Positions 1-64,000 of a stretch of DNA of 64,000 bases are shown piece after piece. Under the pieces are notes generated by a model. That model did not search any database. It was given only the letters and a program-made list of their open reading frames with translations, and was not told the DNA's origin. The stretch comes from an uncultured Chthonomonas sp. (GTDB lineage Bacteria > Armatimonadota > Chthonomonadetes > Chthonomonadales > Chthonomonadaceae): assembly GCA_903919615.1 (NCBI GenBank), contig CAIXIX010000086.1, forward strand, positions 17,980 to 81,979, written 5' to 3'. The translations under genes and the position numbers were made by a program. Numbering within the stretch: the first letter of the stretch is position 1; each line of letters opens with the position of its first letter.

Positions 1-1038
1 GCAAGCCCGTTTCTTGAGTGGCTGGGAAATGCTGCCTACTCCGGGCGTTACCCGGGGTATCCCTTTGGAATGGTGCCTTCCGCGACGTCGCCCTTTTACC
101 TGTGGGATGCACTTGACGCTAAGGGCGCCGATTACAAAATCTACGGCGAGAACTACTACCTATATACGCGAGCCTACGACATTCTAAAACGAACAGTTGG
201 AGCGGATAGCGAGGTTGCAAGGAAGTTCTATGCAAAGATGATGACGCTTTCCAGCGCGGTTGACCGCGGAAACGCGTTTTATAAATTTGCTGCGCCCTAC
301 GCCGCCCACGCCGGCACCACAGTTGAGTCTTCTCACTTGCTGGAAGACAAAATGTTCGTGACAGAGTTTTCCAAATTTCTGTGCGGCGACGACAGCCTGG
401 CTGCATTGATTCAAAAACGATACGCTGTGAAACGGCAATTTGCGGCTTATCTAACACACTATCCGTTTAACTACAGATCCTGGGATCTGGCTGTATCCGA
501 TCTGGAACGCATCAAAGTCTGGAAAGCAGACTTTGAGAGGCTCGTGAAGGCGGGCACTGTTCCAGCCCTCGAATACTTATGGCTGCCCAACGATCATACC
601 GGCGGAATAAAGCCCGGGCTTCCAAAGCCTGATGAGCTGGTCGCCCAAAACGATGCTGCCCTGGGTCTCCTCGTCGAGACACTGTCGCACAGTTCGATCT
701 GGAAAGACAGCCTGGTACTGGTTACGGAAGACGATGCACAGGCCGGTCCGGATCATGTGGATGCGACCAGAACGGTTGCGCTAGCGGCAGGCCCGGGAGT
801 GCGACGCAACGCTGTCGTCAGCGATCGGTACGATCAGATCAGCTTGATACGCACCATCGGGATGCTGCTCGGTTTGAAACCACTCAGCCAGAACGATGCG
901 TTGGCCGCGCCGATGTTCAGCATCTTTACAAACCATGACGATCTTTCCAATTACACCGCGGTCGCGTCGGACAAGCTGATCCCAGCAGATGCAGAAAGAT
1001 TTCACAATTTGCAGTCCGCAGAAAGTACCGTGCATTAG
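1..1038 (+). CDS. Phosphoesterase family (acid phosphatase/phospholipase C-like) protein, C-terminal part; truncated by window start
   Basis: Frame 1 is open from base 1 (ASPFLEWLGNAAYSGRYPGYPFGM...) to stop at 1038; motifs YLWLPNDHTGG, LVTEDDAQAGPDHVDATRT, LIRTIGMLLGL typical of the phosphoesterase family. Confidence 0.8.
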   Translation, partial: ASPFLEWLGNAAYSGRYPGYPFGMVPSATSPFYLWDALDAKGADYKIYGENYYLYTRAYDILKRTVGADSEVARKFYAKMMTLSSAVDRGNAFYKFAAPYAAHAGTTVESSHLLEDKMFVTEFSKFLCGDDSLAALIQKRYAVKRQFAAYLTHYPFNYRSWDLAVSDLERIKVWKADFERLVKAGTVPALEYLWLPNDHTGGIKPGLPKPDELVAQNDAALGLLVETLSHSSIWKDSLVLVTEDDAQAGPDHVDATRTVALAAGPGVRRNAVVSDRYDQISLIRTIGMLLGLKPLSQNDALAAPMFSIFTNHDDLSNYTAVASDKLIPADAERFHNLQSAESTVH

Positions 1039-1214
1039 GCAGGCACTAATGTCAGATGCGCGTCGTCACGAAAGTGCGGTTCTGGTCTCTGTAAGCGCAT
1101 GAGATCGGAGGATAACGCGGCACGCTGGCCGAACAGATAGGTTACGGACACAAACAGCTGTTGTTTGCGTTCAGTTTGGGGCGTTTGACGCACGGATAAG
1201 GAGCACGATCAACC

Positions 1215-2966
1215 ATGAACACGGTAGAACCCGAAGTCAGCATGCATGAGGTTCTCATTCGCCTGAAGCGCGCAGAGCAGCGGCAGCGGGCGACGGCCTG
1301 TATGCTTCTGGGCACTCTTGTGAGCGGCGCCTTCTTCGTGACCCGCCCAGCGGCAATTTCTCAAACTCCTTCGCAGCTTCAAGCCGAAATTGCAGCGATA
1401 CAGAATACTCTTCAGTTTGTTTCAACTACCGGCACTACGATGACCATCTCAGGCGCAAATCTGGTGATCAATAACGGAGCAGGTACGACGGCTTCAGCGA
1501 ATGGACTGGGCAATATCTACATTGGTTATGACGAGCTGCGTAACGACTTGCCGAATACGGATGCGCGAACCGGAAGTCACAACCTTATTCTGGGATCACA
1601 GAACTCTTTTTCTAGCTGGGGCGGAATCATTGCTGGCAGTGACAACACGATTGTAGGCACATTCGCTTGCGTCGAAGGCGGCTATGGCAACACGGCGAGC
1701 GGCGCCTATTCCAACATTGGCGGAGGTTACCAGAATGTCGCATCAGCGAACTCGACTTATATTGGCGGGGGTGGTCAAAACACCGCCAGTGGACCCGGGG
1801 CTTCAATTACCGGCGGTAACTCGAATATAGCCAGTGGCGGTTCATCCGCAATTTCGGGAGGATACGATAACGTAGCCTCCGGAAGCTCGACGTACGTTGG
1901 CGGCGGCGAGAACAACACGGCTGCAGGAGCTGCAAGCTCAATTACGGGCGGCTATGGCAACCAGGCGAATGCATCGTCCTCCGCCATTGCCGGCGGCGCC
2001 AGTAACACCACCAATGGCGCAAACTCCATTGTGCTCGGTGGAAATGGCAACATCGCCTCCGCACCTTATGCCCTGGTGCCAATCGATGCAGTAAACAGCT
2101 CTATAACAACTATCAACACGTCTGTCACCGGTATCAATTCAACGCTCAACACAGTCGCCGGTGAGATCGCCACGATCGACAGCACGCTGGCGGCCGACGC
2201 GACGGCCATCACCAGCCTGCAGACGGCAAACACAACCAATACAACAAATATTACAGCGCTGCAAACTGCAACTCAGTACATCACGACAGGCAAGGACATA
2301 AATGGCTACCCTGCCACTTTCATCAGTAAGTGTAATGTATGGCTACAGGATGGTTCCGGTTATACAAATGACAACGGCTCGACATTAACCGGTCTTGGTA
2401 ACTTGATTATCGGCTATAACGAAACCGGCAACACTCGCGGCGACACACGTACAGGCAGTCACAATCTGATCGTCGGCGAACAGCAGAGTTATTCGAGTTA
2501 TGGCGGCGTGGTTCTCGGTTACAACAACACCGTACAGCAAGGGTTATCGACGGTTCTTGGTGGTGAAAATAACCTCGCCAATTCAACCACAGTGAGCATC
2601 GTGGGCGGTAACGGCAACCAGGCTACAGGTGTCGACTCGGCGATACTCGGTGGATTTGGCAACACCGCAAACGGATTACAGTCTGCGGTATGCGGCGGCT
2701 TCTTTAATGTGGCTACAGGCTCCATGTCAGCGGCCCTCGGAGGATCTCAAAACACGGTGAGTGGGATCTATAGTTCAATCTGTGGCGGAACAGGAAATAT
2801 CGCATCGTACCAACTGACTACCGTCCTTGGCGGCAATAGCAACAACGTCAGTGGGATCGGATCCGTTATTTGCGGCGGCTCTTCAAACAAAGCTATCGGG
2901 CTTTCTGTCGCTGTCCTGGGTGGTGCGAGCATTAACTTAGGCGGTGTGAACACAACCTCCCCGTAG
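1215..2966 (+). CDS. Repeat-rich YadA/trimeric-autotransporter-head-like surface protein (left-handed beta-roll repeats), N-terminal membrane anchor
   Basis: Many SxxxGGxxNxAsG repeats; hydrophobic N-terminus ATACMLLGTLVSGAFFV; Ser/Thr/Asn-rich stalk-like centre. Confidence 0.75.
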   Translation: MNTVEPEVSMHEVLIRLKRAEQRQRATACMLLGTLVSGAFFVTRPAAISQTPSQLQAEIAAIQNTLQFVSTTGTTMTISGANLVINNGAGTTASANGLGNIYIGYDELRNDLPNTDARTGSHNLILGSQNSFSSWGGIIAGSDNTIVGTFACVEGGYGNTASGAYSNIGGGYQNVASANSTYIGGGGQNTASGPGASITGGNSNIASGGSSAISGGYDNVASGSSTYVGGGENNTAAGAASSITGGYGNQANASSSAIAGGASNTTNGANSIVLGGNGNIASAPYALVPIDAVNSSITTINTSVTGINSTLNTVAGEIATIDSTLAADATAITSLQTANTTNTTNITALQTATQYITTGKDINGYPATFISKCNVWLQDGSGYTNDNGSTLTGLGNLIIGYNETGNTRGDTRTGSHNLIVGEQQSYSSYGGVVLGYNNTVQQGLSTVLGGENNLANSTTVSIVGGNGNQATGVDSAILGGFGNTANGLQSAVCGGFFNVATGSMSAALGGSQNTVSGIYSSICGGTGNIASYQLTTVLGGNSNNVSGIGSVICGGSSNKAIGLSVAVLGGASINLGGVNTTSP

Positions 2967-3026
2967 GACCTGGCACGGATGAATTAAGGTATAATTCGAT
3001 TCACCGCAATCCCCATGAGGCTTTGA

Positions 3027-4376
3027 ATGGATTTGAGTAAACTTGGTCTGCCAGCGCTTGCGCTGGCAGTCGTTTGGGCTGCGATTAAGAGTGAGCAGAT
3101 ACCTGTCTCCACGGTGGCGCCTGGCCCTGTACACATCACCTACTGGGAGAAGTGGACGGAGTTTGAGGGCGACGCAATTAAGGCCGTTGTCGATAGCTAT
3201 AATCGGAAGCAAAACAAGATCCATGTCGATCTTCTCTCTGTCAGCGATATTGAAAAGAAGACGCTACTTGCCGTAAGCGGTGGAAACCCTCCGGATGTCG
3301 CCGGGCTCTACGGCCCTAATGTCGCTCAGTACGCCGACGACAATGCAATTCTTCCCCTGGATGATTTCTGCCGCGATTACCACATAGCGCGAGACAACTA
3401 TATTCCAGTCTATTACGACATCGGCTACTACAATAGTCACGTCTATTCGCTGCCAAGCGCGCCCGCTTCAACTGCCCTTCATTACAATAAGAAGATGTTT
3501 CGCGAGGCCGGTCTCGACCCGGAAAAGTACCCACAGACTATCGAAGAACTAGATTCATTGGCCGATAGGCTGGTCACCAGGAACAACGGCCACATTGATA
3601 AATCTGGATTTATGCCAGCAGAGCCCGGGTGGTGGAACTGGGGCTGGGGCTATATTTATGGTGGCAAATTGTGGGATGCGAAGAGCGGCACGATAACGGC
3701 AAACGCGCCGGAAAACGTGCGCGCCTTCAATTGGGTGCGTAGCTACACGGATAAGTACGGGGCCAGTGAACTTTCGACATTCAAAAGCGGATTTGGTAAC
3801 TTCTCATCGCCGCAAAATGCCTTCCTTTCCGGTAAAGTCGCGATGGAGCTTCAGGGCGTGTGGATGTACAACTTCATCGATCAGTACGCGCCTGACCTTG
3901 AGAAGCCAACGCTTAACTGGGCGGCCGTTCCATTTCCCCATCCTGCCGACCGGCCTGATCTTGCCAATACTACATTTGCCGATGAAGACGTACTGGTAAT
4001 TCCCCGCGGCGCGAAGCATCCCAAAGAGGCTTTCGATTTCATTGCATATGTTGAATCGACCGAAGGTATGGAGTTGCTCTGTTTGGGGCAGCGAAAGCAC
4101 TCGCCTCTTGCACAGGTCTCAGCCGGTTTCTATTCAAAACATCCGAACCCATATGTCAAGCTCTTTGCCGATCTTCCGAAGAGCCCCAACGTCATCTCCC
4201 CGCCGAAAATAGGAATATGGCCAGAATATCAGGCTGAGATGACTGCAGCATTTGAGCAGGTTGCGCTGGGTAAGAAGACGGCGAAAGAGGCGCTTGATTA
4301 TGTTCAGAACCGGGTCGGAATGATTAATGACGACTATCAGGCACAGCTAAAGGCGCGCAGAGAGGCGGGCAAATGA
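3027..4376 (+). CDS. ABC sugar transporter substrate-binding protein (extracellular solute-binding family 1)
   Basis: HITYWEKWTEFEGDAIKAVVDSYNRKQ, PDVAGLYGPNVAQYADDNAILPLD; followed by two MalF/MalG-like permeases. Confidence 0.9.
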   Translation: MDLSKLGLPALALAVVWAAIKSEQIPVSTVAPGPVHITYWEKWTEFEGDAIKAVVDSYNRKQNKIHVDLLSVSDIEKKTLLAVSGGNPPDVAGLYGPNVAQYADDNAILPLDDFCRDYHIARDNYIPVYYDIGYYNSHVYSLPSAPASTALHYNKKMFREAGLDPEKYPQTIEELDSLADRLVTRNNGHIDKSGFMPAEPGWWNWGWGYIYGGKLWDAKSGTITANAPENVRAFNWVRSYTDKYGASELSTFKSGFGNFSSPQNAFLSGKVAMELQGVWMYNFIDQYAPDLEKPTLNWAAVPFPHPADRPDLANTTFADEDVLVIPRGAKHPKEAFDFIAYVESTEGMELLCLGQRKHSPLAQVSAGFYSKHPNPYVKLFADLPKSPNVISPPKIGIWPEYQAEMTAAFEQVALGKKTAKEALDYVQNRVGMINDDYQAQLKARREAGK

Positions 4377-5302
4377 AAGCAAGCCGTCGCGAAACGCTTA
4401 CTGCGCTGCTATTTGTCTCGCCCTGGGCGATAGGGTTTACGGTATTCCTGCTCTATCCACTTCTGGCATCCGTCTACTACAGTTTTTGCAACTACTCGGT
4501 ACTCAAACCGCCGGTTTGGGTTGGGCTGGCTAACTATCACAACCTGATTCGAGACGACGTGTTTCAGACATCGCTTAAGAACACGCTCGTATACGCTGCG
4601 ATGGCGCTGCCGACTGGAATGGCGATCGCAATTGGCCTTGCGATGATGCTGAATGCCAAAGTGCGCGGCCAGACGCTGTATCGCACCATCTTTTACGTGC
4701 CGTCTCTCGTACCAGGCGTACCGCTTGCTGTTCTGTGGCTGTGGGTATTTAATGGCAAACAGGGAATCATAAACGCGGTTTTACAGCCGTGGTTTGATGG
4801 CTTGAGCCGATTGTTGCTGCATCTATTTCACATCCACGTGGTACTCAATGCTCCACAATGGCTGAGCGATGCTGCCTGGGCGAAACCTGCCCTGGTCCTG
4901 ATGTCGGTGTGGGGAGCAGGCAACGCGATGCTCATCTATCTGGCCGGCCTCCAGGATGTTCCTCAACAGCTCTACGAAGCGGCTGATCTTGATGGAGCCT
5001 CGTGGTTTTCCAAAACGTGGAACGTGACCCTGCCAATGCTCTCGCCCGTGATCCTGTTTAACGGCGTAATGGGCATCATCGGGGCGCTTCAGGTGTTCAC
5101 GATACCTTACATCATGTTTCCGGGTGGCAGCCCGGCGAGATCCACCTATTTTTATGCGATGTACCTGTACGACAACGCGTTTCTCTATCTGAAGATGGGT
5201 TATGCGTGCGCGATGGGCTGGATTATGTTTGTAATTACCGTGGTGTTGACACTGATTGCACTGAAGCTTTCCAGCCGACACGTACACTACGGCGGAAGCT
5301 AA
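4373..5302 (+). CDS. ABC sugar transporter permease (MalF/UgpA-like)
   Basis: Multiple TM segments, EAADLDGASWFSKTWNVTLPMLSPVILF EAA loop; ATGA overlap with preceding gene. Confidence 0.92.
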   Translation: MKASRRETLTALLFVSPWAIGFTVFLLYPLLASVYYSFCNYSVLKPPVWVGLANYHNLIRDDVFQTSLKNTLVYAAMALPTGMAIAIGLAMMLNAKVRGQTLYRTIFYVPSLVPGVPLAVLWLWVFNGKQGIINAVLQPWFDGLSRLLLHLFHIHVVLNAPQWLSDAAWAKPALVLMSVWGAGNAMLIYLAGLQDVPQQLYEAADLDGASWFSKTWNVTLPMLSPVILFNGVMGIIGALQVFTIPYIMFPGGSPARSTYFYAMYLYDNAFLYLKMGYACAMGWIMFVITVVLTLIALKLSSRHVHYGGS

Positions 5303-5362
5303 GCTGGTTTCTGATTGGCCCTGCAGCCGGGTCAGTAGGGGTTGAAAGGATACGTCGAGTCG

Positions 5363-6253
5363 ATGGCAAGTGCGGTTACTACGCGCAATTTCAAGGGAGG
5401 GCCGGGCAGGCAAAAGAACGCCTGGCTTCTGCATCTGTTCCTGCTTTTGGCCTCGGTTCTGTTTCTGTTTCCGCTCGTGTGGCTCATCTCGACCTCGCTG
5501 AAGAAGGTCGATCAGGCGATGCAGATGCCGCCAACATGGATTCCGAAACCGTTCGAGTGGCACAACTACAAGGACGCCTTTCTTTACCATGCCGACAAGG
5601 TTACTGGTGATATACCGTTTCTGGATTACCTGAGAAACACCGTTGTACTTGCCATCCTGACGGTTGCAGGAGCGGTCTGCTCGAATGCACTGGTCGCCTA
5701 TGCGTTTGCTAGGCTAAAGTGGAAGGGGCGTGACGTTGCTTTTGCATTGACCGTAGCTACGATGATGGTGCCATTTCCTGTTACGATGGTGCCCATCTAT
5801 GCGCTCTACAAAAATCTGGGATGGATCGGTACGTTCCGTCCGCTCTGGGTTGGGTTCTGGTTCGGTGGGGCATTCAATATCTTCCTTTTGAGACAGTTCT
5901 TCCGTACCATTCCGTTTGAACTCTCCGAAGCGGCAAAGATCGATGGCTGCACAGAGTTTGAAATCTTCCGAATTGTTATTCTCCCGCTTGCTAAGCCTGC
6001 TTTATCCGTGGTTGCACTGTTCACCTTCCTTGGCACGTGGAACGACTTCCTTGGACCCCTGATCTACCTTGTCGACCCGAAGACGTTTACGCTCGGCCTT
6101 GGGCTGCAAGCGTTCCAGAATCAGCATGGCGGAACGCCCTGGAATCTGATGATGGCGGCCACGGCAATGGTAATTGCACCTGTCATTATTCTCTTTTTCT
6201 TCGCCCAAAAACAGTTCATTCAGGGAATTGCCGTTACGGGGCTAAAAGGTTAG
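5363..6253 (+). CDS. ABC sugar transporter permease (MalG/UgpE-like)
   Basis: SEAAKIDGCTEFEIFRIVILPLAKPALSVV EAA loop; ATG at 5363 preferred over the TTG at 5342 of the ORF track. Confidence 0.9.
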   Translation: MASAVTTRNFKGGPGRQKNAWLLHLFLLLASVLFLFPLVWLISTSLKKVDQAMQMPPTWIPKPFEWHNYKDAFLYHADKVTGDIPFLDYLRNTVVLAILTVAGAVCSNALVAYAFARLKWKGRDVAFALTVATMMVPFPVTMVPIYALYKNLGWIGTFRPLWVGFWFGGAFNIFLLRQFFRTIPFELSEAAKIDGCTEFEIFRIVILPLAKPALSVVALFTFLGTWNDFLGPLIYLVDPKTFTLGLGLQAFQNQHGGTPWNLMMAATAMVIAPVIILFFFAQKQFIQGIAVTGLKG

Positions 6254-6436
6254 GCCCACCCTAGGCGCACTTAGCAGAACATCGATTCTGGTTGTGTCTA
6301 GTTTGGCTGACAAGATTCGAAATGTAGATTCAGATAGGTTTGAACAAGATTCGTGCGTAATGTGACCGATACAGCCCTCATTTGGTCGCAAGAAATGTCT
6401 CGAAAACCGAATCTTAAAAATATTTACTAAGAGCAC

Positions 6437-6465
6437 TTGTCAAATCTGGCTAACACTGTTATAAT
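6437..6465 (+). promoter_or_regulatory. Sigma70-type promoter TTGTCA-N17-TATAAT
   Basis: TTGTCA 6437-6442, TATAAT 6460-6465, 17-nt spacer, upstream of ABC ATPase gene. Confidence 0.65.
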
Positions 6466-6475
6466 GACCTTGTTA

Positions 6476-6623
6476 GTCCGTTCGCGGGCTTCAAAATGTG
6501 CTATATCGGCGCGGGGGGCGTTTGATGTAGCCGGACCTTCACGGTGGATGTCTCCTTCGGGAGAATGATCGACGAGAAGGAAAAAATGGGCGAGACGCCT
6601 TCTGGGGGGATGGCGTCTCGCCC
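6476..6623 (+). ncRNA. Candidate structured 5' leader or small RNA (three helices)
   Basis: gtccg/cggac (6476-6480/6532-6536); TCTCC-UUCG-GGAGA (6551-6564); 12-bp GGGCGAGACGCC/GGCGTCTCGCCC (6588-6599/6612-6623). Confidence 0.4.
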
Positions 6624-6691
6624 GAACTACGTTTGGGGGATATCGACACCACGAGCATGCCGCTTAGCCCGAATGGTATACTGCCACCACT

Positions 6692-7993
6692 ATGAAACTT
6701 GTTTCCACGGGCGTGACGGCCGGTTACGGTGGGCAGGATATTCTCCACGGCGTTGATGTATGCATTGAGAGCGGAGCCTTCGTTGGCCTTGTGGGCCCAA
6801 ATGGCTGCGGCAAATCAACTCTGCTTCGCGCGCTATCCGGCACGCTGCCCCTAAGATCAGGCTCCGTCGAACTAGACGGCGCCAGCATAAGCGGCCTCAC
6901 CCCGATCCAAATTGCAAGACAAATGGCCTTCGTCCCGCAGCAGGAACCAGCAGGCTTCGACTTTACCGTTAGAGACATCGTGTTAATGGGGCGCTATCCT
7001 CACCGCGTTGGCCGAAGGTCTTCGAACGAAGAGGATTATGCTATGGTGCGGCAGGCTCTGCGTGAGGCAGACATCGAGGAGTTGGAGGAACGCCCAGTAA
7101 CGCAGCTTTCCGGCGGCGAGCATAGGCGCGTGCTCGTGGCACGTGCGCTGGCACAGAACACACCTCTAATGTTGCTCGACGAGCCAACTGCTCACCTTGA
7201 CGTGACCCATCAGGCAGAGCTGTTAACACTGATCAAGAAGCGGGTCCGCGAGAATGGGTTAGGGGCGCTCGCAGCGCTCCACGAGCTGAATCAGGCTGCC
7301 GAAGTTTGCGATATTCTTGTCCTGATGCGAGATGGTCTTGTGATAGACTGCGGTGGGCCGGATGCCGTGCTAACCGAGGCAAATATGCGCGCCGCCTATG
7401 GCGCGCGCGCGCGCATCGGTCGAAACCCCGTTACTGGCAGGCCGATGATCCTCTCCCTCGATTCTCTGCGTGGTGAAGCGCGCCGCATTGCTGAAACACC
7501 TAAAGTTCACGTCGTGTGTGGCGGCGGAACGGGCTTTCATGTGCTCCATTTGCTCGTGCGACGGGGATATAGCGTTAGTGCAGGCGTATTAAATGAGAGT
7601 GATAGCGACTATGAACTGGCGGTCGCACTTGGTATCAAAACTGCGGCAGAGGCTCCCTTTTCTGCGGTTACGAGCGCCGTGAAGCAGGAGGCCAAGGACA
7701 TGATGCACGCTGCCGACACGATTTTGGTGACGGATGCCCCATTCGGAGCAGGCAATCTGGTCAACCTCGAATTGGCGCTGGAAGCCCTGCGCACAGGCAA
7801 GCCGGTGGCCGTGATAACCTACGGTAAATTCAAGTCGAGGGACTATACCGGTGGTTATGCCACCGATCTATTCAATGAGCTTGTGTCCGAGGGGGCAATG
7901 TGCCATGCCTCTGTCGAGGAGTGGATTGAAGACTATGCGAACGCCACGGAGAAGGCTGCGGCCTTATCGACGCCTCATGCGGAGCCGCAATAG
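6692..7993 (+). CDS. Iron/cobalamin-type (FecE/BtuD-like) ABC transporter ATPase with ~170-aa C-terminal extension
   Basis: Walker A GPNGCGKST, signature LSGGEHRRV, Walker B LMLLDEPTAHLD; extra domain VHVVCGGGTGFHVLHLLVRRGYSV... Confidence 0.88.
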   Translation: MKLVSTGVTAGYGGQDILHGVDVCIESGAFVGLVGPNGCGKSTLLRALSGTLPLRSGSVELDGASISGLTPIQIARQMAFVPQQEPAGFDFTVRDIVLMGRYPHRVGRRSSNEEDYAMVRQALREADIEELEERPVTQLSGGEHRRVLVARALAQNTPLMLLDEPTAHLDVTHQAELLTLIKKRVRENGLGALAALHELNQAAEVCDILVLMRDGLVIDCGGPDAVLTEANMRAAYGARARIGRNPVTGRPMILSLDSLRGEARRIAETPKVHVVCGGGTGFHVLHLLVRRGYSVSAGVLNESDSDYELAVALGIKTAAEAPFSAVTSAVKQEAKDMMHAADTILVTDAPFGAGNLVNLELALEALRTGKPVAVITYGKFKSRDYTGGYATDLFNELVSEGAMCHASVEEWIEDYANATEKAAALSTPHAEPQ

Positions 7994-8995
7994 CGATTCT
8001 GCAAGCGTACTCAGTTCGTCACAAGCTTCTAACTGCGACGTCCACCGTTTTGGCAGCGCTTCGATGCCGTGCAGCGCGCCTGCAAGCGCGCCAGTCATGC
8101 ACGCAATTGTATCCGTTGCGCCGCCTGTAAGCCGCACTGCGTCCGAAATGAGGGTCTCCGCGCTTTCCGGTGCGGATGCCACGAGATAGAGAGCGCAGGG
8201 TACGGCTTCGCGACACCATCCGGATGTGCCCAATACGCGTACAGCATCCGCTCGATCTACATTGTCAATGAGAAGATTGGTGGCCAGAGTAAGGCAGCGT
8301 GCAAACTCTTCGTAATGCGGGGAGGCTGTCGAAACCACATCGTGAATGCTACGCAGGAAGTTCACACCGTTCCAGCCTGCAGCATCTAACTCGGGCATGT
8401 TAATTAGCGTTGCTATCGCTTCAGACATTGCCAGCGCCGCCGCTCGCGCATCCGGATGACCATGGGTAATCTGCGTCTGCAGCACCGCACACTTTCGCCG
8501 CTCCGCAGCGTCAGGATCGCCGCAGTATACCAGAGCGATTGGCGCCACGCGCGCTGCCGGACCAGATCCTGCACCCTCGGGATCTGCTGCTTCATCCCAG
8601 AAAACACCCGCTGTGCGCAACTGCATTGCGGCCTGAAGAGTTGAGATACCGGGCAGGCGAGGTTCGTCGTTTATCCAGCGAACGAGCGCATGCGTCCAGC
8701 TCTCGGGAACAAATACGCCCCCTTCTTCGATTAATGATTTGGCCAGCGCGATAGTAAGTTGAGTGTCTTCGGTCCACTGGCCGGAGCTTAAGGCGTGACC
8801 GATTTCAGACTCACCAAGCTCACCAATAGGCACTACCACTGTAACTGCGGAGATATCGCCAGGCATGAACTCCTTGCCACCGCCACGAGCCTGAATATCT
8901 GCGGCGGTACAACCGACATAGCCCATACCCAGGGAATCACCGGTCGCAGCGCCGACGAGGCAGCCTGCAAATCTGCTCTGAAGATGTCTATTCAT
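7964..8995 (-). CDS. ADP-ribosylglycohydrolase family (DraG-like) protein
   Basis: RFAGCLVGAATGDSLGMGYVG, GQWTEDTQLTIALAKSL, GGATDTIACMTGALAGALHG. Confidence 0.88.
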   Translation of the reverse strand: MNRHLQSRFAGCLVGAATGDSLGMGYVGCTAADIQARGGGKEFMPGDISAVTVVVPIGELGESEIGHALSSGQWTEDTQLTIALAKSLIEEGGVFVPESWTHALVRWINDEPRLPGISTLQAAMQLRTAGVFWDEAADPEGAGSGPAARVAPIALVYCGDPDAAERRKCAVLQTQITHGHPDARAAALAMSEAIATLINMPELDAAGWNGVNFLRSIHDVVSTASPHYEEFARCLTLATNLLIDNVDRADAVRVLGTSGWCREAVPCALYLVASAPESAETLISDAVRLTGGATDTIACMTGALAGALHGIEALPKRWTSQLEACDELSTLAESLLRLRMRRR

Positions 8996-9130
8996 GGTTC
9001 ACTCTACACTGGGGCGTTCGCATTGCGGTAATAGGAGCGGATAGGTTAGCGGTTGACATGCTGATAATGTGAAGCTACAATCTACCCGGAAAACGTATAA
9101 ACTAGGTAATCGACTCGATATGGAAAAGAT

Positions 9131-9958
9131 ATGATATTGCTAACGCTACAATTCGCGAAACAGATCAGGTCGTCCTGCATAGACCACAGTGTATCAGTGC
9201 AACAGCGGTGCGTTCAAGCCTGTCTGCTTGCAGTCACTCTGGTTTTGATGACCTCGGGGTGCGGTCCCAGTGACACTGAGATTGCACTCAAGCAGAAGAA
9301 TGACGCACTCAGGCGTCAATCGTTGCAGGAGTCAGGCGTAGCTCCAACGGATTCGTCGAATCATGCACCGCTTTCCGATAGTCCGCAGCCCTCGTCTGCA
9401 GGTACGACCGTCGGCACGACAGACCCATTGGGCCTGCATAAGGACGATACTCAGGCCGCAGAAGATCTCGGTTTGCCGATTTATCCCGGTGCAGCGCTCG
9501 TGAAGCAGAACGGCTCGACGCAAGCATCTGTCCAGACTGGCAACGGAATAAACATCGTGTTATTGGAGGTCGTCGCTCCTATTAACGATGTCGTCAAGTT
9601 TTACGACGAGAAGATGACTCAAGAGGTCAGGGATCCTGCGCATCCATCCAGAGTGTCTCGAAGACATCCTGCACATTCAGACCGATCCGAAAAGGGCGAA
9701 CGCAAGGTTGTTTTGAGCGACACACAACCCGGAAACGGTTTTCGAACGGTTGAGATCCACGCAGAAGCCGGGAAGACTTATATTGAGCTTATGAACGTTA
9801 CCGGTAAAGACGTGCCGCCCGGCGTTTCTGCAGCGGTTGGCCTGCCGGCAGCTAGCCGCACGGTGCCCGGTGCACCCGGCTCGAGTGCGGCCACAACGGG
9901 AACAAATCACGACCCGGTGGACCCGTTACACCCACTACTGCCAATCCCTAATCCGTAA
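9131..9958 (+). CDS. Putative lipoprotein, unknown function
   Basis: N-terminal hydrophobic segment ending LMTSGCG (lipobox-like); low-complexity linkers. Confidence 0.6.
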   Translation: MILLTLQFAKQIRSSCIDHSVSVQQRCVQACLLAVTLVLMTSGCGPSDTEIALKQKNDALRRQSLQESGVAPTDSSNHAPLSDSPQPSSAGTTVGTTDPLGLHKDDTQAAEDLGLPIYPGAALVKQNGSTQASVQTGNGINIVLLEVVAPINDVVKFYDEKMTQEVRDPAHPSRVSRRHPAHSDRSEKGERKVVLSDTQPGNGFRTVEIHAEAGKTYIELMNVTGKDVPPGVSAAVGLPAASRTVPGAPGSSAATTGTNHDPVDPLHPLLPIPNP

Positions 9959-10032
9959 CGCGCCACCATACGAATGGATTAAGCCCGTCATCGCAACTGC
10001 TTTTAAGCAAACGCAATTTCGGGCCCATCTAA

Positions 10033-11010
10033 CTAGCGTGCTTCGGCCTCTAGCAGCCGCTCCGCCTGGATTGCCGCCATGCATCCGGAGCCCGCAGCGG
10101 TAATTGCTTGGCGGTACTCCGTGTCCTGAACGTCGCCTGCTGCGAATACCCCGAGTATGGAAGTGCGCACGTCGTGAACTGTGACGATATATCCCGTCTC
10201 GTCTAACTCTAATTGACCCGTAAAGACGTCCGTATTGGGCTTGTGGCCAATGGCAACAAAGAGGCCCTGAACAGCGAGCTCGCTGATCTCTCCAGTACGC
10301 GTGTTACGGAGAGTTAGGCTGGTTACCTTACCTTCGGCTGGGTCATTGATACGCTCTACTGCCGCATCCCACACGAAGCTAATTTTGGGGTTCGCAAAGG
10401 CGCGCTTCTGCATAATCTGAGATGCCCGCAGTGTGTCTCGCCGATGGATAACATACACCCGAGTGGCGTGGTTCGTAAGGTAGATCGCCTCTTCCATCGC
10501 GGTATCTCCTCCTCCGACAACCGCAACCTCTTTGCCTCGGAAGAAGAAACCATCGCATGTCGCGCATGCCGACACACCTCTGCCTCCGAGCCCGCCTTCC
10601 CAGGCTGGCCGCTCTTCGGGCAGACCGATCCACTTTGCGCTCGCGCCTGTTGCGATAATGATGGTCTGAGACTGGTATAGATCGTCTCCGACCCATACTT
10701 TAAACGGCCTCTGTGAGAAATCGACTCGCGTTACCAGGTCCTCTACTACCTCAACCCCAAATCTCAGCGCCTGATTGCGCATCACCATCATCAGCTCAGG
10801 TCCCTGAATTCCATGCTCAAATCCGGGATAGTTCTCCACCTCCGTCGTGATGGTTAGCTGCCCCCCTGCACCCAAAAGCTCCTGTCCCCGACCGACTCCA
10901 CCGTCGATCATCAGAGGAGAGAGATTTGCTCGACCTGCATATATCGCCGCCGTGTAGCCTGCGGGACCGGAACCGATGATAATGACTTTATGTACAACAG
11001 ATTGCTCCAT
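10033..11010 (-). CDS. trxB: Thioredoxin reductase (NADPH)
   Basis: IIIGSGPAGYTAAIYAGRA, CATCDGFFFRGKEVAVVGGGDTAMEEA, VFAAGDVQDTEYRQAITAAGSGC. Confidence 0.95.
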   Translation of the reverse strand: MEQSVVHKVIIIGSGPAGYTAAIYAGRANLSPLMIDGGVGRGQELLGAGGQLTITTEVENYPGFEHGIQGPELMMVMRNQALRFGVEVVEDLVTRVDFSQRPFKVWVGDDLYQSQTIIIATGASAKWIGLPEERPAWEGGLGGRGVSACATCDGFFFRGKEVAVVGGGDTAMEEAIYLTNHATRVYVIHRRDTLRASQIMQKRAFANPKISFVWDAAVERINDPAEGKVTSLTLRNTRTGEISELAVQGLFVAIGHKPNTDVFTGQLELDETGYIVTVHDVRTSILGVFAAGDVQDTEYRQAITAAGSGCMAAIQAERLLEAEAR

Positions 11011-11181
11011 GAAACAGACGCCTTTCGCTGCCACCCTCTCTGGCGGCCTTGCCGGTATGGGAAATGTCCCTTCATATTACCCTTCTTAATACGTCCCGCA
11101 GTCGACGCATGACGTCTGGGAGTACGGGAGCAATCTGAGGTATTCTGTTCACTCAATTCATTCCAAATATGAGCCTCTGGG

Positions 11182-12165
11182 TTGTGGAGGAGCCTTATCG
11201 TGACAGCATTTGATTCGCCTCGGGACATTATGTGCGCGCTGGCGCAGCATGTGAAATCTGCAGTTCACCCGCACATGGGCACCTGGCGGGCCCGCCGCGT
11301 AACCGGCATCGCTTCTAGCGGAGACGCGACTTTTGACATCGACGAGATCGCCGAGGGCGCAGTTGAGTCCTTTTTGATCGATAACGAGGTTAATGTAGCC
11401 TACTACTCAGAGGATCGCGGCCTTATTCACCCATTTCCGGGGCGAGATCCCGAAGGTGTGCTGATCATTGATCCTATCGATGGAACGCGTGGAGCGATAG
11501 CCGGATTTGAAGCCTGCGTAGTTTCTATTGCGTGGGCCAAACCCGTTGCCGAGCCAACGATAGCTGACGTGCTTTATGGCGTGATAGTTGAGCTGAAAGG
11601 CGCGATCACGCTGTTCGCTGAACGCGGCTGTGGCGCTAGCATCCTCGATGACGCAGGCAAGAGCATCCCGCTGGCGCTCTCTCCCACTGATTCTATTCCC
11701 GCAATGGCTTGGGCAACCGAAGTCGTCGGCGCACCGTTGGAGCATCTGTTTCAGGTGCTGGCGCCTATTGCGAACCAGACGACAGTTCGAGGAGGCTTTT
11801 TTATCCTCAACAGCAGCGCCTTTGAGTTAACGCGGCTTGTCACCGGTCAGCTTGCTGCCGTTGTCGATTTGCGCAATCGCCTGCTGCATGAGTTCCCGGA
11901 ATTGCGTGATTCTTTTGTAGTGCATGGTGGTGGACGACTACTATCTCTGTATGGCTACGACGTTGCTGCAGCCACTCTGATTGTTGAAGAGGCTGGAGGG
12001 ATCGTTACAGATGCGTGGGGACGCAGCCTTGCGGATTGGAAACTGCTAGACACCACTGAAGCCAACTTTGGATCTCTAATTGTCAGTTCCAACACAGAGC
12101 TACACAGCAAGCTGTTGCGCTCCGTTGACGAGTCGTTTGCAAATCTCAAGCAATCAGGTCTGTAA
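11182..12165 (+). CDS. Inositol monophosphatase family protein
   Basis: DEIAEGAVESFL...YYSEDRGL...IIDPIDGTRGAIAGFEACVVSIAWA; C-terminal DVAAATLIVEEAGGIVTDAWG. Confidence 0.85.
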   Translation: MWRSLIVTAFDSPRDIMCALAQHVKSAVHPHMGTWRARRVTGIASSGDATFDIDEIAEGAVESFLIDNEVNVAYYSEDRGLIHPFPGRDPEGVLIIDPIDGTRGAIAGFEACVVSIAWAKPVAEPTIADVLYGVIVELKGAITLFAERGCGASILDDAGKSIPLALSPTDSIPAMAWATEVVGAPLEHLFQVLAPIANQTTVRGGFFILNSSAFELTRLVTGQLAAVVDLRNRLLHEFPELRDSFVVHGGGRLLSLYGYDVAAATLIVEEAGGIVTDAWGRSLADWKLLDTTEANFGSLIVSSNTELHSKLLRSVDESFANLKQSGL

Positions 12166-12441
12166 CGGATGGATTCGCGCGGAACCACGCGCGCAAAATC
12201 CAGAGGTATACTGTTATTTCCTGATTTCGTTTAACCATCGGCATGCCGATCGCTGGATATACGTCAGGATTATGATTTGTTGCAGCGTTGCCCGCGCCAG
12301 TGTTGTCGACGGAGCAGAAGTAGCAGCGTCACCCGGATTGATGGTGCCACACCGGTTAGTTAAGAGAGTTGGCACATCCGAGGTTAGATTCGGCGCAGAG
12401 TTTAACCGCGGTGACCGGTAATGTGAAGGAGCCCCGTTGCG

Positions 12442-14805
12442 ATGGACGACGACCATCGACTAAAGCATGATTCTTCCCCGCCAGCGTCGGCGCTCGTGCC
12501 AGAGCCAGATGTTACGGATGTAATGCGTCGCGTGGAAGAGACTGTGGCGAGAATCCTCACTCGCCTCCAGGAGTATCGCCCCCAGGCCGACACCGAATTT
12601 GTGATTCGCGCCTACGATTTTGCTAGAGATAAGCACAAACACCAGAAGAGAAAATGCGGAGATCCCTACATCATCCATCCCGTCGAGGTCACTGAAATCC
12701 TCACGGAGATCGAAATGGATGAAAAATCGTTGGCGGCTGGGCTGCTGCACGACGTGGTTGAAGACTGTAACGTTTCACTGGCAGAAATTGAAGCGGAGTT
12801 TGGCGCCGAAGTTGCAAATCTTGTAGACGGGGTTACAAAGCTCCAGATCTCCGGCGTTGATGAGGCTAAGGATAGGGAGACCGATCCGGACGAAACGGTC
12901 GAAATGAGCGCGGCGACCATCGAGAGGTTCAAAAAGCAGGCGGAGATGGCGAAGAATGCCAATAATCTCCGAAAGCTCTTCGTGGCGATGGCTCGAGACT
13001 TGCGCGTAATGATCATAAAGCTTGCGGACCGCTTGAACAATATGCGGACACTCTCAGCACTTTCACCCTCCCGACAGTATCGAATTTCAACCGAGACCCT
13101 TCAAATCTTCGCTCCTCTCGCGCACAGGCTGGGCCTCTGGAAGTGGAAGTCTCAGCTCGAAGATCTCTCTTTCAAGTATGTCGAACCTGAGGCATATGCG
13201 AATGTCGCGGCAATGGTAGCAAGTCGGCGCGAGGAGCGGCAGACGGAAGTCGACACCGCGATCGCCTCCATCCACCTTAAGCTTAAAGATGAAGGCATTG
13301 ATGCTCAGGTTAATGGCCGTCCCAAACATCTTTACAGCATCTACAACAAGATGCTGCAGCAGAAGCTCGAGTTCAGCGATCTGCTCGATCTAATTGCAAT
13401 CCGCATCATCGTCCACACACGTCCCGAATGTTATCACGCGCTTGGCATCGTCAGCGGTCTGTGGACGCCTATTCCCGGGCTTTACACCGACTATATTGCA
13501 AACAGCAAGGGCAATATGTACCAATCGCTCCATATCAAGGTTATGGGGCCAGCCAATAAGCCGTTAGAAGTTCAGATTCGAACGTGGGAGATGCACCGGA
13601 CCGCAGAGTTTGGCGTCGCAGCGCACTGGCAGTATAAAGAGGGTGGAAAAACCAGCGACGCATTTGAGATGCGGCTTTCATTTCTTCGCCAACAGATGTT
13701 TGATTGGCAGGCAGAGAGCCGCGACCCAAACGACTTTATGCGAAGCGTGACCGAAGACCTGTTTACCGATCAGGTGTTTGTTCGCACCCCGCGCGGGGAT
13801 CTCCTAGACCTGCCAACAGGCTCAACGCCGGTCGATTTCGCGTATCGTGTCCACAGCGACGTTGGCCACCACTGCGTTGGCGCCAAAGTCAATGCCCGTA
13901 TGGTACCGCTTTCTTATCAGTTCATTAACGGTGATGTGGTCGAGATTATTACGAGACCTAGTGCAAACCCTAGCAGGGACTGGTTGGCCTTCGTAAAGAC
14001 GTCCCACGCGAAAAGTCGCATCAAAGCCTACTACAAGCGGCTTCATCAGGCCGAGAATGTGGTTTCTGGCCGCGATATGCTCGAGAAGGAGCTTGCGCAC
14101 CAGATGGAGCGCGATCCAGGCGCCTGGGGAGATGACACGCGATCGCTTCTTAAGGATGAGTCGTTACGTCTTGTAGCTCCGCATTTCAATATGCCCGGTG
14201 AAACGGAGCTCTTGGCTTCGATCGGGTACGGAACGATCGCGGCGTCCTCGGTTCTGAATCGTATAAAGCCAGCGGCTAAAACCACAACGGGGATTCAGGT
14301 AGGTGGCAAGAAATCGGATGATCGTAAGCTGCAGATTCTTGCCGGAGGCCTGGATGCCGAAAATGTCCTTTTCAGGCGGTCGCGATGCTGTTTGCCTATT
14401 CCCGGGGACGATGTTATCGGATATGTTACGCGTGGCCGCGGAATGGCGCTGCATCGGCGCGAGTGCCCCAATGCAGTCCAGTATCTGATGCGAGAGACGG
14501 ATAGATGTACCGCGGTTGAGTACGTTGGCAACGATGGACAGGTCTATCAGGTGTATCTGAGAATTGAGTCTCTGGATCGCCGTGGTCTGCTCGGCGATGT
14601 CGGCTCAATTTTTGCGGAAAACAAGACGAACATCACAGCGGTTAAAACACAATCTCACAGAAACAAAACGGCAACACTGGATCTTTCGATCGAAGTGCGA
14701 AACACGGAACATCTCGCTACGATAATTCAGAAGGTGTACAGCCTCGGCGATATCATGGCCGTACACCGTTCAAACGGCGGTCGAGAAGAGACCAGGTCGA
14801 AGTAG
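12442..14805 (+). CDS. relA/spoT: Bifunctional (p)ppGpp synthetase/hydrolase (RSH: HD, synthetase, TGS, ACT)
   Basis: LLHDVVEDC HD motif; YQSLHIKVMGPANKPLEVQIRTWEMH; TGS and C-terminal ACT regions. Confidence 0.95.
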   Translation: MDDDHRLKHDSSPPASALVPEPDVTDVMRRVEETVARILTRLQEYRPQADTEFVIRAYDFARDKHKHQKRKCGDPYIIHPVEVTEILTEIEMDEKSLAAGLLHDVVEDCNVSLAEIEAEFGAEVANLVDGVTKLQISGVDEAKDRETDPDETVEMSAATIERFKKQAEMAKNANNLRKLFVAMARDLRVMIIKLADRLNNMRTLSALSPSRQYRISTETLQIFAPLAHRLGLWKWKSQLEDLSFKYVEPEAYANVAAMVASRREERQTEVDTAIASIHLKLKDEGIDAQVNGRPKHLYSIYNKMLQQKLEFSDLLDLIAIRIIVHTRPECYHALGIVSGLWTPIPGLYTDYIANSKGNMYQSLHIKVMGPANKPLEVQIRTWEMHRTAEFGVAAHWQYKEGGKTSDAFEMRLSFLRQQMFDWQAESRDPNDFMRSVTEDLFTDQVFVRTPRGDLLDLPTGSTPVDFAYRVHSDVGHHCVGAKVNARMVPLSYQFINGDVVEIITRPSANPSRDWLAFVKTSHAKSRIKAYYKRLHQAENVVSGRDMLEKELAHQMERDPGAWGDDTRSLLKDESLRLVAPHFNMPGETELLASIGYGTIAASSVLNRIKPAAKTTTGIQVGGKKSDDRKLQILAGGLDAENVLFRRSRCCLPIPGDDVIGYVTRGRGMALHRRECPNAVQYLMRETDRCTAVEYVGNDGQVYQVYLRIESLDRRGLLGDVGSIFAENKTNITAVKTQSHRNKTATLDLSIEVRNTEHLATIIQKVYSLGDIMAVHRSNGGREETRSK

Positions 14806-14818
14806 CCTTCGCGAAAAC

Positions 14819-16534
14819 CTAATGCGCAACCACACCCGGCATCTGTATGGGCGATGGATCCGCCAGCCCAGGCTTCTGACCTGCTAGGATCGGACCAATT
14901 TGTCCCCACATACCAGCGATGAAGTGAACTAGCTGGCCCCGCCTTATATCATCCAACCCTTTACTCTGCGGCAAGAACCTTACGAAGTAGGAAGGCCTGC
15001 CCGCGTCACCCATTATCATCTGCCGCATAATCGCGTTGCGGATCTGGTACTTGTCCTGAAGCACTTTTCCTTCAACCACATAGCAGTACATGATGCGGTT
15101 TGGCTCTGGGTCGCCGTGAAGCTGATAGGTGGACTCTTGCACTGTTATGGGGCCAAGCGGTGTTGTCAGGTCTGGCTTTCCAACGTCGGTCATCACCGCA
15201 TTGCTGCCGAGCATGCAGGAGTGAGGATCGTGGAAGGTCTTTCTTCCTGAACCAGACGTCATGAAGATGTTTGTGACCGATCCATCTGAGCCCTTGTATA
15301 CCCGGTTAATAACGCGAGTTGGGCTCAGCGCTTCCGCCTCCTCTTTTTGCAGTCGATCCACAGCGGGATTCTGCGCATTCGATTCGGCCGTATAGGTCAC
15401 TCCATCGTATGCAAATTGGAGCGGCACCTGGAATGTGGCTATTGGAGGCTGTGGGTGCAGAGGGCGGGTGATGTAACTGGAGCCCGCGATTGCCACCAAG
15501 ATCATCGCGTCAAAGGCGACAGCATATGGCATTGATGCCTGCAACCCCTTTTTGCCGGGGCGCCACGTAAGCACCTCTTGCCACCACGCCTGCTCAGGCT
15601 CCGCTCCGGATTCGGCACGTGCTGCGGCCTCTTCTCGTTCCCGAATCTCCTCTGCCTCTGATAGTGGGATGCCGAGGAAGCTCTTACAGTTTAGGACGCG
15701 AGCGAAATTGAACAGGAAGAGGAAGGCAAGTGTGAGGACGATGAAGCCGCTGTAGTCATGGAACCAGCTTGCGGCCTCCTTGCTGATCAGCTCGCCGACA
15801 ATTCCGATGAAAGCGATTCTAAGCGAATTAATAAACAGACTCAGCGGAATAGTACACAAGAAAAGCGCCCATCGTTTCCAGGTTTCACCGTCGACAAGGT
15901 AGCTGAACGCCGCCGTAAATGTCATGAGCGAAACGAGGGTTTTGAATCCGCTGCATGGCAGCTCAACAGCCATCGAATACGAGTCCATGCGAATCATGGT
16001 GCCCTCGCATACCGAGTGCAACTGAATCAGGTTGAGCAGGCTGGTAGCAAGCTGAGCCGATTTAAGCTGAATAGGAAATGCGATACCGTTAATGATTTGA
16101 TCCGGTATAAGCGGCATCATCATCAGCACAAAGACCAGCGGAAACATAATAATCTTCGTGCGGCCTTTGCCCATGATCATGAAACAGGCGCCAAGCAGAA
16201 TGAACAGGAACGAGAACGACTTAACCGCGACGACATCGAGCCGCTGGCCCGCAAGAAAAATCAGTATGCCCGATGCGAGCCAGCCGACGCCGAGCCAAGT
16301 TGGCTTCCACGTGCATTCGTCGATCGAGTGCCGATTTCGATACACCATGACGGCGATGAAGAAAGGCACAAACATGGCGTGCGCATAGAAGCTGCCAGGG
16401 GCCGTCCACTCATCCCACCAGTAGTGGAAAGTTGGCAAGTAGAGTTTTGCCACGAGCAGCAGCCCGATTGCCAATGGTGCGAGCAACGCTGCGATCGCTT
16501 TAATTCCTGGTGTGTTCTCTGCGCTAGCTGTCAT
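14819..16534 (-). CDS. Exosortase fused to EpsI-type C-terminal domain
   Basis: Multi-TM N-terminus; exosortase catalytic signatures VELPCSGFKTL (Cys), NSLRIAFIG (Arg), WFHDYSGF (His); EpsI-like region CMLGSNAVMTDVGKPDL...VQESTYQL. Confidence 0.88.
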   Translation of the reverse strand: MTASAENTPGIKAIAALLAPLAIGLLLVAKLYLPTFHYWWDEWTAPGSFYAHAMFVPFFIAVMVYRNRHSIDECTWKPTWLGVGWLASGILIFLAGQRLDVVAVKSFSFLFILLGACFMIMGKGRTKIIMFPLVFVLMMMPLIPDQIINGIAFPIQLKSAQLATSLLNLIQLHSVCEGTMIRMDSYSMAVELPCSGFKTLVSLMTFTAAFSYLVDGETWKRWALFLCTIPLSLFINSLRIAFIGIVGELISKEAASWFHDYSGFIVLTLAFLFLFNFARVLNCKSFLGIPLSEAEEIREREEAAARAESGAEPEQAWWQEVLTWRPGKKGLQASMPYAVAFDAMILVAIAGSSYITRPLHPQPPIATFQVPLQFAYDGVTYTAESNAQNPAVDRLQKEEAEALSPTRVINRVYKGSDGSVTNIFMTSGSGRKTFHDPHSCMLGSNAVMTDVGKPDLTTPLGPITVQESTYQLHGDPEPNRIMYCYVVEGKVLQDKYQIRNAIMRQMIMGDAGRPSYFVRFLPQSKGLDDIRRGQLVHFIAGMWGQIGPILAGQKPGLADPSPIQMPGVVAH

Positions 16535-16604
16535 GAAGTCCTATCCGTAAATCGACAAACGCCTGGTGTCTGCATTCATTGCATTGACTGAATTCGTCGA
16601 CTTG

Positions 16605-17549
16605 CTAGTTTGTCTTTGTTCTGGCCCGGTCCGGAAAAAAGAGCATCTCCGTGTTTACGCGATCCATATGGTCTTCAAACTCGATATTTGACTTTGCCCA
16701 AAGCGAGGCAAGCAGCTCAGCAGCAGGACGCGCTCGCTTAAGTGCAACCCGCAGCCGGATCTGTTTGATAATCTTGGGGTCGGCCAAATCCGCGCGGTGA
16801 CCTGGCTCCAACTCGTCTAGACGAATTAGCAGTTTACGTGCTCCAAGCTGTGCCAGCTCTCTCGGCGCCTCTGGCTGAACCGACTTTAGCTCCATCTTAA
16901 AGATTTGTGAGTTGACCTGGGTGCCAAATGGCTGCGCGAACGTAAACCTGCCATTATCGCCAAGGAACACAACATCCTGAGGGAATTCCGACATGATCTT
17001 CGCAGGGCTAAATGGGGGGCTAACACTTGCAAGCAGCCGTCGAATATCCTCAGATCTGGCATCGTTGAGTACTGCGGCCACCGAACAGTGTGCCTTATTG
17101 GGGGTATCGTACAACTGAGGGTTGGCCTGATATTCAGCTCGGATCTCTTCATCGGAGACCGGAATATCCTTTGCTAACAGTCGCTCTTCTTCAAGTTGAA
17201 ACTTGATCTCAGCCTTTGCGTCTTCCGTGAGCCAGGGAGAGCGTGTTAATCGCTGCGCGTAGGACCAATCCAGCTCTCTATGTAGGGTGAATTCGGTTTC
17301 GACTTCTTCATCCGATGGCGCGACGCTTTGAGCGTGGGCCTCTTGATCAATCAATATCCGCTGCACGATCGCTGCTTTATACTGCGGGCCATACTGCTGC
17401 TCCAGGTAGGTATACATATCATTCCTGGAAATTGGCGTTCCATTAACTCGTATGATTGCTCTCTTGCCGCGTACTTTGAAGAAAAGCACCGCATTTAACA
17501 ATATCGAGACCGCGAGGGCAAAGCCTAGCAGCAGTCTGATATGACGCAT
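16605..17549 (-). CDS. SurA/PpiC-like membrane-anchored peptidyl-prolyl isomerase-related protein
   Basis: N-terminal TM, VNGTPISRNDMYTYLEQQYG...RILIDQEA, parvulin-like central segment. Confidence 0.7.
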   Translation of the reverse strand: MRHIRLLLGFALAVSILLNAVLFFKVRGKRAIIRVNGTPISRNDMYTYLEQQYGPQYKAAIVQRILIDQEAHAQSVAPSDEEVETEFTLHRELDWSYAQRLTRSPWLTEDAKAEIKFQLEEERLLAKDIPVSDEEIRAEYQANPQLYDTPNKAHCSVAAVLNDARSEDIRRLLASVSPPFSPAKIMSEFPQDVVFLGDNGRFTFAQPFGTQVNSQIFKMELKSVQPEAPRELAQLGARKLLIRLDELEPGHRADLADPKIIKQIRLRVALKRARPAAELLASLWAKSNIEFEDHMDRVNTEMLFFPDRARTKTN

Positions 17550-17928
17550 ATTCGCTCCCTTTCTGTCCCATGAGGTCGTTATGCTCAGGAACAGGGCCGC
17601 TCATCCAAAACCTGTCGAGCGACACTACATTTACGCTCTACCTAGCGGTCGAGGCTCAAATCATTCTCAACATCACGCAGTGCCTGTGTCGCAACGTAAC
17701 ATACCGTTCTTACTGGGATCAACTGCAGAGGTTCGAGTGCCGAGAGCATGTGGCCAATCCTTGTATCTGCCGAACGATGGGCGTTTCGCGGTTCGATACC
17801 AAATCTGATTAAGTTGTGCCACTGAGCTCTGTATCAGAGATTATTATATCATAGTCGATCGACAGGATGGTAAAGGTCGCACTCATAGCCGTTAGAGTGT
17901 GATGCCATTGAGATCGCGTGAAATCCGT

Positions 17929-19029
17929 TCATACAACGTTAGGTGTTGAAACGGTAACCTGTTTTGGGAACACCGTGGGCATGTTCGCATCATTCACCCG
18001 CAGAATACGCTTCAAGTATGGAGACAAACTCGTGAGCTGAACCGCTACTCCTGTTATCCGCGCACGGTTGTTCAGGTCTAGAAGCGCACCAAGACCCTCT
18101 CCATCTACGCTCACGACACCCTGCAGGTCAATTCTAACCTGGGAAGCTCCATCAAACGCCGTATCGATGGCAGCATAGAACTGATCAATTGGGCCCCGTA
18201 CGAGATCGCCGATAACGGTGACATCAGCTGAACCGCCCGCACTCCGTACCGAAGTGCTGCCGCTGCCGCCCGGACGATGTGTTAGCATCATGAATAGCTC
18301 CCGAAGGATGCTTAGGCCAAAAAACCAGAAATCCCGATTGTACCGTTTCCAGAGTCGGGTTGGGTCCAGAGCGAGGCGATGAAACCACTCAAGCCCACGA
18401 TGCTGCATCCACACCGGAGCGCGCGTCGCCTCTCCAGCCAGAAAGTCGAAGGTTCCTCCTACTCCCATGCAAACCGGGACATCCTTCAGATCTGCGCGGT
18501 GCCGGTGAATCCACTTTTCCTGCTTCGGGTTGCCGAACGCAACAAATAAGATATCCGGCTTTACAGAACGGATCGCAGCGACTACATCGTGGGAAACCTG
18601 CTCCAGTTCGTCTGGCAGGGGGGAGAGGCAGCCACAAATAATTATCCCGGGATAGTCGGCGTGAAGCCTCTCGGCCGCTTTTTGGGCCACCTGTTCTCGG
18701 GCTCCCAGCATAAAAATGCGGTATCCATGCTTCGCGGCAAGGGCGGCGATTTCGGGCACGATGTCGGCTCCAGCGACGCGTTCCGGCAGCGGCGATCTCA
18801 GCGCACGAGCCGCCCATACAACGGGCATGCCATCGGGAGTGACGAGATCGGCGGAAAGTAGGATTGAACGCAGCTCTTCATCGTGAAGGGCATTTACAAG
18901 GAAGTCGGTATTAGCTGTGGCAACCTGATGGAAGCCGCCAATCTTTACAAAGTTGTCGATCTGGTGGAGTGCTTCCGGCCGGTTGAGGCGGTCGATAGGA
19001 GTGCCAAGAATACAGACAGTTCTGCGCAT
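17929..19029 (-). CDS. WecG/TagA/CpsF-family glycosyltransferase with C-terminal STAS-like domain
   Basis: TANTDFLVNALHDEEL, TPDGMPVVWAARAL, FGNPKQEKWIHRHR, GVGGTFDFLAGE; C-term VRIDLQGVVSVDGEGLGALLDLNNRA. Confidence 0.88.
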   Translation of the reverse strand: MRRTVCILGTPIDRLNRPEALHQIDNFVKIGGFHQVATANTDFLVNALHDEELRSILLSADLVTPDGMPVVWAARALRSPLPERVAGADIVPEIAALAAKHGYRIFMLGAREQVAQKAAERLHADYPGIIICGCLSPLPDELEQVSHDVVAAIRSVKPDILFVAFGNPKQEKWIHRHRADLKDVPVCMGVGGTFDFLAGEATRAPVWMQHRGLEWFHRLALDPTRLWKRYNRDFWFFGLSILRELFMMLTHRPGGSGSTSVRSAGGSADVTVIGDLVRGPIDQFYAAIDTAFDGASQVRIDLQGVVSVDGEGLGALLDLNNRARITGVAVQLTSLSPYLKRILRVNDANMPTVFPKQVTVSTPNVV

Positions 19030-19236
19030 AAAATAAATAGGTCTCCGCGCAGTTCAGCGCAGAGGGTGTAACGCCCCGGTATGAAAAAGATATTGTGCTT
19101 GCCGCACTCACCAAGTTCCTAAATTATGCCATCAAACAGGCTCGTGAACATCAGAAGTCCCAAAACCCGTCCTAAGGGCAGGTAGAATCAAGGTCTGTGA
19201 AGCCTACAATATGAGAACAGGACCTCTGGCTAGACT

Positions 19237-20205
19237 ATGTTTTCAAGTTTTACAAATATGAGACATAAAATCGCGGCTGCGCTTACCCTCGGGCTGACCC
19301 TGGGCCCCGGTTCGTGCAATCGCTGTTTGGCTCAACAGGTCGTTCCCAATGCTCCTTCGGCATCTTCGGTTGCTAGCCCTGCCGCGACTGCAGAGACCTA
19401 TCGGCTGAGAGTTGAAAACGAGTTGTATGGCAGAGTTGAGGCGAGTTTCGATGGCGGGAAGAGCTACATCCTGCTTGGCCGAGTGACGCATCCAAGCACC
19501 GCAGTGGTAAGCGACGCCAGCGTGTCACCGGGCAGCGTTCTGCGTGCGAGCTCCGAAGGCATTGCGGCTACCACGTGCGCGGGCTCCATCATAAAAATTC
19601 GGCCCGCACTCGCTGCGGCCTCCGCTGCGGCAACTCGACAGAAGGATGTCGAAATTATAACGAGCCTTTCGTCATCGAAAGGAGTGTTCGCGAAGCTGCT
19701 TCCGCCCGTCGGCAGCACGGTGCTGCTGCACCGGCCAGAGCACACACCGGGACCGTTTCCTGAAGGCTACACGCTGTCTCCTGGAGATGCTCTCGTTGTA
19801 GTGGTGTCAATTCCACCGCCGGGACCGGTTAGTGATGTTATCGGCGCGGGTCGCGAAATCACGTGGCAGCACTCGGTTCGTGCACAGTTGGAGAGTATCG
19901 CTGCAGAATACAGTGAGAGTGCAATTATTCGGGCAGAATCTGAGAAGAGAAAGGTGACATCAGGCACGCTTACTCTCCGGCCAAATCTGTCGCCGGATGA
20001 GCCCGATACCGTTCTCGCAGTAACCTATCTTATCGACGACGTTCCCGTTTGCGCAAGGACTACGGCGCCTTATCTGTTCGGCTGGGATACAACCACGGTC
20101 TCGGACGGGGAGCATGTAATAGAGGTTAGGGCGTTAAGCTCCAGTGGGAGCGTGATTACGCGGACCCGCTATCTTATTGTAGTGAAGAACTCGAAGGGCT
20201 CGTAA
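19237..20205 (+). CDS. Secreted protein of unknown function
   Basis: Signal-like N-terminus; coherent ORF with Ig-like C-term (WDTTTVSDGEHVIEVRALSSSG). Confidence 0.6.
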   Translation: MFSSFTNMRHKIAAALTLGLTLGPGSCNRCLAQQVVPNAPSASSVASPAATAETYRLRVENELYGRVEASFDGGKSYILLGRVTHPSTAVVSDASVSPGSVLRASSEGIAATTCAGSIIKIRPALAAASAAATRQKDVEIITSLSSSKGVFAKLLPPVGSTVLLHRPEHTPGPFPEGYTLSPGDALVVVVSIPPPGPVSDVIGAGREITWQHSVRAQLESIAAEYSESAIIRAESEKRKVTSGTLTLRPNLSPDEPDTVLAVTYLIDDVPVCARTTAPYLFGWDTTTVSDGEHVIEVRALSSSGSVITRTRYLIVVKNSKGS

Positions 20206-21619
20206 CGAGCGCAGGCACAATTGCATCGAGCACGTTTGCGACGCTAATTACCTCAACGCCCGCAATGCCGCCGTCTGGAAGCTTGCTCGCATTATGGCGC
20301 GATATTATCGCTCGGTTGAATCCCTGCCTCGCAGCTTCGCGGAGGCGCTTTTCGATTTGCGAGACTCCTCGCACCTCTCCGCCAAGGCCAACTTCTCCCA
20401 GGAGGATCGTCGAGGTGTGAACCGGCTGTTCTCGAAAATTTGAGATGATTGCCATTGCCGCGGCAAGGTCTGCTGCCGGTTCTAGCACCTTTATGCCGCC
20501 CGCGACATTAACATAGGCATCCTGCTCGGCAAGTTTGAACCCGAGCCTCTTTTCCAGTACGGCCAGGATCATGTTAACGCGGTTGGGATCTATTCCATTG
20601 ACGGTTCTGCGCGGGCTTGCCAGATTGGACCGCGATACAAGCGCCTGTACCTCAATAAGAAGCGCGCGGCTGCCCTCCATTACGGACGTGACGGCAGATC
20701 CTGCTCCGCCGGCAGCTCGCTCCGAAAGGAGAACGGCGGAGGGATTGTCTACACCCTCGAGCCCGGTCTCGCGCATTTCGAAAATGCCAAGCTCATCCGT
20801 CGAACCAAATCGGTTCTTCACTGCACGCAACAGGCGATAGGCATGGTATCGATCGCCCTCGAAACTTAGGACTGTATCTACCACATGCTCCAGCACCCGC
20901 GGACCTGCTAGCGAACCCTCCTTGGTAACATGCCCAATGAGTACCACGGGAACTCCGACTGTCTTGGCGTACCGCGCGATGAGATGCGCGCAGGCGCGAA
21001 CCTGGCTGACGGATCCCGGGGCGGAATCTAATGCAGAATCGTATATTGTCTGAATGCTATCCACGACTACGAGGGAGGGTTTTGTGGTTTCGATCTGGCC
21101 GAGAATCAGCGAGACCTCGGTTTCGATACTCAAAAGCAGCGCGGGGGATTCGGCTCCAAGGCGGCCGCTGCGCAGCCTGATCTGCTGCGTACTCTCTTCG
21201 CCAGAGATGTAGAGCACCTTCGAGCCGGTTGCCGCGGGCGCATTAAGGGAGTTGGCAAGCTTGGCTGCGACCTGCATCAGGAGGGTAGACTTGCCGATGC
21301 CCGGGTCGCCGCCAACCAGAATGAGGCCACCGGGAACGATGCCGCCACCGAGCACGCGGTCGAATTCACCTATACCTGTAATTAGCCGCTCAACCGATGC
21401 CATCTCGACTTCGGTGATCGGCACCGGTGCAGTGCTGCTGGAAATTCTGCGGCTCGCCTGACTGCGAGAGCTCGCGCCTGCTCCGGGAACGCTCTTTTCC
21501 CGAACCATAACCTCTTCAACCAGCGAGTCCCAGGCATCACACTCCGGGCACCGGCCCATCCATTTGAGAGAGTCGTGACCGCACGTCTGGCATATGTAGT
21601 GTGTCTGCAGCCTGGACAT
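20174..21619 (-). CDS. radA: DNA repair protein RadA/Sms
   Basis: C4 zinc motif CQTCGHDSLKWMGRCPEC; GGDPGIGKSTLL; KNRFGSTDELGIFEM. Confidence 0.97.
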   Translation of the reverse strand: MSRLQTHYICQTCGHDSLKWMGRCPECDAWDSLVEEVMVREKSVPGAGASSRSQASRRISSSTAPVPITEVEMASVERLITGIGEFDRVLGGGIVPGGLILVGGDPGIGKSTLLMQVAAKLANSLNAPAATGSKVLYISGEESTQQIRLRSGRLGAESPALLLSIETEVSLILGQIETTKPSLVVVDSIQTIYDSALDSAPGSVSQVRACAHLIARYAKTVGVPVVLIGHVTKEGSLAGPRVLEHVVDTVLSFEGDRYHAYRLLRAVKNRFGSTDELGIFEMRETGLEGVDNPSAVLLSERAAGGAGSAVTSVMEGSRALLIEVQALVSRSNLASPRRTVNGIDPNRVNMILAVLEKRLGFKLAEQDAYVNVAGGIKVLEPAADLAAAMAIISNFREQPVHTSTILLGEVGLGGEVRGVSQIEKRLREAARQGFNRAIISRHNASKLPDGGIAGVEVISVANVLDAIVPALVTSPSSSSLQ

Positions 21620-21625
21620 CCGTCG

Positions 21626-22996
21626 TTAGCCCTTCTCCTGCTCCTTGTTTTCCGCTTTCCGCGCCTGAATGCGGAGTGGTGTGCCCTCGAAGGGGTACGT
21701 GAGGCGAATCTGGTTTTCGATATAGCGCTTGTACGAGAAGTGCATCAGGTTTTCGTCGTTGCAAAACATCATGATGGTTGGCGGCTGCACACGCGGCATC
21801 GTCGCGTAGTAGACCTTAAACGGTCTGCCATGCTCAACCAGAGGTCGGCGCTCCGTCGCATCGCGTATCAAGCGGTTCAGTTCGCCTGTTGGGATGCGAA
21901 GCGCGTGGTTTTGCGCCGCGGTGATCGCCGTTTCGATCGCGTGGCGAACGCCGAAACGTTCTTTTGCTGAAACGAAAACGAGTGGCGCATACTCAAGAAA
22001 CGGGCAGTCCTTGCGGAACTGCTCGGTAAATTTCTCGATCTTTGCCCGATCCGGGCGGCGCTGAATGCCCTTATGATAGACAACACCGGGATCCACTAGG
22101 TCCCACTTGTTCACGACAATGATGCAGGCTCTGCCCGCCTCCTGCGCCATGCCAGCGACGCGTTTGTCGCCATCCATAACCCCGGTCGAGGCATCGATAA
22201 CAACCATACCGACGTTACTGCGCTCGAGCGCTGTCTGAGCCCGCATGACCATGTAGTATTCGACGGTGCCCTGTATCTTGCCGGCTCTGCGTATTCCGGC
22301 GGTATCCAGTAGGACGAGCTTCTGGCCGTCCCACTCAAAGTTGGTGTCGATCGTATCACGCGTTGTGCCTGGAATAGGGCTGACGATGACGCGCTCTTCA
22401 CCGAGGATCGAGTTCAGCATGGAGGACTTGCCAACGTTGGGCCGGCCAATCAACGCCAGTCTGATTGCATCCTCGTCGTCGTCCTTGAAGTCGAAATCCG
22501 CCGGGAAGTGCGCGACGACAATGTCGAGCAGATCGCCTACGCCATGGCCGTGTACTGCGGAGACCGTGTGGATGTCGCCAAGCCCAAGCGCGTAGAACTC
22601 TGCGGCATCCATTAGCAGGCGAGGGTTATCCGCTTTATTAACTACAACCAGGACCGGGCGTGGAGAGGCGCGCAGAACTTCGGCAATATCCTGATCCGTA
22701 GAGGTCATGCCATCGGCAGCATCTACCACAAACAGAATAACGTCGGACTCCTCCATGGCAATTTGGGCTTGAACTCGAACCTGGACTGCAAGGGGATCGG
22801 TTTCGTTCAGGATGATTCCGCCCGTATCGATAACGGTGAACTCCTGGCCGCGCCATTCAACTTTATGATACAGACGATCGCGTGTGATGCCGGGCGTGTC
22901 TTCGACAATGGCGACACGCTGCCCTATTAGGCGATTAAAAAGGGTGGATTTGCCAACGTTGGGTCTTCCAACTACGGCGACCACGGGACGGGACAT
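21626..22996 (-). CDS. der: Ribosome-associated GTPase Der (EngA)
   Basis: Two G domains: VVGRPNVGKSTLFNRL and LIGRPNVGKSSMLNSI; KH-like C-terminus. Confidence 0.97.
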   Translation of the reverse strand: MSRPVVAVVGRPNVGKSTLFNRLIGQRVAIVEDTPGITRDRLYHKVEWRGQEFTVIDTGGIILNETDPLAVQVRVQAQIAMEESDVILFVVDAADGMTSTDQDIAEVLRASPRPVLVVVNKADNPRLLMDAAEFYALGLGDIHTVSAVHGHGVGDLLDIVVAHFPADFDFKDDDEDAIRLALIGRPNVGKSSMLNSILGEERVIVSPIPGTTRDTIDTNFEWDGQKLVLLDTAGIRRAGKIQGTVEYYMVMRAQTALERSNVGMVVIDASTGVMDGDKRVAGMAQEAGRACIIVVNKWDLVDPGVVYHKGIQRRPDRAKIEKFTEQFRKDCPFLEYAPLVFVSAKERFGVRHAIETAITAAQNHALRIPTGELNRLIRDATERRPLVEHGRPFKVYYATMPRVQPPTIMMFCNDENLMHFSYKRYIENQIRLTYPFEGTPLRIQARKAENKEQEKG

Positions 22997-23514
22997 GCTC
23001 AGACTCCATTTCTGGCTCCCCGTACCGCACTGGTCTTTTATCTTGCGGCTATACCGGGGGAGGCGCGCTCAAGGTCTCATGCGCGCTAAGTGTATGGGTG
23101 ACAACTGGTCTTATTTGATTCACGATATGTTTGCGGTTTAGAGGCTACATCTGAGTATCGTGCGCGCGAGAATCGCTATTACATGTGGAACAGTAACTGA
23201 TTGTACCATCACTTAGCCGATGATGGAAGGGAATACCGCGGATCAGCCTGTTGCACGTAACATGCAAAGTTGCGTTCGTGACACAATTCGACGGGCAAAA
23301 AGGCAGGTCTGAGAGAAACCAGTGTCGAAACTCTACACTGCGTGTTTAACATCCGGTTGTGGCGCCAGTTGCTGCGACCGCTGCGTTAGCTAACTGTATG
23401 TCGATCTTGGCGACAAGCTCGTAAACGGTAGGGTCGCCGCTTGCTGCGACCGCGCATCCTGGTTTACCTTGGTCAGCCAGGCTAGAATCACTGGATTGGA
23501 GCAATCTTTCAGTT

Positions 23515-24753
23515 ATGAGCAGTGCAAACGGGCGTGTAGGTTTAGGTTTTATTGGAGTTGCTGGCAGGGGCTTTGGCGCTCACGTGAAAACATTCAGCAC
23601 CTTTGCGGATGTGGATCTCGTCGCCGTCTGCGACGTGTACCAACCGCATATTGATAGAGCCATCGAATTTAGTGGTGGGAAGGCCAGGGCCTATACCGAC
23701 TACCGCGAACTGCTCGCAGATCCGGCGGTAGACGCTATTGTCATCGCTACTCCACCGCACTGGCATGCGCTCATGACCCTTGATGCTCTCGAGGCAGGCA
23801 AGGATGTCTACTGCGAAAAGCCTATGTGCCGCTTCCCGGTTGAAGGGAAGCTGATGACCGATTACGCTCACAAGCTGGGGCGTATCACTCAGGTAGGTAC
23901 GCAGATCCATGCAACAGAGAACTACCATAAATGCGTGGACGTTGTTCGAAGCGGCGCACTTGGAAGAATAACTGCGGTTCGTAACTTTTGTGCGATGAAC
24001 GATAATTCTGAGGGTCTAGGAACTCCGCCGGATGAGGCAGCGCCATCTAATCTCGATTGGGATAAGTGGATTGGCCCCGCGCCCGAAGTTCCGTTTAACA
24101 CGGGTCGCTTCAGAGATGGAATGCATCGGTACTTTAAGGATTATGTGGATAGCTGGCTGCATGAGCTCGGCCCGCATATCGTCGATCTGCCCTTCTGGGC
24201 TCTTGAACTGGGCTGCCCGACAGCAGTCAGCGCTTCTGGCGGTCGGTACGCGACCTCCAGCATTGCAGATGTGCCGGACACCTTCGATGTACTCTGGGAG
24301 TTCCCGGACATGATTATGACCTGGTCCCTGATGCAGGCCTCCAGCTTCAACTTCGGCGTCGGCGGCCCGGGAGGCGGCAGACGTCTTGGCATCGTATTCG
24401 ATGGCACCGAAGGCACATTGCTTGCAAACTACGGGCTTTGCCAGGTTCTGGATAAAGAGGGCAATGTCGTGGAAGGACGGGAGTATCCCGTCGCCGCACC
24501 GCCATCCCCAGGACATGAGCGCGAGTTCATTGATGGTGTACTGAATCGCACAGAGTGCTCGTGCAGCTTCGCAAACCATCTGCCGATGCACACTGCGCTT
24601 AATCTTGCGCATATCTCACTAAAGCTCGAGCGAAAACTTCACTGGGATGCCGCGGCATGGCAGGTTCCTGGCGATGCCGAGGCCAACGCCCTCATCACGC
24701 CCGCGTACCGGGATGGCTATAGCCTGGATCCGTACATTGCGCGGCGCGGATAG
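23515..24753 (+). CDS. Gfo/Idh/MocA-family oxidoreductase
   Basis: GLGFIGVAGRGFGAH, AIVIATPPHWHALMTLDALEAGKDVYCEKPM. Confidence 0.92.
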   Translation: MSSANGRVGLGFIGVAGRGFGAHVKTFSTFADVDLVAVCDVYQPHIDRAIEFSGGKARAYTDYRELLADPAVDAIVIATPPHWHALMTLDALEAGKDVYCEKPMCRFPVEGKLMTDYAHKLGRITQVGTQIHATENYHKCVDVVRSGALGRITAVRNFCAMNDNSEGLGTPPDEAAPSNLDWDKWIGPAPEVPFNTGRFRDGMHRYFKDYVDSWLHELGPHIVDLPFWALELGCPTAVSASGGRYATSSIADVPDTFDVLWEFPDMIMTWSLMQASSFNFGVGGPGGGRRLGIVFDGTEGTLLANYGLCQVLDKEGNVVEGREYPVAAPPSPGHEREFIDGVLNRTECSCSFANHLPMHTALNLAHISLKLERKLHWDAAAWQVPGDAEANALITPAYRDGYSLDPYIARRG

Positions 24754-24985
24754 GTCTTTGAGGTCAGCGATGTCTGTGAAGTTGGTGAGGTTTTGCAGGC
24801 GACGGCGCCTCCATCCGGAGGCACCGCTTGGGGACGGGCGTCACTTGCCCCCAGATACGTTCTGCCCCGAATTACCGCAATAGCCCCTGGAGCCCGCCTG
24901 TCCCCAGGCGGCTAGCTCTCAGCACCGGCAACCCTCCGGTAATAACCGCAACCCGCCCCTGGGCGTGTCGCATTCGGCTCAACTT

Positions 24986-25100
24986 ATCAGGGTTTCAAAT
25001 GTTGTTCCGTGTGGGGACACGCGGTCTCCTTCGGCGTTTGCGTTCGCCGGAGGCGATCAGGGTTTCAAAGGTTGTTCCGCGGTGGGGGCAATGCGCTCCT
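24986..25100. repeat. Two-copy direct repeat, 70-bp period
   Basis: ATCAGGGTTTCAAATGTTGTTCCG at 24986 and ATCAGGGTTTCAAAGGTTGTTCCG at 25056. Confidence 0.85.
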
Positions 25101-25130
25101 TCCGGTTGCGTAGCCGCTGTCACTACACCA

Positions 25131-25186
25131 TTACCCACTTACCCACTTACCGACTTACCCACTTACCCACTTACCCACTTACCCAC
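25131..25186. repeat. 8-bp tandem repeat (TTACCCAC)x7, one unit TTACCGAC; flanked by ACACCATTACC on both sides
   Basis: Direct reading of 25125-25200. Confidence 0.97.
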
Positions 25187-26207
25187 TTACACCATTACCT
25201 ATTTTTACGAACTGATCCAGATTGTCCGGTGATAGTGGCAGGTCGATCCATGCCAGGCCGATGCTGTTTCTCATGTTGGAGATGCTGTCGCCACCGGGTG
25301 CATCGTAGATAATTCCCAGCTTGGTCCCGATACGGCCGACCGCTGCCATGCCGATGCTCCGCTTAGACCAGGTGCAACTTTCGCCATCTACAACAACCGC
25401 TTTGTTCGCCGGGTCCCAGTTGTTAATGTCCTGGGTCCAGTAAACCCAGATGGAATCCCGAAACTCTCCCTCCTCCGCGATGCCAACGTGGTTGGTGAAC
25501 ACAAACCAGGTTGCGCAGCTCTCTTCGTAATAGACAGCCGCGTTCTCGATCTGCTCCTCCAGTGGAACGATCGGCTCTGCATCCGGCTGCCATCTGCTAT
25601 CCAGATCGTGCGTTCGCGCCAGCGCCAGAGTTCGCTTCACCAGGCCGTTCGAGTTTGTGGCGGCGCTAAAGAACATAATGTATTCATCGTCAACCTTCAA
25701 TATATGCCCCGGGTTGCAGGCGCCTTCGTAGTAGGTTCCAGGTTCTGTTTTAAATGGGCGCAGGTCGTAGCGCTTGATCCATGGGCCGTATGGACTGTTA
25801 GATTCGGCTTTGAGGTTTTCGTAGGGCATTGCGGGGATGCGATTCGGCGCCGGCGATGTCTGTTCGCAAGCCACATAGAAGAAGTGCCACTTACCGTTCT
25901 CGAAGAAGGTCGCGCCATACCCGGCGTAAGCAGAATCTGGCATTCCCGGCTGACCGAGTTCCAGGATGGGACCGCGAACCTCCCAGTTCACAAGGTCCGA
26001 GCTAGTGGCGTGGCAGCATCGCCAACCCTCCGGTCCGGCGCCGTCGTAGAAGATATGAAACGTGCCGTCGGTCTCAAACACCCACATGTCGCGCGCACAA
26101 AGATAGTCGCACTGATCGGGCTGCGAACCATACGGAAGCACTACGCCATGATCCTGGATGCGCAAGCGGATGTTGGCGGTGGGTCTGCCGTCGAGATAAG
26201 ATTGCAT
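25179..26207 (-). CDS. Five-bladed beta-propeller glycosidase (GH43/GH-F-like)
   Basis: CARDMWVFETDGTFHIFYDG, GYGATFFENGKWHFFYVA, GACNPGHILKVDDEYIMFFSA; MQSYLDG start preferred. Confidence 0.75.
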   Translation of the reverse strand: MQSYLDGRPTANIRLRIQDHGVVLPYGSQPDQCDYLCARDMWVFETDGTFHIFYDGAGPEGWRCCHATSSDLVNWEVRGPILELGQPGMPDSAYAGYGATFFENGKWHFFYVACEQTSPAPNRIPAMPYENLKAESNSPYGPWIKRYDLRPFKTEPGTYYEGACNPGHILKVDDEYIMFFSAATNSNGLVKRTLALARTHDLDSRWQPDAEPIVPLEEQIENAAVYYEESCATWFVFTNHVGIAEEGEFRDSIWVYWTQDINNWDPANKAVVVDGESCTWSKRSIGMAAVGRIGTKLGIIYDAPGGDSISNMRNSIGLAWIDLPLSPDNLDQFVKIGNGVSG

Positions 26208-26308
26208 TGTGTTCTCCTTTGCCAATGCACTCAAAACCGAATAAAAAGGCGCCGATTGCTGTGTGAACAGCGATCGGTGCCTCGATTATCGTCGCACAGG
26301 GCTAGCGA

Positions 26309-28915
26309 TTACTTTGTTTCGATCGCCTCAAGCGCGGACTTGACAGCGTCTTTCACTGTTTGGTCTTTGGTTTTCAGTTGAAGCGCTTTCAGTGCGTCTG
26401 TTGCGGCGGCATCCTTGCGGTTGCCAAGTACGCGAACCGCGGTCACCTGCACTGCAGGAAGATCTTCCGATTGAATGATCTTCAGCAGGGCCGCGTGAAC
26501 CGGTGCGCTTCCGACGGGCTGGTTCTCCAGACCGCTAATCGCTTCGCTTCTAACGCGCCGTGCATAGGATGGCGCCGTGGCCGTGATAAGCTCACGCCCG
26601 ACTGCTTCCTCTTTCGAGTCCGAGAGCAGGCTCACGCTACGCATCGCCAGTCTATCGGCGAGCGATTTCGATGCGAGCTGATGGCGGAAGACATCGAGGT
26701 TCTCTTTCAATGCCGTTTTTGCAAGTGCGGTAAGGGCAGCTTCCACCACGTTGTAGGGTTCGGTATCGCTGATAGCAATATTGTGAATTAGCGCGGTGTC
26801 CTGAGCCGTTGGCGGCAGTTTTGCAAGCGCCTCAATGGCTGCAGGCCTGCGATTGATCTGCGTAGAGCGAACCTGCTCTCGAAGAAGAGGGCGAAGCGAT
26901 TCCCGCTTGAATTCACCAAGTCTCGAAATCAGCGTGACAGCATTCCCTGTGTGGTACTCCGTCTTGAGCGCATCAGAGTAGATCTGTACCAACTTATCTT
27001 CGCTAACGTCGCCGCCCGGCTTTAGCCGTGTCAGAGCGTATTTGCGGTCCTGAGCGTTCGAAGCGTACAGCAGAATTGCGGGGATCTGATCGTCAGTCCA
27101 GTTAACGTCCTTTAACTCCCGCAGAAGGTCGTGATCCGGGTCGATAAGAACGGCATCCGGCTTGGTATCGGCCGGCAGCTTGAACTCCTCGTCCGCCTTT
27201 GTAAGGTTAATAATCTGCTTTTCGAGATGGACCGATGTGTTCGATCGGAGAATGCCTACAGTAAGGGCAATTTTGTAGACCGCAGGTGTGCCATCCGAAG
27301 TGTCCTGAAGCTGCTTTATGTGCAGATTGATCGTCTTAGACACCTCGTCGTAGGTCCACGATGGCGTGAAGACGGGATGACCCGGCGCGAAGATCCACTG
27401 ATCGAAGAACTGGCGGACGTTCTTGCCGCTAGATTCGAAAATCGCCTTCTCCAGGTCGGCTGCGACTACCGGCTTGTAGGCGTTTTCGTGCAGGTAGTGC
27501 CCCAGAGCATGGTAGAAATCCTCGTCGCCCAGATAGCGGCGAAGCATATGCAGGATCACGCCGCCCTTGTCGTAGGTATGCGAAGAATCGAACATCGTAT
27601 CCGCGTTGGCATACATCTGTGTAGATAGTGCGTGAAGTGTTCTCGAGCGGAAGTAGCCCTGTCGATTGCTCTCGACGGTATCTTCATAGGCGCCTCTGCC
27701 GAACTTATGCTCGTCGTAGATCATCTGCATGAAGGTCGCGAAGCTCTCGTTCAGCCACGTATCGCCCCAATCCTGACAGGTTACAAGGTCTCCAAACCAC
27801 TGGTGACCGAGCTCATGCGAAGTGAGGCTAGCGATGCCAGCGATATTCGAGCGAGCATCGACTAGGCCGCCGAAGCTGCCAAGGGTTGTGGCGCTGACAT
27901 TCTCCATACCGCCCGGGAAGTCGTAAACGAACGACTGAGCGTATTTTGGCCACGGATATTTGACGCCGAGAGTATCGGAGAAGAACTGAAGCATATCTGG
28001 GGTGTGGCCGAAGGATGCCTTCAGCTTGTCGCCCATGCCCTTGGGGCATGCATAGAGCAACGGAACTCCGGCCCAGTCGTCCTTAACGATGTCCAGTTCG
28101 CCGCCAACGAGCGAGAGCAGATAGGTAGAGTGCGGCTGCGTCATCGTCCATCGGAAGGTCGCGGTGTGCTTTGCCTTGTCGACGGTTGTAGGACCCTGAG
28201 AACCGTTACCGATCACCTGGAAGTTATCGGGAACGGTTACGATCTCTTCTGAGGTGCATTTGTCGTCTGGAAAGTCGAAACAGGGCACCCAGTAACGGTT
28301 TGTTTCCGTTTCACCCTGGGTCCAAAACCCTGGCTTGCGAAACGGGTCGCTCGGGCTGGGATCGATAAACTTGAATCCACCCTGACCATTGGCGCCGCCA
28401 TGCGCCGTCGGATTGGGCATGAAGTACTTAACATTGACAACCACCGGCTGATGCTTCTGCAGCGGCCGGGGCGGCGTTATTGTTAGAAGGTTGTTTTCGT
28501 GTGTGAATTTCGCCGAGGCGCCGTCAATGGTAACCGCACTAATCTTCAGATTAGAGCCGGCGTCCATGACGACAGCCTTCAAGTTCTGACGGAAAGGGAT
28601 AATCGTGTGCGTCACATCGCCGTCGGCAGTGTGGTTCTTGTAGCTAACGTTGAAGATTAGTTTAAGGTGAGTGTCGTGATAATCTCTTGACCGCGCATAG
28701 TGCATCGTCGCTACCGGCGCGTGAAAAGCATCTCCTCTTGGGGCGTCATCCTGTGCCGCCGCGGCAATAGGCGCAGCTAGGGCGGATGAGATGCCAAGTG
28801 TCAGGAGACCGGAATACCGAAATACGGATGTCTGGTTCAAGAGGGGCTCCTTGGGATCGGGACTAAAGCAATCGAGGAATGCGACCGATTCATTCCAGCG
28901 TCTATTGTAGCTCAC
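26309..28915 (-). CDS. M1-family metalloaminopeptidase with C-terminal HEAT-like repeats
   Basis: GGMENVSATTLG, HELGHQWFGDLVTCQDWGDTWLNESFATF. Confidence 0.95.
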   Translation of the reverse strand: MSYNRRWNESVAFLDCFSPDPKEPLLNQTSVFRYSGLLTLGISSALAAPIAAAAQDDAPRGDAFHAPVATMHYARSRDYHDTHLKLIFNVSYKNHTADGDVTHTIIPFRQNLKAVVMDAGSNLKISAVTIDGASAKFTHENNLLTITPPRPLQKHQPVVVNVKYFMPNPTAHGGANGQGGFKFIDPSPSDPFRKPGFWTQGETETNRYWVPCFDFPDDKCTSEEIVTVPDNFQVIGNGSQGPTTVDKAKHTATFRWTMTQPHSTYLLSLVGGELDIVKDDWAGVPLLYACPKGMGDKLKASFGHTPDMLQFFSDTLGVKYPWPKYAQSFVYDFPGGMENVSATTLGSFGGLVDARSNIAGIASLTSHELGHQWFGDLVTCQDWGDTWLNESFATFMQMIYDEHKFGRGAYEDTVESNRQGYFRSRTLHALSTQMYANADTMFDSSHTYDKGGVILHMLRRYLGDEDFYHALGHYLHENAYKPVVAADLEKAIFESSGKNVRQFFDQWIFAPGHPVFTPSWTYDEVSKTINLHIKQLQDTSDGTPAVYKIALTVGILRSNTSVHLEKQIINLTKADEEFKLPADTKPDAVLIDPDHDLLRELKDVNWTDDQIPAILLYASNAQDRKYALTRLKPGGDVSEDKLVQIYSDALKTEYHTGNAVTLISRLGEFKRESLRPLLREQVRSTQINRRPAAIEALAKLPPTAQDTALIHNIAISDTEPYNVVEAALTALAKTALKENLDVFRHQLASKSLADRLAMRSVSLLSDSKEEAVGRELITATAPSYARRVRSEAISGLENQPVGSAPVHAALLKIIQSEDLPAVQVTAVRVLGNRKDAAATDALKALQLKTKDQTVKDAVKSALEAIETK

Positions 28916-28939
28916 AACTGCCGATTCGACGATAGTGTT

Positions 28940-30388
28940 CTACTGTCCCTGGCCAAGCGTGAAACCTGGCTCACCATCGAAGTAACAGAGGTTTTCACAC
29001 TTGATGAAGTCTAGCTCTGCATTGCTGATGTGTTGAAGGAGATTTATGATGTCAGAGTGCTGGACTGGCTGGTTATCGTCTGTCCGCATAAATCGGCATC
29101 GCCAGTGGTCGGTACAGAACGTCTCGGGAAGTCCGTTAGGCCATATCTTCACTCCCCGGTTTGTAACCATGGTTAGCGCTAGAGCCTGCGTGTTTGTCGC
29201 TTCCAACAGCCTGCCAAGCGTGTCTGGCGACCCATCTCGCCAGTGCAGGAAGACATCAACTCCTACCAGCTCTTTGTTTGCTGCCGGCTTTCGGATTGTG
29301 GTAATGGCTGACCGAAGTTTAGGTGCGTTAGTGTAGGTGACGGCACTAAACGTTTGCGGCAACTGGTTGAGGCGAGCGATGACGGCAGCCGCAAACTCCG
29401 TTGTACCCACGCTTTTGGTGCTTGCTTCCGGGCTATAGATGTCTGCAGTATGAATCCCATCCTCGATGGTGCGAAGCCAGGCGTTGTGAATTCTGGCCGC
29501 CACCTCTGGCTGCCCGATGTGAACCAGCATCATAACAGCAGCCAGTAACAGCCCAGAGGGGTTGGCAACATTCTGGCCCGCGATGGCAGGCGCCGACCCA
29601 TGGATTGCTTCAAACATCGCCCCATGTTCACCAATATTCGCGGAACCCGCCATACCGATAGAGCCGGCTATCTGCGCCGCTACATCTGAGAGGATGTCAC
29701 CATAAAGATTGGGCATAACGATCACGTCGAAAACTTCCGGCGTGTCCGCCAGTTTTGCTGCACCGATATCAACTATCCAGTGTTCGTTTTCAATGTCTGG
29801 GTACTCGAGCGCGATCTCATCGAACACCTTGTGAAACAGCCCGTCGGTAAGCTTCATGATGTTGTCTTTTGTGAAGCAGGTAACTCGCTTGCGACCATTC
29901 TGCCGCGCATACTCAAAGGCGTATCGAACGATCTTTTCGCAGCCCGGCCTTGAGATGAGCTTAAGGCACTGCATCACTTCATCTGTCTGCCGGTGCTCGA
30001 TGCCTGCATACAGATCCTCTTCGTTCTCTCGGATAATTACGACATCCATATTGGGGTGGAGGGTATGGACGAACGGCGGATAGGCAACACATGGCCGTAC
30101 ATTCGCATATAAGCCGAGGCTCTTTCGGATAGTAACGTTCAAGCTCTTAACGCCTCCACCTTGAGGTGTCGTGATTGGCGCCTTGAGAAACACCCCGGTG
30201 CGCCGGAGCGAATCCCAGGCGCTCGGCTCGATTCCTGATTTAATGCCTCGAGAATAAAGTTTCTGGCCAATCTCGATACACTCCACGTCGATTTTCGCCT
30301 GGGCTTCCATTAGGATATCTAGGACAGCCTGCATTATCTCCGGGCCGATTCCATCCCCGTATGCAACTGTTACCGCTGTTTTATTCAT
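28940..30388 (-). CDS. icd: NADP-type isocitrate dehydrogenase (long Thermus-like form)
   Basis: [71 protein letters not shown]. Confidence 0.9.
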   Translation of the reverse strand: MNKTAVTVAYGDGIGPEIMQAVLDILMEAQAKIDVECIEIGQKLYSRGIKSGIEPSAWDSLRRTGVFLKAPITTPQGGGVKSLNVTIRKSLGLYANVRPCVAYPPFVHTLHPNMDVVIIRENEEDLYAGIEHRQTDEVMQCLKLISRPGCEKIVRYAFEYARQNGRKRVTCFTKDNIMKLTDGLFHKVFDEIALEYPDIENEHWIVDIGAAKLADTPEVFDVIVMPNLYGDILSDVAAQIAGSIGMAGSANIGEHGAMFEAIHGSAPAIAGQNVANPSGLLLAAVMMLVHIGQPEVAARIHNAWLRTIEDGIHTADIYSPEASTKSVGTTEFAAAVIARLNQLPQTFSAVTYTNAPKLRSAITTIRKPAANKELVGVDVFLHWRDGSPDTLGRLLEATNTQALALTMVTNRGVKIWPNGLPETFCTDHWRCRFMRTDDNQPVQHSDIINLLQHISNAELDFIKCENLCYFDGEPGFTLGQGQ

Positions 30389-30425
30389 TTCGTGTCTCGT
30401 CCTTTCAGCTTAGGTTATACTTATA

Positions 30426-30472
30426 TATTCGCGAATAGGATACCACGAAATGTAATACGCGTATTATAATAC
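30426..30472. promoter_or_regulatory. Cluster of three palindromes in divergent icd/wHTH intergenic region
   Basis: TATTCGCGAATA (30426-30437), TAATACGCGTATTA (30453-30466), GTATTATAATAC (30461-30472). Confidence 0.6.
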
Positions 30473-30507
30473 ACGAAAAACCTATCGTATATTTTGAGGA
30501 GTCAACC

Positions 30508-30813
30508 ATGTCTAGTCAATCCGTACAAGAGGCGCCTTCCGGGAATGCGTGGACTTTCCTGAGCAATCACTCGCATGTCCTCATCTGCCTGGCGCGTGAT
30601 CCCACGTCCCGCCTGCGGGATGTCGCCGTGTCGGTTGGCATCACAGAGCGTGCTGTACAGCGCATCGTTGCGGAACTGGAAGAGGGTGGTGTCATTACCA
30701 AAACGCGAGATGGCCGATGTAACCAGTATCAGGTGCATCGCTCGCTGCCACTGCGGCATGCAGTCGAATCTGGCTGTACGGTAGGGGATCTGCTTGAAAT
30801 GGTGTCTGCGTAG
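30508..30813 (+). CDS. Small winged helix-turn-helix transcriptional regulator
   Basis: HVLICLARDPTSRLRDVAVSVGITERAVQRIVAELEEGGVITKTRDGRCNQYQV. Confidence 0.88.
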   Translation: MSSQSVQEAPSGNAWTFLSNHSHVLICLARDPTSRLRDVAVSVGITERAVQRIVAELEEGGVITKTRDGRCNQYQVHRSLPLRHAVESGCTVGDLLEMVSA

Positions 30814-30880
30814 CAAAGGTAACGATGCCACAAAGAGTGAATAGTGGGGAAACTGGCAATTGGCCCTCAGGAGGCGTGCA

Positions 30881-31693
30881 ATGGCGCTCACGGAACAGCA
30901 GGTCCGTTTTTTTAATACCTTTGGTTATCTCGGAATCAAGCAGATGTTTTCGCCGGACGAGATCTCATGGATCATCAAGGACTTTGAGTTCGCAATACAG
31001 GAGTACGGCGGTGGGAAGAACCATGACGGCAGCGCCCGAACGATGTTCGGGGCGCCCATCGAGCGAACCGCCAGGCTCTGCACCCTACTGGACGATCCCC
31101 GCATAACTGGCCTTATCGGCAGTTTAATCGGCGAAGATTTCAACTACTGCAGCGGAGATGGCAACTACTACTCAGGCGACACCGGCTGGCATCCCGACGG
31201 GAACTGGGGCGAGCTCTTTGCGGTGAAGGTGGCGTTTTATCTCGACCCGCTTACGGCCGAAAGCGGCTGCCTGCGCGTGGTTCCGGGCAGTCAGGATCCG
31301 GACCATCCGATCCGAAAGCACAAGATCAACATGAATGGCTCTCATGAGCTATTCGGTGTTGCACCGAAGGACTTTCCAGGAAATGTTCCCCTCGAGACAA
31401 CTCCCGGCGACATCGTGATCTTCAATCACGATACGTATCATGCTGCCTTCGGCGGCAGCAACCGAAGGCGTATGTTCACGATGAACTGTATTCGGCGTTG
31501 CCATACGGATCATGAGCTGGAGATGGGTCACAAATACCTTAGCGTTCACTCGCCGGGCGGTTACAACGTAAGGACAGGCGCAGGAATGTTCCTGCCGCTT
31601 ATGCTCGATACGGCAAGCGAAGCGCGCATGCACCACCTCGCGCAGCCTGCCCAGATCCACGACGAGCTGTTTCCGCACTTGGCGAGGGAGTAA
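30881..31693 (+). CDS. Phytanoyl-CoA dioxygenase (PhyH) family protein
   Basis: GWHPDGNWGELFAVKVAFYLDPLTAESGCLRVVPGSQ, GDIVIFNHDTYHAAFGGSNRRR. Confidence 0.9.
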   Translation: MALTEQQVRFFNTFGYLGIKQMFSPDEISWIIKDFEFAIQEYGGGKNHDGSARTMFGAPIERTARLCTLLDDPRITGLIGSLIGEDFNYCSGDGNYYSGDTGWHPDGNWGELFAVKVAFYLDPLTAESGCLRVVPGSQDPDHPIRKHKINMNGSHELFGVAPKDFPGNVPLETTPGDIVIFNHDTYHAAFGGSNRRRMFTMNCIRRCHTDHELEMGHKYLSVHSPGGYNVRTGAGMFLPLMLDTASEARMHHLAQPAQIHDELFPHLARE

Positions 31694-31893
31694 ACGTAAG
31701 TGGGTTTGTGGGTTAGTGAGTGGTAAGTGGGTGAGTAAGTAATTGCGTGCTTTCTGTACGACGCGTAAGGCCATAAAGACCTGTATGATGCGATACATTT
31801 GTTAAGCTGGAGGACCTGTCACGTGATGATGGATCAGCCGCCGTCCGACAGGCGGACTCCCTCCCTCACCCACTCGCTCACTAACCCACTCAC
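31694..31893. repeat. GTGGGTNA-type degenerate repeats in inverted orientation between convergent genes
   Basis: GTGGGTTAGTGAG near 31708-31720 and its reverse complement CTCACTAACCCAC near 31877-31889, plus additional GTGGGTGAG units. Confidence 0.75.
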
Positions 31894-34800
31894 TGCTTAA
31901 ACGGCCTGAGCACGAAGCTGCCTTTCAGCGCTGTGTCTTTGCGGACTTTGATCAATTTGTCTGGCAGCAGGTTCGTGCTGAAGTCGAAGGGTGGGGCGAC
32001 TGCGCTGAGCAAAAATAGTTCGACGCCATCGCTGCCACGGACGCAGCGCGCATGCAGCGGATCGGATGCCGGAAGGGCGCAGAGCCCGGCTTGCTTAGCC
32101 GATACCGCGTACCAGCGGACGTCGCGCTTTGTTGTGCGGAACGTCAGATCGGCTGGCTTTGCAGTGCCGAAGTTTGCGCCGATATGATCGACCGGATATT
32201 CGCTCCAGATACCGTCTCGGTTCCATGATAGCTGCTCCACACCTTGCCCGAGTGGCAGCCTCAGCCCAACCTCCCAGAGGTTTGCTGGTGCGCCCGTCCA
32301 GTTCAGGGTCCAGCTCACGGCTACCTCGGCGTTGCCATGCGGCTCATAGCGAATCTCAAGCCTGGCAATGGGCTCTGCCTTCTCCCGAAGCGAGACAGAT
32401 TGAACCGTTGTAATTACGGGGTTTGCCTCATCGCGTGAGATCTGAACATCTGCGAGACCTAACACCGGCGAAACCGCGCTGCCAATAAAATCTGCAGCGC
32501 CATGGTCTCCGTGATTCTTCCGTCCTTCTCCCAGATCGAGCTGGATTGGGCCCCGCAACAGCTCGGTACCATTAAAATGCAGCGCACCAAGGGCGCCATT
32601 TTTAAATGTGGCAGAACCGCTATCCAGCCATGCAACCTTCACATCTGCGCCGGCCTGTGTCTCATGAAAATCGCGATCTCGATCTGCTGCAGGCGCCGAA
32701 GGCAAAAGAGCAGCGCCGGCCAAATGAATGCGCGATGCATAGATACTTCTGCCATCAGGATGGATAAACTCGAGGCGCAGCGTGTCCATTCCGCTGTCTA
32801 AAGGAAATGCAGCGGTTACGCTGCTGCGCGGCGCACACGTTACAAGTTGAACACCAGTCGCCAGGACCGTGCTGCCGCTCAGCGCCTGCCACTGGCACTT
32901 CAGCTCAGAGAGATCGGTGAAGCTGTATCGGTTTTGGATCGGAACCTGGATGACATTTCCCTGTGCCGCCACTTCGCGAACCGCGATCGTAACCGGGCTG
33001 TAGACCATCTTGACGTTCCAATATTCCGGCTTTACATTGCGGTAGCCATCGACGATGCCCTTGACATTGTTGCCTCGCAGGCCATTCGCATCGCGCTGAT
33101 CCGCGCCGCCGGGATACTTATCGGCTATGCCTTGATCTTGCCACTCCCAAATAAAGGAGCCCAGGATGGAATCGTTGGGCCACACGACGCTCCAGTTCGC
33201 TGAAAGCGCCTGCCCCCAGAAGTCCTTCTCGCCATAGTCGTAGTCGAGCCCATCCTTCACATAGAAGATATGCGGCTGTTCGGTCATAACCAGGGGCGTC
33301 TTCTTGCGCAACGGCTCCGCTGCCATCCGCTTCACGTCCTCGATGGATGGGTAGTGAACATCCTGGAAATCGATCTTGGGGTTGTTCCAGGGGCCGCACT
33401 GCGAAACGAATGCCGGGCGTCCGGGATCGTGCTCTTTCACAAAGTCGAGCATTGCTGCTGCGTTCGGGCCGTAGCCGCTTTCGTTGGCAAGGCTCCAGGC
33501 CAGTACGCATGCACGGTTTTGATCGCGATCGAGTGTCTCTTTTGTGCGCTGTATAAATGCACCGCGAAGCTTTGGATCGGAGAGGTTGCACCAGCAGGCC
33601 GGCACTTCGTCCAAAACATACATGCCGACTTCATCGCAGAGCTCAATAAAACGTCCGGCATGGTTGTAGTGGCTGGTGCGGATCGCGTTGATGTTGCAGC
33701 CCTTCATCAAGGTTAGATCGGTTCTCCATGCCTTTTCGTTAAGGGCGTGGCCGAGAGCGGCCCACTCTTCGTGCCGGCAAGAGCCTGTGCACTTGATCGG
33801 GACGCCGTTCCAGACAACCACTCCGTCTTTAATCTCAACCTGCCGGAAGCCGAACCGCTCCTCTACGCGCTCTACAGCCTTGCCACCGACCGAGATCGTG
33901 GTTACCAGATAGTAGAGATTTGGTTTTTCTGCGGACCAAAGCTTTACGGCTCCGACCTCTTTTGAAAGATCGAGAAGTGCATCTCCTGGCTTGCCCCCGG
34001 TCCACTTCGTCTCAAATGTGGCAAGTTGTGCGGCGGGTGCGCTTGCGAGATACAGATCGCAGTGTACGGTTACCGGATCTGCAGTGGATGCATGGAGGCC
34101 TATCGCGACTTTCAAAGTCGCCGTTTTATAGTCCGGAGAAAGTGGAGTATCGATCTTGACAGACGCTACATGCGTGGGATTGACGGCAACGAGATAGGTA
34201 TCGCGGTAGATGCCACCAAGGCTCCAGTAGTCGCCGGTATCGAGGTCGAATGACGGGGTAGTCTTGCACACACGAACGGCAAGAAGATTGGGTTTGCCCG
34301 GCTGCACAAGGCCGGTAACATCCAGATCAAACGCTGTAAAACCACTTTCGTGATATCCCGCTCGTTTGCCATTGATAAATATCTCAGCGCTATCCCACAC
34401 GCCTTCAAAATGCCAGACGACGTGCTTGCCTTCAAATATTTGAGGCACGGTTACAACTCTGCGATACAGGCCAACCGCATCATCCGGGCCATCGTAGGTT
34501 GGGCTGGAGAAGCCAGCCATCTCCCAGTTCCAAGGGGTGTTGATTGCAGACCAGCTTGTATCATCAAGACCTTTTGCAGCAAATTGGTCTCTTGTCGCCG
34601 GGCTCTCTGCGACTGGCGGCGGCGGTGTCCATTTTTGAAGCGCCCCATTGGCAAGTAGCTTGAGCTCCACGTGCCGAATGCTGGCCCAGGCGGGTCCGCC
34701 ATTTCTGCGCGCGCTTAATACAGTAATGCGCGCATAGCGGCAGTGCGTGGGCTGGAAAGTTGGGGCATCGCTTGGGCCAGTTGGCCCATCCATACGATCC

Positions 34801-35261
34801 AGAAGCGGCTTCCAGACCTTGCCATCAAGCGATACCTCAAGCCGGTAGTGGTAGAGCGTATCGCGAAACTCCCACGTTATCCTCGCGTCGGCCAGGGTCG
34901 CGCCTCCCCCCAAATCTGCTTGCCAGTACTGCGGCATGTTCTCATTCGATGCACACCATCGTGCATCGGGATCGTTCGCGCGAAGTGCATCGAGCGGGCT
35001 ATGGCCCTGCTGAGAGCTGGAGGCGGTTACTGGGCCAGACGAGGCCGAGTGATAGCCATCCTCGGCCATGTAGCCGTGCGTTAACTCAAACTTCCACTGA
35101 CCGGATAATGGCAACACCGCAGGGTTGTCGACCCGAAGTCGGTCGAGGGATATCGGCCCCAGGGTGTGAATTGGGATGGGGATGGATGCGCGGCTGGTCG
35201 CCGTGCAGGCGCACAGGAAACCTACCATTGCATACGCAGAATGAATGTATCTCTTCATCAA
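31890..35261 (-). CDS. GH2 beta-galactosidase-like glycosidase with N-terminal discoidin (F5/8C)-like insert
   Basis: ACVLAWSLANESGYGPNAAAMLDF, CRHEEWAALGHALNEKAWRTDLTLMKGCNINAIRTSHYNHAGRF; MPQYWQADLGGGATLADARITWEF. Confidence 0.93.
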   Translation of the reverse strand: MMKRYIHSAYAMVGFLCACTATSRASIPIPIHTLGPISLDRLRVDNPAVLPLSGQWKFELTHGYMAEDGYHSASSGPVTASSSQQGHSPLDALRANDPDARWCASNENMPQYWQADLGGGATLADARITWEFRDTLYHYRLEVSLDGKVWKPLLDRMDGPTGPSDAPTFQPTHCRYARITVLSARRNGGPAWASIRHVELKLLANGALQKWTPPPPVAESPATRDQFAAKGLDDTSWSAINTPWNWEMAGFSSPTYDGPDDAVGLYRRVVTVPQIFEGKHVVWHFEGVWDSAEIFINGKRAGYHESGFTAFDLDVTGLVQPGKPNLLAVRVCKTTPSFDLDTGDYWSLGGIYRDTYLVAVNPTHVASVKIDTPLSPDYKTATLKVAIGLHASTADPVTVHCDLYLASAPAAQLATFETKWTGGKPGDALLDLSKEVGAVKLWSAEKPNLYYLVTTISVGGKAVERVEERFGFRQVEIKDGVVVWNGVPIKCTGSCRHEEWAALGHALNEKAWRTDLTLMKGCNINAIRTSHYNHAGRFIELCDEVGMYVLDEVPACWCNLSDPKLRGAFIQRTKETLDRDQNRACVLAWSLANESGYGPNAAAMLDFVKEHDPGRPAFVSQCGPWNNPKIDFQDVHYPSIEDVKRMAAEPLRKKTPLVMTEQPHIFYVKDGLDYDYGEKDFWGQALSANWSVVWPNDSILGSFIWEWQDQGIADKYPGGADQRDANGLRGNNVKGIVDGYRNVKPEYWNVKMVYSPVTIAVREVAAQGNVIQVPIQNRYSFTDLSELKCQWQALSGSTVLATGVQLVTCAPRSSVTAAFPLDSGMDTLRLEFIHPDGRSIYASRIHLAGAALLPSAPAADRDRDFHETQAGADVKVAWLDSGSATFKNGALGALHFNGTELLRGPIQLDLGEGRKNHGDHGAADFIGSAVSPVLGLADVQISRDEANPVITTVQSVSLREKAEPIARLEIRYEPHGNAEVAVSWTLNWTGAPANLWEVGLRLPLGQGVEQLSWNRDGIWSEYPVDHIGANFGTAKPADLTFRTTKRDVRWYAVSAKQAGLCALPASDPLHARCVRGSDGVELFLLSAVAPPFDFSTNLLPDKLIKVRKDTALKGSFVLRPFKQ

Positions 35262-36073
35262 TTCTCCAGTTGCCGCCAGCGCATGAGCCTCCTCGGAGTG
35301 CTAAACCAAATGTCTGGCGACGGGCATGTGACGCAAACGACATGCCGGCGGTTGGGATCGGCTTCAATCCATGTGTGTTCGCCGAGATACGCTAGCGTGT
35401 GTAAGCCAGATTCGGATACGGCAAAGTCGCCCGGCGCGATGCGCGAATAGTCCATGAAGTTCAGGCCCTTGGTATCCAACAGCCTCTTGGAATTGCCTCT
35501 GTACTCTTTCATCAAGGCGTCCGCCGAGCTGTCGTACCACCAGAGTGCGATTCCTTCCCGTATCAATTTCGGGTTAAGTGTTAATACTCCTCTGCGGAAA
35601 TTCGCATCGATCAGCCCAACACGCACGAGGCCCGAGCAATCGATTCCTCTGCTGCTCTCTCCGCCCCAGATATAGAACACGCCTGTGTAGTTGCGCAGGC
35701 TCTGTACATACTCGCATCGTAACGCACCGGGAACATCCGGTCGACCAGGACCGAAAACCAGCGCAATTACGATAAGTGATGTCAGACACCAGGCAACGCG
35801 GGACGCTCTGTAATTTATCCAGAACGGCAAACCGATCCAGACCAACAGGGTTGACAAGACCAGTGCAACCCGAATCAGACCCGTTCGAATAGGAAACAGA
35901 TGGATGCAGACGGAAAGGATCAGCAGCAGCCGCCATGCCTTGAAGAGCATTGCGCGGCGTTTGTCTGGTTCGGGTTGTTCTGCGTCCGGGTTCGGTGACA
36001 ATTTCTTATCGCATGAATCAGGCATTTGGCCGTCGAGCATCTGTTTGGTTCGTGCAGTTCGCGGTCGCAGCAA
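35258..36073 (-). CDS. Membrane-associated NlpC/P60-type cysteine peptidase-like protein
   Basis: TM segments followed by GVFYIWGGESSRGIDCSGLVRVGLI ... SGLHTLAYLGEHTWIEADP. Confidence 0.75.
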   Translation of the reverse strand: MLRPRTARTKQMLDGQMPDSCDKKLSPNPDAEQPEPDKRRAMLFKAWRLLLILSVCIHLFPIRTGLIRVALVLSTLLVWIGLPFWINYRASRVAWCLTSLIVIALVFGPGRPDVPGALRCEYVQSLRNYTGVFYIWGGESSRGIDCSGLVRVGLIDANFRRGVLTLNPKLIREGIALWWYDSSADALMKEYRGNSKRLLDTKGLNFMDYSRIAPGDFAVSESGLHTLAYLGEHTWIEADPNRRHVVCVTCPSPDIWFSTPRRLMRWRQLEN

Positions 36074-36105
36074 GCAGCGACCCTATCGTTTGGATGGCAT
36101 ACGCT

Positions 36106-37398
36106 CTATGCGATACCTTGCAGCTCGCTTACGATATCTGTGAGCGGTACATCACGCTGATCTTTGGTTGTCTGGTTGCGAAGCCCAACTACGCCGCGGT
36201 CGAGTTCTCCGTCTCCAAGTACGAGCAGATAGCGTGCGCCAAGATCATCGGCGGTGCGGGCCTGCTGCCCGAATTTCTTGTAACGGTAGTCCATGTCGGC
36301 AGAGATTCCGGCAGCGCGAATCTCCGCAAGCAGCCGAACTGCTGCTGGCCGGACCTTCGCTTCTTCGCCGAGTGTTACGATAAAGGCGAGAGGGCTCTCG
36401 TCGTCTACTGGAAGCTGAATCCCAAGCGTGTCCAGCACGAGCATGCAGCGCTCCATGCCGAGCCCGAAGCCGATACCTGGCGTCGAAGGACCGCCGCATT
36501 CCTCAACCAGTCCATCATAGCGTCCGCCGCCGCCCAATGCGCTCTGCGCTCCAAGGTTTGTGCCCACGATTTCGAAGGCTGTTCGTGTGTAGTAGTCGAA
36601 CCCACGCACGAGTCTATGATCGATCTCGAAGGCGACGCCCGCCTCTGCCAGGTAGCTCTGGAGCTTCTCAAAATGAACCTTGCTTTCATCATCGAGGTAA
36701 TCTACCAACCTTGGCGCATTTTCAAGCAACCGCAGGTCGCCCTGATCTTTGGTATCCAGCATGCGCAGTGCATTTAGTTCAAATCGCTGCTGACCCTCCT
36801 GGCTATAATCTGCCAGGTGCGGGCGCGCGTAATCGCGCAGCGCCTCGAGAAAAGCCGCGCGAGATTGTGGTGTGCCAACCGAGTTAATTTTCAACGCCTG
36901 ATCGGTGATGCCGATCGTTCGATAGAACTCCATCGCAAGCTGAATCACTTCGGCATCAATGGCGGGATCGACCGCGCCAAACACCTCAACGCCAAGCTGC
37001 TGATGTTGGCGATAGCGCCCCTTCTGACCGCGCTCATAGCGAAAGTTCTGGCCAACATAGTAGAGCTTAAGGACAGGGTGATCGCTGAAGAGACCATGTT
37101 CCAGGCATGCCCGGACCGCAGGCGCCGTGCCCTCAGGCTTCATCGTGAGGCTTTTGCCGCCGCGTGTTTCGAACGTGAACATCTCTTTGCTGACGATGTC
37201 GGTGGCCTCACCAATGCTCCGTTTAAACAGCTCGGTGTGCTCAAGAATCGGGGTGCGGATTTCGCGGTATCCATACCGTCGACATACTTCGCGAAACGTC
37301 GCTTCCACGGCGCGCCAACGCGCCGTATGGAGCCATGCGTCTTTCACGGGCGGAAAGGGCAAGACATCATTCATATACGGTGGGGCGCTGTACTTCAT
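36106..37398 (-). CDS. hisS: Histidyl-tRNA synthetase
   Basis: RPEGTAPAVRACLEHGL-type motif 2, LVRGFDYYTRTAFEIV, ALGGGGRYDGL, GIGFGLGMERCML. Confidence 0.97.
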   Translation of the reverse strand: MKYSAPPYMNDVLPFPPVKDAWLHTARWRAVEATFREVCRRYGYREIRTPILEHTELFKRSIGEATDIVSKEMFTFETRGGKSLTMKPEGTAPAVRACLEHGLFSDHPVLKLYYVGQNFRYERGQKGRYRQHQQLGVEVFGAVDPAIDAEVIQLAMEFYRTIGITDQALKINSVGTPQSRAAFLEALRDYARPHLADYSQEGQQRFELNALRMLDTKDQGDLRLLENAPRLVDYLDDESKVHFEKLQSYLAEAGVAFEIDHRLVRGFDYYTRTAFEIVGTNLGAQSALGGGGRYDGLVEECGGPSTPGIGFGLGMERCMLVLDTLGIQLPVDDESPLAFIVTLGEEAKVRPAAVRLLAEIRAAGISADMDYRYKKFGQQARTADDLGARYLLVLGDGELDRGVVGLRNQTTKDQRDVPLTDIVSELQGIA

Positions 37399-37538
37399 GG
37401 TTTCGATTAAACTCCAGGCTGCAAAATAATGGGTGTCTCGTATTGTACGTCAGCGAGCGGAAGTTCGTCAATTCACGTCGCAGGATATAATGAAGGACAA
37501 TGCCGTTGATTGAGTGTGTGCAGAATCAAGGAGAGTGT

Positions 37539-38348
37539 ATGAAAATCGGTTACTTCGATTGCTTTAGCGGGATTAGTGGAGATATGATTCTTGGCTCGCT
37601 GTTGCATGCAGGCGTCGACGCTGAGCAGTGGCAAGCAGAGCTGGCCAAACTCAATGTTCCCGGCTATGAACTAAAAATCGGAACCGCCGTTAAAGAGGGC
37701 ATCTCTGCCGTTGATGTTGACGTTGTTCTGCTAGATCAGGATCAGGGGCACGGAAGGCACCTGGACGATATAGAAACGATTATCAAGTCGAGCGGACTAA
37801 GTGGAAATGTGCAGAGCCGCGCTCTGAGCGCGTTTATTCTGCTTGCCGAGGCGGAAGCACGTATCCATGCAATGACGCCAGACACCATTCACTTTCACGA
37901 GGTCGGCGCCATCGATGCGATCGTCGATATTGTCGGAGCCTGTATCGGTATTGAACTCCTTGGGCTGGAGAAGATCTATGCCTCCGCGCTGCCTTTGAAT
38001 CGGGGCTGGGTCGAGTGCGCGCACGGAACGATGCCTGTACCGGCGCCTGCCACGCTCGAACTGCTAGCAGGCTTCCCGCTTCGCCCGGATGACCGCGTTA
38101 AAGAGCTGATTACGCCAACCGGCGCTGCATTGTTAGCGGAGTTTGCGGAGCGGACGACAGAAGGGGATATCGCGCCACTTCCGCCTATGACTTTGAAGTC
38201 TGTAGGGTATGGCGCTGGCAAGCGCGATAGTTGGATACCTAATTTGCTTCGCCTTATGGTGGGGGAGACAATTGGCTCACCACTCAAGCGGCCAGCAGGC
38301 ACGCGGCGGATCGAGGGCATTCCGGTGCGCACGCGGCGGCGGCGTTAA
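37539..38348 (+). CDS. larC: LarC1-like nickel insertion protein N-terminal half
   Basis: MKIGYFDCFSGISGDMILGSLL, TIHFHEVGAIDAIVDIVGACIG, CAHGTMPVPAPATLELL, ELITPTGAALL; stops at 270 aa. Confidence 0.88.
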   Translation: MKIGYFDCFSGISGDMILGSLLHAGVDAEQWQAELAKLNVPGYELKIGTAVKEGISAVDVDVVLLDQDQGHGRHLDDIETIIKSSGLSGNVQSRALSAFILLAEAEARIHAMTPDTIHFHEVGAIDAIVDIVGACIGIELLGLEKIYASALPLNRGWVECAHGTMPVPAPATLELLAGFPLRPDDRVKELITPTGAALLAEFAERTTEGDIAPLPPMTLKSVGYGAGKRDSWIPNLLRLMVGETIGSPLKRPAGTRRIEGIPVRTRRRR

Positions 38349-38354
38349 CCTGGT

Positions 38355-38807
38355 TTAAAGGGACTTAGGCACGTCCTTGGGATCCAGGCTCAGGAAGTTA
38401 CGGGCACTCTGCGCGGCAGAATCTTGTCCCTTTGCGAGCTTTTTCCAGATTACTCTCGCCTCGTCCACTTTGTGGGCGCGCCATAGCGTAAAGGCGAGGT
38501 TTTGCTGTAGTTCTCGGTTTTCCGGATCACATTTGAGGGCTTCCTTAAACTTCGCAGCCGATGCATCAAACTTGAGGCTATAGCTAAGTTCAACGGCATT
38601 CTTAAAAAGCGCTTTTGCACGCAGTTTTTCTGGCGTCTCCTGCGGCGGCGCAGGCGCCGAGGTAACGGCAGCATTCTGGTTAGCTGCAGGCTTGTCTTGT
38701 TTCTTCCCACATCCTGCCGTTCCAATAACGGCACAAAGCGCCGCAAGGCAAACGGCGAATCCACTTCTTGTCATCGTTGTATCACACACTCCATCTGGGC
38801 AGCTCAA
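38355..38807 (-). CDS. Small TPR-like lipoprotein
   Basis: Lipobox-like AVIGTAGCGKK; TPR-like ALKCDPENRELQQNLAFTLWRAHKVDEARVIW. Confidence 0.65.
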   Translation of the reverse strand: MSCPDGVCDTTMTRSGFAVCLAALCAVIGTAGCGKKQDKPAANQNAAVTSAPAPPQETPEKLRAKALFKNAVELSYSLKFDASAAKFKEALKCDPENRELQQNLAFTLWRAHKVDEARVIWKKLAKGQDSAAQSARNFLSLDPKDVPKSL

Positions 38808-39970
38808 ATCGCTCCAGCATCGAACTGCATAGTCGTCTGTACCTGTTCCAACGCATTTCTCACAAGCAACTGTGGTGCAGAAAATGGCAGCGTTTCCATT
38901 TCGCGCCGTTGCAATAGGCGCGTTGTCGGCGCTTCTTCAATGGGATTATACGGCGATTCTGCCTCGTTTTGCTCCCAACATGCGGTAGGGAAGTCTTCCG
39001 CGATATACGCATGCAACGTAATTTTGAATCGCGTCACCGCATGTTTTACGACCGTTAGCCGTTCCAGATGCTCTGGTTCGAAGCCAATCACTTCAAATGC
39101 GGCGCGGCGCGCAGCAGCCTCCGGTGGTTCACCAGGCTTGCACACCACACGCGGAAATTCCCAGAGCCCGCCCCACAATCCGTGCGGTGGCCGTTGAACC
39201 AACAGCATTCGCCCCTCAGGATTTCGAAGCACGATGCAGGCATGAGTCAGCGCTGTAATTGCTTTACCTGGAGTGGTCTCCGGCAACGCTGCCGGGTTAT
39301 CGCTGTTACCCGCGTAGCAGCAGCTTAAAAGAGGGCAGCGCTCACATTGAGGCTCCGCAGGGTCGCACACAAGCGCTCCAAGCTCCATAAGCGCCTGATT
39401 GAAATCGCCTGCGTTGTTGGCTGGCACAATTGCAGCGGCGCTCCGCCTAATTGTATCCGCGACTGCGTTCGATTTTGGATCGCCAGCGATACCGAAGAGG
39501 CGGGTGACAACTCGAATTACATTTGCGTCAACGGCCGGAACAGAAACATTGTACGCGATCGAAAGAATCGCGCCGGACGTGTAGTCACCAATGCCCGGAA
39601 GCGAAAGGATCTCTTCTCGCGTGTCTGGAATGACACCTTGGAACCGTTCGACGACCTGGATAGCCGCGCGGTGCAGATTTCTGGCTCTCGCATAGTAGCC
39701 CAGGCCTGCCCAGTGTGCGAGCACATCTGAAATATCCGACTGTGCCAGCGCTTCGACCGTCGGGAAGCGCTGCATGAACCTGTCGTAGTACGGAATCACC
39801 GTTGCGACCTGTGTCTGCTGCAGCATGATCTCCGATACCCAGATGCCGAAGGGGTCTGCGCCCCTCCAGGGCAGATCACGCTTGTTCGCGTGGAACCATT
39901 CGGTAAGTCTCAGAGCGATAGTCTCGGCGACTTCCGGGGTAGGTGGTTTCAGGGCTTGTGTTGCAGGCAT
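38804..39970 (-). CDS. mutY: A/G-specific adenine glycosylase with NUDIX-like C-terminus
   Basis: LPWRGADPFGIWVSEIMLQQTQVATVIPYYDRFM, LPGIGDYTSGAI, CDPAEPQCERCPLLSCC Fe-S motif. Confidence 0.96.
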   Translation of the reverse strand: MPATQALKPPTPEVAETIALRLTEWFHANKRDLPWRGADPFGIWVSEIMLQQTQVATVIPYYDRFMQRFPTVEALAQSDISDVLAHWAGLGYYARARNLHRAAIQVVERFQGVIPDTREEILSLPGIGDYTSGAILSIAYNVSVPAVDANVIRVVTRLFGIAGDPKSNAVADTIRRSAAAIVPANNAGDFNQALMELGALVCDPAEPQCERCPLLSCCYAGNSDNPAALPETTPGKAITALTHACIVLRNPEGRMLLVQRPPHGLWGGLWEFPRVVCKPGEPPEAAARRAAFEVIGFEPEHLERLTVVKHAVTRFKITLHAYIAEDFPTACWEQNEAESPYNPIEEAPTTRLLQRREMETLPFSAPQLLVRNALEQVQTTMQFDAGAI

Positions 39971-40008
39971 CGTGAGGCGATTATACCAGAGCGGTCACCA
40001 ATTCTTTC

Positions 40009-40037
40009 TTGACAAACCGGAGGGCCTGCGGTAGAAT
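40009..40037 (+). promoter_or_regulatory. Sigma70-type promoter TTGACA-N17-TAGAAT for tRNA-Phe
   Basis: TTGACA 40009-40014, TAGAAT 40032-40037, 20 nt before tRNA. Confidence 0.8.
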
Positions 40038-40056
40038 CTCTGGCGTTCAAGCTCGT

Positions 40057-40129
<73 letters not shown>

Positions 40130-40143
40130 TATTTTGAATTCAT

Positions 40144-40176
40144 ACAGGGCGAGGTCCATAACGGACCTCGCCCTGT
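40144..40176 (+). terminator. Terminator hairpin after tRNA-Phe
   Basis: 14-bp perfect stem ACAGGGCGAGGTCC/GGACCTCGCCCTGT, 5-nt loop, followed by TTGATTCTCGTTT. Confidence 0.75.
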
Positions 40177-40536
40177 TTGATTCTCGTTTGAGCTTACGAC
40201 CGACGCGGGCAGGTTGTCATCCTTGTTTGTATCTGCGCATTGAGCTCGTTGAGCGGTGCCGGGACGGTGAGCATGGCGATTGCGACAGGCGGCCGGAACG
40301 ACTAAAGATGGCACATCTTTGGAAGGTCTGGCGGCGGCGGCAAAGGGTCTTGGACTTACGACGGAAGTGTTTTGATAGAAACCGGTAGCGTGACCAGCGC
40401 AACGCATCGCCTGCCAGCTGTTGGCTAAATTGGCGTATCGTATCGAAACGGGATTATTAGCTGCAGAACTCAATCTGTGTCTGCGCGTATATTGACTGTA
40501 TTCCCTTAAAATGTGTTTTGCAGCCAAGGAGCACCT

Positions 40537-41574
40537 ATGTCAACTGCGAAGAGTTATGCCGCATATGATTCCGATTCGTTCCTTGCGCCTTACGCTCTCA
40601 CGCGACGAGAGCCGGGCCCCAACGATGTTGTGATCAATATCCATTACTGCGGTATCTGCCATACAGACATCCACTTTGTTAAGAATGAGCTTGGAATGTC
40701 GCGCTATCCGCTTGTACCAGGTCACGAGATCGCTGGTGTGGTCGAGTCTGTTGGCAGCGGTGTTACTACGTTTTCCGTGGGCGATCGCGTTGGTGTCGGA
40801 TGTATCGTGAACTCGTGCCGAACTTGCGATAGCTGTCTTGCTGAAGAAGAGCAGTACTGCGCCGGTATGGTGATGACTTATGGCCGTGACGACGTGGATG
40901 GATCCATAACACAGGGCGGATACTCCACCAAAGTGGTTGTCGACTCGAAGTATGTGCTGCGTGTTCCAGATAACCTGCCGCTTGATGGCGCCGCTCCGCT
41001 TCTGTGCGCTGGTATCACCACCTACTCGCCGCTGCGCACATGGAACGTAGGCCCTGGCTCAAAGGTTGCGATCATTGGCCTTGGCGGTCTGGGGCACATG
41101 GGCGTAAAGCTTGCTGCAGCGCTCGGCGCAGAGGTCACCGTCATTAGCACCTCAAATCGCAAAGAGACGGATGCCTACCGGCTTGGCGCAAAGCACTTCA
41201 TCATCTCGAAAGATGCCGAAGCGATAACAGCCGCGGCAGGATCATTTGATTTGATTCTGAATACCGTCTCGGCCGCCAGCGAGGTTAACAGCCAGCTAGC
41301 GCTGCTTGCGAAAGATGGAACGATGGTGATGCTGGGCGTCGTGCCAGAGCCAATGCCGGTTGCCTGCCTGCCGCTTATCTTCGGCAGACGACGATTGGCT
41401 GGCTCACTCATCGGAGGAATTGCCGAGACGCAGGAGATGCTCGACTTCTGTGGCGAGCATAATATTGTTTCGGATGTTGAGACGATCTCGGCGGCCGATA
41501 TCAATACTGCGTATGAGCGCGTATTGAAGAGCGATGTTCGGTACCGGTTCGTTATCGATGCGTCGACGTTTTAG
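40537..41574 (+). CDS. Zinc-dependent NAD(P)-alcohol dehydrogenase (cinnamyl/YahK-like)
   Basis: YCGICHTDIHFVKNELGMSRYPLVPGHEIAGVV, GVGCIVNSCRTCDSCLAEEEQYC. Confidence 0.95.
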   Translation: MSTAKSYAAYDSDSFLAPYALTRREPGPNDVVINIHYCGICHTDIHFVKNELGMSRYPLVPGHEIAGVVESVGSGVTTFSVGDRVGVGCIVNSCRTCDSCLAEEEQYCAGMVMTYGRDDVDGSITQGGYSTKVVVDSKYVLRVPDNLPLDGAAPLLCAGITTYSPLRTWNVGPGSKVAIIGLGGLGHMGVKLAAALGAEVTVISTSNRKETDAYRLGAKHFIISKDAEAITAAAGSFDLILNTVSAASEVNSQLALLAKDGTMVMLGVVPEPMPVACLPLIFGRRRLAGSLIGGIAETQEMLDFCGEHNIVSDVETISAADINTAYERVLKSDVRYRFVIDASTF

Positions 41575-41596
41575 GCCTTTATTAGGCGGTTGATCT

Positions 41597-41630
41597 GTTA
41601 ATTGGGGAGCCCTTTGGCTCCCCAATTAAC
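41597..41630. terminator. Bidirectional terminator between convergent genes
   Basis: 15-bp perfect stem GTTAATTGGGGAGCC/GGCTCCCCAATTAAC with CTTT loop. Confidence 0.85.
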
Positions 41631-41637
41631 GTTAAGC

Positions 41638-43422
41638 CTACGGTATCGCAGGGCTAACGATGATGTTGTTCCGTTTGTTGGATTCCTGTACCGTGTTGCT
41701 CGTGTTCACGACAGCAAAGACAAAGAAGCCGATTGCGTCGACTCCCTTTGCAAGCCTGGCCTTTAGCTGAGCCTTGAAAGTAGCGCCCGGCTGAAGGGCC
41801 GGAACAGCAATCTCCTGAAGCAACTGCGAGAACTGTGGGTCGTAGATTCGATCGTCGGAGACGAAAAAACGCATTCTGGAGGCGGGAGCCGGTTCCGTTC
41901 CTGTGTTCTGCACTTCGAACTCGCCTACAATTGTCGCCTGCAGGTCGGCTCCTGCACCCTCGTTCAACTGAGTGACGCTCTTCCAGACACCTGTTAAATC
42001 TGCACCCGCAAGCGTTGGCGCCGGACCACCAGACGACAATCTCGAAATCTGAACAAAATGATTGTTTACGGGACGAAAGTCGTTTTCGTTCGACCGAGCT
42101 ACCGCGTTCTGCCACGCGGATATAAGTGGATGATCCTGATTCGGGTCCTGCGGCTTCAACCTGACTTCAACTGTCATCGTCGCCGATGCTCCAGGCGCAA
42201 GATCCGACGTCTCGGCTCGAGCCACTGAATTAGCAGCCGTTGCGCTGCCCGGTTTTGCAGACACATTCACAACTTCCAGGTTCGGCGACAGCTGGTCCAG
42301 GATGGCTACTCCCGTCGCCGTTGCTGGCCCCCGATTAGTCACCGTTACCGTGCAGACTGCAGTCGCTCCCAGTTTAAGAACATCCGGCATACCTGTTGCC
42401 GTTACGCTCAGGTCGACTTCCGGCAGTTTAGCGCCAACCTGGGCGGAGGTAACCATCCAAACGCGCCCTCCCGCGACAAAGGCGAGGCCATCTTCTCCCC
42501 AGCGGATTAGCTGGCTGCCTGGAGCGCCAGATTCTGGCACGTTGATGGCGCCAAGCGGAGCAAATGTGTGCAGATCGAAGACTTCAATCTTCGCGCCGCG
42601 CCGTTCTCCAGAGAGGAAGAAGACTCGTCCATGGGAGGCATCCGATGCGATTGTTGAGCCATAGCCGTGACCGGGAAACTGACCGATCTTCTGGCCGGCA
42701 ATCGGGTCAATCACAGCGCCTGTGTCCGCGTATAGCAGTCCGTTCTGAGCGGCAGTAAGGTGCTGGTTGCCAATGATTATTCCCTCTTTGTAGCCAACCT
42801 CGAGGACCCCTGTCTCGTCCGCACTCATTGCACGCAATCCGTAGCTGCTGATCTCGTTCTCGAACCCAAACATCAGGCCGGATATGGCATCGTAAACAAG
42901 GCTGTGTCCGCCGTTTATCGCGCTCTTGCGTGTTTCACCCACGGGAGTGAGCACAACGGTTCCCGCCTCACTAGGGCTGCCGCCACGGTTCTGACGTTCC
43001 ACTGCGATGCAATCCGGCGAACCGGGCGCGGCCGCGAGATCTGCCACCGTTACTCCCGCACCTAACTGGATTGTTGGGCCAAGTTTGTGTTCCGCAGTGT
43101 TGTAAACCCGCACAGAATTTGCTCCATTAAGCGCAATGTAAAGAAACTTTCCGCTGGCTGAGAGCGCCATCTTGTCCGGCTCCGCGCCAACAAATGCGCT
43201 CGAAATCAGAGAGCCAGTAACCGGGTTCAGAATCGTAAGAGTATTGGCCTGAGATCCTGCGCCAGCCGCCGATGCCGGAACCGACGCATAGATCACCTGG
43301 TTCGCCTTGTCCCACACGAGGTGCGCTGCGGGGCAGGGGACGTTTTTTGCGTCGTCTGCACGAAGCGGCGCTCCGCAGGCAGCGAAGCTCAAACATGCCA
43401 GGAATAGGCGAAACATTTTCAT
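41638..43422 (-). CDS. Secreted beta-propeller (YncE-like) protein with DUF11/CARDB-like repeats
   Basis: Signal MKMFRLFLACLSFAACGAPLRAD; LKLGATAVCTVTVTNRGPATATGVAILDQLSPNLEVV. Confidence 0.75.
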   Translation of the reverse strand: MKMFRLFLACLSFAACGAPLRADDAKNVPCPAAHLVWDKANQVIYASVPASAAGAGSQANTLTILNPVTGSLISSAFVGAEPDKMALSASGKFLYIALNGANSVRVYNTAEHKLGPTIQLGAGVTVADLAAAPGSPDCIAVERQNRGGSPSEAGTVVLTPVGETRKSAINGGHSLVYDAISGLMFGFENEISSYGLRAMSADETGVLEVGYKEGIIIGNQHLTAAQNGLLYADTGAVIDPIAGQKIGQFPGHGYGSTIASDASHGRVFFLSGERRGAKIEVFDLHTFAPLGAINVPESGAPGSQLIRWGEDGLAFVAGGRVWMVTSAQVGAKLPEVDLSVTATGMPDVLKLGATAVCTVTVTNRGPATATGVAILDQLSPNLEVVNVSAKPGSATAANSVARAETSDLAPGASATMTVEVRLKPQDPNQDHPLISAWQNAVARSNENDFRPVNNHFVQISRLSSGGPAPTLAGADLTGVWKSVTQLNEGAGADLQATIVGEFEVQNTGTEPAPASRMRFFVSDDRIYDPQFSQLLQEIAVPALQPGATFKAQLKARLAKGVDAIGFFVFAVVNTSNTVQESNKRNNIIVSPAIP

Positions 43423-43450
43423 CGGTGTCTCCTGCGTAAAACTAATTGCC

Positions 43451-44755
43451 CTATGCATGCGCCAGTGGCCATTCGGGAGAGCGCTCGCGGTCGAGCCAGC
43501 CGTTCGCCTCTTTATCCCCCACGAACTTCCATGCATGCGGGTCCCACTTCAGCGTTTTTCCGTGCCAGTATGCCAGATTGCCAAGCTGGATAATTGCCAC
43601 AGATCTCGCGCCGGTCTCTACGTCACACAGTGGCTTTTCTCGGCTCCTGATACAGTCGATCCAGTTTCGGTGATGGCCGGGCGACTTAAAGAGATGTACC
43701 TCATCGTTGCGGATTGGCTCCTGGATGAGCCCATCAGGATCCGAAACGAGAACTCCCCGATCTATGTGGAGTGTGCCCTTCGTCCCGGTAAAGAAACAGC
43801 CGGATGGCCCGCCATGAGTCATTTCAATGCCGTTGGCATAGACAAACTTAACCCCCATTCCGCTCGCAGGATCGGCCGGAGGAACGATTTCGACCGGGCC
43901 GGAGTTGTCCATCCCGAGCGCCTACTGAGCGATGTCGTAGTGGTGTGCGCCCATATCCGCATGCGAACCGCCAGAGTACTCACGATAGCTGCGCCATGCG
44001 GGAAAGTGGTTGTGAACCCCCCTCGGGCTCAATGCGGAGTTATATGGACGAGTAGGCGCGGGGCCCAGCCATAGCTTCCAGTCGAGACCAGGCTCCATTG
44101 CCTCTTCGGGGAGGTCGCACCATTTTGATGGACCCCCAACGCCAACGGTAACCGTTTTGATATCTCCAATTCGACCGCTTCGAAGGTATTCGCATGCCTC
44201 GCGAAACTGGCCAAATACGTTGGATCGCTGCTGGCTGCCGGTCTGCATAACCCGTTTATGTTTCCGCACCGCCTCGATACAGCGCTTCGATTCCGCGAGG
44301 GTAAGCGTCATAGGCTTCTCGCAATAGACGTCTTTGCCAGCCTTACAGGCTTCAATAATCGGCTCAGCGTGCCAGTGCTCCGGTGTCGCGATGCATACCG
44401 CATCGACATCTTTGCGAGCAAGAACCTCTCGAAAATCGACATAAGTGTCGCAGGCGCGAGCACGGTCCGAGCCAGCATACGCACTTACAACACGCTGTTT
44501 TGCATGTTCGAGCCGGCTTGCATCGACTTCGCACACCGCGACGATCTGCACATCCTTAAAACCAAGCAGCGTCGGGAGGTGAAAATCGTTGGCCATTTTG
44601 CCGCAGCCAATCACTGCGACATTTATCCTCTCAGAAGGCGCCGTATGTCCGCCCCTTCCGAGCGCAGAGGCTGAGGCAAGTGTAGGCGCGGCTGCGGCCA
44701 GTGCTGCGCCCTGTACGAAACTGCGGCGAGTCATTTTGATTCCTGAATCCTTCAT
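43451..44755 (-). pseudogene. Tat-signal Gfo/Idh/MocA oxidoreductase interrupted by one in-frame TAG (43922-43924)
   Basis: 44755-43922 ends ...GAHHYDIAQ* and the same frame continues ALGMDNSGPVEIVPPADP... to 43451; the stop sits where family members have Trp. Confidence 0.8.
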
Positions 44756-44860
44756 CTGACGATCTCCTGAATATCGAGGGAGGTGCTTTGTGTGCGTATT
44801 CGGCAGAGGTGTGCCTTAATTCCTGCGCGTCTGCGGAAGGGGGTAAGAGGTATACTCGCA

Positions 44861-44880
44861 GTGGTCCAAAATGGGACCAC
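44861..44880. promoter_or_regulatory. Palindrome GTGGTCC-AAAATG-GGACCAC upstream of GH35 gene, candidate operator
   Basis: Perfect 7-bp inverted arms 50 bp before the ATG. Confidence 0.5.
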
Positions 44881-44929
44881 ATTCTGGCGCAACATTTATC
44901 GCGTCTATTTAGCGTGAAAGGCTCGCTGC

Positions 44930-47293
44930 ATGCAGGTCTCATCAGTCAAATTGAATTCTGGTCGCATCCTTCTTCGTTCTCTAGCCACCGGTGCCGCACT
45001 CATCTCAATCACTACTGCGGCGAACGCTCACGCATCTTCCAGCGATGTTAAGCCCGCTTCCGCGAAGTCCTTTGAAATAAAGGCGGGCAGCTTCTTATTG
45101 GATGGCAAGCCTATCCAGCTTATTTCTGGAGAGATCCACTATCCGCGTATTCCCCATGAGTACTGGAGACAGCGGCTTCGGATGGCGAAAGCATGCGGCT
45201 TGAATACGATCACCACTTACGTATTCTGGAATATGCACGAGCCGGAAAAAGGTAAGTTCAATTTCAAGGGTGATGCAGATGTCGCACAGTTCATAAAGAT
45301 CGCCCAGGAAGAGGGGCTGTTTGTTATCCTTCGCCCGGGGCCTTACGTTTGTGCTGAGTGGGATTTCGGCGGTTTCCCTTACTGGCTGTTGAATGAGAAG
45401 GGAATGACTGTACGCACCAGAGATCCGAAGTTTATGGAGTATACGCAGCGCTATTTTTCAGAGCTTGCAAAGCAGCTTATTCCGCTTCAGGTAGATCACG
45501 GCGGCAATATCGTGCAGGTACAGGTGGAGAACGAGTACGGCTCCAACGGCAGTGACCTGGTGTATATGGGAATGGTGAGAGACGCTCTTCTAAAGGCAGG
45601 CTTCACCGCATCCCTGTTTATGTGTGACGGCGGTTCACAGCTCGCGAACGATTATCTCGAAGGGCTGTTGCCAGGCGAGAATGGCGGCAGCGAACCCCAA
45701 ATTAAGGCCAATATCGATAAGTACTATCCAGGGGGGCCCTACTTTGTGCCAGAGCACTACCCGGGCTGGCTGGATCACTGGGGCGCGCCAATGGTGCGTG
45801 TGAGTACTGCAAGTGTGGTCCGTAGTGCTGAGCGAATGCTAAACGGCGGAATTTCGTTTAACTACTACATGTTTCATGGCGGCACCAACTTTGCGTTTAC
45901 CAACGGAGCCAACTTCGGCGGCGCCTTCGAGCCAGACATCACGAGCTACGACTATGATGCGCCAATGGATGAGGCCGGGCGAGCCACACCGAAATATATG
46001 GCGATACGTAATGTCATTGGCTCGTACTTAAAGACGCCGCTGCCAGCGGTGCCAGTGGTTAACCCTGCTATTGCGATTCCCGAGATAAAGCTTGGCATGG
46101 TGGGATCGCTCGCTGGCACATTGCCTGCGCCAGTCGTATCCGCGCATCTAAAAACCATGGAGGATCTTGGGCAAGATTACGGCTTCGTGCTCTATCGAAC
46201 AAGGCTGCATGGCCCCATTGGGGGTAAGCTTGCCATAAAGGATGTTCGGGATTATGCAATCGTTCTGCTCGATGGCAAGCGCATTGCAGTTATTGACAGG
46301 CGCCGCAAGACGACCGCACCCGAGATAACTGCTGGTACCGGAGAACACACCCTGGATATCCTGGTCGAGAACTGTGGCCGAATCAACTTCGGATCCCTGC
46401 TCACCGATAACCACAAGGGGATTACAGAATCCGTGAAGCTTGCCGGCACGGAACTGACTGGCTGGCAGATGTTCAAGCTGCCCTTTGCGAACGTTGCTAA
46501 GCTGAGGTTTGACGGACGGGACGGGGATGGTCCAACGCTCCGCCAGGGGCACTTTGAGATTTCAACGTTAGGCGACTCCTACCTGGATCTCTCCGGCTGG
46601 AATAAGGGTGTTGTTTTCGTGAACGGGCACAATCTTGGCCGGTTCTGGGGAATCGGGCCACAGCAAACTCTCTATCTGCCTGCACCGTGGCTAAAGAAGG
46701 GCGTCAACACAGTTACCGTGCTCGATCTTCTGCCTGGCGAAAAGAGGACGATTGCAGGATTGACCGAACCTCGCCTGGATGAACTGCACAAGGAAGAGGC
46801 GATCGTAAAGAAACGGTCAACTCCCCCGACGATCCCGGCGCCAATCGCTGCCGAACAGGTTGTTTCGGGCGAATTCAAGGCCGGAGATGCTCCTCAGGAT
46901 GTGAAATTCGGCCAGCGCTCCGGGCGATACGTCTGTTTCCAGGCGAAAAGTTCTTATGATGGAGACTATGCCTCCTGCGCGGAGCTTTTCCTCCTCGATG
47001 CAAACGGCAAGCCGCTCGCTCGCGATGGATGGAAGATCTACTATACCGATAGCGAAGAGACGGCGCAAGAGGATGGATCTGCAGAGAATATGATCGATGA
47101 TGATGAGGCCACGATCTGGCATTCGGTGTGGAGTGAAAACCATCCGCCGCTGCCTCATTTCGTCGTGATCGACCTGGGTAAACAGACGCAGTTTAGCGGT
47201 TTGCGATATATCTCACGAAAGGGAGACAAGCCAGCAAAGACGCGGGGCTTTGCTCTCTACGCCAGCGAGAATCCGTTTACTGCCGGCAAATAG
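44930..47293 (+). CDS. GH35 beta-galactosidase with C-terminal discoidin-like domain
   Basis: GEIHYPRIPHEYWRQRLRMAKACGLNTITTYVFWNMHEPEKGKFNF; RPGPYVCAEWDFGGFPYWL; QVENEYGS; MFHGGTNF. Confidence 0.95.
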   Translation: MQVSSVKLNSGRILLRSLATGAALISITTAANAHASSSDVKPASAKSFEIKAGSFLLDGKPIQLISGEIHYPRIPHEYWRQRLRMAKACGLNTITTYVFWNMHEPEKGKFNFKGDADVAQFIKIAQEEGLFVILRPGPYVCAEWDFGGFPYWLLNEKGMTVRTRDPKFMEYTQRYFSELAKQLIPLQVDHGGNIVQVQVENEYGSNGSDLVYMGMVRDALLKAGFTASLFMCDGGSQLANDYLEGLLPGENGGSEPQIKANIDKYYPGGPYFVPEHYPGWLDHWGAPMVRVSTASVVRSAERMLNGGISFNYYMFHGGTNFAFTNGANFGGAFEPDITSYDYDAPMDEAGRATPKYMAIRNVIGSYLKTPLPAVPVVNPAIAIPEIKLGMVGSLAGTLPAPVVSAHLKTMEDLGQDYGFVLYRTRLHGPIGGKLAIKDVRDYAIVLLDGKRIAVIDRRRKTTAPEITAGTGEHTLDILVENCGRINFGSLLTDNHKGITESVKLAGTELTGWQMFKLPFANVAKLRFDGRDGDGPTLRQGHFEISTLGDSYLDLSGWNKGVVFVNGHNLGRFWGIGPQQTLYLPAPWLKKGVNTVTVLDLLPGEKRTIAGLTEPRLDELHKEEAIVKKRSTPPTIPAPIAAEQVVSGEFKAGDAPQDVKFGQRSGRYVCFQAKSSYDGDYASCAELFLLDANGKPLARDGWKIYYTDSEETAQEDGSAENMIDDDEATIWHSVWSENHPPLPHFVVIDLGKQTQFSGLRYISRKGDKPAKTRGFALYASENPFTAGK

Positions 47294-47366
47294 CTGAAGC
47301 GCAGCCGTATCAAACCGCAACAAATTACCTGGCTGGTACGACGTACAGTTCTAAAGGATAGTTAGA

Positions 47367-48887
47367 ATGGCAGAGCAGAATCAAGGCGCAGTTAGCGCCG
47401 ACGGAAAACTTAAGACGACACTGGAGGTGGATATCTCCGGTCTTGAAGCGCAACGGAGCAAGGCTGCTGACGAATCGCTTCCCGTGGTCACCGAGCATTG
47501 CATCGCTGTGAAAGATGGCACGATTAGCTACACCGCTTGTACTGGTCGGCTTCCGTTACTCAGCGATACCGGCGAGGTTGAAGCACGCGTGTTCTTTGTC
47601 GCGTACAGCAGAACTGATGCCGGGCCATCAGAAGATAGGCCGCTGATCTTTTCGTTTAACGGTGGGCCGGGCTCCTCCTCGGTTTGGCTGCATCTAGGCG
47701 CAGTGGGGCCAAAGCGCGTTCTTATGCAGGCGGATGGCCAGATGCCTCCTCCTCCGTTTCGCCTCGAAGATAATCCGCTTACCTGGCTCGAAGATGCCGA
47801 TCTCGTGTTTATCGACCCTGTTGGAACGGGCTACAGCCGTCCAGAAAAGGCAGACGACGGTAAGAAGTACTGGGGGCTCAAGGGCGACATAGCCTCCGTC
47901 GGTCAGTTTATTACCCGGTACCTTACAAAGTACAATCGGTGGTCCTCCCCCTTGTTTCTGGTCGGAGAGAGCTACGGAACAACGCGCGCTGCCGGGCTGG
48001 CAGGATATCTGATTGAGCATGGCGTCGCATTTAACGGCATCATGTTGGTCTCGTCAATCCTTCAGTTTCAAACCGCTCAATTCCATACTGGCAACGATCT
48101 ACCCTATGTTCTTTTCCTGCCAACGTATACCGCAACAGCGTGGTACCACGGCAAACTCGGACCGGAATATCAGGCAGACCTGGAGAAGACGCTTGGTGAG
48201 GTGGAGACGTGGGCGCTCGGCGATTACTCCCGCGCTCTTGCGGCTGGGGACGCACTAAGTGTGGAGGCAACGGCCGAAATCGCAAAGCAGCTTGCGCGGT
48301 TTACCGGGCTCACAGAAAAGTACGTGTTGGACAGCAACCTGCGGATTCAGATCTTCCGATTCTGCAAAGAGCTGCTGCGAGATCAGCGAAGAACCGTTGG
48401 CAGATTGGATTCTCGATTTAAGGGGATTGATGGTTCTATCGTTACGGATGGAATTGAGTTTGATCCCAGCATGGCAGCAATTCGACCACCCTATACGGCA
48501 ACGTTTAATGATTATGTTCGTCGCCAGCTTGGCTATGAGACTGACCTGACCTACCACATTCTCGGCGGAGGAATCAAGACGCCCTGGGAGTGGGATTCTA
48601 ACAACAGCTATGTTGAGACGGGGGATGCGCTGCGTGCGGGCATGGCCCGTAATCCGCACATGAAGCTCTTTGTAGCCTCAGGATATTACGACCTTGCGAC
48701 ACCTTACTTTGCAACCGACTACACGCTAACACACCTGGGTCTCGATGAGGAGTTGCGCAGCAACATAACAACGGCGCGCTACGCCGCTGGCCATATGATG
48801 TACATCGATGTTGCAGAACTGGAGAGGTTAAAACGGGACGTCGCAGAGTTTATTCGAACCACGCTCGATGAGCATCGCGGCAACTAG
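47367..48887 (+). CDS. Serine carboxypeptidase (peptidase S10 family)
   Basis: FSFNGGPGSSSVWLHLGAVGPKR, FLVGESYGTTRAAGLAGYL, SGYYDLATPYFATDYTL, GHMMYID. Confidence 0.92.
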   Translation: MAEQNQGAVSADGKLKTTLEVDISGLEAQRSKAADESLPVVTEHCIAVKDGTISYTACTGRLPLLSDTGEVEARVFFVAYSRTDAGPSEDRPLIFSFNGGPGSSSVWLHLGAVGPKRVLMQADGQMPPPPFRLEDNPLTWLEDADLVFIDPVGTGYSRPEKADDGKKYWGLKGDIASVGQFITRYLTKYNRWSSPLFLVGESYGTTRAAGLAGYLIEHGVAFNGIMLVSSILQFQTAQFHTGNDLPYVLFLPTYTATAWYHGKLGPEYQADLEKTLGEVETWALGDYSRALAAGDALSVEATAEIAKQLARFTGLTEKYVLDSNLRIQIFRFCKELLRDQRRTVGRLDSRFKGIDGSIVTDGIEFDPSMAAIRPPYTATFNDYVRRQLGYETDLTYHILGGGIKTPWEWDSNNSYVETGDALRAGMARNPHMKLFVASGYYDLATPYFATDYTLTHLGLDEELRSNITTARYAAGHMMYIDVAELERLKRDVAEFIRTTLDEHRGN

Positions 48888-49326
48888 CTCGCAGTTGGGC
48901 TAGCGCGGTAAAGAAGTCGGAACGATGGTTAGCTCAGCTGTTTCGCTTCACTCTGATGGCATCATCCGATTTTCCAGTGCGGACCGGTGAAATCCACAGC
49001 GAAACGGCGACGAAGGCTCTGCCTATAAGCCAGATCGGTGACATCGCTGCACGAAGAAGTCGGCTGAAAAATATGGCCTGTTTAGATGGAGTTCCTGAAC
49101 TAGACACTGTTAAACCTGCTCCCATCACGTGGAGTGGCAAATTCTCACGAGTAAAGCGCTGCCTGGCGGAAGAGTCGCGCTGTGCTCCGGTACGATTTAC
49201 TACGGTTTACGAACTTGGTATACAGTACCCTGATTGCGGCAGGCATTAAACATGTTTTCTGACAGATCTCTTAAAATGCACTAAAGATTAATGCGGATAA
49301 ATAACATTCGCAGAAGGGCAAATACA

Positions 49327-49836
49327 ATGTTTATTCGAAGCTCACAGATTGCGCTGTGCGGAGCAGTTCTCCTTTCTCTTTCTGTTGGCGCCGTCCACGC
49401 TGATCCTACTGCAGATGCGCGCAAGGCAATTCAGGCACAGTACGATGTGTCTAATGCCGCAACAGTTAAAAAAGATGTGAAGGCTGCTATTTCGATCTAT
49501 ACTCCAGACCGGACTATTGTCGACTCTAAGGGGAAGAGCACCAATATGGATGTGGTAAAAGCACAGATCACCGCCATATTTGCTCAAGCTGCTTCTTTCA
49601 AGGCAAACTCCGCTATTCAAACGATCAAATTGACGAAGGACACGGCAGCGGTTCGGGTGAAGGAGCATGGCGTAGTGATTCTTCCAAATCCAACGACCAA
49701 AAAGTCAACCACACTTGTCCTTGATTCCGTTTCTGAGGATACGTGGGTGAAGACTGGCAAAGTTTGGCTTCAAAAACTTTCCAAACTCGTATCACAATCG
49801 GTTAAGCAGGACGGAAAGCCGCTTCCTGTACAGTAA
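49327..49836 (+). CDS. Secreted small protein, NTF2/SnoaL-like (DUF4440-like), paralog A
   Basis: Signal peptide; DPTADARKAIQAQYDVSNAATVKKDVKAAISIYTPDRTIVDSKGK. Confidence 0.7.
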   Translation: MFIRSSQIALCGAVLLSLSVGAVHADPTADARKAIQAQYDVSNAATVKKDVKAAISIYTPDRTIVDSKGKSTNMDVVKAQITAIFAQAASFKANSAIQTIKLTKDTAAVRVKEHGVVILPNPTTKKSTTLVLDSVSEDTWVKTGKVWLQKLSKLVSQSVKQDGKPLPVQ

Positions 49837-49999
49837 ACTCTGAGTGGTAAAAGTGATTGCAGCGCCTATACAAGCAAGCTCGAATTACTCATGAAATTCG
49901 TAATGGACAGGCGCAGCAAGCGGCGCAACTACCATACGTGAATAATGCAGGCTAGTGCGCGCTAGCGCAAAAACGACGCGAGGGGTACAGGTAATCTGG

Positions 50000-50509
50000 A
50001 TGACGAAAAAGAATGGAATCGCTGTTTTGTGTGCGATTGCAGCGCTAATACTTGGCGGCGCTGCTGCGCATGCTGATCCTGCTTCGGATGCTCGAAAGGC
50101 AATACAAGCCCAGTATGATGCAAGCAATGCAGCCGCCGCAAAGAAAAACCTTAAAGCATATATCGCAATCTACGCTCCTCAGTTTACGCGAGTAGACCCT
50201 AAGGGTAAGATCAGCGACTACAAGCGGATAAGGCAGCAGATGGCGCTCAAGTTTTCGCAGACGGCTAGTGTCAGCGGATCGACCAACGTTGCCAGCGTCA
50301 AATTAACTGGCGCCACGGCAACAGTTCACACAACGGATCACCATGTGTTTGCTTACTCTAGCCCGCAATCCGGAAGTGTACAAAAACTATCTCTGGATGT
50401 AATCGCAGACGATACATGGACTTTCTCCAATGGTGCGTGGTTGTTGACAGGCTCAAAAGCGACCAGCGAAAAGTGGTTTGTCGATGGCAAGCCAGCTCCT
50501 GCGCCATAA
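50000..50509 (+). CDS. Secreted small protein, NTF2/SnoaL-like, paralog B
   Basis: Signal peptide; DPASDARKAIQAQYDASNAAAAKKNLKAYIAIYAPQFTRVDPKGK. Confidence 0.7.
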   Translation: MTKKNGIAVLCAIAALILGGAAAHADPASDARKAIQAQYDASNAAAAKKNLKAYIAIYAPQFTRVDPKGKISDYKRIRQQMALKFSQTASVSGSTNVASVKLTGATATVHTTDHHVFAYSSPQSGSVQKLSLDVIADDTWTFSNGAWLLTGSKATSEKWFVDGKPAPAP

Positions 50510-50512
50510 GCG

Positions 50513-51211
50513 CTAGTCGTCTTGCGGTCCCCGAAACCGATAACCTACGCCAGGGATGGCAAGAATGCGCCGTGGTGACGTGAGACCCGGTTCCAGCTTG
50601 CGTCTAAGATTGCAGATGTGTACATGGACCGGTCTTACATCTGTATTTCCCGGTCCCCACACTGCCAGCAGCAGTTGTTCATACGTCATCGCTCTGTCCC
50701 GGTTCTTGACAAGCGCCTTTAACAACTCAAATTCGATTTTAGTCAAATGTAGCGGTACGTTGTCTCGCAGTACTTCCCGTTTGTCTAAGTCCATCTTGAT
50801 GAGATCCCAGCTGTACACCTGATCCGAAGCCTGCTCTTTGGCAGCGGACACTCGGCGCAATACCGCACGTATCCTTGCGATAAGCTCACCCATGTGAAAT
50901 GGCTTTGTGAGATAGTCGTCGCCACCGATCTCCAGCGCAGATACCTTTGTCTGCGGGGTGTCCGACGCGGTCACCATTATGATAGGCACGCTGTAAAGCG
51001 CTCGTAACCTGCGGCAGACCTCGATGCCATCCATGTCCGGCAGACCGATATCAAGCAGTATCATTTCAGGCAAGCCGTCTTGAGCATATTTTAGCGCCTC
51101 ACCGCCCGATCCAGCGATACGCACTGAATATCCACGTGTGGTGAGCTGGCTGGCAAGAAGCCGCTGCATGTTCACATCATCTTCAACCACAAGTATTTCA
51201 GCGTCGTTCAT
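50513..51211 (-). CDS. OmpR/KdpE-type response regulator
   Basis: ILVVEDDVNMQRLL, MILLDIGLPDMDGIEVC, VTASDTPQTKVSALEIGGDDYLTKPF; winged-helix C-terminus. Confidence 0.95.
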   Translation of the reverse strand: MNDAEILVVEDDVNMQRLLASQLTTRGYSVRIAGSGGEALKYAQDGLPEMILLDIGLPDMDGIEVCRRLRALYSVPIIMVTASDTPQTKVSALEIGGDDYLTKPFHMGELIARIRAVLRRVSAAKEQASDQVYSWDLIKMDLDKREVLRDNVPLHLTKIEFELLKALVKNRDRAMTYEQLLLAVWGPGNTDVRPVHVHICNLRRKLEPGLTSPRRILAIPGVGYRFRGPQDD

Positions 51212-52958
51212 CGTGTGCTCCACTCTCAGATTCGGACAATCCCGGCAGCTCAAACCAGAATTGAGCGCCGGTTATTCTGCCATCCAACTTAGTATTCTCT
51301 ACGCCTATCGAGCCATCATGTGCTTCGATAATTGATCGGCATATGGCCAGTCCCAGCCCCGTTCCTCCAACGGGAGACTGAGCTCTTGACCGGTAAAACT
51401 TATCGAAAATATGTCCCTGATCTTCTTCCGGCACGCCAGGGCCTGCATCAAAGATACTGAAGTTCACTGAGGAGGAGCCCCGGCCGCCCCGCAGGCTCAA
51501 TGCGGTATACGCTGGCGAATACTTCAGCGCGTTTTCCAGCAGGTTTACCACAACACTCTCAATCTGATCGGGATCGCATTCGAGCAGCAGCGGTTCATTG
51601 GGAAATTCAAGCTCCATGACCCTGGCTGCACAGAGGGCCTTCATCCGCTCCAGAGCAGAGCCGACGATGTCTGTAAGGTCGCATACCTGAAGATTTACCG
51701 GCCACGCCCGCGCCTCTATCCGGGACATTTCCAAAAGGTTTCGTACTCGTGAGCTGATGTGCTCCAGACTTTCACTGGCGTAACGGAGCGTGTCCTGAAC
51801 AGCTCCTTTGTCCTGAGTAATTGTCGGATCGAGAAGGCTGGATATCGACACCTGCAGCGATGCCAGAGGTGTGCGAAGATCGTGTGAGACATTTGCGAGG
51901 AAGTCCGACTTTAGTTTATCCGATTCCCGTAGATTCTCGTTTTGGTTTACAAGCGCCGCTGCCATCTTGTGCTGTATCTGATAGAGGCGCACAATGTATG
52001 CGGCTGCGATAGCTAACAGAAAGAGAAGTGTTGCGGAAAGTGTAGCCAGCCGCACAGCGATAGTACGCGTTGGCGCCAGTGCGATTGTCTCTGGGCGCGA
52101 TACGATTACCGCCCATCCAGGTGAAGCTGCGAAAGCATACCCAACGTCCGCTGTCACATTAGGATACATGTGCTGGCTGATGCGGGACCCTTCCTGCCGC
52201 GCGCTGGCCCGCTTGAACGATTCCAGTCCTAGAAAACTGCGGGACCTATCAGCTCCTGTGCTGGCATCAACAACTTTGCCTCTCTGGTTAATGATAAAGA
52301 GTTCGCTGCCCTGGATACCGAGGTCTCGAAGCCATTTGTCAACATCGCCAACGCGATAGCCGATAAGCAGATATCCATCCGGCGAACTCTTATCTCCTAG
52401 CGGTATTGCGACGTCGATTATTTCAGTTAGCGGCACACCGGGAAGTCGGATGCGAAATGAGTCGCCAACGTAGATGCCATGCTGTCGCTTTACGCCAGCA
52501 AACCAGCCAGTTTCAGCAGCGTGTGTTAGCGCGGTCTTTGATTCTGGGTAGGTGCAGATCTGATTGCAATTTGCATCGTAAACGGCTCCCAGTACCAGCG
52601 CTGGCACGAGATCCACTGCGTACTTAATATCCGCTTGCAGCGCTCTGGTATTGCGCGTACGCAGGTCCTGTTGAATCGGAGAATGCGTTTTTAGCTCATC
52701 TAACACAACGAGCAGGTCGGTCCACTGTTCATTTAACAAGCGCGCGCCAATTCGCGCGGCCGCTGTATTCTGATCCAATGCGTTCTGAGATCTGAGCGAT
52801 GACACGGTATCGACAGCAATCCATATGTACGTAGATGCAGCCACGAGCCAGATTGATATTAGCCAGCCAATCGACAATCTGGTAAATGGAACTGTGGGTC
52901 TCATGGTATGAGGCATTGAATAAATTTTCGTGGTGTTCTCGAAAAACAGGTTATGCAA
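51198..52958 (-). CDS. Sensor histidine kinase with extracellular Cache-like domain
   Basis: DFLANVSHDLRTPLASLQ H-box, NLLENALKYS, GTGLGLAICRSIIEAHDG; two TMs. Confidence 0.93.
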   Translation of the reverse strand: MHNLFFENTTKIYSMPHTMRPTVPFTRLSIGWLISIWLVAASTYIWIAVDTVSSLRSQNALDQNTAAARIGARLLNEQWTDLLVVLDELKTHSPIQQDLRTRNTRALQADIKYAVDLVPALVLGAVYDANCNQICTYPESKTALTHAAETGWFAGVKRQHGIYVGDSFRIRLPGVPLTEIIDVAIPLGDKSSPDGYLLIGYRVGDVDKWLRDLGIQGSELFIINQRGKVVDASTGADRSRSFLGLESFKRASARQEGSRISQHMYPNVTADVGYAFAASPGWAVIVSRPETIALAPTRTIAVRLATLSATLLFLLAIAAAYIVRLYQIQHKMAAALVNQNENLRESDKLKSDFLANVSHDLRTPLASLQVSISSLLDPTITQDKGAVQDTLRYASESLEHISSRVRNLLEMSRIEARAWPVNLQVCDLTDIVGSALERMKALCAARVMELEFPNEPLLLECDPDQIESVVVNLLENALKYSPAYTALSLRGGRGSSSVNFSIFDAGPGVPEEDQGHIFDKFYRSRAQSPVGGTGLGLAICRSIIEAHDGSIGVENTKLDGRITGAQFWFELPGLSESESGAHDERR

Positions 52959-52973
52959 CGGGAAACTCGCAAC

Positions 52974-54062
52974 TCATCGCCAGCTTTTCGGCGAAATCTG
53001 CGGCGAAATTGTAGGAGTTCCATCAGCGCCTATCCGTGGCCATTCGTCTGTTATCGAAAAGATTACCCTGTCCAGAAGCTGAACCCGTCCCTTACCTCGG
53101 TCCGCATTGTGGTAGGCGTGGTATAGATGCCAGAGTGTTCCGTCGTGATCCTTTATGAACGCCCCGTGTCCAGGATTGACCCACGCATCGTTCGCCTTTA
53201 GTATCGGGTTGCCTCGATACTTTTCGTACGGACCAAGTATGTTTCTCGATCTCGCAACGCCTTCCGCGTAGTTGCTGGAGTAACCGCTGCCACTGTAAAA
53301 GAGATAGTACCAACCGTTGTGTTTGACCATTTCTGGCCCCTCAACGATACCGTTTTCCCATCCATCCGGCCTGCTCGTAAGCAAAACAGTTGGTGAGCTA
53401 CCTGTAGCAAACTGTTCGCCAGGCTTGGTATGCGACATCTCCTGAACGTAGATATGGCATGGCTTTCCGACCGCGTTGGCATCGTCTTTCCAGAAGAGAT
53501 AGGCTCTGCCGTCTTCATCCTCAAATAGGGTGGGATCGATCACCCCCATCTCTGCAAACTCAACCAATGGGGTGTCGGAAGTGCGATACGGCCCGGTTAT
53601 GTGTGAGGCTACAGCGCTCCCAATGCACAGCTTTCCCTGTTTGTTGCCAGAGGTGTAGAGGAGGATGTATTGCGCCCTGATTTTGTGTAATTCAGGCGCC
53701 CAGTACCTATCCTGAACCCAGGATGGAGCATTGTGAGCGTCAACGAGATGCGTAACAAAATGCCAGTGAATTAGATCGTCGGATCCCCATAATGGGCAGC
53801 ATGGCAAGTGGCCCATCGTGTGCGTCATCCAGTAATGCCCGGCATCGAGGAGAACGCCGGGATCCGGCATGTCTTGATCGTTTACCGGATTAGTGAATTG
53901 AACCATTTCGGACTTCCTCACGGCACTGGATTGAGCTTGAGCGGCGCAACGGCTGGCACTGTCGGGCCTGATGGATGTGTAAATCAACAGGGCAGTCAGG
54001 ATCGTTAACTTCAGGGCGTTTGTGAGTAAAACCTTGGTATCGCCCGATATATGGCGGCTCAT
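52974..54062 (-). CDS. Secreted GH43-family glycosidase
   Basis: NPVNDQDMPDPGVLLDAGHYWMTHT, DRYWAPELHKIRAQYILLYTSG, NGIVEGPEMVKHNGWYYLFYSGSGYSS. Confidence 0.88.
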   Translation of the reverse strand: MSRHISGDTKVLLTNALKLTILTALLIYTSIRPDSASRCAAQAQSSAVRKSEMVQFTNPVNDQDMPDPGVLLDAGHYWMTHTMGHLPCCPLWGSDDLIHWHFVTHLVDAHNAPSWVQDRYWAPELHKIRAQYILLYTSGNKQGKLCIGSAVASHITGPYRTSDTPLVEFAEMGVIDPTLFEDEDGRAYLFWKDDANAVGKPCHIYVQEMSHTKPGEQFATGSSPTVLLTSRPDGWENGIVEGPEMVKHNGWYYLFYSGSGYSSNYAEGVARSRNILGPYEKYRGNPILKANDAWVNPGHGAFIKDHDGTLWHLYHAYHNADRGKGRVQLLDRVIFSITDEWPRIGADGTPTISPQISPKSWR

Positions 54063-54565
54063 GGATCCTGCCCCTCCGGCTTTGAGCGCGGCTGCGCTGG
54101 AGCTTCAACAGGGACGCCGCTGTTCTCGACGTGGCGCTGCGCCTCTTCCCATTGGGAGCGCGTTATCGATCCACCGCCTCTCAGCTGGATTCGGTCGTCC
54201 CCATCACTTGTGGTATCTGAGGTTGAGGGTTCCGGCTCAGAATCCTGGTCGTGCTCTGGTTCCTGAACTGGCGCACGCATGTTTTGTGCTCTAGGCGCCG
54301 AGAACTGAGGGATGGAAGGCAGTTGATCAGATTGACGCCGGTGTATTACAGCCCCAGCAATGAGCACCAGCAGTAATACAGCGAAGGCAATGACGCCAAC
54401 ACTATAAAAAGGACGCCCAGCAGAGCGGGGATGTGCGGCGCCTTCGGTATTTGCATGCGCAGTCTCTGCCACAAACTTCGTTCGATACTGCCTTCCACAG
54501 TTGTTGCAAAAGGCATCTTCGATCGGAGCGGGTGTGCTACATCTGGGGCAGAGCTTATGGGCCAT
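54059..54565 (-). CDS. Zinc-ribbon single-TM protein
   Basis: CPRCSTPAPIEDAFCNNCGRQY then TM segment; 4-bp overlap with next gene. Confidence 0.75.
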   Translation of the reverse strand: MAHKLCPRCSTPAPIEDAFCNNCGRQYRTKFVAETAHANTEGAAHPRSAGRPFYSVGVIAFAVLLLVLIAGAVIHRRQSDQLPSIPQFSAPRAQNMRAPVQEPEHDQDSEPEPSTSDTTSDGDDRIQLRGGGSITRSQWEEAQRHVENSGVPVEAPAQPRSKPEGQDP

Positions 54566-54597
54566 CTCTAACCTAAGCGATCACAGCTTGTCGCATG

Positions 54598-55551
54598 TTA
54601 CTTCGCAATGGGTGTTAGTGCAGTTATGTACCAGTCGAGGAACGGCTCTTTGTCCGGCTTGATCAACAGCGATGCATTGATCTTGCCTTCGCCCTTATGC
54701 GTCATTCCATCGTCTGTAACGTCGATGTGCATCTGCTCGGTCTGGCAGAAGTTATGTCCCAGTGCATTTGCAACTGCCATCACATCAAACTGAGTTGGTG
54801 TACCTCCGCCCCAAAGGCTGGTGAGCGCAGCCAGTGCGTCTGTAGTAGGAGTGCCAATCCCAAAAAGGCGCTTCTGATGCTCTGCATCGAACTGCATCAT
54901 TGCGGTCGCTTCGAGCCCAGCCACGGTAATCACCGCGCCGCAGTTAAAGACGGCGCGTGCTGCGGGAGGATCGCACCGGATGTTCCACTCCACCTGCGGA
55001 ACAGTTGATGTTCCGTAGCCTGTGTAAACCGAACCGCCCATGATAACGATGCGCTTAATCTTTCCGACAACCTCAGGGTGCGCCGTCACCAGATCTCCAA
55101 TATTTGTGAGGGCCCCGATAGCGATGATCGTAATCTGGCCGGGGTGCTTATCGATCTGTTGTTTTAGAAAGTCGACGGCAGGCTCCGGCTTTATGGCGCT
55201 TGAGGTAAAGCTCTTTGCCCATTGATACTGACGCCCGATATCGTGTTTACTCGGTCGCCCAGCATGGACAGGTACATTGGGCTTACCGGCGACCTGAAGG
55301 AGCTTCGCGGCAATTTTTGCCCGGCTATCTGTTTCGCCAAATACCGTTGTCACGCCTAGAAGATGGCACTCTGGAGCAGTAGCAAGCGCCGCGAGCGCAT
55401 AGGCATCATCGATATCATCGCCAATATCGGTGTCCAGAATTACATTGATCGTGTTTTGCGTATCGGCGTTCGCATGCTGGGCTGCGGTGCACAAGCAGAG
55501 AACTGCGAGAAAACAGGAGAAGATCGTGATGGGCATAAGGATTTCCGTCAA
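54598..55551 (-). CDS. Inosine-uridine-preferring nucleoside hydrolase family, predicted exported
   Basis: NVILDTDIGDDIDDAYALAAL, IVIMGGSVYTGYGTSTVPQVEWNIRCDPPAARAVF; N-terminal signal. Confidence 0.9.
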   Translation of the reverse strand: MTEILMPITIFSCFLAVLCLCTAAQHANADTQNTINVILDTDIGDDIDDAYALAALATAPECHLLGVTTVFGETDSRAKIAAKLLQVAGKPNVPVHAGRPSKHDIGRQYQWAKSFTSSAIKPEPAVDFLKQQIDKHPGQITIIAIGALTNIGDLVTAHPEVVGKIKRIVIMGGSVYTGYGTSTVPQVEWNIRCDPPAARAVFNCGAVITVAGLEATAMMQFDAEHQKRLFGIGTPTTDALAALTSLWGGGTPTQFDVMAVANALGHNFCQTEQMHIDVTDDGMTHKGEGKINASLLIKPDKEPFLDWYITALTPIAK

Positions 55552-55641
55552 AAAAGGAGAAGCTCCACTCTCACAGTTACATGTTCGTCACTTGAGGTAT
55601 CGGCCGTTACGAACGAACCAACCGAACGTGGACGCATTACC

Positions 55642-55678
55642 CCTCTCCCTGCGAGCTTGCGAGCGGATAAGGGAGAGG
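55642..55678. repeat. REP-like hairpin CCTCTCCCT...AGGGAGAGG
   Basis: 9-bp perfect stem, 19-nt loop. Confidence 0.6.
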
Positions 55679-55829
55679 CCCTATGCGCTTCTCCCCTCGT
55701 TCCTCGGGCGCGCACAGTGTACCTCGGTGAGGGTCCCGTTCGGCACGCCGCAACCAAGTGTAGCGATTGGCCTTCAAAGGTTGATTGCATCGGTCGCATT
55801 TTGCTTGCGATCGGAACTATTGGTACTGT

Positions 55830-55856
55830 GGTCCCGGAGAACCATTCTCCGGGACC
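55830..55856 (-). terminator. Hairpin downstream of ThuA-like gene
   Basis: 12-bp perfect stem GGTCCCGGAGAA/TTCTCCGGGACC with 3-nt loop, 12 nt past the stop; no T-run. Confidence 0.6.
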
Positions 55857-55868
55857 AGTAATTGACAC

Positions 55869-56786
55869 CTATGGTGCCGGGTCGCTCAGCTTTGTCGAGC
55901 CCTTTTTCAGGCCTAGCGCAAACTCCAGGCCACCCTGGATGTGAGCCTGAAACAGCGGGTCGGTCCACATGCCGATGCCGTTTACGGAATCGTCGGGTGT
56001 ATGGCCAAGAATCGTGTAGAAGATGCGGCCTTTGCCGTACGCCTTCGTCCACGATACGAGATGGTTGCCCTTTTGGTTCGCCATTGGGCTGCCATCGTTT
56101 GGATAGGTATCCATCGAGAGCAGGACATGGAGCTTGGTTCTGTCGTTGTTCTTCAGGATGTAGATCTCATCGTAAGAGACCCACGTGTTACCCGTAACGT
56201 AGCTATGCCCGCTCTTAATCTCGTCATCGGATGGCGCAGCGCCGCCTTTTTTCGCTGCTGCGACAAGAGGCTTGGTTGCAGGGTTGTTCGGGTCCTCAAT
56301 GATCGGCTTGATGATCGTTCTTGAGTGGTGGGTTTCAAACTCACCGCCAAGCATATCAACATAGTCTGAGATCGTGGATCCGTTGCTATGGAGCGTGTCG
56401 CTGCCGCTGTGCATGGCTGCGAAACCATGGCCTGCGCGAATGTAATCGTAGAACCCTTTCGGGTCTGGCAGCGGCAGATCGCCCGTTGTATTCGCGAACA
56501 CGACCGCGTCGTACTGCTTCAGCGCGTCGGCTGTCATTTTCGTCGCCATCTCGGCGTCGCTACGAACGAAGTCGGTGTCCCACTCGCCCGTACGCTCACC
56601 AATTTCCGTGATCGTCTTCTCGGCTCTGGCAATACTTCCATGCCGAAAACCTTTGGTTACGGAGACGATCAGAATATGCTTCTTACCGCCCTGCCTATTG
56701 GCCAGCGCAGGTTGTGAAGACAGCAGCGAAGTCGCCGTTAATACTATTGCGATCGCAGATGCAATTCCGAGGCTTCGAATCTTCAT
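55869..56786 (-). CDS. ThuA domain-containing (trehalose-utilization-like) protein
   Basis: ILIVSVTKGFRHGSI, YDAVVFANTTGDLPL, GHGFAAMHSGSDT, GRIFYTILGHTPD. Confidence 0.9.
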   Translation of the reverse strand: MKIRSLGIASAIAIVLTATSLLSSQPALANRQGGKKHILIVSVTKGFRHGSIARAEKTITEIGERTGEWDTDFVRSDAEMATKMTADALKQYDAVVFANTTGDLPLPDPKGFYDYIRAGHGFAAMHSGSDTLHSNGSTISDYVDMLGGEFETHHSRTIIKPIIEDPNNPATKPLVAAAKKGGAAPSDDEIKSGHSYVTGNTWVSYDEIYILKNNDRTKLHVLLSMDTYPNDGSPMANQKGNHLVSWTKAYGKGRIFYTILGHTPDDSVNGIGMWTDPLFQAHIQGGLEFALGLKKGSTKLSDPAP

Positions 56787-56809
56787 GATTCAGAACGGTC
56801 CTTTCAGGA

Positions 56810-57766
56810 TTAGGGAAGCATTGGCGGGTCGAATGTTTTCAGAGCGTCCACCAGCTCTTTGACAGAGCCAGCCGATTTCTGCAGGTCTGAGTTCTCGCTC
56901 TCGGTGAGGTCGATATGAAAGATCTCTTCCACGCCTTTGGCTCCCAGTCTGGCAGGAAGGCCAAGATAGAGGTCGCTGACGCCGTATCCGCCCGCGTTGT
57001 CTCCCGTGTACACGGCGCAGGGAAGGATGCGCTTGCGGTCGTTAATCACTGCGTCGATCATCTGCGCGATAGCCGCGGAGGGCGCATAAAATGCGCTGCC
57101 GGTCTTAAGCAGGTTTACGATCTCAGCGCCGCCCTTGCGAGCGCGAACCACGATCTCTTCGAGGCGTGCAGCCGGGATGAGCTTGCTCACAGGGATGCCG
57201 CCGACATTTGTGCTGCCAATGAGGGGAACCATGTCGTCGCCATGGCCACCGAGGACATAGGCATTTACATCGGCAACACTGGCGCCAAGTTCCGCAGCGA
57301 GGAACGAGGAGAAGCGAGCGGTATCGAGAATACCCGCCTGGCCGAACACTCTCTCTGCTGGGAAACCGCTCTCGTGCAATGCGATGTGGCACATGGCATC
57401 GAGAGGATTGGTGAGAAGAATCAGAATGCTGTTCGGCGACTGCGCAACTGCAGCGCGTGTTACGTCGCGCACGATTCCCGCATTCACCTTCAACAGGTCG
57501 TCGCGACTCATTCCAGGCTTTCGTGGCAGGCCGCTGGTGATAACGACGATATCGCTATCCTTAGTGGCTTCCCAGGAATTGGTTCCGACGATTTTCGCAT
57601 CGGAGCCGATTACAGGCATCGCTTCGAGCAGATCGAGCGCTTTGCCCTGAGGCAGCCCATCTACAATGTCGAAGAGCACAATATCCACATCGCCGCGCAA
57701 TGCGAGCCAGTGCGCCAATGTTGCGCCCGTCTGGCCCGCTCCGGCGATCGTTACTTTCTTACGCAT
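56810..57766 (-). CDS. mdh: Malate dehydrogenase
   Basis: KVTIAGAGQTGATLAHWLA, ILLTNPLDAMCHIALHESGFPAERVFGQAGILDTARF, GGHGDDMVPL. Confidence 0.95.
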   Translation of the reverse strand: MRKKVTIAGAGQTGATLAHWLALRGDVDIVLFDIVDGLPQGKALDLLEAMPVIGSDAKIVGTNSWEATKDSDIVVITSGLPRKPGMSRDDLLKVNAGIVRDVTRAAVAQSPNSILILLTNPLDAMCHIALHESGFPAERVFGQAGILDTARFSSFLAAELGASVADVNAYVLGGHGDDMVPLIGSTNVGGIPVSKLIPAARLEEIVVRARKGGAEIVNLLKTGSAFYAPSAAIAQMIDAVINDRKRILPCAVYTGDNAGGYGVSDLYLGLPARLGAKGVEEIFHIDLTESENSDLQKSAGSVKELVDALKTFDPPMLP

Positions 57767-57785
57767 CTCAAAATATCTCCAGTAA

Positions 57786-58850
57786 CTATAGTTTCGCGAT
57801 AATCGCGTCCGCCATCTCGGACGTTCCAACTGCCGTTGGATCGTTGCGATCTGGCTTCATATCGTAGGTAACGTCCTTGCCCTCAAGGATAACAGCGGAA
57901 ATTGCAGCCTCGAGCCGATCGGCTGCGTCGAACTCTTTGAGGTGTCGAAGCATCAGCATACCGCTAAGGATCAGGGCTACAGGGTTAACCTTGTTCATCC
58001 CCTTATATTTAGGAGCGGAACCGTGGGTTGGCTCAAACAGCGCCGAGTCGGCGCCAATGTTTGCACCCGGCGCAACGCCAAGCCCGCCAACGAGTCCGGC
58101 GCAGAGATCCGAAAGGATGTCGCCGTAAAGGTTTGGCAGCACCAGTACATCGTATAGTTCAGGCTTCTGTACAAGCTGCATGCACATGTTGTCGACGAGG
58201 ACTTCCTGATACTCGATGTCCGGATAGTCCTTGGCAACATCAGCGCCTACGCGGAAGAACAGGCCGTCCGTGTACTTCATGATGTTAGCCTTCGCCACCG
58301 CGCTGACCTTTTTGCGGCCATTCTCACGAGCATAGTCGAACGCATACTTGATAATTCTGCGGCTTCCGAATTCGGAGAAGGGTTTAATCGAGATTGCGGA
58401 ATGCTCCCGAATTTTGCCGCCGGCCAGGCCGATGATCTGATTCGCTTCTGCCGAATCCACATCGTACTCGACTCCCGCGTACAGGTCTTCCGTGTTCTCG
58501 CGAACGATGACAAGGTCGACATCCTGATACTTGGAGCGGATTCCCGGATAGTACTTGCACGGTCGCACGCATGCAAAAAGATCTAGCTCTTTGCGAAGCG
58601 CAACGTTAACGGACCGGAATCCGGAGCCAATTGGAGTCGTAATCGGGCCTTTGAGCGCAACCTTGTTCTTGCGAATGCTCTCGACGACGTTCGGAGGCAG
58701 GGGTGTGCCCGCAGTCTCCATAATGTCGACGCCAGCTTCGACGATGTCCCAGTTGAAAGCGACACCCGTGGCGTCAAGAACCTTCTTTGCTGCTGCGACA
58801 AGCTCAGGTCCGGTTCCATCGCCCCGGATCAGAGTAACGTTATGTGCCAA
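57786..58850 (-). CDS. Isocitrate/isopropylmalate dehydrogenase family (likely NAD-isocitrate dehydrogenase)
   Basis: [78 protein letters not shown]. Confidence 0.93.
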
Positions 58851-59640
58851 TGTCCATCTCCTTTGAACCTATTATTAATGTGCAGGCCGACTGGTATATT
58901 ATGGAACACGTTTACCAATCCCTCCGCATTCATGTATGCGCGAATATTGTGCACTTGCGAATTAGATCTAGCGGACCGGCACGGCGTGCGAACGCAACTC
59001 TGGCTGCCGCGTGGGGTTCACTGCCAAAACGAGCTGAGATGGTCGATTTGGGAGGGCAACGCGGCACAACCTCACAATGCGCACGCTGCTTCCAGTCACC
59101 CGCGTATTATGTAGAGGCGCTGCGATAGATTCTGAAACGCGCTGCATGGAATACTGCAAAAGCCGCGTCCCCCTTCTAGTTCGCACGCCGCTACTGATTC
59201 CCGTTCCATCCTCTTCTCCAGCCGATACGGCCCTAACGCGTATAGATTGCCGGACCTTCAATCAGCGAATGCAGAGGTCCGGCGGAGTAAAATAATTGTC
59301 CAATGACCGTCCCTGAATGCAGGCAATGTCGAGGTTATGGGCCTTCTCGCCCTACGGTACCGTCACCATTATCAACGAGTGTCACAGGGCGAGGATCAAT
59401 TTTTTGCGATTCTGCCGCTGTTGCGGCGTGACTATCCGTCGGAGATGTCTGTGCGGCGGCAGTGGTAATCGGACCCGGTATGATTGCCGTTAGCGCAATC
59501 GCTCTGAAAATCATATGGATCAAGGTGCGCTCCTGGATCATTACATTCATTCTTACATTTTAGCGTGAACACATCGTGAAGCGACAATTTAGAGGGCATT
59601 CAACTTACCCATGCACACGTTCGGTTAAGAAACGAAAAAA

Positions 59641-60147
59641 GTGATCACATACTTCGAACAGCCGTGCTTGTGCGGTTGGGTCTACCCATGCACGCTGGAA
59701 GACCTTTCGAATGCGACGGAGAGCCTCCCGGCGGAGGATATTGATGGTCTTAGAGCCATTGGCCTTGCAACAGCAACACGCAAGGATTGCTCTGCAAACG
59801 CGCGATATATAGTAGATCGAGGCCCGGCAATTCACATCTACGCGTTTCCTTCCAACATGATTTTCAGGCAACCTGCTGGAACGAAGCGACCTCTCCTCGA
59901 TCTCCAATGTTTGGTTGAGCTGCGTTACGGCATGAAGATTATCCAGGATGGCAACCGGTTCGACTGTGTCTGGCGCCCGGAGGACCTTCGAGAATTCGTG
60001 TTACGTCACGTTCTGATGCACGAGATTGGGCATCACGTTTATTACAAGAGTCGCATCCAATCCAGCCTCCGACGGACTCCCGGCACAACCGCTTCCGAGC
60101 AGTTTGCAGAGGCATATGCTCTCCGGAACGGTAGTATCAAGGTGTAA
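59641..60147 (+). CDS. Small HExxH (HEIGHH) metallopeptidase-like protein (ImmA/IrrE-like or related)
   Basis: GTG start; LRHVLMHEIGHHVYYKSRI ... SEQFAEAYA (third-ligand-like Glu). Confidence 0.6.
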   Translation: MITYFEQPCLCGWVYPCTLEDLSNATESLPAEDIDGLRAIGLATATRKDCSANARYIVDRGPAIHIYAFPSNMIFRQPAGTKRPLLDLQCLVELRYGMKIIQDGNRFDCVWRPEDLREFVLRHVLMHEIGHHVYYKSRIQSSLRRTPGTTASEQFAEAYALRNGSIKV

Positions 60148-60257
60148 GCCGAACCACAAGTTAGCAGTGGCATGTCTCTGACAGCAGATGAAGCACTTGA
60201 TGTTGAAGCATGCAGAGTTAGCAACCGTCTTCCGGCTGTTTGAAGGTGAAGGACAAG

Positions 60258-60824
60258 ATGACAACCATTTGTGCGGTAAGAAAGTCAAATCGCGTTGCCA
60301 TATCGTGTGACACCTGTGCGAGTTGTGGTGCCAGTGTCGACAGGGCTGGTTACGTCGTTAACCACAGCAAGATTCTATCCATCGGCGAGTATCATATTGC
60401 GCTCACCGGTCCAACATCTGCAAAACTGGCTGTCTCGACATACTTCGAAGAGAATGGGGCGGTTAGTCTCAAGAGCGTCGAAACCATATTTAAAGTCTGG
60501 CTTGAACTGCACCATTATCTAAAAGAGACCTGTTTTTTGCGCGAGCCTAACGATAAGGATAACTCCTATGAATCGAGCGATTTCGATGCTCTCATCGCGT
60601 CGCCGCACGGCATATTTGGGGTAACCAGTCACCGCGCTGTTCAGGAATACACGAAATTCTATGCCTTTGGCCGTGGAGATGAGTATGCGATGGGCGCCAT
60701 GTTTGCCAGTTACGATGCTGAAGACATGTCGGCTGATGCGATTGCTCGACTCGGCGTAGCCGCTGCCGCTGAATTTACCGGTACAACGGTGCTGCCTGCC
60801 GTGGTAAAGATTATTGAAGTTTAA
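60258..60824 (+). CDS. Orphan HslV/proteasome-beta-like Ntn hydrolase
   Basis: MTTICAVRKSNRVAISCDT (Thr1, Asp17), NHSKI (Lys), DFDALIASPHGIF, FYAFGRGDEYAMGAMFASYDAEDMSADAIARLGVAAAAEF. Confidence 0.78.
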   Translation: MTTICAVRKSNRVAISCDTCASCGASVDRAGYVVNHSKILSIGEYHIALTGPTSAKLAVSTYFEENGAVSLKSVETIFKVWLELHHYLKETCFLREPNDKDNSYESSDFDALIASPHGIFGVTSHRAVQEYTKFYAFGRGDEYAMGAMFASYDAEDMSADAIARLGVAAAAEFTGTTVLPAVVKIIEV

Positions 60825-60929
60825 AAAGCGTTGAAACGGTCGAATGCATATATCCTACAGATCCAACACACCCTGAACAGCTCTTTGAGATGCCTACTGT
60901 GATGGGGGCGAACAAGGGTTGGGAAGGTG

Positions 60930-61562
60930 TTACCGCATTAGCCCTGCTATCCGTTCCTGTTGTTCTTCCGATAACTGAGCCATCCAGCTTTCGAAAGACG
61001 ACGCGCCTACCAATCGTGCCGCTTCGCGGAGAGTAACAATTCCCTGCAAATCGAAGGCAAATCGCTGCACTTGTTTGGCGAATTCAAGCGTGTAGATGTT
61101 ACCGCTGATCCGAGCAAGAATATTCAGCCTCTTTTTCGTTTCTCTCAACGCGTAAATCGAATAGGAACTGGTCTCTTGCAGCCTGACATCTTCTACGTAT
61201 TGCGCGTAGTCGTCATAATCGTTCAGACGAAGGAATTCCTGTTGTGTGAGATACGCGAGCATCTCATTTAACCACGGTTGTCGATGCACTCCGCTCCTCC
61301 GCATGGTTACCCGATGGTACATTTCATGACCGAGTAATGTACACAATTGCTCCTGATCGTGGCGTGTCTTATCAATCTCAATCATGTAGCATCTAAGCAG
61401 CGGTGTATGGGAGCAAAGCGACCGGGAGAAATCGCGATGGATCTGGTAGGGTAGATGTGGGTCGCACGGTTCACCGAAATGCTCCACGCAGAAATCATAT
61501 GCACGCGGTGCGATGCTTGCAAGATACATGTTTTCAGCCTTCTTAGCCTCTGTTACTGCCAT
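60930..61562 (-). CDS. Putative gluzincin-type metallopeptidase
   Basis: LCTLLGHEMYHRVTMRR followed by PWLNEMLAYLTQQEF (HExxH plus downstream Glu). Confidence 0.55.
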   Translation of the reverse strand: MAVTEAKKAENMYLASIAPRAYDFCVEHFGEPCDPHLPYQIHRDFSRSLCSHTPLLRCYMIEIDKTRHDQEQLCTLLGHEMYHRVTMRRSGVHRQPWLNEMLAYLTQQEFLRLNDYDDYAQYVEDVRLQETSSYSIYALRETKKRLNILARISGNIYTLEFAKQVQRFAFDLQGIVTLREAARLVGASSFESWMAQLSEEQQERIAGLMR

Positions 61563-62068
61563 TTGTGCACCTCCTTACAAACCTCGACCACGACAATTAT
61601 TTCAAGTCGTAACCCATGCCGGTCAGAATGCCCTCTTGCGTACCCCTTGGATGGATTAAAAAGCAGTCGATAGATCGCCGCACAGGAGTCGATGGCGATA
61701 CCATCAGCCCGTTCGCCGCCCCACACCCTGGGTAATTGTCGGCCCAGCATCGCAGACAGTGCTGGGCCGAGCGCAGGCAGCAAAGCTAGAATCGGTAATC
61801 TCGTTACTGGTGGCAGACCGAATCGCTTCAGGATCATGTTGATCGGATTGCCCGGCGAGATGGTAATCGTTTTACCCGACGAATATTTGATGGGAAAGAC
61901 ATCTTCTTCCGGCGGAAACCCAATTGCCCCGCCGCCAGGCATGGGCGGCTCACTGCCTGGTGGAGGAGCAGGTGCAAAAAGGGCAGGCGGTTTTGTAGGG
62001 ATTGGTATCTTATCTGGCTCCGCCGACAAACCAGAAATGATATTCACTATCCGAAGGACTTTGACCAC
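61553..62068 (-). CDS. Pro/Gly-rich protein, probable RHS-type C-terminal tip, possibly frameshifted from upstream RHS core fragment
   Basis: Coherent frame KVLRIVNIISGLSAEPDKIPIPTKPPALFAPAPPPGSEPP... overlapping the end of the RHS fragment; no recognised domain. Confidence 0.45.
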   Translation of the reverse strand: MVKVLRIVNIISGLSAEPDKIPIPTKPPALFAPAPPPGSEPPMPGGGAIGFPPEEDVFPIKYSSGKTITISPGNPINMILKRFGLPPVTRLPILALLPALGPALSAMLGRQLPRVWGGERADGIAIDSCAAIYRLLFNPSKGYARGHSDRHGLRLEIIVVVEVCKEVHKWQ

Positions 62069-62200
62069 AAGCCAATCGGGATCTCATGCCCACTCGGATC
62101 CACCGCATTAACCGGATCATGATCGCAGTACAGATACGGTTTCTGATCCAGATAGGTGTCTCTCGACGCGAATGTGCCTGTCTCAGGATCGTAGTAACGG
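62047..62200 (-). pseudogene. RHS repeat-associated core fragment, copy B
   Basis: RYYDPETGTFASRDTYLDQKPYLYCDHDPVNAVDPSGHEIPIGLWSKSFG* on minus strand. Confidence 0.85.
62086..62200 (-). repeat. 115-bp RHS-core direct repeat, copy B
   Basis: Aligns without gaps to 63714-63828. Confidence 0.9.
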
Positions 62201-62332
62201 CAGCCACAAACAGGGAATAGGGACCAGGGACGCAGGGATCAGCACCGACACGCCGGGACCAGGAAAAACGGAACAGTGCTTCTTACTCGGTAGCTGGTTC
62301 TTATTCTAAATTAGCCGTTGCCAACCGAAGCT

Positions 62333-62441
62333 GCATTTCTCTCATCCCTATGTCCCTCATCCCTGCCCTTTGCCGAAGGCATCCGCATTTCACTCATCCC
62401 TTGTCCCTGATCCCTCATCCCTGCTTCTTGCCGAAGGCATC
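62333..62441. repeat. Tandem duplication (~52-57 bp) containing TCCCTCATCCCT and TTGCCGAAGGCATC
   Basis: GCATTTCTCTCATCCCT...TTGCCGAAGGCATCC then GCATTTCACTCATCCCT...TTGCCGAAGGCATCG. Confidence 0.85.
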
Positions 62442-62637
62442 GGCGTTGAGCGTGAAAGTAACCGCCTGAGCGCTACTTATCTCGGCTCGCGCTAAGCCGA
62501 CCGTTTCGTATCGCTTCTTCTCCGCTCGATTTACGTTTGGATAGGTCTGTGAGCAATCGTGCTCTCTCCGAGGTCAGTTCTCAGGCGATCGGCGGATCAG
62601 GTTCGCATCGGCACGTGCTCTTGCCACTCACGCCTAG

Positions 62638-63366
62638 CTAGTCTGTTTGCGTGATTCCTGTTTGCGATTTAAGCGGAGCATCGCTGCTTAAGACAACAGG
62701 CGCTCGCAGCAGTTCGGCAGACCTTTGCTGTGACGGTCCAGAGGGCCTGCAAAGCGTCAACTCATCCGCCGCTAAGAGCGTCCTACGCTCAATCTTCTCG
62801 ATGGATTGCGTCGCAAGGGCCACAATATCTGGACGCACTTTTGAATGCAATGCTGCTCTCGACAGCCGTCTAACCTGTGGCAGTACTGCAGGGCTCGCAA
62901 CATTTCCCAGGACAACGAGCGTCGCCCTTAAATATTCGTCGCAACCATTTCGCAGGCTGTCGGCCAATGCAATTATCTGCTCCGACGTCAACTCCGCTTG
63001 CTCCGCCGGAGAGCTTTCCGAAATCCTCGTAGCGAGCGATACCTCAATCCGACGTCTCACGCTGCGCGGACGCCAGCCTTTCGCGGCTAGCAAAGCGCAA
63101 AGCGACGCCAGATCTGCTTGCGCACCGGGACGCGTTAACAAACCCGCTGCTCGTTTTATGCTGGTAACCGACAACATAATTTGTCCAGCCAAACCTGTAT
63201 ACGCGACAACAAGGGCAAACCACCCAGCCTTGTCACTTTCAGGTTTGAACGCGCTTAAAACAATAAAGGGGCCAGCAATCGCCAGCAAAGCGATTGGAAT
63301 ACTGCGCGCAACAAGCTGGGATATCCTAAAGGCCCTCAATGCAGATGCGACTTCTCTGTCATGCAT
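62638..63366 (-). CDS. Membrane protein with two N-terminal TMs and helical-repeat-like cytoplasmic region
   Basis: IPIALLAIAGPFIVLSAF, WFALVVAYTGLAGQIMLSV; repeated helical segments. Confidence 0.6.
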   Translation of the reverse strand: MHDREVASALRAFRISQLVARSIPIALLAIAGPFIVLSAFKPESDKAGWFALVVAYTGLAGQIMLSVTSIKRAAGLLTRPGAQADLASLCALLAAKGWRPRSVRRRIEVSLATRISESSPAEQAELTSEQIIALADSLRNGCDEYLRATLVVLGNVASPAVLPQVRRLSRAALHSKVRPDIVALATQSIEKIERRTLLAADELTLCRPSGPSQQRSAELLRAPVVLSSDAPLKSQTGITQTD

Positions 63367-63452
63367 TAGTACCGTGAACCTCCTTGTACACGCTCACCGC
63401 CCAGAATAGGCGGTGAGCGTGACTGAATCTGGGTAAGCCTGAATGCAAAAGG

Positions 63453-63840
63453 CTACATCTCCTTCAGTTTCTGTGGCATCGCCGCCCAGATATGAGGATA
63501 CATGTCACGGTTTCTCCCAACTTCGTCACCTGGCTCGTGTATGTCCTTTACTGGCTTATCGAGGCGCTGTTCCACCGCTTCAAGTTTGTGCATATATAAT
63601 TCGTACGGTATCGAAATAACTCCGATCGTTATCAGTACCCCCCCAGCTATAGGCATATTATAGTTCACCAAACCACACCCGAGACCAAAGCACGCTAAGT
63701 CTGTGATCATGATATGCCCACTCGGATCCAACGCATTCACCGGATCGTGTTCACAGTACAGATACGGTTTCTGATCCAGATAGGTATCTCGACTCGTGAA
63801 CGTGCCCGTTTGTGGATCGTAGTAACGGACTAGCTGGCCG
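63453..63840 (-). CDS. RHS repeat-associated core (copy A) with hydrophobic C-terminal tip; N-terminal part disrupted or outside window
   Basis: GQLVRYYDPQTGTFTSRDTYLDQKPYLYCEHDPVNALDPSGH then IMITDLACFGLGCGLVNYNMPIAGGVLITIGVISIPYEL... Confidence 0.75.
63714..63828 (-). repeat. 115-bp RHS-core direct repeat, copy A
   Basis: Same length as copy B, no indels, high identity. Confidence 0.9.
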
Positions 63841-64000
63841 ATCCTGAACCAGTTCCCGACAATGGTATCGTACCGCCGCCGGGCAAGTTTGAAACAGCAA
63901 TCTCGCGCTTTTCGTAATCCTTCAAATCTAGCCAGGCAGAATACATCAAGAGAGACGACAGGACAGAAGTTATTAACTTACCTGAGTTGCTAAATAATGG

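Follow-up and report, generated by a model that had tools for sequence, protein, structure and literature searches.

The DNA window analyzed here (the whole stretch of 64,000 nucleotides, from an uncultured Chthonomonas sp.) encodes a divergent bacterial proteasome homologue (BPH), whose nearest relatives in both sequence and fold are BPHs and not HslV, Anbu or the 20S proteasome (Table 1). With a probability of roughly three in four, the protein is an extra, self-contained peptidase encoded beside an array of Rhs cassettes. In a preliminary description the gene had been read as an orphan HslV that forms a two-gene module with the preceding HEIGHH metallopeptidase gene. Both open reading frames were found as described, the gene is real and its assignment to the Ntn hydrolases was correct; the subfamily was wrong and the module is unsupported. 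Family, fold, catalytic set and the absence of a conserved pair were established in the present analysis, and the modest novelty lies in a deep-branching BPH with altered Thr1 surroundings and a threonine nucleophile outside the Betaproteobacteria.

Table 1. Features of the BPH locus and the adjoining Rhs debris (window positions).
Feature	Position	Strand	Basis or remark
Small zincin-type metallopeptidase, MHEIGHH...SEQFAEAYA	59641..60147	+	GTG start, 168 aa; not a conserved partner of BPH
Shine-Dalgarno-like AAGGA	60248..60252	+	directly 5' of the BPH ATG at 60258; read from sequence
BPH-family Ntn peptidase	60258..60824	+	ATG start, 188 aa, begins MTTICAVRK; phmmer match to 5ovs, AlphaFold model, alignment of 37 BPHs
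Second small zincin-like gene, HEMYHR...WLNEMLA	60930..61562	-	between BPH and Rhs debris; ORF and family alignment
ORF that follows a Rhs core end in another reading frame	61553..62068	-	orphan or decayed Rhs tip; preceding core end at 62199-62100
Rhs core-end remnant	62100..62207	-	Rhs_assc_core match G000:C86:80065-80184
Second Rhs core-end remnant	63728..63827	-	

When the product was compared by phmmer with solved structures, the BPHs of Thiobacillus denitrificans (Td-BPH, 5ovs) and Cupriavidus metallidurans (Cm-BPH, 5ovu) were matched with E-values of 4.6e-50 and 1.1e-29, respectively, while HslV structures reached 0.8-0.9 only. Identity to the Thiobacillus BPHs was ~46-49%. Scores with two HslV models were 25.7 and 25.2 bits against curated cut-offs of 137 and 157.75, and the score with the Pfam Proteasome model was under its cut-off as well. 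An AlphaFold2 monomer model, for which 37 BPH sequences served as input, was obtained with a pLDDT of 86.5 and a pTM of 0.85 and contains the complete Ntn fold. With this model, Foldseek placed BPH chains on all of ranks 1-6 (TMq 0.91 to 5ovt and 5ovs) and HslV after them (TMq ~0.7). The Ntn fold was thus borne out by model and search, whereas the orphan HslV reading was discarded, as the protein lies far under the HslV cut-offs and BPHs are much nearer by phmmer and Foldseek. Once the initial Met is removed, Thr becomes residue 1, Asp residue 17 and the lysine of NHSKI residue 37, which is the BPH counterpart of proteasome Lys33 (PMC5777263). The Thr1/Asp17/Lys set proposed earlier was therefore confirmed with Lys37 as its third member, and the resemblance is far beyond chance. 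A scan with one genome per species yielded 207 encoded relatives, and the best 80 of these 207, which were kept, are mostly labelled Betaproteobacteria or other Proteobacteria.

BPHs belong to the least understood relatives of the proteasome, with structures solved and no known substrate or partner. They form homo-oligomeric double rings, seven-fold in solution, with the active sites in the interior; the catalytic residues are Thr1, Asp17 and Lys37 together with Gly50 and Ser139, and epoxomicin was bound at Thr1 (Fuchs et al., PMC5777263). A survey from 2021 placed BPH centrally in a bacterial group with HslV (PMC8665760). The protein described here shares with Td-BPH (5ovs, 5ovt; PMC5777263) the fold, the length, Thr1/Asp17/Lys37/Gly50, an apparently long pore loop and the lack of an adjoining unfoldase gene. 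It differs in being 46% identical, in Arg138 in place of Ser139, in a Cys-rich stretch at residues 16-22 instead of the LTKW block, and in a gene context that is not arg, PDC or Hsp33. The extended, acidic pore loop of BPHs lies between H2 and S7; its putative counterpart here has the sequence REPNDKDNSYESS and is less acidic than that of Td-BPH, and in the model it corresponds to the low-confidence stretch 94-100, before ESS. With HslV the protein has in common the Ntn fold, the Thr nucleophile and a proteasome-type C-terminal half, but its pore loop appears longer, no hslU adjoins the gene and the genome carries a separate HslV (contig C423, L117), with HslU on C474 and a 20S-like pair on C290. 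This alpha/beta pair (L116, L118) stands alongside HslV, HslU and BPH in one bacterium.

In agreement with the preliminary description, no AAA+ gene was found within several kb of the BPH gene. This absence is normal because BPH has no known unfoldase; BPHs were characterized without a partner unfoldase, and pulldown found no partner (PMC5777263). Independence from an unfoldase, also claimed earlier, was therefore right in substance but had already been published for BPH (PMC5777263). By homology, cleavage of the Met would expose Thr1, and the subunits may assemble into a two-ring cylinder, seven-fold in characterized BPHs, with Thr1, Asp17 and Lys37 facing inside. Such a cylinder might cleave small or unfolded peptides that need no ATPase for entry, in line with what has been proposed for BPHs in general, and both the type of substrate and the activity itself are predicted on this basis. 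BPH would then be an accessory addition to the HslV, HslU and 20S-like pair that the cell already possesses in its genome.

Within the family the protein stands apart. In the alignment of 37 BPHs, Asp17, Lys37 and Gly50 are invariant and all three are present here along with Thr1. Where the other BPHs show conservation of 90% or more, this protein deviates at 14 positions, seven of which fall within residues 19-28; the sole other member that deviates as much, with 15 deviations, is L100 from an Acidobacteria bin. The conserved block DTLTKWGxGKES reads DTCASCGASVDR, a Cys-rich replacement, and Cys16, Cys19 and Cys22 surround Asp17. The Ser139 site is occupied by Ser in 31 members, by Thr in three, by Ala in two and by Arg in this protein alone (Arg138), a residue found there in no other BPH locus examined; the Ser139 that hydrogen-bonds Thr1 in characterized BPHs is absent here. 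Ser139 is not strictly BPH-defining, since Ala or Thr takes its place in some members. In the tree, the protein forms a long branch close to the family's base and has no well supported sister; its placement is uncertain. Arg138 and the Cys-rich block may reduce, change or regulate activity, and a deep-branching BPH with a changed Thr1 environment is a useful natural variant with which to learn what residues are required in BPH.

A tentative alternative to the active peptidase is a catalytically dead or weakened BPH, whose cylinder, owing to Arg138 and the altered S1-side block, would bind but no longer cleave peptides. The uniqueness of Arg138 among the BPHs compared points in this direction, as do the long terminal branch with its unusual composition and the 14 deviations including the DTCASCGASVDR block, with which the protein may be inactive or altered. 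In the yeast proteasome, Ser129, which matches the Ser139 site, forms with Asp166 a second triad, for which a role in protonating the amine of Thr1 has been proposed (PMC4792962). Against the active peptidase it also counts that standard substrates gave no detected activity with BPH (PMC5777263) and that the literature consulted records no measured peptidase activity for any BPH. The genome that encodes the present protein also holds a decayed paralogue, a BPH fragment on contig C267 (L002), which corresponds to the first 47 codons before the frame diverges and stops. It has the Cys-rich block in common with the complete protein and ends before the Arg138 site. Against loss of function stand the retention of Thr1, Asp17, Lys37 and Gly50, the fact that Ser139 itself gives way to Ala or Thr in some BPHs, and the comparison of this short fragment with the complete gene (dN 0.057, dS 0.407, dN/dS ~0.14; NG86, 47 codons), which suggests, on a small sample, purifying selection on the codons of BPH and its paralogue. 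Rather doubtful is a further proposal, that the rebuilt surroundings of the active site make the activity switchable by redox state or metal binding, or that they turn the protein into a non-cleaving, peptide-binding cylinder.

The BPH gene borders Rhs cassettes, as stated earlier, whose core ends lie at about 62.1 and 63.8 kb. It is improbable that this Rhs array carries BPH and the zincins as cargo with immunity-like or processing functions towards the Rhs tips. The genome contains 47 Rhs core-end matches, these two included, many on short contigs, which fits the cargo idea but also makes proximity to Rhs weak evidence; the arrays seem to break the assembly of this genome, and the window ends with the contig. 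In genome G012, Rhs tips flank a relative of the HEIGHH gene, and the second zincin gene, which the earlier two-gene picture did not mention, overlaps the end of the Rhs tip ORF by 10 bp. Overlap with the end of a tip ORF is the usual position of an immunity gene. This zincin probably goes with the Rhs cassettes and not with BPH. The BPH and HEIGHH genes, however, are on the strand opposite to the Rhs remnants, and a Rhs core-end motif was found neither in the flanking sequence examined for the three other BPHs of the phylum (L176, L177, L178) nor on the contig of the paralogue (L171). A suspected similarity of the 62638-63366 product to the gene beside the zincin on C404 proved not to be real.

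For neither zincin-like family was a Pfam entry over threshold obtained (the HEIGHH product has a sub-threshold match to Zincin_1), and no convincing solved relative was found for either. His127, Glu128, His131 and Glu153 are invariant in the HEIGHH family alignment; a single-sequence structure model of this protein was unusable (pLDDT 34.8). The two families have 23 and 15 holders among the 292 genomes of the phylum, and 9 genomes hold both (p 8e-8, with no correction for phylogeny); in G026 (C619) and G034 (C345) they are 1-2 kb apart. One relative of the second zincin in the own genome (L115, on C404) carries a C-terminal extension and has lost HExxH, reading SMMYY instead. Part of this family is therefore probably not peptidase, judged from the motif.

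A module in which the HEIGHH metallopeptidase and the Ntn peptidase cooperate is very improbable. The two genes share a strand with a gap of 110 bp, and a simple scan of 59300-61700 revealed no plus-strand promoter-like site and no terminator-like site. The genome holds a partial second copy of each gene, but on different contigs (C128, C267) and with no sign of pairing. Among the 292 genomes of the phylum, BPH was detected in four and a HEIGHH relative in 15 by single-sequence search or 23 by profile; three of the four BPH genomes are among these 23 (p 0.0016 without correction for phylogeny), yet zincin relatives stand alone in many genomes. In G035, BPH and the HEIGHH relative are on different contigs, with BPH ~22 kb inside its own, and in G008 the contig end truncates BPH, whose upstream side, which alone is visible, showed no HEIGHH relative. 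Flanks of up to 6 kb at the best 80 of the 207 BPH loci contained no relative of either zincin, and a restricted pattern found no HExxH motif in 80 immediate neighbors at 41 loci. HEIGHH relatives are also present on Variovorax, Priestia and Fulvitalea plasmids, and where these are annotated no proteasome-like neighbor is listed. Outside the own genome no copy beside BPH was found, the outcome that the preliminary description had itself named as a refutation; hence the pair is not a conserved module, and the partner that BPH lacks is not the adjoining metallopeptidase. The GC content of the BPH gene (0.497 versus 0.547 in the other genes of the window, z -2.15) and the typical one of the HEIGHH gene (z -0.62) are weakly compatible with separate histories. 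The HEIGHH gene would accordingly be an independent zincin, on the same strand by chance.

The suggested affinity to phages or defence was not supported. A phage or plasmid origin was rejected, as neither the viral contigs of IMG/VR nor the plasmids of PLSDB yielded a BPH and the phage matches are distant HslV-like proteins in five Klebsiella phage records (PHROG 1040), which share the proteasome-like fold family but, with 29% identity over 79% of the query, are far more distant than BPHs. A defence system was rejected because PADLOC gave no match, and the portion of a polymorphic-toxin survey text that was available mentions neither proteasome nor HslV.

Finally, the nucleophile departs from the published distribution, in which Ser1 was reported for every BPH outside the Betaproteobacteria (PMC5777263). 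This rule fails for the present genome and for one locus labelled Blastocatellia (L046), both of which have Thr. Conversely, Ser was found in three loci with betaproteobacterial-type labels (L036, L077, L089) as well as in L009 from the same phylum, and thus the Ser/Thr split does not follow the class boundary, with the reservation that bin labels of single loci may be wrong. Thr is likewise read in L003, which comes from the same genome family, although ATC would have to serve as the start codon there and the start is unsure. The BPH frame on contig C69 of G035 (L010) lacks the N-terminal strand and Thr1, has a stop upstream and is probably a decayed BPH.

Follow-up and report, generated by a model that had tools for sequence, protein, structure and literature searches.

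The orphan rhs-CT/rhsI modules of enterobacteria are the closest described counterparts of the locus analyzed here; they have no start signals and retain fragments of the RHS core (Poole 2011, PMC3150448; Koskiniemi 2014, PMC3967940). In Salmonella, tip exchange has been shown across 522 bp of 95% identity (PMC3967940). In orphan CDI modules, homology extends across the immunity gene and reaches precisely to the next module's boundary motif (PMC3150448). Our analysis of a 64-kb stretch of DNA (the whole of which we call the window) suggests that two short core copies on its minus strand very probably belong to the same kind of locus. We read them as orphan rhs-CT modules, that is, displaced C-terminal fragments of RHS (YD-repeat) toxin genes, lined up in a row that extends beyond the end of the contig. 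This supports the original prediction of an orphan RHS array; the use of the cassettes as donors for tip exchange, which was part of the same prediction, is something that we infer.

As in enterobacteria, displaced RHS C-termini with a bit of core and unrelated tips stand in rows, there are no start signals, a small gene follows each tip, homology stops sharply at the core-tip border, and insertion elements lie nearby. The differences are that the core is only 38 codons long here, with mostly 86-92% DNA identity; that the boundary motif is RYYDP..DPSGH rather than DPxGL; that the full-length parents in this order are about 1000 aa long and have signal-peptide-like starts; and that the assembly contains no full-length gene with this core. 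The locus also resembles the VENN-bounded orphan cdiA-CT/cdiI arrays (PMC3150448) in having a shared block that runs to the next boundary motif and then diverges (from contig C49 into C86, the contig of the window, and into C469), although the core is that of RHS and not of CdiA, and the VENN motif is absent. The known picture of RHS locus variation is left unchanged, the unusual details being a dead cassette, a very short core, and a heptad element, while orphan RHS cassette arrays, which have been detailed in enterobacteria, are extended to a lineage that has them across a whole order.

Two copies of a short RHS core in the window

The two 115-bp copies (62086-62200 and 63714-63828, both on the minus strand; cassettes a and b) match over their full length with zero gaps, and both translate to RYYDPxTGTFxSRDTYLDQKPYLYCxHDPVNAxDPSGH, as had been described. 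In a search of the source genome, the second copy matches the first with E ~ 1e-32, far beyond chance. The original prediction had called the core exact in its title, which is wrong because 16 of the 114 codon bases differ (86% identical DNA), giving 9 silent and 4 amino-acid-changing codons. The 38-codon stretch is the second half of the RHS core domain TIGR03696 (Rhs_assc_core). Cassette b scores 39.4 bits and three other close copies score 37.0-38.9 bits, against a curated cutoff of 32.5, in matches that cover the second half of the model alone (positions 33-76 of 76). This scoring took in these four copies and not cassette a, whose core has 85% protein identity to that of cassette b. Among the five close copies of the genome, most codon differences are silent (14 silent and 1 changing between those on C305 and C49), and the stretch has therefore been kept as coding sequence. 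No in-frame ATG, GTG, or TTG was found upstream of either window core, so neither is translatable from a first codon of its own; the copy on C49, unlike the window cores, has an in-frame ATG.

The similarity was rightly described as abrupt, since 20-bp blocks drop to background on either side of the 115-bp match. The further statement that the upstream sequences are unrelated holds between the two window copies, but it masks structure that other copies in the genome share. Upstream of 62200 lie a 240-bp heptad-repeat element (62202..62440, minus strand), found also in C305 and C49 and partly in C262, and a short decayed remnant of an RHS core (62430..62500, minus strand; ..VTFTLNADAFGK..) that aligns with the open RHS core of C305; both are common to other copies. 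Upstream of 63828 is the tail of the preceding gene, a membrane-protein frame from the ORF list, with its 3' end at 63830..64000 (minus strand) and its TAG stop codon (63832-63830) two bases ahead of the core of cassette b. Downstream, the tips of the window copies do differ, and across the five close copies similarity is lost sharply after DPSG(H/N).

Cassette b comprises the core (63714..63827, minus strand) and a tip of 86 aa plus stop (63453..63713, minus strand; the tip ends at 63456 and the stop occupies 63455-63453), in which a hydrophobic middle is followed by a charged tail. The tip is open, and the cassette is a plausible donor. On the same strand it is followed by a 242-aa frame (62638..63366), a candidate immunity gene from its position and architecture, with two N-terminal hydrophobic segments and a remainder that is predicted to be all-helical; no family matches were found for this frame. 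About 140 bases without a clear gene separate it from the decayed core remnant. Cassette a is dead, its core (62086..62199, minus strand) being followed by a pseudogene tip with a stop after 12 residues (62047..62085, minus strand). A 171-aa open frame carries on from cassette a in another reading frame (62068-61553, minus strand), and its end is overlapped by a 210-aa frame with HExxH (60930..61562, minus strand) and a PhageMetallopep match below cutoff. Short genes beside the cassettes at 59641-60147 (plus strand) and 60930-61562 (minus strand) carry HExxH-like motifs (HEIGHH, HEMYH), and their weak metallopeptidase matches are below cutoff. Another frame of 194 aa in the window (60240-60824, plus strand) has a weak, below-cutoff match to a proteasome subunit family. 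Promoter and terminator scans gave no more predictions than in shuffles.

Further copies and contig joins

Copies beyond the window pair do occur, as an array would have it: genome-wide, there are three further close copies, on C49, C469, and C305, and about 17 distant RHS cores. Each of the five close copies has a different tip, and open tips of 86-128 aa are kept in four of them. The cores of C469 and C305 are the same at 112 of 114 bases (98%) amid unrelated flanks, which indicates that the core has been copied recently.

Window base 64000 is the end of contig C86, and contig joins were examined among selected contigs and through searches of contig ends. The final 141 bases of C86 are exactly the end of C49, and the same 141 bases open C469. 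Overlaps involving C305 and C33, other RHS contigs, are also exactly 141, a length that fits the assembler's k-mer size. The original prediction had pointed past base 64000 for a full-length RHS gene, and this exact overlap leads into C49. There, a further member of this cassette family has an open tip of 128 residues and is followed by the beginning of the membrane-protein frame whose end lies in the window. That frame is a candidate immunity gene of the C49 cassette. From the overlaps of C49 with C86 and with C469 it follows that the window pair is part of a row of at least three cassettes, in the order C49 cassette, candidate immunity gene, and then cassette b or the C469 cassette. Cassette b and the C469 cassette have a common upstream gene end and the same core with different tips; C49 being joined to both contigs, one gene end and core leads into two tips. 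The branch at C49 could be due to a strain mixture in a community assembly or to two copies of C49, and the presence of one gene end running into two tips in a single assembly makes within-population tip variation directly testable. Two more contigs, C413 and C98, were considered as leading into C49 and rejected: C49, C413, and C98 have their first 140-141 bases in common and diverge as siblings from a single repeat, and they therefore give no information on copy number. These shared bases adjoin a DDE transposase in C49 and mark an insertion element beside two RHS loci.

The expectation of a full-length RHS gene in the genome was borne out in part. There is one of 2551 aa, but its core differs from the 115-bp core, and the assembly yielded no full-length rhs gene bearing the RYYDPQTGTFTSRDTYLDQKPYLYC core of the cassettes. 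Contig C8 (3-2570, minus strand) carries the N-terminal 856 aa of an RHS gene that has a signal-peptide-like start and runs off the contig; it is possible that this gene is the full-length parent of one cassette family. A separate five-cassette RHS array with another core type (ARYMDPATGRFVSED) is present in the same genome on C587 (651-9779), and every tip in it is open. On C262 (146-222, 895-1042, and 3603-3695, minus strand), two group II introns lie among RHS fragments (Rfam RF00029, RF02012). One of them, with a protein-gene end and domain V, is inside an RHS core, and the other is without a protein gene; at its end, the second intron is adjoined by another heptad fragment.

Cassette arrays in related genomes

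Core matches were obtained in 23 of 61 genomes, our own genome being included in the search, and the relatives with arrays belong to the same order as the source genome. In G018, six cassettes lie within 6.7 kb on its contig C43. G008, an assembly of 20 contigs, has four cassettes on each of its contigs C9 and C1, and the arrays of G023 and G026 have three and five. Homology between neighbouring cassettes in relatives covers about 90-120 bases of core plus 30-390 bases upstream, and it stops just after DPSG(H/R). In G020, also of this order, an RHS gene of 1080 aa, whose start resembles a signal peptide, has two orphans behind it, of which one is intact and the other decayed.

Tips and following genes

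Among 60 relatives, the sole homologue of the cassette b tip is in G008, a genome of the same family (its contig C1:297121-297378; 40% identity, E = 5e-4, shuffle z ~19), where the tip lies directly behind an RHS core in the same 350-aa frame. G008 has a second related tip. Behind each of these two homologues, at a distance of up to about 25 bases, lies a 254-aa gene, and the two genes are homologous to each other. The relatives contain three further pairs of homologous tips whose next genes are likewise homologous. Such joint conservation of tip and next gene is as would be expected of cognate toxin and immunity genes. The 242-aa gene after tip b is similar in size and layout to the 254-aa genes of G008. 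Its homology to them was considered on the basis of a pairwise z of 4.5, but profile searches stayed at shuffle level, and we therefore do not claim it.

No known toxin domain and no Pfam match was found in the four intact tips (cassette b, C49, C469, and C305), and a PDB sequence search with the tips gave no meaningful match, with none to a known pore-forming domain. The structure model of tip b is a helical hairpin of low confidence (pLDDT 55.6), too uncertain for fold comparison, and that of the 242-aa follower is poor (pLDDT 52.7). A membrane-like segment is present in 34 of 61 tips (>=50 aa) and 36 of 53 next genes, versus 16 of 42 long window frames; since these counts come from a simple, crude hydropathy rule, with a few rows that are double matches within one gene and a background that includes chance frames, they do no more than suggest membrane-active tips. 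The tips in this comparison were taken from all RHS subfamilies found by the core model. Our guess is that the array tips, which are short, often Gly-rich, and hydrophobic, may act on membranes, and they are candidates for new membrane-active toxins. Among RHS effectors, pore formers have been described, as in the case of Tse5 (PMC9637101, PMC10684867). The array resembles Tse5 and the CDI ionophore toxins (PMC11630599) in having a hydrophobic, Gly-rich C-terminal tip and a membrane-protein neighbour gene, whereas the tips here have no family or PDB sequence match and are only 86-128 aa long.

A proposed donor role for the cassettes and its alternatives

The reading of the window pair as orphan modules is carried by the identity of the core, its coding constraint, the unrelated tips, the lack of a core start, the array, and a relative's homologous tip behind its core. 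Each module would consist of the last 38 codons of an RHS core, a variable tip, and a small following gene, and the cassettes would serve as silent donors. Through recombination within a common core sequence, an orphan tip and its next gene would become attached to a full-length rhs gene elsewhere, from which the start, the export signal, and the core would come. Immunity to each tip would be conferred by the gene behind it, which may persist for the protection that it gives. As only 115 bp at 86-92% is left in most pairs, such exchange would be rarer than in Salmonella; the sharing of cores amid unrelated flanks is no more than suggestive of it. Several observations weigh against the orphan-module reading, namely the short (115 bp) and mostly 86-92% identical core homology, the broken cassette a, the absence from the assembly of any full-length rhs gene sharing this core, the lack of a known toxin domain in four tips, a gene after tip b that shows no detectable homology to its counterparts behind the related G008 tips, and a C49 branch that could reflect strain mixture.

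Part of this could be explained by plain decay: repeats, introns, and insertion sequences would have disrupted what were once full-length RHS genes, and the cassettes would be their remains, serving neither as donors nor as a store of immunity. Decay would account for the dead cassette a and for the fact that only short core stretches are left, and the heptad element, the transposase by the C49 cassette, and the two group II introns among the C262 RHS fragments are all in keeping with it. We nevertheless consider it unlikely, given that the differences between cores are mainly silent, that four of the five close copies have open tips of 86-128 aa, that cores 98% identical amid unrelated flanks in C469 and C305 require recent copying, and that ordered arrays recur across the order. 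An artefact of assembly, in which RHS repeats were collapsed or joined into chimeric contigs and distinct full-length genes would pass for orphans, is very improbable. The assembly does have 614 contigs, with RHS pieces at contig ends and C49 branching to two contigs at one 141-bp node, but both window cassettes are on a single contig of 82 kb, 172 bp separate the core of cassette b from the contig end, the stop of the preceding gene adjoins this core, and the same arrangement is found in well-assembled relatives (G008, 20 contigs).

The heptad-repeat element

The 240-bp element upstream of cassette a has AGGGA-type heptads on its left and TCCCT-type heptads facing them on its right, with GGG-run heptad units at 62396-62423; hairpin folding of the element gives a z-score of only -1.6. 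In cassette a, C305, and C49, it ends at TGTTTGTGGC, right before the C-R codons of (C)RYYDP, and the C262 element has the same ending before the H-R codons of a different core type. The left borders of the four copies differ, one being common to two copies and two being individual (three in all). In the sister species G001, the core extends upstream as DAFGNAVATTGSTGSSYQFGATSGYRNDGDAGLLKVGC before RYYDP, and in C305 and cassette a the heptad element stands in place of this segment. The element introduces stop codons into the RHS core. The same heptads recur at about a dozen further sites in the genome with no RHS core motifs nearby, and this scatter weakened the idea of the element as an RHS-specific part. 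Heptads are absent from the sister genome and from nearly all relatives, though the relatives have arrays. The simplest reading is that a scattered repeat entered an RHS core once and was then probably spread by cassette copying.

A quadruplex is thought to promote recombination at pilE of Neisseria, and one could ask whether the element is active in a similar way, with its GGG heptads forming a quadruplex by the core and raising recombination. We regard this as highly unlikely. It would fit the ending of the element at one place before (C/H)RYYDP in four cassettes that have two core types and three left borders, and the heptads at 62396-62423 contain GGG runs of the kind that can form quadruplexes in vitro (PMC4692102), which is why a role in recombination retains some slight chance. 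However, the same heptads lie at a dozen genome places without RHS core motifs, they are missing from the sister genome and most relatives that do have arrays, the element puts stop codons into the core, and the shared border is explained by one insertion that spread through cassette copying. There is similarly little to recommend the idea that the lineage placed the element at the core-tip border as a recombination-promoting quadruplex or long hairpin, raising tip exchange, and we give it a very low probability.

GGG-type heptad repeats from Xanthomonas and Nostoc form quadruplexes in vitro (PMC4692102). The heptads of our genome are like these in being 7-base GGG repeats, often of about four units, that are scattered in one genome, and they differ in that the unit is GGGANNN and in that the repeats lie inside RHS cores at some loci. 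Elsewhere in the same genome, long perfect heptad arrays of the GGGGACT type are present at contig ends (C472:21588-21661 and C415:3074-3113), and these are of the same type as the quadruplex repeats of Nostoc (PMC4692102).
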